From a virus, in IMG/VR virus record IMGVR_UViG_3300030390_000575, positions 1 to 21,343 of that record: a stretch of 21,343 nucleotides of DNA, one strand, 5' to 3'. Below the pieces are notes generated by a model that saw nothing but the letters and a program-made list of their open reading frames with translations, searched no databases and was not told where the DNA came from. Positions 1-21,343 of this stretch are shown here, one piece after another. Positions within the stretch are counted from its first letter, which is position 1. Every line of letters begins with the position of its first letter. Made by a program: the position numbers and the translations under genes.

Positions 1-21
1 ACTAATCCGAGGAGATACAAA

Positions 22-360
22 ATGACTAAAAGAATAATTGACGGTATGACTGCGGAACAGATAGCAAAGGGATGGTCTAACGGCACTTGTCAGGATGACT
101 TAGTGGAGTACCTAAAAACAATCTGCAAACCCGAGCCTAGTTGGGAAGATGATTTATCTGACGATAATCCTGTCTTGTGTTGGGTTTCTGAAATCCCTCT
201 TCCCGAAGCAGACTGTACACTGCTCTCCAGAGTGGTGGATCGCGTATCTGGAATAGACGAAGAGGGTTACATGGTAATTAGTGGGTTCCATTGGAAATAC
301 GCCCGACCAATCTCGCCTGATGAATGTTGGAAACCTACTAAACAAGGAGATACAAAATGA
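22..360 (+). CDS. Hypothetical small phage protein, tandem paralog copy 1
   Basis: A 112-aa soluble protein of unknown function. It is clearly paralogous to the next gene. Both begin with the same nine residues apart from one change soon after (MTKRIID, then MTAEQI). Both carry a central NPxLCWVS block and a late W-x-x-ARPI-x-P block, a pattern I associate with small phage proteins of unknown role. No membrane segment, signal peptide or catalytic motif is visible. The ATG is preceded by GGAGATACAAA, a good SD at 11-14. Its stop overlaps the next start (ATGA at 357-360), so the two are probably co-translated. The leader and first 21 coding bases are identical to those of the second copy. That the pair arose by local duplication is visible in the DNA; any function would be a guess. 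Confidence 0.8.
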   Translation: MTKRIIDGMTAEQIAKGWSNGTCQDDLVEYLKTICKPEPSWEDDLSDDNPVLCWVSEIPLPEADCTLLSRVVDRVSGIDEEGYMVISGFHWKYARPISPDECWKPTKQGDTK

Positions 361-686
361 CTAAAAGAATAATTGACAGTATGACTGCTGAACAGATAGA
401 TAGCGGATGGGGTACCTCTGGTCCTCAAGATCTATTGGAGTACCTAAAAAAAATCTGCAAACCCGAGCCTAATTGGAGCGCTGATGCTAGTGCGGAGAAC
501 CCTATTCTGTGTTGGGTTTCTGACAACCCTAATCCCAGATCGGACGGTAAACGATACTCCGGAGTCGCGGATTATGTAACTGGACTACACAACGGGGTTT
601 ACCAGTCGGTTGAGGGTCATTGTTGGGAACACGCCCGACCAATCCCGCCTAATTATATCTGGCAACCTACTGGAAAAGGAGAGTGA
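357..686 (+). CDS. Hypothetical small phage protein, tandem paralog copy 2
   Basis: A 109-aa protein, paralog of the preceding gene, sharing the N-terminal MTKRIID/MTAEQI block, the KPEP-x-W segment, the NPxLCWVS core and the C-terminal ARPIxP block. It differs mainly between residues 15 and 25 and between 60 and 85. The start ATG lies inside the ATGA overlap with copy 1 and uses the same SD leader (AAGGAGATACAAA). No recognised domain and no membrane segment. The conserved blocks in both reading frames argue that both copies are under selection, with neither decaying. Function unknown; an early host-modifying role is possible only from its position among small genes ahead of the replication module. 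Confidence 0.8.
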   Translation: MTKRIIDSMTAEQIDSGWGTSGPQDLLEYLKKICKPEPNWSADASAENPILCWVSDNPNPRSDGKRYSGVADYVTGLHNGVYQSVEGHCWEHARPIPPNYIWQPTGKGE

Positions 687-687
687 T

Positions 688-840
688 TTGAAATTAGGTA
701 AGTTAAGAACAATGATATCTGCCTTAGAGCAAAACATGAAATTCAAACCAAACATGACTGTTGAAGAAGGTGAAATCATACTAAAGGGTATACACCAAGC
801 TAAGGTAGACAAGGCTAACAAGAAGAAGAAAACAGCTTGA
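688..840 (+). CDS. Hypothetical small Lys-rich protein, TTG start
   Basis: A 50-aa protein starting at TTG 688-690, beginning MKLGKLRTM and ending in a KANKKKKTA tail. The open frame extends upstream to an ATG at 610. That extension lies entirely inside the preceding gene and has no SD there. TTG 688 has AAAGGAG at 675-681 at good spacing and sits one base after the upstream stop codon, so I prefer it. The sequence is helix-forming and basic at the C terminus, with no family I recognise. It is the last gene before a terminator, so it closes the first operon. Confidence 0.6.
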   Translation: MKLGKLRTMISALEQNMKFKPNMTVEEGEIILKGIHQAKVDKANKKKKTA

Positions 841-851
841 TGAAGCTATAT

Positions 852-878
852 AGGGGCCAATAGGCTCCTTTTTTATTT
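852..878 (+). terminator. Rho-independent terminator after the first operon
   Basis: A 7-bp stem AGGGGCC/GGCTCCT (one G-U pair) at 852-858 and 863-869 with an AATA loop is followed by a T-rich run (TTTTTT-A-TTT, 869-878). It lies 12 bases after the stop codon at 840 and separates the first small operon from the control region at 879-969. Confidence 0.85.
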
Positions 879-882
879 GCTT

Positions 883-932
883 AACCGACAAATGCACCTG
901 CACTGGGGTGTTTACAAGAACCGACAAATGCA
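883..932 (+). promoter_or_regulatory. Two 14-bp direct repeats with TGCA palindromes, candidate phage promoters
   Basis: AACCGACAAATGCA occurs twice, at 883-896 and 919-932, 36 bp apart. Each copy runs into a short inverted repeat that uses its last four bases: TGCA-CC-TGCA in the first and TGCA-GTT-TGCA in the second. The pair occupies the only sizeable gap (879-969) between the terminator and the next operon. I saw no further exact copy in the window. Tandem promoters for a phage RNA polymerase, including small-hairpin promoters of the type used by the N4 virion polymerase, are the most attractive reading. Operator sites for a regulator are the alternative. No convincing bacterial -35/-10 pair was seen here. 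Confidence 0.45.
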
Positions 933-969
933 GTTTGCAGGAGTCTAATTAAAAACTAAAGGATATAAA

Positions 970-1176
970 ATGAATATTAGCTTTCTAGGTAAAACATTAA
1001 CTTGTGAGTTCAGAAACGGAACAGGGCTAGACATAGAGTTTTGCAGCAGTAGGCCAGTCTGGGCAATACCTGAGAGAAACGAAGAAGTACAGTGTTACCC
1101 TTTCAAGGGGACAGTAATACTACTACCTTTCCTAGCGATAACTTGGGGGTACGTGTACGAGACTATTGAAGAATGA
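970..1176 (+). CDS. Hypothetical protein, 68 aa
   Basis: First gene of the second rightward operon. The ATG at 970 follows AAAGGATATAAA, a good SD. The protein has a hydrophobic stretch at about residues 46-58 (GTVILLPFLAITWG) that could be a weak membrane segment, and two Cys residues in the N-terminal half. No known family recognised. Its stop overlaps the next start (ATGA at 1173-1176), suggesting coupling to the membrane protein downstream; a small membrane-associated pair is possible. Confidence 0.65.
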   Translation: MNISFLGKTLTCEFRNGTGLDIEFCSSRPVWAIPERNEEVQCYPFKGTVILLPFLAITWGYVYETIEE

Positions 1177-1565
1177 GTTCAAATACTAAAAGAGACCTAG
1201 TAGAGGTAAGCATTAATATGATAGCTGGTGCAGTCCTAAACTGCATAATAACGTACTTCCTATTCGGAGTGACTGTAGGTTTTGCACTCTGGTCTACGTT
1301 AATATTCTTTGTAGCTAGCTGGGTAAGAAGCTACGGGTTTAGAGTACTATTCAGACACATAGAAAACAAACAACTAAAAGGAAATAAAATGGCTACTTAC
1401 ACAATTACGCTAACCGACACCCCTGAAGATGACTCAGTTGCTGTAAGCTTAGCATCAGATGGGATCTTAATGACAGATGAAGATAGCAAAGCGTTCCAAC
1501 TAGCAGCATTTGTAATAGACGCAATTCAATCACTAGAGGGTCAAGAAGATGGCACTATTCACTAA
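1173..1565 (+). CDS. Two-part protein: small membrane domain followed by a small soluble domain
   Basis: A 130-aa reading frame. Residues 8-65 form a two-helix membrane domain: EVSIN near the start, hydrophobic helices at about 14-33 and 36-50, then an RSYGFRVLFRH end. This resembles small phage/prophage membrane proteins of the DUF7220 type. Residues 73-130 form a separate soluble domain starting MATYTITLTDTP. The two parts join at a sequence that contains a perfect SD (AAAAGGA at 1376-1382) six bases before the in-frame ATG at 1389. So the second half may also, or mainly, be made as its own protein. Either two genes have fused by loss of a stop codon, or this is a real nested arrangement. 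Overlaps the previous gene by 4 bp and the next by 17 bp. Confidence 0.65.
   Translation: MSSNTKRDLVEVSINMIAGAVLNCIITYFLFGVTVGFALWSTLIFFVASWVRSYGFRVLFRHIENKQLKGNKMATYTITLTDTPEDDSVAVSLASDGILMTDEDSKAFQLAAFVIDAIQSLEGQEDGTIH
1389..1565 (+). CDS. Candidate internal translation product of the two-part gene
   Basis: An in-frame ATG at 1389 with SD AAAAGGA and a 6-base spacer would give a 58-aa protein (MATYTITLTDTPEDD...), identical to the C-terminal half of the 1173-1565 frame. The RBS is as good as those of the neighbouring genes, and the product is acidic and soluble, unlike the membrane half. I cannot tell from sequence whether the long form, the short form or both are made. No family recognised. 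Confidence 0.45.
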   Translation: MATYTITLTDTPEDDSVAVSLASDGILMTDEDSKAFQLAAFVIDAIQSLEGQEDGTIH

Positions 1566-1908
1566 TATAACACCAACAGATAAAAACTATAATCCCCTAA
1601 TAAACGTAGGTGTGCAAACACATGGACCCAGCGGTCTACCTATAGATGCTGCAGAACGAAAAGCTATCCCGATGTTCACAGGTTGCTTTAACTATTTCCC
1701 TAAGGCCCTAGCAGGTGTTGCAAAGCTATCCCTAAAGGGTGGAGTTCAACATGGGCAAGAACCCAAAGACCTACATTGGGATAAGACTAAATCAATGGAC
1801 CACTTAGATTGCCTAGTGCGTCACATAATGGATGAAGATTGGGATGCTGTGTGCTGGAGAGCCTTAGCTCACTACGAAATGATGCTAGATAAGGAGAATA
1901 CATTATGA
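1549..1908 (+). CDS. dATP/dGTP diphosphohydrolase-family domain protein (PF18909-like)
   Basis: A 119-aa soluble protein. Residues 36-108 match the pattern I know from phage proteins annotated as dATP/dGTP diphosphohydrolase domain: RKAIP near 37-41, YFPKAL-x-x-VA at 49-58, KGGVQH near 63-68, LHWD at 76-79, then KS-x-D-H with RH at 91-92 and W-x-A near the end. Members occur alone or fused to a MazG-like domain in phage and prophage genomes and are thought to hydrolyse purine dNTPs; direct activity of this short form is not established. The start overlaps the previous gene by 17 bp and has GAGGG at 1536-1540. The stop overlaps the next ATG (ATGA). A nucleotide-pool role fits the DNA replication genes downstream. 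Confidence 0.7.
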   Translation: MALFTNITPTDKNYNPLINVGVQTHGPSGLPIDAAERKAIPMFTGCFNYFPKALAGVAKLSLKGGVQHGQEPKDLHWDKTKSMDHLDCLVRHIMDEDWDAVCWRALAHYEMMLDKENTL

Positions 1909-2087
1909 CTAGCCAAAAAATAAAAGATAATGCAATTCACTTTAATACAAATGATATTACAGAGAAGTTGCGTTTAGATGAGAAAGGTTTTTATTACAAC
2001 GAGCAGTTTATTGAAGATGCTGGTATAGCTTACAGTAGATTTATGAAGTGGCTAGACAGCGCAGAGGCCGAACAAGGAGAAAAGTGA
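1905..2087 (+). CDS. Hypothetical protein, 60 aa
   Basis: Small charged protein with a predicted helical C terminus (FIEDAGIAYSRFMKWLDSAEAEQ). ATG at 1905 overlaps the preceding stop and is preceded by AAGGAGAATACATT, a strong SD. No domain recognised. Followed after one base by the next ATG. It may be a partner of the diphosphohydrolase-family protein by translational coupling, but nothing in the sequence shows function. Confidence 0.65.
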   Translation: MTSQKIKDNAIHFNTNDITEKLRLDEKGFYYNEQFIEDAGIAYSRFMKWLDSAEAEQGEK

Positions 2088-2088
2088 T

Positions 2089-2298
2089 ATGAAAACAAAG
2101 ATACTTTGGGAAACAGTAATCCTGATGATTGTAGTCGGCACTTTTACAAGCGTGGGTTATTCTATTGCAAACAAAGAACCTCCACAAAACAAGTGTATTG
2201 ATGGGACTCTTTACCAGCTAACTGATCAAGGTTACGCACTAGCATACAATCAAAATTGCAAGGTTTTAACTAAGAAGGGAGAACATGATGAGCGGTAA
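2089..2298 (+). CDS. Small N-terminally anchored membrane protein
   Basis: 69 aa. Residues 8-27 (ETVILMIVVGTFTSVGYSIA) form a hydrophobic segment after a short basic start (MKTK), typical of a signal anchor. The remainder would face the periplasm and has two Cys at about residues 36 and 57 that could form a disulfide. SD AAGGAGAAAAG precedes the ATG. Small anchored proteins like this are common near lysis or superinfection-exclusion genes, but neither role is supported here beyond topology. The stop lies inside the next gene. Confidence 0.65.
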   Translation: MKTKILWETVILMIVVGTFTSVGYSIANKEPPQNKCIDGTLYQLTDQGYALAYNQNCKVLTKKGEHDER

Positions 2299-2458
2299 AG
2301 GGGACAAAGCAAGACCTCTGAAAGACAGAGCTAAGTTTGATAAGTCTTGGGATGATATCTTTGGACCTAAGAAAGGAGCCTTCGGCTCCCTTACGGAAAC
2401 TGAGAAGAGAAAAGAAAATGACAAACGTGCTAATAGTGAAGTGTTCCGACCAAAGTAA
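2288..2458 (+). CDS. Hypothetical small basic protein, 56 aa
   Basis: A short frame beginning MSGKGDKARPLKDR and ending SEVFRPK. There are two adjacent ATGs at 2285 and 2288. The SD AAGGGAG at 2275-2281 is 6 bases from 2288 and only 3 from 2285, so I chose 2288. The protein is rich in Lys, Arg, Asp and Glu, probably mostly unstructured, with a short SWDDIFGPKK segment. The frame overlaps the preceding stop by 11 bases and the following start by 41 bases, consistent with the dense packing of this operon. An internal hairpin at 2375-2389 lies in its coding sequence. No known family. Confidence 0.55.
   Translation: MSGKGDKARPLKDRAKFDKSWDDIFGPKKGAFGSLTETEKRKENDKRANSEVFRPK
2375..2389 (+). other. 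Strong RNA hairpin inside a coding region
   Basis: GGAGCC-TTC-GGCTCC forms a 6-bp GC-rich stem, alternatively read with a UUCG-containing loop. No T-run follows, so it is not an intrinsic terminator. It sits 28 bases upstream of the next start codon (2418) and could shape mRNA processing or translation of that gene. Confidence 0.4.
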
Positions 2459-2597
2459 ATGGTACAGTAACCAAGTAGGTAATGCATTCAGTGTTATCTC
2501 CGAAGAAGAGACAGAGTACATGGTACGGGAACCTGAAGGTTACCTTAATTTCATATCTAAGAAAGACGTAGAGGAAGTTAGCTATGGTCCAGCTTAA
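2418..2597 (+). CDS. Hypothetical protein, 59 aa
   Basis: Starts MTNVLIVKCSDQSKWYSNQVG and contains EYMVREPEGYLNFISKKDVEEV, which looks like a compact beta-rich small domain; this kind of sequence is common in phage hypothetical proteins. An upstream in-frame ATG at 2337 exists but lies inside the previous gene and has no SD. ATG 2418 has a purine-rich leader (AGAAGAGAAAAGAAA) and gives the conserved-looking protein, so it is preferred. The stop overlaps the endonuclease VII start by 14 bp. Confidence 0.6.
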   Translation: MTNVLIVKCSDQSKWYSNQVGNAFSVISEEETEYMVREPEGYLNFISKKDVEEVSYGPA

Positions 2598-2961
2598 GAC
2601 CTGTAATAAGTGCAGAGTAAAGAAAGAAGAAACAGATTTCCCGATGGAGAGTGGTAGAGGGTACCGTAAGACTACCTGTAGGCTCTGTATCTGGTCTGTA
2701 GATAAAGTACGTAAAGAACTTAGGCTTATCACCCCAAAGCCCCCAGAAGACCATCAGTGCCCCGTATGCTTACGGAATGAAGATGAGGCTTATGGTTGCG
2801 GAGGTAGGAACAAGTCCCCTTGGGCTATGGATCACGATCACCTAACAAGTAAATTCAGAGGTTGGCTATGCCACTCCTGCAATAGAACCTTAGGGGGCCT
2901 TAAGGACGACTTCGGTGCCTTAGATCGTATCAGAGAGTACCTTAAGAAAGGAAGAGACTAA
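2584..2961 (+). CDS. Recombination endonuclease VII (HNH, Holliday junction resolvase)
   Basis: 125 aa. Zinc ligands C59-x-x-C62 and C96-x-x-C99 frame the ββα-metal (HNH) signature DHDH at 83-86, followed by W-L-C-H-S-CN-R-x-LG, the hallmark of the T4 gp49 endonuclease VII family. An extra pair, C7-x-x-C10 and C32-x-x-C35, suggests a second zinc knuckle at the N terminus, as seen in many phage members. The family cuts branched DNA before packaging. Here it occupies the place that endonuclease I (gene 3) holds in T7, just before the DNA polymerase. SD is weak (GAGGAAG upstream) and the start overlaps the previous gene by 14 bp. Confidence 0.92.
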   Translation: MVQLKTCNKCRVKKEETDFPMESGRGYRKTTCRLCIWSVDKVRKELRLITPKPPEDHQCPVCLRNEDEAYGCGGRNKSPWAMDHDHLTSKFRGWLCHSCNRTLGGLKDDFGALDRIREYLKKGRD

Positions 2962-3010
2962 ACTAATCGTCCCAAGCACTTGACATTAAACTGCTTACAA
3001 GGAAACTAAT

Positions 3011-4855
3011 ATGAGTAAATATGTATTTGATATTGAGACTAACGGATTATACCCCACAGAGATCTGGATGCTAGTCTGTCAGGACGTAGTGACTGAGGAG
3101 ATCTTCTCCTTTAGTGATCACACAGACAAAGTGCCTAGCATGGCAGAAGGACTTGATTTTCTAAGCAACGCTAAGGTGATTGCAGGGCACAACATTATAG
3201 GCTTTGACCTACCGATCATGAAACGGTTGTTAGGCTGGGAGCCAAACGAAGCTACTCGTGTATGGGACACGTTCCTAATGTCTCAACTATGCCAGTACCA
3301 ACGCCCTCACCTGCATGGTTTAGGCGGTTGGGGTAAGCTGTTCGACTTCGCTAAGGGTGATTACGGTAAGCAAGACAATGCATGGGATGCCTACTCAGAT
3401 GAGATGCTGGAATACTGCATACGGGACGTAGAGCTAAACACATTAGTCTATAACCGTTTATCCAAAGAAGCATCAGCGTTAATGAAGAAAGACCCTATGT
3501 TCCTACAGGCCTTACAGCACGAGCATGACTTCGCTGTAGTGAATGCAGAGATCAATAAGAACGGTTGGTTCTTCGATATGGACAGAGCCCTAGCCTTAGA
3601 GGAAGAGCTACTGGAAAAGATGGAGCACATTGAAGATGTAATTAACCCACAGCTAGGTAACGTAGCGGTCATGAAAGGTAACCGTGAGGTTGATAGGCTT
3701 GTCAAGAAGAATGGCGACTACTACAAGAACGTAACCGATTGGTTCGAGCTTGAGGCTGACATAAAAGCATCTAATGGTAACATCTCAGGGCCATACACTC
3801 GCGTAGAGTTCAAGGCTGTACAGCTAGGTCAGTTAGATCACGTTAAGAAGTTCTTACTAGACAAGGGTTGGAAACCTGATGACTATACCGTTAAGAAGAT
3901 CAATGGGAAGTGGATCAAACAATCACCCAAGCTTACTGAAAGTTCACTTCTGCCCCTAGGAACCCTAGGAGTTCTCATTGGCGACTACTACATGCTACGT
4001 AACAGACTAAGCACAGTAGAGGGTTGGATAGAGAGTGTTAATAGCACAGAAGAGTTCAACGATGGGAGGCTACACGGTTCTATGTTCGGAATAGGTACAC
4101 CTTCGTTCCGATGCAGACATCGTGGTATTGTAAATATCCCAGGGGTTGACTCTCCATACGGTAAGGAACTACGTAGTCTACTTACGTGTGAGAAAGGCAT
4201 GAAGGTTGTAGGTGCTGACTCCTCAGGTAATCAGTTCCGAGGGCTCTGTCACTACATTGGAGACGATACTTTCACTGCACAAGTACTAGCCTCAGATATC
4301 CACGATGTTAATGCAAAGATGCTGGACATCTCTAGGAAGCAAGCAAAGACTTTCATCTACGCTTACCTGTTCGGTGCAGGTATGGCTAAGATCGGTGAAG
4401 CTGTGTCAGGTAAGAAGTCTGCTAAGATCGGTAAAGAAGTAGACGATCTATACAAGAAAAGAATCCCAGGGATTAAGAGACTCAGAGATAGTTTATCTGA
4501 AGAGTTCAAGAGAACTGGTATGGAGACAGGGCTACCCTATATTATGGGTGCTGACGGTAGACGTATTATGGTAGGGTCAGAACATCAGACACTCAACTAC
4601 TTACTACAAACGCTAGAAGGTATCACATGTAAGGCAGCCATAGTGTACGCATCCAAGAAGATTAAAGAGCTTGGTATTAACGCATACCCTACACTGTTCT
4701 ATCATGACGAAATGGTATTCATCACAAAAGAAGAAGATGCAGAAACTGTAAAAGACATATGTATCGAAGCGCTCCGAGAGGCCCCTAAGTCTGTCGGTGT
4801 TATGTGTATGGATGGAGATGGACAAATTGGAGATAGTTATGCTGACGTTCACTAA
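3011..4855 (+). CDS. Family A DNA polymerase with 3'-5' exonuclease (T7 gp5-like)
   Basis: 614 aa, shorter than T7 gp5 (about 704). The exonuclease domain is intact: DIE at 7-9 (Exo I), H60-N with D66 (Exo II), and Y135-x-x-x-D139 (Exo III). Polymerase motif A is D403-SSGNQFR, motif B spans R442 to G457 with K446, Y450 and F454, and motif C is H565-D566-E567. Three positions are unusual. The motif A glutamate (T7 E480, E. coli E710, the ribose gate) is Gln408. The position equivalent to E. coli 762 is Tyr450, as in T7. The tyrosine equivalent to T7 Y530/E. coli Y766 is Phe454. Catalytic Asp403 and Asp566 are present, so it should be active. SD AAGGAAA precedes the ATG. The exonuclease gene overlaps its 3' end. 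Confidence 0.95.
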   Translation: MSKYVFDIETNGLYPTEIWMLVCQDVVTEEIFSFSDHTDKVPSMAEGLDFLSNAKVIAGHNIIGFDLPIMKRLLGWEPNEATRVWDTFLMSQLCQYQRPHLHGLGGWGKLFDFAKGDYGKQDNAWDAYSDEMLEYCIRDVELNTLVYNRLSKEASALMKKDPMFLQALQHEHDFAVVNAEINKNGWFFDMDRALALEEELLEKMEHIEDVINPQLGNVAVMKGNREVDRLVKKNGDYYKNVTDWFELEADIKASNGNISGPYTRVEFKAVQLGQLDHVKKFLLDKGWKPDDYTVKKINGKWIKQSPKLTESSLLPLGTLGVLIGDYYMLRNRLSTVEGWIESVNSTEEFNDGRLHGSMFGIGTPSFRCRHRGIVNIPGVDSPYGKELRSLLTCEKGMKVVGADSSGNQFRGLCHYIGDDTFTAQVLASDIHDVNAKMLDISRKQAKTFIYAYLFGAGMAKIGEAVSGKKSAKIGKEVDDLYKKRIPGIKRLRDSLSEEFKRTGMETGLPYIMGADGRRIMVGSEHQTLNYLLQTLEGITCKAAIVYASKKIKELGINAYPTLFYHDEMVFITKEEDAETVKDICIEALREAPKSVGVMCMDGDGQIGDSYADVH

Positions 4856-5606
4856 CGCAGAGCAGAAAGAAGAGTATGAGTTTGACAAGTGTTTCATAGA
4901 TGCAGACTCAATGTTGTATCGTATTGCAGCAACAGTAAAGTCTGATAGCCAAGCCCAAAGCACCTTTGATCTTGCGCTAAAAGCAGTAATGCGAGACACC
5001 AACAGTAAACATGGTTACGTATCTGTAAAGGGTGACGGTAACTTCAGGCATGATATGGCTGATGATTACAAAGCTAACCGTAGTAAATATGCTATGGACC
5101 CTGACATCAAGCAGAAACTCAACAGCCTCTATGAGTACTGCTGGGCTACTAACTGCGTACCTTCACATGGTTGTGAGGCTGATGATATTGTATCTATCTG
5201 GGCTACCGAAGCAGAAGCTGCAGGGGACTCATGGGTTATCGCTCACGTAGATAAAGATATCGACATGATCCCTGGCTGGCACTACAACTTCAACAAGAAG
5301 ACCCTGTACCACACTGATGAAGAGACGGGGCACTACCTGCTATGCAAGCAATTGCTGACAGGTGATGCTTCGGATAACATCAAGGGGCTCAAGGGTATCG
5401 GACCTAAGACTGCAGAAAAGATCTTAGCTGGTGTAGCTAAGGATGATATGTTAGATGTAGTCAGGTCCACTTGGCGAGATAAGCACCCTCTAGAGTGGCA
5501 CTCAAAGCTACAACTGTGTTTCAACCTAATCTACATGCGTAGGGAATTTGATGGGTTTAATGTGTTAACAATTGAGGAAGTCTACGGGGAGAGTAAACTA
5601 CGATGA
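4839..5606 (+). CDS. 5'-3' exonuclease / flap nuclease (T7 gp6-like)
   Basis: 255 aa from ATG 4839, which has GGAG at 4829-4832; longer in-frame starts back to 4797 lie deeper in the polymerase gene and lack an SD. Metal-binding acids follow the FEN/5'-exonuclease pattern: D21-A-D23, the DDYKANR helical-arch motif at 75-81, CEADD at 112-116, DKD at 138-140, and TGDASDN at 174-180. The last leads into a helix-three-turn-helix (GLKGIGPKTAEKIL, 183-196) that grips DNA. In T7 the equivalent enzyme removes RNA primers and digests host DNA. It overlaps the polymerase by 17 bp and the next gene by 4 bp. Confidence 0.93.
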   Translation: MLTFTNAEQKEEYEFDKCFIDADSMLYRIAATVKSDSQAQSTFDLALKAVMRDTNSKHGYVSVKGDGNFRHDMADDYKANRSKYAMDPDIKQKLNSLYEYCWATNCVPSHGCEADDIVSIWATEAEAAGDSWVIAHVDKDIDMIPGWHYNFNKKTLYHTDEETGHYLLCKQLLTGDASDNIKGLKGIGPKTAEKILAGVAKDDMLDVVRSTWRDKHPLEWHSKLQLCFNLIYMRREFDGFNVLTIEEVYGESKLR

Positions 5607-6100
5607 GTACACAAGACTTAGGACACTGGACATACCATCTAGAACCCTTTGACCCTGACGAATACTTCGGGTTTATCTACATGATCTCCTGCACCTACCC
5701 TGAGGAACCCAAAAGGTACATAGGGCGTAAACAATTCCATATGTACAGCAAAGGTAAAGAAAGGAAGGTGTCCAACTGGAAGAAGTACAGTAGCTCGTCT
5801 AAGCACATCAATAAGATGATAAAAGACTTCGGCACTGAGTTCTTTGAGTTCGAGATACTACAACTGTTCGAGACCAGAGGTGGTCTATCTGCAGGAGAAG
5901 TTAAAGTCCAATGGGACCTAGACGTACTCACAGAGAAATACCCAGACGGTACACCAGTGTTCCTTAACAGGCAGATAGGTGCTATCAAGTTCATACCCAA
6001 GGAGTCAGTCAATGGCCAAACCCGAGAAAGAATCTCAAGCATCTCCGATGGAATACGAGAAGAGCTTAAGGTCAAAGAAGCAAGCGAGACTACAACGTAA
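5603..6100 (+). CDS. Putative GIY-YIG-like endonuclease
   Basis: 165 aa. GFIY at 23-26 and YIGRK at 39-43 match the GIY-YIG two-strand signature. Further along are W59-K-K-Y-SSSS, a segment common in phage members of this group, a conserved-type Glu (E99) in the SAGEVKVQWD helix, and Asn122. These fit the expected catalytic Tyr/Arg/Glu/Asn set, though I cannot confirm the fold. It could be a free-standing homing-type nuclease or a host-DNA-degrading enzyme like T4 endonuclease II. The start is in an ATGA overlap with the exonuclease. Its last 89 bases are also read in another frame by a small basic gene. Confidence 0.7.
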   Translation: MSTQDLGHWTYHLEPFDPDEYFGFIYMISCTYPEEPKRYIGRKQFHMYSKGKERKVSNWKKYSSSSKHINKMIKDFGTEFFEFEILQLFETRGGLSAGEVKVQWDLDVLTEKYPDGTPVFLNRQIGAIKFIPKESVNGQTRERISSISDGIREELKVKEASETTT

Positions 6101-6161
6101 AGGTGAGTCCAAGAAAAACCGTAGTAGAACTGATAGTCTAAAAGAGAGGCGGTGGTCGTAA
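6012..6161 (+). CDS. Small highly basic protein, overlapping gene
   Basis: 49 aa starting MAKPEKESQASPMEYEKSL and then rich in Lys and Arg (RSKKQARLQRKGESKKNRSR). ATG 6012 has a perfect SD (AAGGAG at 5999-6004, 7-base spacer). The stop TAA shares its last A with the ATG of the primase-helicase (TAATG at 6159-6163), implying reinitiation. It overlaps the 3' end of the upstream nuclease gene by 89 bp in a different frame. It could bind nucleic acid through its charge or partner the primase-helicase; no family recognised. Confidence 0.6.
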   Translation: MAKPEKESQASPMEYEKSLRSKKQARLQRKGESKKNRSRTDSLKERRWS

Positions 6162-7786
6162 TGCAAAGCAAACAAAAAGGCAGGTTCAGCCATCACATGG
6201 CTTGTAAACACTGCGGTTCATCAGACGGAGTGGGTATGTATACCGATGGTATAGGTACCTGCTGGGTTTGTAAGAAAAACACATACGAAAACGAAAGAGA
6301 AACTAAGATGCAAGAACCAACTGTGTACAAAGATAAAAGAATGAGTGTGAATGAAGTGTCAGAGATCGAAAGCTACGACACTAGGGGTGTTGCAGAGAGA
6401 GGTATTACAAAAGCTGTAGCTGATCACTACGGCATGAAGGTAGCTTACAACGGTGACGGTACTATCGCTACGCACTACTACCCTTACACAAAGAAGGGTG
6501 AAACTGTAGCGTACAAGGTCCGTAATCTCCCTAAGGACTTCCGAGTCAAGGGTGACTTCACAGGCATAGAACTGTTTGGCCAGTCATCGTTCACGCAAGG
6601 TGGTCGTAGTTTAACTATCACCGAAGGTGAGCTAGATGCTATGGCTGTAGCACAAGCTAATCTTACGCAAAGTAAAAAGATCTACCCTGTAGTTTCACTA
6701 CCGTCCTCAAGTAACCTACTCCCCCTCATAGAAAACCGTGAGTGGGTACGTTCATTTGACACTGTAATCTTGATGTTCGATAAGGATGAGGCTGGAGAAT
6801 CAGCAGTAGAGAAAGCAGCTAAGATTATTGGATGGGATAAAGTAAAGGTTGCAACACTACCTGAGAACGACCCATGTGATACACTGATTAAACATGGTGC
6901 TAACGGGATCATTGCTGCATTCTGGGCAGCCCAACCGTATTCTCCTGCTGCCGTAGTGCGTGGTGAGGCTATTTGGGAAGAGTTCCAGAAACGTAAGACA
7001 GTAGAGTCTGTCCCCTACCCTGATTGCTTAAGCGGTCTTAACGATAAGCTAGGTGGTATGCGTCAAGGTGAGATTACACTATTCACTTCGGGCACAGGGT
7101 CAGGTAAGTCTACTATGATCAAGGAGGTTATACTCCAGCTCAAAGATAAGACGGATTCAAACATTGGTATGGTCTCACTAGAGGAATCTATTGGTGACTC
7201 TGCTGAGAAGTTCATACAGATGTTCACCCCCGAAGACCCAACAGAAGCCCAAGAGCGTGAAGCCTATGTGCAAATCTTTGGTGACGGTCGCCTTATCTTA
7301 CTGGATCACAATGGTGCAGTCTCTGACTCGTCCCTAATAGATCAGATAGAGAACTTATGTCTCCTTGGGTGTAAGTACCTAGTACTAGATCACATTACTA
7401 TTGCAGTTTCCGAAGGTGCTGGAGGCAAAACAGGCAATGAAGCTATTGATGCAATCATGTCTGACCTCCTAAAGATCGTTAAGAAACATGACGTATGGTT
7501 AGGTATTATCTCTCACCTACGTAAGTCTGCAGGTAAATCTTTCGAGGAAGGCCACTTAGCTTCTATCGATGACATCAAAGGCTCAGGTTCAATCAAGCAG
7601 ATAAGCTTTGATATTGTAACCTTCGCACGTAACCTGATAGCAGAGGATGAGAACGAAAGGAACACTATAGAACTCCGAGTACTTAAGTCTAGGTTTATGG
7701 GACTAACGGGTAACTGTGGTTCAGCGTTCTACGATAGGAAGACTAAGAGGTTAAAGGGTAAAGGTAAATTCATAGACTTCGAATAA
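6161..7786 (+). CDS. Bifunctional DNA primase/helicase (T7 gp4-like)
   Basis: 541 aa from ATG 6161; a GTG at 6152 would add three residues. An N-terminal zinc ribbon, C15-x-x-C18 and C34-x-x-C37, has the same spacing as T7 gp4. The TOPRIM primase core shows TEGELDA (Glu155) and FDKDEAG (Asp207, Asp209). The RecA-like helicase domain has Walker A GTGSGKST at about 310-317, Walker B YLVLD (Asp410), a sensor-like IISHLRK (His452) and a KSRFMG arginine finger (R511). The tail ends KFIDFE, a shortened version of the acidic aromatic tail by which T7 gp4 contacts its DNA polymerase. A second Met (M50, near 6308) just after the zinc domain could give a primase-less short form as in T7, but its SD is weak. 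TAATG overlap couples it to the small basic gene. Confidence 0.94.
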   Translation: MQSKQKGRFSHHMACKHCGSSDGVGMYTDGIGTCWVCKKNTYENERETKMQEPTVYKDKRMSVNEVSEIESYDTRGVAERGITKAVADHYGMKVAYNGDGTIATHYYPYTKKGETVAYKVRNLPKDFRVKGDFTGIELFGQSSFTQGGRSLTITEGELDAMAVAQANLTQSKKIYPVVSLPSSSNLLPLIENREWVRSFDTVILMFDKDEAGESAVEKAAKIIGWDKVKVATLPENDPCDTLIKHGANGIIAAFWAAQPYSPAAVVRGEAIWEEFQKRKTVESVPYPDCLSGLNDKLGGMRQGEITLFTSGTGSGKSTMIKEVILQLKDKTDSNIGMVSLEESIGDSAEKFIQMFTPEDPTEAQEREAYVQIFGDGRLILLDHNGAVSDSSLIDQIENLCLLGCKYLVLDHITIAVSEGAGGKTGNEAIDAIMSDLLKIVKKHDVWLGIISHLRKSAGKSFEEGHLASIDDIKGSGSIKQISFDIVTFARNLIAEDENERNTIELRVLKSRFMGLTGNCGSAFYDRKTKRLKGKGKFIDFE

Positions 7787-7795
7787 GGAAAGTAA

Positions 7796-9898
7796 ATGTC
7801 TAACGCTATAGAAGAAGTAGCACAGTACATACGTAGCAATAGGGGAGGTGCCTTGGGTAGACAACACTCAGGCATCAGGATCCTAAGGCGACATATGGGC
7901 TATGGTATTGAATACGAGGAGCTTGTCATATGTGCAGTACAAGCTGCTGTAGGTGTCTTCTTAAGGTCTCGTGGTAAAGTCTTCAAGCTAACAATAACAT
8001 CAACGTCAATAGGTCTAGCAGTGCTCTCCAGAATAGGAGTCGTCAATGCAACCTACGAAGAACTCTTCGCAGTTGGTGACCTGTTACTCGAAGCCTTCCT
8101 ACAACTTAAATTTGTAGAGATCGAAAGAGAATACGATGGGTATCATGCACCGTATATAATATTCCTAACAGAAAGATGGGAGGAGCTAGGGGACGTACCC
8201 CCAGAGTTCCAGAGAGCAACCCTAACTGGCACTAGCTTTAGAGCTTTCCCTCCGATATCAGGGCTAAGAAACCCTGTAACCAAGAGGCCGTATATCAAAC
8301 GTATGACCTCTGAGGGGGACTTTAACCAATGCCTAGGCAAACCCTTTGTTAATGCGCTAGATAAGCTACAAGCTGTCGCTTGGCACCTTAACGGGGACCT
8401 TGTGAAAGCTGTACGGGATAACGTCAGGGATTTCATAGATCTCGAAGATAAATCCATCAAAGCTAGATCAAAGCGTATCGAAATGAAGTTTGTTCTAAAC
8501 AAAGCAAGGGCTATTGGTGACGAAACATTCTACCAAGCAGTCGAGTGTGACTATAGGGGCCGTGTATATTACACTGAGTCCTTCCTTAACTATCAAGGAT
8601 CTGATATCGCCAAGGGACTCTTTGAGTTTAGCGAAAGCAAACCTATGGACGAGCGAGGGTTCTTCTGGTTATGTGTACACACCGCTTGTTCTTACAACCA
8701 ATCATACACAATAGAGGAGTTAGGCTCATTAGAATGGCTCAGCGAAGACTACACAAGGCATCTGCAAGAAGAAGACTTGGATACTATCTCAGTGGACAAG
8801 ATGACTCTACTGGATCGATCACTGTGGACAATCAACAACCAGAAAGCTCTGATAGAAGATGCAGCAAACCTGAGGTTCCGTATGGAAGCCGAAAAGCCAG
8901 TGACATTACTAGCATGCTCGTTAGACCTTAAGGGCTACATAGAGTCCGAGGGTGTCTACGAGTCTCGGCTACCTGTACCTGTGGATGGTTCAAACAATGG
9001 ATGGCAACACCTAGCTGCAATGTCTAAGGACAAACAAGCAGGGGAGTTAGTGTCTATTGTGCCTCAGAGAATCCAGAGAGACTTCTACGTCAAGGTTGCC
9101 AAGGCTCTTATAGATCTTATGCCTGAGTGGTTTAATGATAGGGCTATACCCATGAAGTATATCCGAAAGGGTATCACTAAGCGTGGTGCTATGACCCGAG
9201 CGTACTCTGCAGGTCAACGTAAGATAGCTGAGAACATGTTTAACGATTGCAAGGTGGAAGGTTATGATATCAAGTACAACATATCCGAAGAGGACTGTAC
9301 TGCTCTATCTAAGAAACTTATCCTAGCGATCAATGAGACATGTGTTGGTCCCCTAAAGACCATGAAGTTCCTCCAAAAGATAACTGACTTTGCTCTTGAG
9401 AGTGGTCAGACTTGTCTCCAGTGGACTACACCTTCAGGCTTCCCCGTACTCTACGAAGTATGGAAGCAGAAGAACCTATCGATCCGTGGGGTAATCAAAG
9501 GAGCTAACCTCGTAGCAAAGCAACAGATCAACCACAGCATTAAGGTGCCAGTCCTCGATAGAGACAGCAACCCTATAGCTTGCCGAAGATCCTTTGCGTC
9601 TGGGTGTTCACCTAACTTTGTACACTCTATGGATGCTGCTCATATGGCTAAGGTCATTGAGTCCTTTCCAGGAACTTTCGGAGCTATACATGACTCATTC
9701 TCGACACATGCTTGTGATGTAGACAAACTGCTTGAGCATACTAAGTGGCAGTTCGCCATGATGTACAACGTAGATAACTTCTTCAATCGTATAGAAGACA
9801 TGATCCTTGAGGACCGTGAAGGCTACGAAGTAAAACAACCAGATCTCGGTGATCTGAAAATAGAGGAAGTGGTCAGTTCGGATTACTTCTTTTCTTAA
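7796..9898 (+). CDS. T7-like single-subunit DNA-directed RNA polymerase
   Basis: 700 aa, about 180 shorter than T7 RNA polymerase, with most of the loss in the N-terminal promoter-binding domain. The catalytic core is complete. It has the DxxGR motif DYRGR at 252-256 and motif A DGSNNGWQH with Asp397 (T7 D537). Motif B is T-K462-RGAMTRAY470 (T7 K631, Y639), followed by the SPNFVHSMDAAH block at 605-616. Motif C is H632-D633 (T7 H811-D812). The C terminus SSDYFFS resembles the T7 foot, ESDFAFA. T7 R627 is replaced by Lys458 and G640 by Ser471. It follows the helicase, not first in the genome as in T7, so it is likely a middle-stage product that drives later genes. SD AAGGAAA precedes ATG 7796. 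Confidence 0.95.
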   Translation: MSNAIEEVAQYIRSNRGGALGRQHSGIRILRRHMGYGIEYEELVICAVQAAVGVFLRSRGKVFKLTITSTSIGLAVLSRIGVVNATYEELFAVGDLLLEAFLQLKFVEIEREYDGYHAPYIIFLTERWEELGDVPPEFQRATLTGTSFRAFPPISGLRNPVTKRPYIKRMTSEGDFNQCLGKPFVNALDKLQAVAWHLNGDLVKAVRDNVRDFIDLEDKSIKARSKRIEMKFVLNKARAIGDETFYQAVECDYRGRVYYTESFLNYQGSDIAKGLFEFSESKPMDERGFFWLCVHTACSYNQSYTIEELGSLEWLSEDYTRHLQEEDLDTISVDKMTLLDRSLWTINNQKALIEDAANLRFRMEAEKPVTLLACSLDLKGYIESEGVYESRLPVPVDGSNNGWQHLAAMSKDKQAGELVSIVPQRIQRDFYVKVAKALIDLMPEWFNDRAIPMKYIRKGITKRGAMTRAYSAGQRKIAENMFNDCKVEGYDIKYNISEEDCTALSKKLILAINETCVGPLKTMKFLQKITDFALESGQTCLQWTTPSGFPVLYEVWKQKNLSIRGVIKGANLVAKQQINHSIKVPVLDRDSNPIACRRSFASGCSPNFVHSMDAAHMAKVIESFPGTFGAIHDSFSTHACDVDKLLEHTKWQFAMMYNVDNFFNRIEDMILEDREGYEVKQPDLGDLKIEEVVSSDYFFS

Positions 9899-9918
9899 TT
9901 AATTAAAGGAAAACAAAT

Positions 9919-10185
9919 ATGTCATATCAAATTATGGAAGACTTAGAAAACAACGTAGTAGACTGGGCGACATGTAAAGGTCTTGTAACAGGGCTCTCCC
10001 CATTGCAGCACTTAGAGGAGTCCCAAAGAACTATGGATTACCTTGAGGTAGCGTTCAATGATAACCCAGAGTACCTTGAGAATGAGATAGGTAATCTACT
10101 AGTCAGCTTAACCCTGCTTGCAAAAACCTCGGGCACTACGCTAACAGAATGCTTAGCGGTAGCCTACGATAACCTAACAGTATAA
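9919..10185 (+). CDS. MazG-like NTP pyrophosphohydrolase relative, probably degenerate
   Basis: 88 aa, all-helical. It has the layout of small phage MazG-like proteins: W16 with KGL near 20-22, LEE at 32-34, a second helix pair ENEIGN at 54-59, and a closing LTECLAVAYDNL like the usual ECLE-x-AY end. In active MazG enzymes the metal site is EExxE with ExxD. Here these read EESQR (Arg37 for Glu) and EIGN (Asn59 for Asp), so two ligands are changed. It may be an inactive relative used for binding or regulation, or a diverged enzyme. SD AAAGGAAAAC precedes the ATG; the AT-rich gap before it holds TTAATTAATTAA. Confidence 0.6.
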   Translation: MSYQIMEDLENNVVDWATCKGLVTGLSPLQHLEESQRTMDYLEVAFNDNPEYLENEIGNLLVSLTLLAKTSGTTLTECLAVAYDNLTV

Positions 10186-10198
10186 TTGGAGAATAACT

Positions 10199-10462
10199 AT
10201 GAATAAGTCACACAACATTATGAGAATGGAAGGCGTAGATGATATGGATTACGTGAATGAGCTTGGGCTAAACCCTGAGCTTGCGTACACCCCAGAAATC
10301 AATGAAGCTATCTTACAGAGTGTAGCAGCAGCAAACTACCAAGGTTACATTGAGCAGGGCAGGAGCCCCGAAGAAGCTGAAGCCTTTAAGGCTAAGATGG
10401 TCGCCTTCGGTAGGGCTAACATAGCCGAAGCGTTACCTGCCTTGGCTAAAGCTGGACACTAA
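10199..10462 (+). CDS. Hypothetical protein, 87 aa, last rightward gene
   Basis: A soluble, acidic N-terminal half (MRMEGVDDMDYVNELGLNPEL) is followed by helices rich in Ala and Glu (GYIEQGRSPEEAEAFKAKMVAFGRANIAEALPAL). SD TTGGAGAATAACT precedes the ATG at 10199. I do not recognise a family. It lies directly before the terminators that end the rightward block, so it should be strongly transcribed along with the RNA polymerase and MazG-like genes. Confidence 0.65.
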   Translation: MNKSHNIMRMEGVDDMDYVNELGLNPELAYTPEINEAILQSVAAANYQGYIEQGRSPEEAEAFKAKMVAFGRANIAEALPALAKAGH

Positions 10463-10468
10463 TAAGCA

Positions 10469-10497
10469 ATAAAAAGGGGACCCAATTAAGGGCCCCC
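10469..10497 (-). terminator. Intrinsic terminator for the leftward late operon
   Basis: Read on the minus strand, a GC-rich stem (GGGG-x-CCC at 10476-10483 pairing with GGG-x-CCCC at 10490-10497, one A-C mismatch, loop AATTAA) is followed by a run of five T and ATT. It lies about 50 bases beyond the stop of the 1276-aa gene and would end transcripts of the virion block. Confidence 0.75.
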
Positions 10498-10511
10498 AAA
10501 GATGTAACAAC

Positions 10512-10547
10512 GGATCACTCAGATACTTGAGTGGTCCTATTTTTTTT
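10512..10547 (+). terminator. Intrinsic terminator for the rightward replication operon
   Basis: A 10-bp stem, GGATCACTCA at 10512-10521 with TGAGTGGTCC at 10528-10537 (one G-T pair), with loop GATACT, is followed by TAT and a T-run to 10547. It overlaps the stop codon of the convergent minus-strand gene, so rightward and leftward transcripts overlap in antisense by several tens of bases. Confidence 0.85.
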
Positions 10548-13500
10548 ATCTTAGTAAGCTTAAGACATCCGAACTAAGTCCGATATCATCTGCGGCATAC
10601 TGTAGGACTTCCTGTCCTGTCCTTTCCCCTTCTTTAACTTTACTTATAATGCTCTTACGTCCAGCTTCAGATCTCTCCATGAGCTTACTGTAGTTAGGTT
10701 TAAAGTTAGGATAGATGTGCCTAGCTAAGAGACGTTGTGCTTGCTCTAATGCTTGGTACGTTCTGGCTTCGTTTATAACTACACCCTTATCATCTTTGTG
10801 CTGCTGGAGTTCTTCTCTAAGTAGCTTAGCTTGATTGACAACACTAGCATCATCCCCAAAGTCCTTGAAAGTTAATAGGGATACCAAGTGATCAGCTAAC
10901 ATACCATGCTCAGCCTCGTTGATAACACCAGTCCTTTCCTTTGCAAGTTCTCTAAAGATCGCTGGGCCCTCTGAAGCAGCCTTACCTACGCTGTCCCCGA
11001 AGTCCTTAAAGATCTGAGCCTTAGATGCCATGTCAAACCAGTTCTTATTGATAGCTTCCCTAGCTACATGCTGAGAACCTAAGTCTGGGATGATAGCGTC
11101 AAAGATACCTAGCAAGAATGGTTGCCCACCTACTGCCGAAGACATCTTCTTCCAAGAGTCACCACTAAAAGTCTTAACCATAGCAGCTCCATCTAACGAC
11201 TGAGCCATTGAAGGTCCAACCTGACCCCTTGCCTGACCACCTGATATGCCACCACGAGAAGCTAAAGGTGTTGTCCTTGAGACTTTCTCTTTAACTAACA
11301 TAGATGATGTGCCACCAGAACCAGAAGTAGACAGCTGGCCCCTTAGGGTTTCCGCTAGCTTCTTGTTGCCTTGTCTGTCGGCCTTAGCTATCCTGCGGTT
11401 AAGGCTATCGTCACGCTTACCTTGCTTACCTGAGGTCTTATCAATAGGCTTAGTTGTTTTAAGGTCAGAAGTAGCACCAGTATACTGAGTCTCCTTTCCA
11501 ACAAAGGAAGTTGAACCTCCTGCTGGATTGTTAACCGAGATAGCTATGCCATATAACTGACCGTACTCAACACCTTCCTTAAGTAGACCCTGCATTTCCA
11601 TAACATTCGGTCCCAAAGAGAACTCAAGTGCTTGGTGACGTACACCTTGCAGGAAGTTAGCAGCTGCCACTACGCCACCCCCATTTGGGAAAGCCTCAGC
11701 GCTTGCTAACAAGACAGGGTTAGATGTGATTGTATCGTAGACTGAATCAATAAGGTTATGCGCCTCTTGTCCGTATGCAAACGTAAGCATTGGGGACTTT
11801 CGGAAGTTAGCCTTGTCTTGGTTCGCCAGTTCAATCAACTTACGTAAGGCAGGTATATCTTCCTCAGAGTACTTATGCTCTTCTTGGAACTCCTTATTGA
11901 ACATAACTAGGGATGACACCTCATTAGATAAGTTCTGCTTTAGCATCTGGTCAAGAGTGTCCCTAAGGTCTCCTTTGTACTCAGAGTCAATAGACAGGTC
12001 ACCCGTGGAAGGTAGGTCTTTCCAGAACCCTAGGACTTCGTTAGCACCCTCCGCTCTCAGTACGCCAGTTCTATATTGCTGGTCTTCTAGTCCGAGAGAT
12101 AGGACAAGTGTAGCTAGTCCGTTGGAGATTCCATCGATCTCTACAGGAGAGACAGATAGGTGTGCAGATGTACCTTCTATACGTGCAGCTTCATAGTCTG
12201 ACAGAGCCATTAGGTAGTCGAGTACTTGGATAGAGTTGTGGTGAGACTTAGGTTGAACAGCTAGGGCCTCAAGGAACCTGTTTAATTCAACGTCTGCTGC
12301 CATTCCCTCTGGCCTTACATCAACTAGACCTTTGATACCCTTAAGTCCCTGAGGCGTAGCTTGTAGTCCTGCTAGTGCAGCTTGTGCTTTGTCCCTATCA
12401 AACTCAGACAGATACTTCTTGAGCTTAGTGCCCATCGCAACGGCACCTTTGTAGGTAGGACTGTTAGATCTGATGTGACCCAGTGCAGTCGAAAGCTGAG
12501 CTTCTGGCTTAAGTTTCCCGCCATTGAATAAGATAACACTTACGTTCTCTAAGAAGTTAGTCTCAACCTGTGAGCCACCCAAGGGTTTAACTGCGTACTT
12601 AACACCAGAACCTACTGCTTGACGCATGAGGTGGTGTTGTTGGAACGTACCCTGTTGTCCTGTGTGGAGTCTCTGGGTTCCCGTCTGTGTGACGAAGGTG
12701 TGGTAGAAAGGTTTGTCACCTTGGTTAAGGATAGTAGTTACAACCTCTAAGCTTTTATTAGCTTCCTGAAAGAACAATGCCCTCATAGAGTTAGTTCCAG
12801 TATCAGGGTTAGTCCCAGTCTCTGAGAACCTAGCTATAGATTCATTCTTAGCTGCAATCTCCTCAAGCAAAGCGAATTGCCTAGGACCGCTAGCAGTCTC
12901 AGCCTTCTCCATCAACTGATCTCTCTCAGCTACCATACGTGGTGCGATAGCTTGTATCTTAGCGATACTCTGAGGACCTATACCAACCATATTGTGTGCG
13001 TAGTTGTGATCCTTACCTAGTCCTGCTTGCGGTGAAGTGCCGAAGGCAGATACACCAAGCATTAGAATAAGGTCTCCACGTCTCTTATCGATAACGATAG
13101 GTACGCTAGACATATTATCCTTAGCCTCCGCTAGTGCCTGAGACTTAGGGTTAGGTACCACACCAGTTGAAGTCTTTAGTAGACTGTTCTCGTACTGGTA
13201 TGCACCGTCTGTTGGTTTAGTTTGTAAGAAGTCAGCCTTGAAATCAGGGACCTTGACTCTGCTCTTATCTAAAATCAACCGACCTTCTGGTGACAGTTCA
13301 TAAGTCTTAGCTCTACCTTCTGCCCAGTTACCTTCATTTACAGTGACCATGTTTGGTGCGATGCTCGCATAAAGGTCAAGAATAGAGTGGCTAACAGCTT
13401 CAAAAGCTGCAGGGGTAGTACCCTTGTAATCCTCCAAGTATGAATCAGTTGGTTCTCCATTTCGGTATGCCCTATCTCTTCGGATAGTTTGGAATGCCTT

Positions 13501-14376
13501 ACGCCCGAAAGCCTGAGGTGAGTTATCAGGTCTGTCGTTAGCTGGGTTGTTCATATCTAACAAGGCTTCAGCATCAGACTGTTCGACTTCACTTGGCTTG
13601 TTGTACAGGTAGTCTTCCACGGTAGCTGCAATATTCGGAATAGCTCTTGGGTCGATTATTGTAGGCTGTACGTTAGACAGCTCGGAGTAGTTAGATACCT
13701 TACCTTCGGAGTCAACCTTAACTTCGGACGCTTTAAAGTTAGGGTTACGTATACCAATACCTAAGCCCTTTGGGTGTGTAATAATGTTAGTCCGGTTAGC
13801 TTGCAGTGGGAGGTCCTTATGCATACGTACAAAGCCTTCAGGGTTCTTCTCCAGTTCCTGTGCCCCAGCAGCCTCAAGACCCTCTGAGTACTCTTTAGTG
13901 TTAGGCTGGAAGTTATCACCGAAGGATGCTGCATAAGCTACAGGTGTAGTTACTGGAGAAAAGAATTGACTCTCCCCTGCCATACCCCTGAACCTCTCAG
14001 TAGTCTCTTGCCCTAACTGAGTTTCCATGTTAGAGAGATCAGCCTCAATCCCTGAGGCTTCTAGCGGAGCCTGAACTCTCTCCGCTTCTCTCTGTGCTAA
14101 CTCTTCCTGACCTTCTGGGGGTACACCCACCTCCTCCTGAGAGGGTGCCTCCAACATAGCTTCACCCATTGTCTCAGGTTCTACTTCATTGTCCCAACCT
14201 GAGTAGTCCTCTTCTGCAATAGCAAGGGACTCAACGGGTGTCTCAAAATCAGGGGCAGCTATGACATCACTCTGTTCTTCTTGAAACGCATTTGCCTCGA
14301 CAGCTTGCGACATCATCTGCTCTTGCAGAAGTTGTAAATCTTGAGCGGATTGCCCCTGTATTTTAGCTCTAGCCAT
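10546..14376 (-). CDS. Putative virion RNA polymerase (N4 vRNAP-like single-subunit RNAP)
   Basis: 1276 aa. An acidic, low-complexity N terminus (about 1-130) is followed by a large region with no motif I know. From about 560 it carries T7-superfamily RNA polymerase motifs in order. A likely TxxGR-type motif is TGTQR (565-569) with QQG soon after. Motif A is EIDGISNG with Asp748. Motif B is K860-SPMLTFAYG with Tyr868, the same 8-residue K-to-Y step as T7 and N4. A block PSMAQSLDGAAMVKT (1055-1069) parallels T7 PNFVHSQDGSHLRKT. Motif C is LLGIFDAIIPD with Asp1093, where T7 has LIHDSFGTIP. The A-to-B distance (112) is close to that I recall for N4 vRNAP (D559 to K670, 111). It is the last gene of the leftward late block, as in N4, so packaging and injection are likely but inferred. 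SD AGGAGAA precedes ATG 14376. Confidence 0.82.
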   Translation of the reverse strand: MARAKIQGQSAQDLQLLQEQMMSQAVEANAFQEEQSDVIAAPDFETPVESLAIAEEDYSGWDNEVEPETMGEAMLEAPSQEEVGVPPEGQEELAQREAERVQAPLEASGIEADLSNMETQLGQETTERFRGMAGESQFFSPVTTPVAYAASFGDNFQPNTKEYSEGLEAAGAQELEKNPEGFVRMHKDLPLQANRTNIITHPKGLGIGIRNPNFKASEVKVDSEGKVSNYSELSNVQPTIIDPRAIPNIAATVEDYLYNKPSEVEQSDAEALLDMNNPANDRPDNSPQAFGRKAFQTIRRDRAYRNGEPTDSYLEDYKGTTPAAFEAVSHSILDLYASIAPNMVTVNEGNWAEGRAKTYELSPEGRLILDKSRVKVPDFKADFLQTKPTDGAYQYENSLLKTSTGVVPNPKSQALAEAKDNMSSVPIVIDKRRGDLILMLGVSAFGTSPQAGLGKDHNYAHNMVGIGPQSIAKIQAIAPRMVAERDQLMEKAETASGPRQFALLEEIAAKNESIARFSETGTNPDTGTNSMRALFFQEANKSLEVVTTILNQGDKPFYHTFVTQTGTQRLHTGQQGTFQQHHLMRQAVGSGVKYAVKPLGGSQVETNFLENVSVILFNGGKLKPEAQLSTALGHIRSNSPTYKGAVAMGTKLKKYLSEFDRDKAQAALAGLQATPQGLKGIKGLVDVRPEGMAADVELNRFLEALAVQPKSHHNSIQVLDYLMALSDYEAARIEGTSAHLSVSPVEIDGISNGLATLVLSLGLEDQQYRTGVLRAEGANEVLGFWKDLPSTGDLSIDSEYKGDLRDTLDQMLKQNLSNEVSSLVMFNKEFQEEHKYSEEDIPALRKLIELANQDKANFRKSPMLTFAYGQEAHNLIDSVYDTITSNPVLLASAEAFPNGGGVVAAANFLQGVRHQALEFSLGPNVMEMQGLLKEGVEYGQLYGIAISVNNPAGGSTSFVGKETQYTGATSDLKTTKPIDKTSGKQGKRDDSLNRRIAKADRQGNKKLAETLRGQLSTSGSGGTSSMLVKEKVSRTTPLASRGGISGGQARGQVGPSMAQSLDGAAMVKTFSGDSWKKMSSAVGGQPFLLGIFDAIIPDLGSQHVAREAINKNWFDMASKAQIFKDFGDSVGKAASEGPAIFRELAKERTGVINEAEHGMLADHLVSLLTFKDFGDDASVVNQAKLLREELQQHKDDKGVVINEARTYQALEQAQRLLARHIYPNFKPNYSKLMERSEAGRKSIISKVKEGERTGQEVLQYAADDIGLSSDVLSLLR

Positions 14377-14379
14377 TGT

Positions 14380-17300
14380 TTATTCTCCTGTCCAATAGTT
14401 TGTTATTCTATGTTTTAGTGGTGATAGTAGAGGTGTTAGGCTTAGTGCAGCTTTAGCTGTAGTAGTCCCATCATCCTCAGTCATTGAATCTCCCAGCTTG
14501 TATACGTTCTTAACTATACCAAATGCTGGTGCTTCCCCTGAACCTGCTTCCCACATATTCATAGCCATACCTTTGTCTCTCCCCTCATACAAAGGGAACA
14601 CATTGGCTATAAGTCTCTCAGGTGTTCCTAATAGTCCTGACGAGTACAAAGCCCTCAGGTATTTTTTTTCATCTGTTAAGTATGGGGATGACCCACCGAA
14701 CTTAATGTAGTCCTTTATGTACTGAGCAGCGTAACCTAGCATAAGCATAGACATCAAACCTGCAAAGGTTGAGTACTTCATCCCTGGGGTTCCCTTAGCA
14801 ATAGTCTTCCAGATCCTAGGGATATGGTTAGCCGTAAACTGAGATGTGAATCCTTGGAACTGCATAAACAAACCTAGGTGTGGGTTGCTGTAAGCAAGTG
14901 GCCTACCCATAGCATTAGGCATAGGTACTGCACCATTGATAAAGTTATACAACCCGTTATCAAACTGCTTAGCCCACTTAGCGAGGACTTCTTCGTTATT
15001 CGGGTCAGCCTTAATCTGCCTTGAAAGGTTGAGCATCACGGACACAGGCATACCAAACTCCTCAAGAGTCTGCCTTGCCTCCATAGACTCGTTAGTTTCC
15101 CTACCACTAGTGTTACCCTCTATCTTATCTAAATTACTAGTCAAGAAGTCATTGAAAAGTGAAGCCCTAACTGTACGAGTTGCGTTAGTGACACCAGTTA
15201 GACCTATAACCTTAAAGAAAGTATCCATAGCTTGGTTAGCATTGGCATCTCCTGTATCGGATACACCAACTAGCGTAGCCTGACCTGTCTTTTGTGAACC
15301 AGACATACCCACTCGACCCAAAAGGGCCTTAGGGTTCTCGATGCTTATGTTCCTAGCATCTTGACCTACCCTCTTCTTACGAGAGTTAATAGCTGAGTCT
15401 AGTACACTACCCTTAGTTTTAAGGCCAGACTTTTCTAACTTAGAGTTCACACCAAAAACCCTACCCATCTCCTCTACGTAGCTGACTACCTCTTTGCCAA
15501 GTATAGCACCGAGAGAACCTACGTTCTCATTCAAGGATTTCATAGGTACGTTCATAGGTGCTAGTGCAAACTCAACCAAAGACATAGGTGCAGCCAGTGG
15601 TAGCATCGTTACAACACCGAAGAGTGTGAGGTTCTTCTGGATACCCTTAGCCATATCGCTTTCCAGTCTCTTATAGTTACCTGAGTCAGCGTTTATAAGG
15701 TCCCTTAGGTTCATAGCTAAGTCTTCCACTATTACATCTGCGTCTGGGTCTCCGTTGGACTTAAGCTCTGAGTGTACTTTATCTAACATGTTACCAAGAA
15801 GCTTATTGTTTTTTCCAATAAACTTAAGAGATCCCATGTAACGAGCAGCACCTTTCATACCAGCTTCAAGGTTATCGAAGATGTTATTGCTAAGGAACTT
15901 ATCAAACTCTTTATTGTCTGATATATCTAAGCTTCTCTTCTTGTAACCTGCAGGGTTCAAACCCCCCTTAGTTAAGTCAAAGGCATCATCAAGCATGCTA
16001 GCATCAGCATTGTCTAGGATAGTATCCGTGACTGCGATTGCATCATCTCGGCTCAGCTTCTTGTGGGTAACCAAGAGGCTAACGAACTCAGCCTTATTAG
16101 CCTGTATCACGTTCTTCTCAAAAGCCTTGGCTCTGAATACGTGATCCTGCAGCTTACCGATAGCCTCTTCCCCTGCCATAGATTGCCTAGCGGTGATATT
16201 GTTGTACATAACATTATCCACATCGTATAGCTCAGAGACCGTAAGCTTAAGAGCCTTGGTGTCGTCTCTGTACTTAGCTGGGAGGTTATCCCAGTCAATG
16301 GAAGCTATAACTTCTGGTCCCGTCATGTGCTCAGCGTTGCCCTTCCCTTTCCTAGTCAAAGGTTTAATAACATCTCTGTGGAAGTCGTATATCTTAGCAG
16401 ACACTTCAGACCTCATTTTACCGTAACCAGTCTCTTTGGTATTGAACCTACCAAGGGTGGGCATTATCTCAGTAATAGATTCCTCAAATAAAGTATAAGA
16501 TGCAACCTTGTCTGTGTGGAAATCTACTCCACCGTGAACTTGGTTCTTACGACCACCAAACATATCGTAGATTACACGGGAAGTCTTACTCTTATTTAAG
16601 AGATCAGTAGTCATACGGGTATCTAAGGCAGTTCGGAAAGCAGACATAGGGTCTTTAGCGAAATCACCTAACCAAGACATGCCGCCCTTAGCTTCCTTAC
16701 GAGATTGAGCGCGATCAGCTTGAGCCTCAAAGCTCATATCAACAGCCTCGTCGTTCATCATCCCATCGTACTCGCTACCAGTAGCCCCTGTGGTCGGCCT
16801 AGCTCTAGTCCTACCTGTGTTAGCTCTAGCATCCATGTGCTCTTCTTCGAGAACAGCGTCAAGATCCCTGACATAACCACGCTCACCAGTTTCCTCGGCT
16901 TTCCATGCAGTTGCTGCATTATCAAACCTACCATCGTAATCACGGTTGGCAACCTCAGCGTCCCTCCAAGCCCCTGCATCGTATACAGAGCCTGGGGCAG
17001 AGAAAGCTGCACCCATAGTTCCTCCAGCAATAGCTGAGTTTATTAGCCTATTCTCCAAAGTGTCCCAATCCCAAGTCTTCTCAGACCCCATTACGGCAGC
17101 TGTGTAAGCTGTAAGCTCCTGAGCCATTTCAGTACTTCCCTCAAAGGCTGCACCTGAAGTGACCTTCTTAGAGAAGTCCTTCAGCATCCTAGTCTTAGTC
17201 AGCTGCTTCGCCATAAGCCCATCTATATCCTTAGCGTAAGACACTAACTCTCTCTTGGACAATCGTGTTAGGGCAAGCTCAGCTTGAGCCTTAGTTAGCT

Positions 17301-19110
17301 TACCTAGGCTTAGTGCGTCACCTGCTTGGTCACCCAACACATCCGTGATAGCCTTTAGTGATTGACCTGAGGCTTTCATCATCTTATCAACAACGAGATC
17401 CTTAGCTTCACCGTTAAGAACACTAGCAGCACCTACGGCCCCCTTGAGACCAAAGCGATCCAGTGCTGTATTCATGACACCAGCGACCATAGCTACTGCA
17501 TAATTCTTATCTTGTATAGCACCTTCCATTTCGTCCAACACTAAACCAGTGTGCATAGCCAATGGTGCAGTTAGGCTGAGTCCACCTGTTAGTGGTGATG
17601 CCGCTACGGCTGCTACGGTCACACCCATAAAGGGTATGGACATAGCTAGGTTGTTAGTTACGTACTCAGCTATTTCAGGTATGCTCGTCCAGTTAACATC
17701 TTTGTAGTCCAGACGTACCTTAGGTAGCTCCATAATTGTTTTCTTTCTAAAATCTACTGCTCCCTGCCAAGCATCCCTTGTGTCATCAAAGCCAGCCACA
17801 TCGGCAACCATAGAGCCCACTTGAGCCATAGAGTTCTTCAAAGTAACAGCAGCGACATTGAATGATTGGGAGAATGGAGTCTTAGACCTGTTGTCTAAGT
17901 ATGCACCCTTGTTCCTGAGAGTAACGCCAGAGTAGAAGTCTTCCATACCTGAGTAGTGTGACTCATCAAGAGCCATTTGCTTAGGCACTATCTGCCCTCC
18001 GCTCTCAGCAGTCTCCGCTTGACGTATAGTGTCAGCAGCTTGCTCATAGTCAGTCATAGGGGTCTTAGGGTCTCTGAGTTCTCTGTCAAGCACACCTGAC
18101 ACATACAGGTCATACTGATCTTCAGACATAGAGTAGTCAGACTTACCAAGAAATGACGGAGCTGCAATACCAGAACCTATTAACGCATCAGAAAGTAGTA
18201 CACCCTCAGCGTTCATTAAGTCTCCTTTCTTACGACCGTACCCAGCATCTTCGTCAGTGATAACCGCATTCGTAAAACCACCTTTCTCGATAACCATTGC
18301 TACTGCATCTGTAAACTCTTCTCCACCTTGGTCACCCCTCTGGAACCCACCTTTACGTGAGACCTTAGTTGTTTCCGGTGCATCAAACCCTCCAAAACGT
18401 ATGCTCTGTCCGGTCCTCTTATTGATCATGGTATCACCATCAATCAACTTATACTCTGAGTCTCCGATATCTCGGCTTGACTTAAGGGGTGCAGCCCCAG
18501 AAACTGCGTCTCCCTTTACAGGTGCAACCACTTCAGACTCCCCAGTTGTCCCTTCGGTACCCGATGCTTGTCCTCTAACAGCATCAGATAACCTCTTCAT
18601 TCTTTTGTGTACGCCAGAGCCTGACTTTATAGAGTCCCGATAGTCCTTGTTGTCAAGGAATTCATCTGCGGCTAGGTCGTACTCACCTTCGTTAAGGAGC
18701 CTTAGGAAATTAGGTGATCCACCTAGGTCCCCACGGTACTCGCCCTGCACTAACTCAGCTTGCAGGGTTTCTGGTAGTGAATCAAAAGAAGGCACCCGTC
18801 CCTTAGCTCTCTCAACGTGATGTTGAAATGCTGCTTCAAATCCCTTCTCAATCCACTCACCAGTTTGCCCAACACCTTGAGTAGTGATACCCTTAGTGTC
18901 AGTGTACGGAGTAGCAACGTACCCCTCTTCCTCTACCACTCGTTGCTCTGAGAAAGTAAGGGGTCTCCCCAAGCTCTCAGAGACTTTAGAAATTGCGTCA
19001 GAGCCGTAGTATACATCTTGCGCTACTGTTGGCTCATCTGCGGTTTCAAAGGTCGGGTCGAACTCAGTTCCATTTAAGGTGTCTACCTGTTCATCTGTAA
19101 TGTCGTTCAT
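14380..19110 (-). CDS. Giant internal virion (ejection) protein with lysozyme and SNase-like nuclease domains
   Basis: 1576 aa. Residues about 45-180 form a T4-type GH24 lysozyme domain. Glu62, Asp71 and Thr77 keep the exact E-x8-D-x5-T spacing of T4 lysozyme (E11, D20, T26), followed by QGVGQTG. Residues about 216-320 match staphylococcal nuclease: IDGDT (Asp226), R238, D243-x-x-E246 and YGR (R293), all the known metal and catalytic positions. The remainder is long and helical, with hydrophobic stretches at about 484-520, 1157-1187 and 1449-1466. Near the C terminus is an MQFQGFTSQF segment like that of other large podoviral internal proteins. The architecture suggests a T7 gp16-like protein that is ejected, opens peptidoglycan and forms part of a trans-envelope conduit. 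The SNase-like domain is unexpected. SD AGGAGAAA precedes ATG 19110, and the stop is 3 bases before the next gene. Confidence 0.85.
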   Translation of the reverse strand: MNDITDEQVDTLNGTEFDPTFETADEPTVAQDVYYGSDAISKVSESLGRPLTFSEQRVVEEEGYVATPYTDTKGITTQGVGQTGEWIEKGFEAAFQHHVERAKGRVPSFDSLPETLQAELVQGEYRGDLGGSPNFLRLLNEGEYDLAADEFLDNKDYRDSIKSGSGVHKRMKRLSDAVRGQASGTEGTTGESEVVAPVKGDAVSGAAPLKSSRDIGDSEYKLIDGDTMINKRTGQSIRFGGFDAPETTKVSRKGGFQRGDQGGEEFTDAVAMVIEKGGFTNAVITDEDAGYGRKKGDLMNAEGVLLSDALIGSGIAAPSFLGKSDYSMSEDQYDLYVSGVLDRELRDPKTPMTDYEQAADTIRQAETAESGGQIVPKQMALDESHYSGMEDFYSGVTLRNKGAYLDNRSKTPFSQSFNVAAVTLKNSMAQVGSMVADVAGFDDTRDAWQGAVDFRKKTIMELPKVRLDYKDVNWTSIPEIAEYVTNNLAMSIPFMGVTVAAVAASPLTGGLSLTAPLAMHTGLVLDEMEGAIQDKNYAVAMVAGVMNTALDRFGLKGAVGAASVLNGEAKDLVVDKMMKASGQSLKAITDVLGDQAGDALSLGKLTKAQAELALTRLSKRELVSYAKDIDGLMAKQLTKTRMLKDFSKKVTSGAAFEGSTEMAQELTAYTAAVMGSEKTWDWDTLENRLINSAIAGGTMGAAFSAPGSVYDAGAWRDAEVANRDYDGRFDNAATAWKAEETGERGYVRDLDAVLEEEHMDARANTGRTRARPTTGATGSEYDGMMNDEAVDMSFEAQADRAQSRKEAKGGMSWLGDFAKDPMSAFRTALDTRMTTDLLNKSKTSRVIYDMFGGRKNQVHGGVDFHTDKVASYTLFEESITEIMPTLGRFNTKETGYGKMRSEVSAKIYDFHRDVIKPLTRKGKGNAEHMTGPEVIASIDWDNLPAKYRDDTKALKLTVSELYDVDNVMYNNITARQSMAGEEAIGKLQDHVFRAKAFEKNVIQANKAEFVSLLVTHKKLSRDDAIAVTDTILDNADASMLDDAFDLTKGGLNPAGYKKRSLDISDNKEFDKFLSNNIFDNLEAGMKGAARYMGSLKFIGKNNKLLGNMLDKVHSELKSNGDPDADVIVEDLAMNLRDLINADSGNYKRLESDMAKGIQKNLTLFGVVTMLPLAAPMSLVEFALAPMNVPMKSLNENVGSLGAILGKEVVSYVEEMGRVFGVNSKLEKSGLKTKGSVLDSAINSRKKRVGQDARNISIENPKALLGRVGMSGSQKTGQATLVGVSDTGDANANQAMDTFFKVIGLTGVTNATRTVRASLFNDFLTSNLDKIEGNTSGRETNESMEARQTLEEFGMPVSVMLNLSRQIKADPNNEEVLAKWAKQFDNGLYNFINGAVPMPNAMGRPLAYSNPHLGLFMQFQGFTSQFTANHIPRIWKTIAKGTPGMKYSTFAGLMSMLMLGYAAQYIKDYIKFGGSSPYLTDEKKYLRALYSSGLLGTPERLIANVFPLYEGRDKGMAMNMWEAGSGEAPAFGIVKNVYKLGDSMTEDDGTTTAKAALSLTPLLSPLKHRITNYWTGE

Positions 19111-19134
19111 ATCGACTTTCTCCTGTTGTTTATA

Positions 19135-20997
19135 TTAAAGTAATCGTTGCCGATCAACCATAGCTCTTAGCTCAGGGGGTGACAAGCTTTGAACCCAAGC
19201 TAGTTCTGGAGACATCATCTCCGACTTGCCTAAATTCTCTGACTCCTCTGAGGCTGCTTCCCACCTTGCCTTGAAACCTGAACCTACGTTCTGGCTAGCA
19301 GTCTCGTAACCCTTGAGGGCTAAGATCCAAACATCAGCTGGCTTATCGCCCTTCACACCTGTAGCAATTCTTTTTATCTGACTCTCAGTAGTTGTGTACG
19401 CATTCATTCCTGAATCTAAATCAGTACCGTGTACCTTGAATACGTTATCCCGTAAGGAACCACCTTGCTTCATTCTCTTTTCCATAATTTCTCTGTTGTA
19501 GAAACCAACAAAGTCTTTACTTCCATTAGCAGATCCGTCAGCAAGAGCGTCAACCCACTTAGCTGCAGTCCTGTTAAACACAGTTCTTCCAGCTGGAGTA
19601 TTGAGATCAGCATTTGGGTATCTAGCCTGAATAGCTACGAGTGCTTCTTCCATTACGTGTGGTTGTGTACCTGCGTTAATACGAGACAAGCTTGCACCCT
19701 TATCCTTAGGGTTCATGTCTTCGTTAGCATCGTACTCTTCAACCTTATCATTCTTAAGTTGAACTAGAGTAGCAGAGCCTGAGTCCCTGTACTTCTCAAG
19801 AGCTTCGGATCTAGTCTCTCCACGGCCTGCGCTATACCTACCACCCTGCATTTGCATGAGGGCTGCGGCACTAACACTAGGTACAGCTACACCATCAGCA
19901 CCAGCGAATACGCTAGCATCATTAGGGTTGAAAGTCTGTCCATCTTTAGACCAAGTACCTTTTATATTTGTCTTAGTCTGAGAGTCATATATTTCAGTAC
20001 CATTTTTGTAGTCAATCGAAGATGCATCTCTGGCCTTAGCTATGCGAGTTGCTTCGGACTTACCGAAGGCTCTTGCGTTAGCTGCATCGGTCTGAGCTGT
20101 AGCTGCTTCCTTTCTCCACTCATTCTCTAGTACTTGAACAGCTAAGGTTGCACCATCATAGCCCATAGCCCTTGAAGCGGCATATGCAAACAGTGATCTA
20201 CGTATAGCAGGGTCTTCAAAGCCTCCCTTAACTGTACCCTTGATCCCACCCCATAGCTTCTGTAAGAAGTTAGGGTCTTCGGGATCACCTTTAGCAATCT
20301 CTTCATCAACAACTGCAGCATTCTCAGCTCCAATCTCAACAGCAGAAGAGTCAGCTTCGTCAGCAGTAACAATCTCTACTTGAACTAAGTCTTCTTGCGG
20401 CTGTAAGGGTTCAAGCTCTACTTGAGGTATATCCCGTTCTAGTTGTGGGAGTGTACCTTGTAGCTCTTCCTGCTGTGGAGTTAACATGCTTGGTACATCT
20501 ACCTGACCAGCTCTTTCCTCAGCAGCCTTAGCTTCCACTTCCCATTCCATTTTCTTAACAGCAGCTTCACGCTCCTGATTGACAAATGGGTTTAGTTCTG
20601 AGATAGAGTTCTGGTTGTTCTTGTTCTTGAACACAAGGTCGTCAAACTCCTTAAGCTCCTTAGGTGTTCGTGGTACTCGCTCTGTAGGTACCATCTGAGG
20701 GCTATCCTGTATTGCAGGTACTGAAGGTACGTGACCTAAACCACCGACAGCCCCTGAAGTGTCAATGAAATCTGACACAGCCTGTGGAGCTAACGGGTCC
20801 TTAGGGACCTCTGGGAACATACCGGAAAAGTAGTCACCCTGAGGTGCAGCAACGGGAGCTTTAGGGGGCTGTGGGATATTACCGCCACTGCCAGCTATCA
20901 AAGGTACTGGTCTAGACTGTACACCTTTCTCCTCGTCATCTATGTTACCGATAAGACTCATGACACCATCAAACATTGTTTTAAAATCATTAGCCAT
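19135..20997 (-). CDS. Probable internal virion protein, 620 aa
   Basis: A Pro-, Gln- and Glu-rich, probably disordered N-terminal half (to about residue 240) is followed by LQKLWGGIKGTVKGGFEDPAI. Next comes an Ala-rich helical region (RRSLFAYAASRAMGYDGATLAVQ, then long helices with many Ala and Glu to about 330). The C-terminal part is helical and lacks a known motif. No signal peptide. The DPAxRRSLFAYAAS pattern resembles internal core or ejection proteins of podoviruses, where a short glycine-rich segment leads a helical bundle. Its place just upstream of the lysozyme-nuclease gene matches T7 gp14/gp15 relative to gp16. SD AAGGGGAAT precedes ATG 20997. The assignment rests mostly on context. 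Confidence 0.6.
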   Translation of the reverse strand: MANDFKTMFDGVMSLIGNIDDEEKGVQSRPVPLIAGSGGNIPQPPKAPVAAPQGDYFSGMFPEVPKDPLAPQAVSDFIDTSGAVGGLGHVPSVPAIQDSPQMVPTERVPRTPKELKEFDDLVFKNKNNQNSISELNPFVNQEREAAVKKMEWEVEAKAAEERAGQVDVPSMLTPQQEELQGTLPQLERDIPQVELEPLQPQEDLVQVEIVTADEADSSAVEIGAENAAVVDEEIAKGDPEDPNFLQKLWGGIKGTVKGGFEDPAIRRSLFAYAASRAMGYDGATLAVQVLENEWRKEAATAQTDAANARAFGKSEATRIAKARDASSIDYKNGTEIYDSQTKTNIKGTWSKDGQTFNPNDASVFAGADGVAVPSVSAAALMQMQGGRYSAGRGETRSEALEKYRDSGSATLVQLKNDKVEEYDANEDMNPKDKGASLSRINAGTQPHVMEEALVAIQARYPNADLNTPAGRTVFNRTAAKWVDALADGSANGSKDFVGFYNREIMEKRMKQGGSLRDNVFKVHGTDLDSGMNAYTTTESQIKRIATGVKGDKPADVWILALKGYETASQNVGSGFKARWEAASEESENLGKSEMMSPELAWVQSLSPPELRAMVDRQRLL

Positions 20998-21008
20998 TTT
21001 TATTCCCC

Positions 21009-21343
21009 TTAACGCATTCCGCGTGTGTGATTGCGCCTCTTCATGCGCTCTTGCTGATTAACCATAGCTTGGTTATATAGGTTAGCTTGTGGTTGGTTAC
21101 CTTGGTTCTGCATAGCCATGCTTGGTCCAGCTTGCGGAGGTGGTGGTCCTTCCTTAGGCATAGCACCTTGAATAAGCATAGGTGCCATAGTCTTAGCGAA
21201 GCCAGACATGCCCCCACCAGCAGCAGGTACAGCGGATCCAGCAGCTCCAACGGCAGCAGGTATGGCAGCAGGTATGGCAGCTCCAGCAGCAGCAGGTATG
21301 GCAGCTCCAGCAGCAGCAGGTATGGCAGCTCCAGCAGCAGCAG
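21009..21343 (-). CDS. Ala/Gly/Pro-rich repeat protein, N terminus cut by window edge
   Basis: The C-terminal 111 residues of a gene that runs off the right edge with no stop codon in frame. The upstream portion is an octapeptide repeat of Ala, Gly, Ile and Pro (AAAGAAIP), three units plus a shortened one. It is followed by a Gly-rich linker and a Pro/Gln/Asn-rich tail (KEGPPPPQAGPSMAMQNQG) ending NHTRGMR. An internal ATG at 21209 gives a 66-aa product, but it has no clear SD and the open frame continues upstream, so I prefer the longer partial gene. Low-complexity proteins like this can be linkers, fibre or adhesin parts, or virion scaffolds. Placed first among the visible late genes, it is probably a structural component. 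Confidence 0.6.
   Translation of the reverse strand, partial: AAAGAAIPAAAGAAIPAAAGAAIPAAIPAAVGAAGSAVPAAGGGMSGFAKTMAPMLIQGAMPKEGPPPPQAGPSMAMQNQGNQPQANLYNQAMVNQQERMKRRNHTRGMR
21259..21343 (+). repeat. 24-bp tandem repeat, three copies plus a half unit
   Basis: Units at 21271-21294, 21295-21318 and 21319-21342 are identical (begin GGTATGGCAGC, end CCAGCAGCAGCA). A 12-bp shortened unit sits at 21259-21270, and the array reaches the window edge. The 24-base period keeps the reading frame of the minus-strand gene, encoding an octapeptide, so it is a protein-coding minisatellite prone to copy-number change. Confidence 0.85.

Follow-up and report, generated by a model that had tools for sequence, protein, structure and literature searches.

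To our knowledge, a virion-packaged single-subunit RNA polymerase (RNAP) is regarded as the defining trait of a single phage family, N4 and its relatives with their giant enzyme. The locus described here raises the question of whether a far more compact enzyme of this kind is encoded beside an ordinary T7-like RNAP. The window, by which we mean the whole stretch of DNA analysed, is a 21.3-kb virus record from IMG/VR (IMGVR_UViG_3300030390_000575, 21,343 nucleotides) from a phage related to the marine podophage CRP-7. In its rightward block are genes for an endonuclease VII-like protein, DNA polymerase A, an exonuclease, a GIY-YIG protein, a primase-helicase and a 700-aa T7-like RNAP; the leftward block, convergent with it, encodes the very large proteins P0001, P0002 and P0003 (Table 1). 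A cut open reading frame at the window end (21009-21341, minus strand) encodes an alanine/proline-rich tandem repeat of AAAGAAIP units. An earlier sequence-only reading had proposed that P0001 is a second RNAP, of the N4 virion type. The minus-strand frame that it named is real, and the interval that it singled out covers residues ~556 to the end of the protein.

Table 1. Positions in the window of the genes, motifs and candidate promoter discussed in the text.
Feature	Position	Strand	Details
Candidate hairpin promoter, GGAGCC-TTC-GGCTCC	2375..2389	+	Template loop GAA, C-G closed as in N4
Endonuclease VII-like gene, 3' of candidate hairpin	2584..2961	+	PHROG 2633, 1.6e-18
Second RNA polymerase, single-chain T7-like	7796..9898	+	700 aa, 13 cysteines; Pfam RNA_pol
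P0001, putative compact virion-type RNA polymerase	10546..14376	-	1276 aa, 0 cysteine
P0001 motif C, I1091-A1094 IFDA, catalytic D1093	11095..11106	-	hhalign with T7 and family alignment
P0001 PSMAQSLDGAAMVKT block ahead of motif C, residues 1055-1069	11170..11214	-	hhalign with T7
P0001 motif B, K860-Q870 KSPMLTFAYGQ	11767..11799	-	hhalign and family alignment
P0001 motif A, E746-G753 EIDGISNG, catalytic D748	12118..12141	-	hhalign and family alignment
P0001 R569, counterpart of N4 R424, in QTGTQR	12670..12672	-	hhalign; 44/44 covering members
P0002, probable ejection protein	14380..19110	-	1576 aa, 0 cysteine
P0003, probable virion protein (from position)	19135..20997	-	620 aa, 0 cysteine

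Every block named in the sequence-only reading lies at the residue given for it: D748 in EIDGISNG, K860 and Y868 in KSPMLTFAYG, the PSMAQSLDGAAMVKT block, and D1093 in IFDA. P0001 therefore has motifs A, B and C in the order, and with the Asp, Lys/Tyr and Asp residues, of a T7-like single-subunit RNAP, and its motif A fits the ExDGxxxG signature given for N4 virion RNAPs (vRNAPs) (PMC10654107). Profile alignment with hhalign, to which no motif was supplied, paired R569, D748, K860 and Y868 with R424, D559, K670 and Y678 of N4; against T7 it paired D748, K860, Y868 and D1093 with D537, K631, Y639 and D812, and D1062 with the Asp of T7 HSQDG. Because these pairings with the catalytic residues of both enzymes arose without motif input, the blocks are not chance resemblances. 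Two details of the earlier reading need adjustment. The spacing of motifs A and B does resemble that of N4 (112 residues as against 111), but it ranges from 87 to 112 across the P0001 family, so that spacing alone is weak evidence. FDA is indeed found at motif C, where the family pattern is [IV][FY]D, but this does not set P0001 apart from N4, in which motif C is IFDG. N4 and T7 have an important arginine four positions ahead of the motif-B Lys (N4 R666, T7 R627); P0001 lacks it, hhalign pairing it with A856, and the family has D, A, S, K, T, N or G there. Of the DxxGR motif (TxxGR in N4), the Arg is invariant in the family (44/44), but no Gly immediately precedes it (TGTQR, TGTSR, LANTR).

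As a single sequence, P0001 had no useful match in Pfam, PHROGs, PDB (phmmer), phages (tblastn) or viral_contigs (peptide patterns), its sole PHROG match (E = 0.024) being to a PHROG of unknown function. A HMMER search of PDB sequences with the family profile missed N4 and returned one chance match (E = 1.1). Profile-profile comparison revealed a different picture: the P0001 family profile (37 full-length members, 23 after redundancy filtering) matched 13 N4-like vRNAP domains with Prob 97.8 and E = 1.3e-12, and 11 diverse T7-type RNAPs with Prob 96.0 and E = 4.2e-9, in an alignment that reaches motif C. It matched three full-length N4-like proteins with Prob 90.2. Controls (polA, primase, P0003 and reversed profiles) gave Prob ≤0.6, or ≤1.2 with a rebuilt P0002 set. 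A T7-like profile built solely from the group's own RNAPs matched the family at Prob 17, a value that reflects a thin profile, since the diverse T7-type enzymes raised the match to 96.0. The failed single-sequence and HMMER searches would suit an account in which the motif matches are coincidental and P0001 is a large helical virion protein with no relation to the polymerases; given the profile-profile E values with their null controls, and the fold matches below, we consider this extremely improbable. These E values and the invariance of the catalytic residues support the interpretation of P0001 as an RNAP.

That invariance emerged from a survey of relatives. The T7-like RNAP has relatives at 41 IMG/VR loci; in all 30 that reach at least 1300 nt past this gene, a leftward frame lies next to it, and 28 of the 30 frames were verified as P0001 relatives (25 directly and L019, L020 and L032 via the same contigs, with two short fragments, L027 and L038, outside the check). 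The T7-like protein itself matches Pfam RNA_pol (4.3e-51) and PHROG 414 (1.2e-104), and the claim that the phage has two polymerases thus holds at the level of sequence. Scanning IMG/VR with the family alignment yielded 62 loci, several of them on the same contigs as the RNAP loci: L107, and 61 others whose homologs are compact or truncated. Once identical sequences and L107 were removed, the conservation alignment held 52 sequences, the window included; many members are near-copies of one another (hence 23 of 37 kept by hhalign), and many are just 20-26% identical to P0001. K860, P862, T865, Y868, G869, Q870 and D1093 are identical in all 52, and D748, G749, N752 and G753 in all 49 that cover motif A, in which the Glu (E746) is E in 44 and A in 5; R569 is invariant in the 44 that cover it. 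The missing motif-B arginine and the strong divergence of the family could indicate a pseudoenzyme, a former polymerase that now serves, without activity, in structure or ejection. We think this very unlikely, as no covering member differs in either catalytic Asp, in the Lys or in the Tyr, down to ~20% overall identity.

The sequence-only reading implied a right-hand polymerase fold, and a single-subunit RNAP fold of this type is what the predicted model of P0001 displays. An AlphaFold model of residues 120-1276 (pLDDT 75.7, pTM 0.69) was compared with PDB structures. With Foldseek, the 50 matches listed, out of 70 at E ≤0.001, were all T7, mitochondrial or N4 RNAPs (T7 3e3j, 5.5e-12; N4 2po4, 3.1e-11); with VIA-align, the same was true of 50 of 50 matches listed (T7 1s76, Z 18.8 over 572 residues at 6.2 Å; N4 2po4, Z 15.6 over 601 residues at 6.1 Å). 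Among viral models, most of the named matches listed were T7-like or N4-like RNAPs, and some were unnamed or a coil-containing protein. The fold scores show no preference for N4 over T7, and VIA-align scores T7 higher; moreover, the N4 and T7 profiles resemble each other (E = 1.5e-14) more than the family resembles N4 (E = 1.3e-12). The P0001 family is therefore not demonstrated to be the sister of the N4 vRNAPs. At L107 (4529-15415), the family scan also brought up a giant protein of 3629 aa that is cysteine-free and has an EIDGISNG motif. This protein matches both the N4 profile and the P0001-family profile (Prob 92.9 for the latter) and, judged by these matches, links the compact proteins to the N4-like vRNAPs.

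How far does P0001 resemble N4 gp50, the vRNAP of Schitoviridae (mini-vRNAP PDB 2PO4 / 9PNQ)? The two have in common a single-subunit RNAP core, a Glu two residues before the motif-A Asp, an IFD[A/G] motif C, a lack of cysteine and a leftward gene. As the sequence-only reading stated, P0001 is far smaller, at 1276 aa about a third of gp50 (~3500 aa); reference gp50-type vRNAPs span 2842-3820 aa, with N-terminal and C-terminal domains (PMC10654107), the latter autoinhibitory in N4 (PMC12633501). In length, P0001 matches the mini-vRNAP core preceded by ~190 residues, which leaves no room for either giant domain. The partner polymerase differs as well, being a single 700-aa chain here and the heterodimeric RNAPII (gp15/gp16) in Schitoviridae. 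Only two of the species that have a vRNAP homolog are reported to be without a heterodimeric RNAP, and vRNAPs were inferred to have come first (PMC4496689); the P0001 group supplies the missing combination of a vRNAP-type protein with a single-chain RNAP. With the T7-type enzymes of Autographiviridae, P0001 shares the fold, motifs A, B and C, and the block that precedes the last of these. BLAST and HMMER did not align it with them and, unlike them, it is free of cysteine and is encoded in the leftward block, in a phage that also has an ordinary T7-like RNAP.

We next consider whether P0001 is packaged. The fold and motifs by themselves do not establish this, and P0001 could be an active polymerase that stays out of the particle, a second intracellular phage RNAP, for instance for late genes. 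Two features point the other way. Firstly, P0001 lacks cysteine entirely, although the frequency of this residue in the window's rightward block predicts ~21; of the 52 family members, 50 are likewise cysteine-free (L075 and L099 have one each), as are 13/13 N4-like domains and 4/4 giant proteins (three proteins being common to both sets), P0003 and 12/12 P0002 homologs. The T7-like RNAPs of the same phage group, by contrast, have 13-16 cysteines (13/13). Absence of cysteine has been named as a trait of N4 vRNAPs (PMC8515928, PMC10747016). It does extend beyond ejection proteins: in CRP-7, cysteine is also missing from gp51, a tail protein of 1166 aa, and from several smaller products such as the exonuclease gp28. 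Secondly, the P0001 gene lies, as had been noted, at the convergent end of the leftward late block, where this meets the early/replication block; VBP32, pYD6-A and D517 have their vRNAP genes in the same position, and N4 gp50 is leftward. P0001 also adjoins P0002, whose lysozyme-like N-terminal part (residues 32-201; a weak Phage_lysozyme match, under the Pfam cut-off) resembles the start of some Vibrio N4-like vRNAP genes (VBP32, pVa5). In view of this shared lack of cysteine and of the gene's place among those for large proteins, we regard a polymerase confined to the cell as unlikely, and think it likely that P0001 is packaged in the virion and injected, so that transcription can begin.

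The neighbouring proteins gave some further observations. A lysozyme-like N-terminus such as that of P0002 is also common to the endolysin / internal virion protein of Alteromonas R8W. P0003 had no family match in Pfam or PHROGs. We make no claim that P0002 in its entirety represents the part of gp50 that P0001 lacks: the N4 profile matched P0002 homologs at 58.9%, and these matched full-length N4-like proteins at Prob 100, but both matches were traced to the presence of VBP32 in the set and vanished once the P0002 set was rebuilt from syntenic loci.

The closest isolate by T7-like RNAP is the Roseobacter podophage CRP-7 (MK613349), with 34.3% identity and the same layout. Its gp34 is homologous to P0002 (hhalign E = 7.5e-45), and gp33, annotated as hypothetical, takes the place of P0001 beside gp34, with a similar length and 0 cysteine. 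Comparison of gp33 with P0001 gave no significant sequence link (best profile Prob 9.3), and a model of a CRP-7-type gp33 was of low confidence (pLDDT 37.1, pTM 0.24). In a protein of this type from L002 (23988-27695), SDARQSNAG, LYGK and IHDA blocks can be seen by eye in order; CRP-7 itself has ADARQSNAG. From its position, these motifs and its lack of cysteine, gp33 is possibly a further branch of the P0001 family. The CRP-7 paper assigns the RNAP to ORF30, calls the RCA phages non-N4-like and, in the portion available to us, makes no mention of gp33 (PMC6918029). Large helical cysteine-free proteins of the podophage StenR_269 and of Zobellviridae have been suggested as vRNAPs outside Schitoviridae on the grounds of size, helicity and lack of cysteine (PMC10747016); by that description they are like P0001.

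If P0001 acts as N4 vRNAP does, its promoters may be recognizable. N4 vRNAP requires a template-strand hairpin with the loop 5'-G(A/G)A-3' closed by a C-G pair, and reads a G at -8 (PMC4496689; the P1 oligonucleotide is given in PMC12633501). On the coding strand this corresponds to C-TTC-G or C-TCC-G, which we sought with stems of at least 5 bp, a rule set after TTC loops had been seen and so not fixed in advance. The N4 control (41 kb) contained exactly three such hairpins, all rightward and within the first 5 kb. These we take to be the known promoters P1-P3. Eight pieces from the P0001 group (203 kb) contained 11 on the rightward strand, including three tandem copies in G001 and with G006 excluded as its near-copy, and 2 on the other strand; resampling by a first-order Markov model, which is not an exact dinucleotide shuffle, gave a rightward mean of 0.7 and a maximum of 3 in 60 runs. 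One of the other-strand hairpins falls in the window's primase gene, and one of the rightward ones in the L012 virion block. A general search for hairpins exceeded the resampled mean in most regions, but in several the count lay within the resampled maximum.

Two places recur. Upstream of endonuclease VII, a 6-bp hairpin with an N4 loop occurs in 6 of the 10 distinct sequences that have enough DNA there (the window, L004, L005, L011, L043 and L149); L010, L024, L135 and L140 have none. The RNAP of L010 is 77% identical to that of the window, and no hairpin of the N4 rule lies within 1600 nt upstream of its endonuclease VII. At the second place, a hairpin lies 48-86 nt ahead of one orthologous early frame in G001, G006, G002 and G007; G009 has the frame without the hairpin. 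Scanning of pieces of G003, G005 (early side), G008, G009 and CRP-7 yielded no N4-loop hairpin. The first scan was restricted to TTC and TCC loops, and was repeated at both places without this restriction. In the ten endonuclease VII stretches, the any-loop search returned 11 hairpins with stems of at least 6 bp: the same six, and five with unrelated, AT-richer stems. The six have a TTC or TCC loop only, a change that corresponds to variation at -11 tolerated by N4 vRNAP, and their stems (GGAGCC, GAGCCC, AAGGCC) differ with compensation, while the overlapping peptide changes.

The C-T(T/C)C-G loop is thus alike in N4 and several genomes of the P0001 group, and these hairpins are probable candidate promoters for P0001. 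Not every N4 feature is kept: the template base at -8 is C in the window, and in the other hairpins checked it is C, or A in the tandem copies, in place of N4's G; the hairpins ahead of endonuclease VII are without the T-tract that follows N4 promoter stems. There is a sizeable chance, if short of even, that P0001 is virion-borne and the C-TTC-G hairpins are terminators or RNA-processing elements, with the true promoters elsewhere. The hairpins are GC-rich, CTTTT comes directly after the GAGCC-TTC-GGCTC copies in G001 and G006, several polymerase-carrying genomes are without hairpins, and the -8G is missing, all of which would suit such elements. Against this, no T-run follows any of the six copies ahead of endonuclease VII, and the GC-rich hairpin at this place keeps its TTC or TCC loop, with compensating stems, even when any loop is admitted.

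Another repeat was seen in the divergent early region of the G001 contig (reverse complement of 26600-59827, ~10070-10362; L136), where five tandem repeats lie ~73 bp apart; G006 has at least two of the same type (458-531; L140). Each contains a CTCAC-TTC/TGC-GTGAG hairpin within a longer TCAGACA...TGTCTGA inverted repeat. They may serve as promoters, as an origin or as a packaging site.

Together, the sequence comparisons and the predicted fold indicate that P0001 is very probably a second, compact RNAP of this phage. The fuller proposal, which we hold to be probable, is that it is a catalytically competent, DNA-dependent single-subunit RNAP, similar to the N4 virion enzyme in a compact stand-alone form, that is packaged, injected and hairpin-reading; for its N4-type virion part we draw on gene position, the shared absence of cysteine and the N4-loop hairpins. 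P0001 would be made together with its cysteine-free neighbours and packaged, and would enter the cell along with the first DNA. There it would bind small template-strand hairpins (loop GAA or GGA, C-G closed) upstream of early genes, and its transcription of these genes would lead to expression of the single-chain T7-like RNAP, which would take over later transcription. More tentatively, and less probably than not, these phages may form a podophage lineage outside Schitoviridae with a minimal N4 strategy, in which an injected, hairpin-reading, stand-alone RNAP of ~1250 aa is succeeded by a single-chain T7-like RNAP. Such a system would stand near the pre-fusion state that gave rise to the giant gp50 and the split RNAPII; this would fit the inference that vRNAPs predate heterodimeric RNAPs (PMC4496689).

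The literature searched, which covers the subject in part, does not describe a compact virion RNAP of the P0001 kind. A published survey discarded related proteins of less than 2500 aa (PMC10654107), so that compact forms would be missed by design. If our reading is true, the virion-RNAP strategy would extend to phages related to the cultured podophage CRP-7, and the polymerase would be separated from the giant ejection domains. P0001 and its relatives would then offer a natural enzyme of ~1250 aa for the study of injection, of hairpin promoters and of the origin of N4 transcription.

Follow-up and report, generated by a model that had tools for sequence, protein, structure and literature searches.

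What would a nuclease cut if it entered a cell together with the genome of the phage that made it? This question is raised by a 21,343-nucleotide stretch of viral DNA (IMG/VR record IMGVR_UViG_3300030390_000575, hereafter the window), in which a gene for a protein of 1576 amino acids (aa) carries a segment resembling staphylococcal nuclease (SNase). An initial annotation had placed the whole SNase catalytic set in positions 18151-18468, which correspond to residues 215-320 of the protein. This assignment holds, spacing included: the segment contains IDGDT (D224 and D226), R238, D243, E246 and Y291-G292-R293, and a family profile, an AlphaFold2 model and Foldseek agree with it. The relevant features are listed below.

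10546..14376, minus strand: downstream ejection-type gene, 1276 aa, 0 Cys
14380..19110, minus strand: candidate lysozyme-SNase ejection protein gene, 1576 aa (open reading frame and translation)
18076..18483, minus strand: predicted SNase domain, residues 210-345, confident core about 218-314 (profile against PDB, AlphaFold2, Foldseek, VIA-align, family alignment)
18232..18234, minus strand: R293, equivalent to SNase R87 (R in 52/52; preceding Y in 10/52, G in 39/52)
18373..18375, minus strand: E246, equivalent to SNase E43, the general base (52/52)
18382..18384, minus strand: D243, equivalent to SNase D40, a metal ligand, relaxed in the family (D34 E7 N6 S4 T1, n=52)
18397..18399, minus strand: R238, equivalent to SNase R35 (52/52)
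18433..18435, minus strand: D226, equivalent to SNase D21, a metal ligand (52/52)
18571..19011, minus strand: lysozyme domain, residues 34-180 (phrog_37474, Phage_lysozyme, E62/D71/T77; triad also kept in relatives L042 and L044)
19135..20997, minus strand: upstream ejection-type gene, 620 aa, 0 Cys, no Pfam hydrolase found

Assignment and conservation of the SNase domain

The Pfam SNase model PF00565 gives no match to the window sequence alone at E<=1 or at E<=10, and a PF00565 scan of seven genomes was likewise negative. The sole single-sequence hint of an SNase in the window protein is a match to NCBIfam NucI (E=0.016). Because the window sequence by itself lies below detection, a family was built, and it is the family evidence that decides the identity of the domain. 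When a profile of five sequences (the window protein, gp34 of Roseobacter phage CRP-7 and three IMG/VR sequences) is compared with 177,635 PDB sequences, staphylococcal nuclease ranks first (E=0.006) with its catalytic residues aligned. A search with the DNA pattern RFGxxDAxETxK located a third lineage of the family, and an alignment including this lineage yielded 141 relatives in viral contigs, 80 of which were kept. A scan of bacterial genomes with the five-sequence profile revealed no relatives. The pattern matches in L034 and L035 were rejected as look-alikes, as they carry RFGGKDASET in the middle of the protein and lack the DxDT motif.

Profile and structure searches for an SNase had been set beforehand as the test of the assignment, and both returned one. 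When 51 non-redundant domains are combined into a profile, the PDB search yields SNase with E=1.2e-5, and 60 of the 60 matches listed are SNases. PF00565 itself recognises 9 of the 51 family members, with a best E value of 1.4e-6. An AlphaFold2 model computed from the alignment of 51 relatives (pLDDT 80.6, pTM 0.71) has the element order b-b-b-a-b-b-a-a, which is the SNase topology with its OB fold, and the best Foldseek matches to this model are SNases (E=9.1e-5, probability 1.00). An earlier AlphaFold2 run on four sequences was set aside (pLDDT 46). Thus, residues 210-345 almost certainly form an SNase domain. VIA-align superposes about 100 residues on SNases with Z scores of 8.2-8.7, and its top row is the Tudor domain of Qin (Z 9.2). 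Since this Tudor domain scores level with the SNases, the fold by itself is no proof of catalysis.

The pattern of conservation is more informative on that point. Among 52 non-redundant sequences (<90% identity, mean pairwise identity 35%), only six of the 108 domain columns are invariant, namely D224, D226, R238, E246, R293 and G303, and a separate MAFFT alignment (n=51) gives the identical six. Four of these columns correspond to the SNase catalytic residues D21, R35, E43 and R87, and the probability that all four would lie among the six by chance is 2.8e-6. The window domain has all five catalytic residues, including D40, and D224, located two residues ahead of D226, is likewise invariant (52/52). 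Loss of the catalytic set in homologs, which the initial annotation had allowed for, is not what we find: D226, R238, E246 and R293 are each present in 52/52 sequences. The D243 column holds D in 34/52, and E, N, S or T in the other 18/52, suggesting that metal use may differ in this third of the relatives. The invariance of E246 favours catalysis over binding, as a general base is dispensable for binding. Across 16 close pairs, dN/dS values of 0.02-0.31 indicate purifying selection on the domain, which occurs in all relatives whose N-terminus is readable. An apparent loss in L100 was rejected, for the domain lies upstream in another frame, past a reading-frame break. Judged from these sequences, the SNase domain is likely to be catalytically competent.

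A patch of fast divergence surrounds the start of the SNase gene, from about -1000 to +500, in the pairs L096/L102, L059/L061 and L086/L106. Both the SNase domain and the C-terminal portion of the upstream ejection gene lie in this patch, which is clearest in L096/L102, where nucleotide identity is 0.56-0.77 between stretches of about 0.85-0.95. This patch suggests local recombination or rapid change. The SNase domain and the C-terminus of the upstream protein show a partial rank correlation of 0.32 (given the gene body), whereas the adjacent linker scores 0.36 and the downstream protein 0.18. The notion that the upstream C-terminus is a built-in inhibitor co-evolving with the SNase was dropped, as linkage explains the correlation equally well.

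Genomic context and the exchangeable wall hydrolase

The protein had been proposed to be of the ejection type, and several characteristics of the locus bear this out. Three consecutive large genes oppose the replication genes in the window, and CRP-7 shows the same convergent layout. In every non-redundant relative, the SNase gene is followed by a large gene (about 1,100-1,680 aa), and most genomes examined have a wall hydrolase in the SNase gene or in the gene upstream. The C-terminal part of the window protein matches phrog_6958, a 'virion structural protein' (E=5.3e-20), as well as CRP-7 gp34, and is homologous to proteins annotated 'virion structural protein' in the LUZ24-like phage tf (gp51) and in KPP25. 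In addition, there is no cysteine in the 3,472 aa of the three ejection-type proteins of the window, whereas its DNA polymerase, exonuclease, primase-helicase and RNA polymerase contain 38. The large tunnel proteins gp15 and gp16 of phage T7 also have no cysteine, in contrast to the majority of T7 virion proteins. The absence of cysteine fits a protein that unfolds, passes through a narrow tail and refolds in an oxidising compartment. A search of the PDB with the full-length family profile did not hit any ejection protein of solved structure, whether T7 gp14-16 or another. From its homology and context, the 1576-aa protein is very probably delivered by the virion. The initial annotation knew of no standard T7 or N4 ejection protein with an SNase domain, and the motif is indeed absent from T7 gp14-16.

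Some further observations concern these genomes. The cysteine-free run of three genes (10546-20997), which recalls T7 gp15 and gp16, might provide a simple signature for ejection proteins. Elsewhere in the window, positions 22-360 and 357-686 code for tandem paralogous small proteins that both begin MTKRIID.MTAEQI, an endonuclease VII gene occupies 2584-2961, and a SegE-like GIY-YIG endonuclease is encoded at 5603-6100 between the exonuclease and primase-helicase genes. In Pseudomonas phage KPP25 (L125; NC_024123), a gene of the structural block (3772-4944) bears the label 'photosystem II D1', which is presumably mistaken.

The lysozyme domain reported directly ahead of the SNase is recovered as well. 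Residues 34-180 match phrog_37474 (E=4.6e-32), an N-terminal fragment of the protein matches Phage_lysozyme (E=3.2e-4), and E62/D71/T77 follow the catalytic pattern of T4 lysozyme. Among the sequences examined, this fusion is limited to the window, L042 and L044 (L043 and L045 being near copies of L042), which a quick tree of the C-terminal part places in one fully supported group. The lysozyme-SNase order thus recurs within this clade, and elsewhere the SNase occurs without a fused lysozyme. In relatives that do not have the fusion, the upstream gene often holds a wall hydrolase whose type varies: Phage_lysozyme2 in L055 and L047, SLT in L085 and L083, Phage_lysozyme in L088 and Pesticin in CRP-7 gp35. 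No upstream wall hydrolase was detected by Pfam in L050, L105 or L094, and none in the upstream gene of L042, as in the window.

Because the type of hydrolase varies and the SNase is present in all readable relatives, the hydrolase is exchangeable and the nuclease is not. The lysozyme fusion is an event of one clade; by contrast, an SNase near the N-terminus of the ejection protein is found throughout the family. As a separate observation, the upstream ejection genes of L055, L047, L085, L083, L088 and L003 carry four Pfam hydrolase families in a cassette that is otherwise conserved.

Possible sites and targets of the nuclease

The reading we prefer is that the protein belongs to a podovirus ejectosome and would carry an active SNase-type nuclease as its N-terminal module. 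Judging by its homologs, the protein would be packed in the virion, exit through the tail before the DNA and refold in the envelope like T7 gp15 and gp16. The nuclease domain, which is N-terminal and adjoins a wall-degrading domain in the window clade, might then reside in the periplasm and could be activated there by seawater calcium. There it would cut nucleic acid outside the phage conduit, either the incoming DNA of a rival phage or other DNA or RNA at the entry site, and the phage's own DNA would be sheltered inside the tunnel during cutting. A study of the phi-M1 ejectosome describes ejection proteins that reassemble as a trans-envelope tunnel, reports that such a tunnel shields phage DNA from periplasmic host nucleases, and notes that the N-terminal domain of T7 gp16 degrades the wall (PMC11440229).

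We give a probability of roughly one half to an active nuclease that is delivered by the virion and acts in the envelope, whatever its target. Taken separately, the periplasm is slightly favoured as the site of action, and non-phage nucleic acid is a more tentative choice of target. Rival DNA would suit a periplasmic site, but presence throughout the family is more readily explained by a core delivery or entry function than by a weapon against rivals, which weakens the proposal with regard to target. Confinement of the nuclease to the periplasm by calcium, which we infer from the SNase family, is plausible, with the caution that a third of the relatives have a residue other than D at the calcium-ligand position D243.

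The strongest alternative is that the nuclease is active in the cytoplasm, where it would cut host DNA or RNA early in infection to stop host expression or to recycle nucleotides. The invariant catalytic residues accord with this role as they do with action in the envelope, and family-wide presence would be expected of a core takeover function. However, a free non-specific nuclease would attack the entering phage genome, and a shallow search identified no modification or inhibitor gene. The window phage already has endonuclease VII and a 5'-3' exonuclease, and the absence of cysteine is better suited to the periplasm. We consider a cytoplasmic role unlikely.

The domain might instead take part in genome delivery by nicking or trimming the phage's own DNA as it is packaged or ejected. 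Universal conservation does suggest a delivery step, and the genome of the LUZ24-like phage tf has annotated nicks. However, tf gp51 carries no SNase motif, so the tf nicks do not need an SNase, and enzymes of this type are largely non-specific with regard to sequence. These points make cutting of the phage's own DNA less probable than a cytoplasmic role.

Slightly less probable again is that the domain serves the ejectosome as an OB-fold clamp, which would hold DNA or RNA and have no catalytic activity. OB folds often bind nucleic acid, the Tudor domain of Qin tops the VIA-align comparison, and D243 is relaxed. However, binding alone does not demand a general base, and E246, D226, R238 and R293 are retained in all 52 sequences while almost everything else varies. 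A chance motif with no SNase at all, to which the Pfam negative for the single sequence and the partial look-alikes L034 and L035 might seem to point, is refuted by the invariant catalytic columns, the family profile, the PF00565 matches of family members, AlphaFold2 and Foldseek.

If the protein is an envelope-acting nuclease, as we prefer, it may be a fixed component of DNA injection in a large group of marine podoviruses, delivered to the envelope by each virion, with infection or the exclusion of rivals depending on its activity; we offer this extension tentatively. The fact that the SNase is never lost in a large and deeply diverged marine group in which the hydrolase is swapped implies a selected step of nucleic-acid cutting at genome entry, and such a step is absent from current models of phage DNA delivery.

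Comparison with known systems

The enzymes known from podovirus ejectosomes either break down the cell wall or, in the case of N4-like phages, carry out transcription of the genome. Literature searches (open-licence papers) found no paper describing an SNase in phage ejection proteins. A protein of 1,342 aa from an uncultured Caudovirales phage (UniProt A0A6J5NQ80), which was found by fold, carries the database label 'Staphylococcal nuclease (SNase-like), OB-fold' and may be a counterpart. Given that label, the SNase domain call in isolation is not wholly new, whereas its family-wide conservation and ejectosome context appear to be. The fold is known and the machine is known, but the combination is apparently undescribed.

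Staphylococcal nuclease (thermonuclease; PF00565) shares with the family its fold, element order and residues D21/R35/E43/R87, and the window domain also has the D40 equivalent. However, that enzyme is free-standing and secreted, whereas the domain described here is the N-terminal part of an ejection protein of 1,300-1,600 aa. Most family members are too divergent for the Pfam SNase model, and the D40 position is relaxed in the family. T7 gp16 is likewise large, free of cysteine and of the ejection type, and has an enzyme at its N-terminus, but this module is a lytic transglycosylase rather than a nuclease (joined by lysozyme in the window clade). Pseudomonas phage tf gp51 shares the C-terminal region, a similar gene position and the lack of cysteine, but is 1,021 aa long and, unlike the window protein, has no SNase motif.

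A further counterpart is CRP-7 gp34, which belongs to the same family and has the same catalytic set within the same convergent gene layout. It has no lysozyme, and a lysozyme-like Pesticin domain is located in the neighbouring gp35. The gp34 protein is annotated as hypothetical, and the CRP-7 paper (PMC6918029) nowhere uses the word 'nuclease'. CRP-7 is the only cultured carrier found in this large group of mostly uncultured ocean viruses. Point mutants and the cultured CRP-7 make approachable the question of how a phage carrying such a nuclease would keep its own DNA from being cut.
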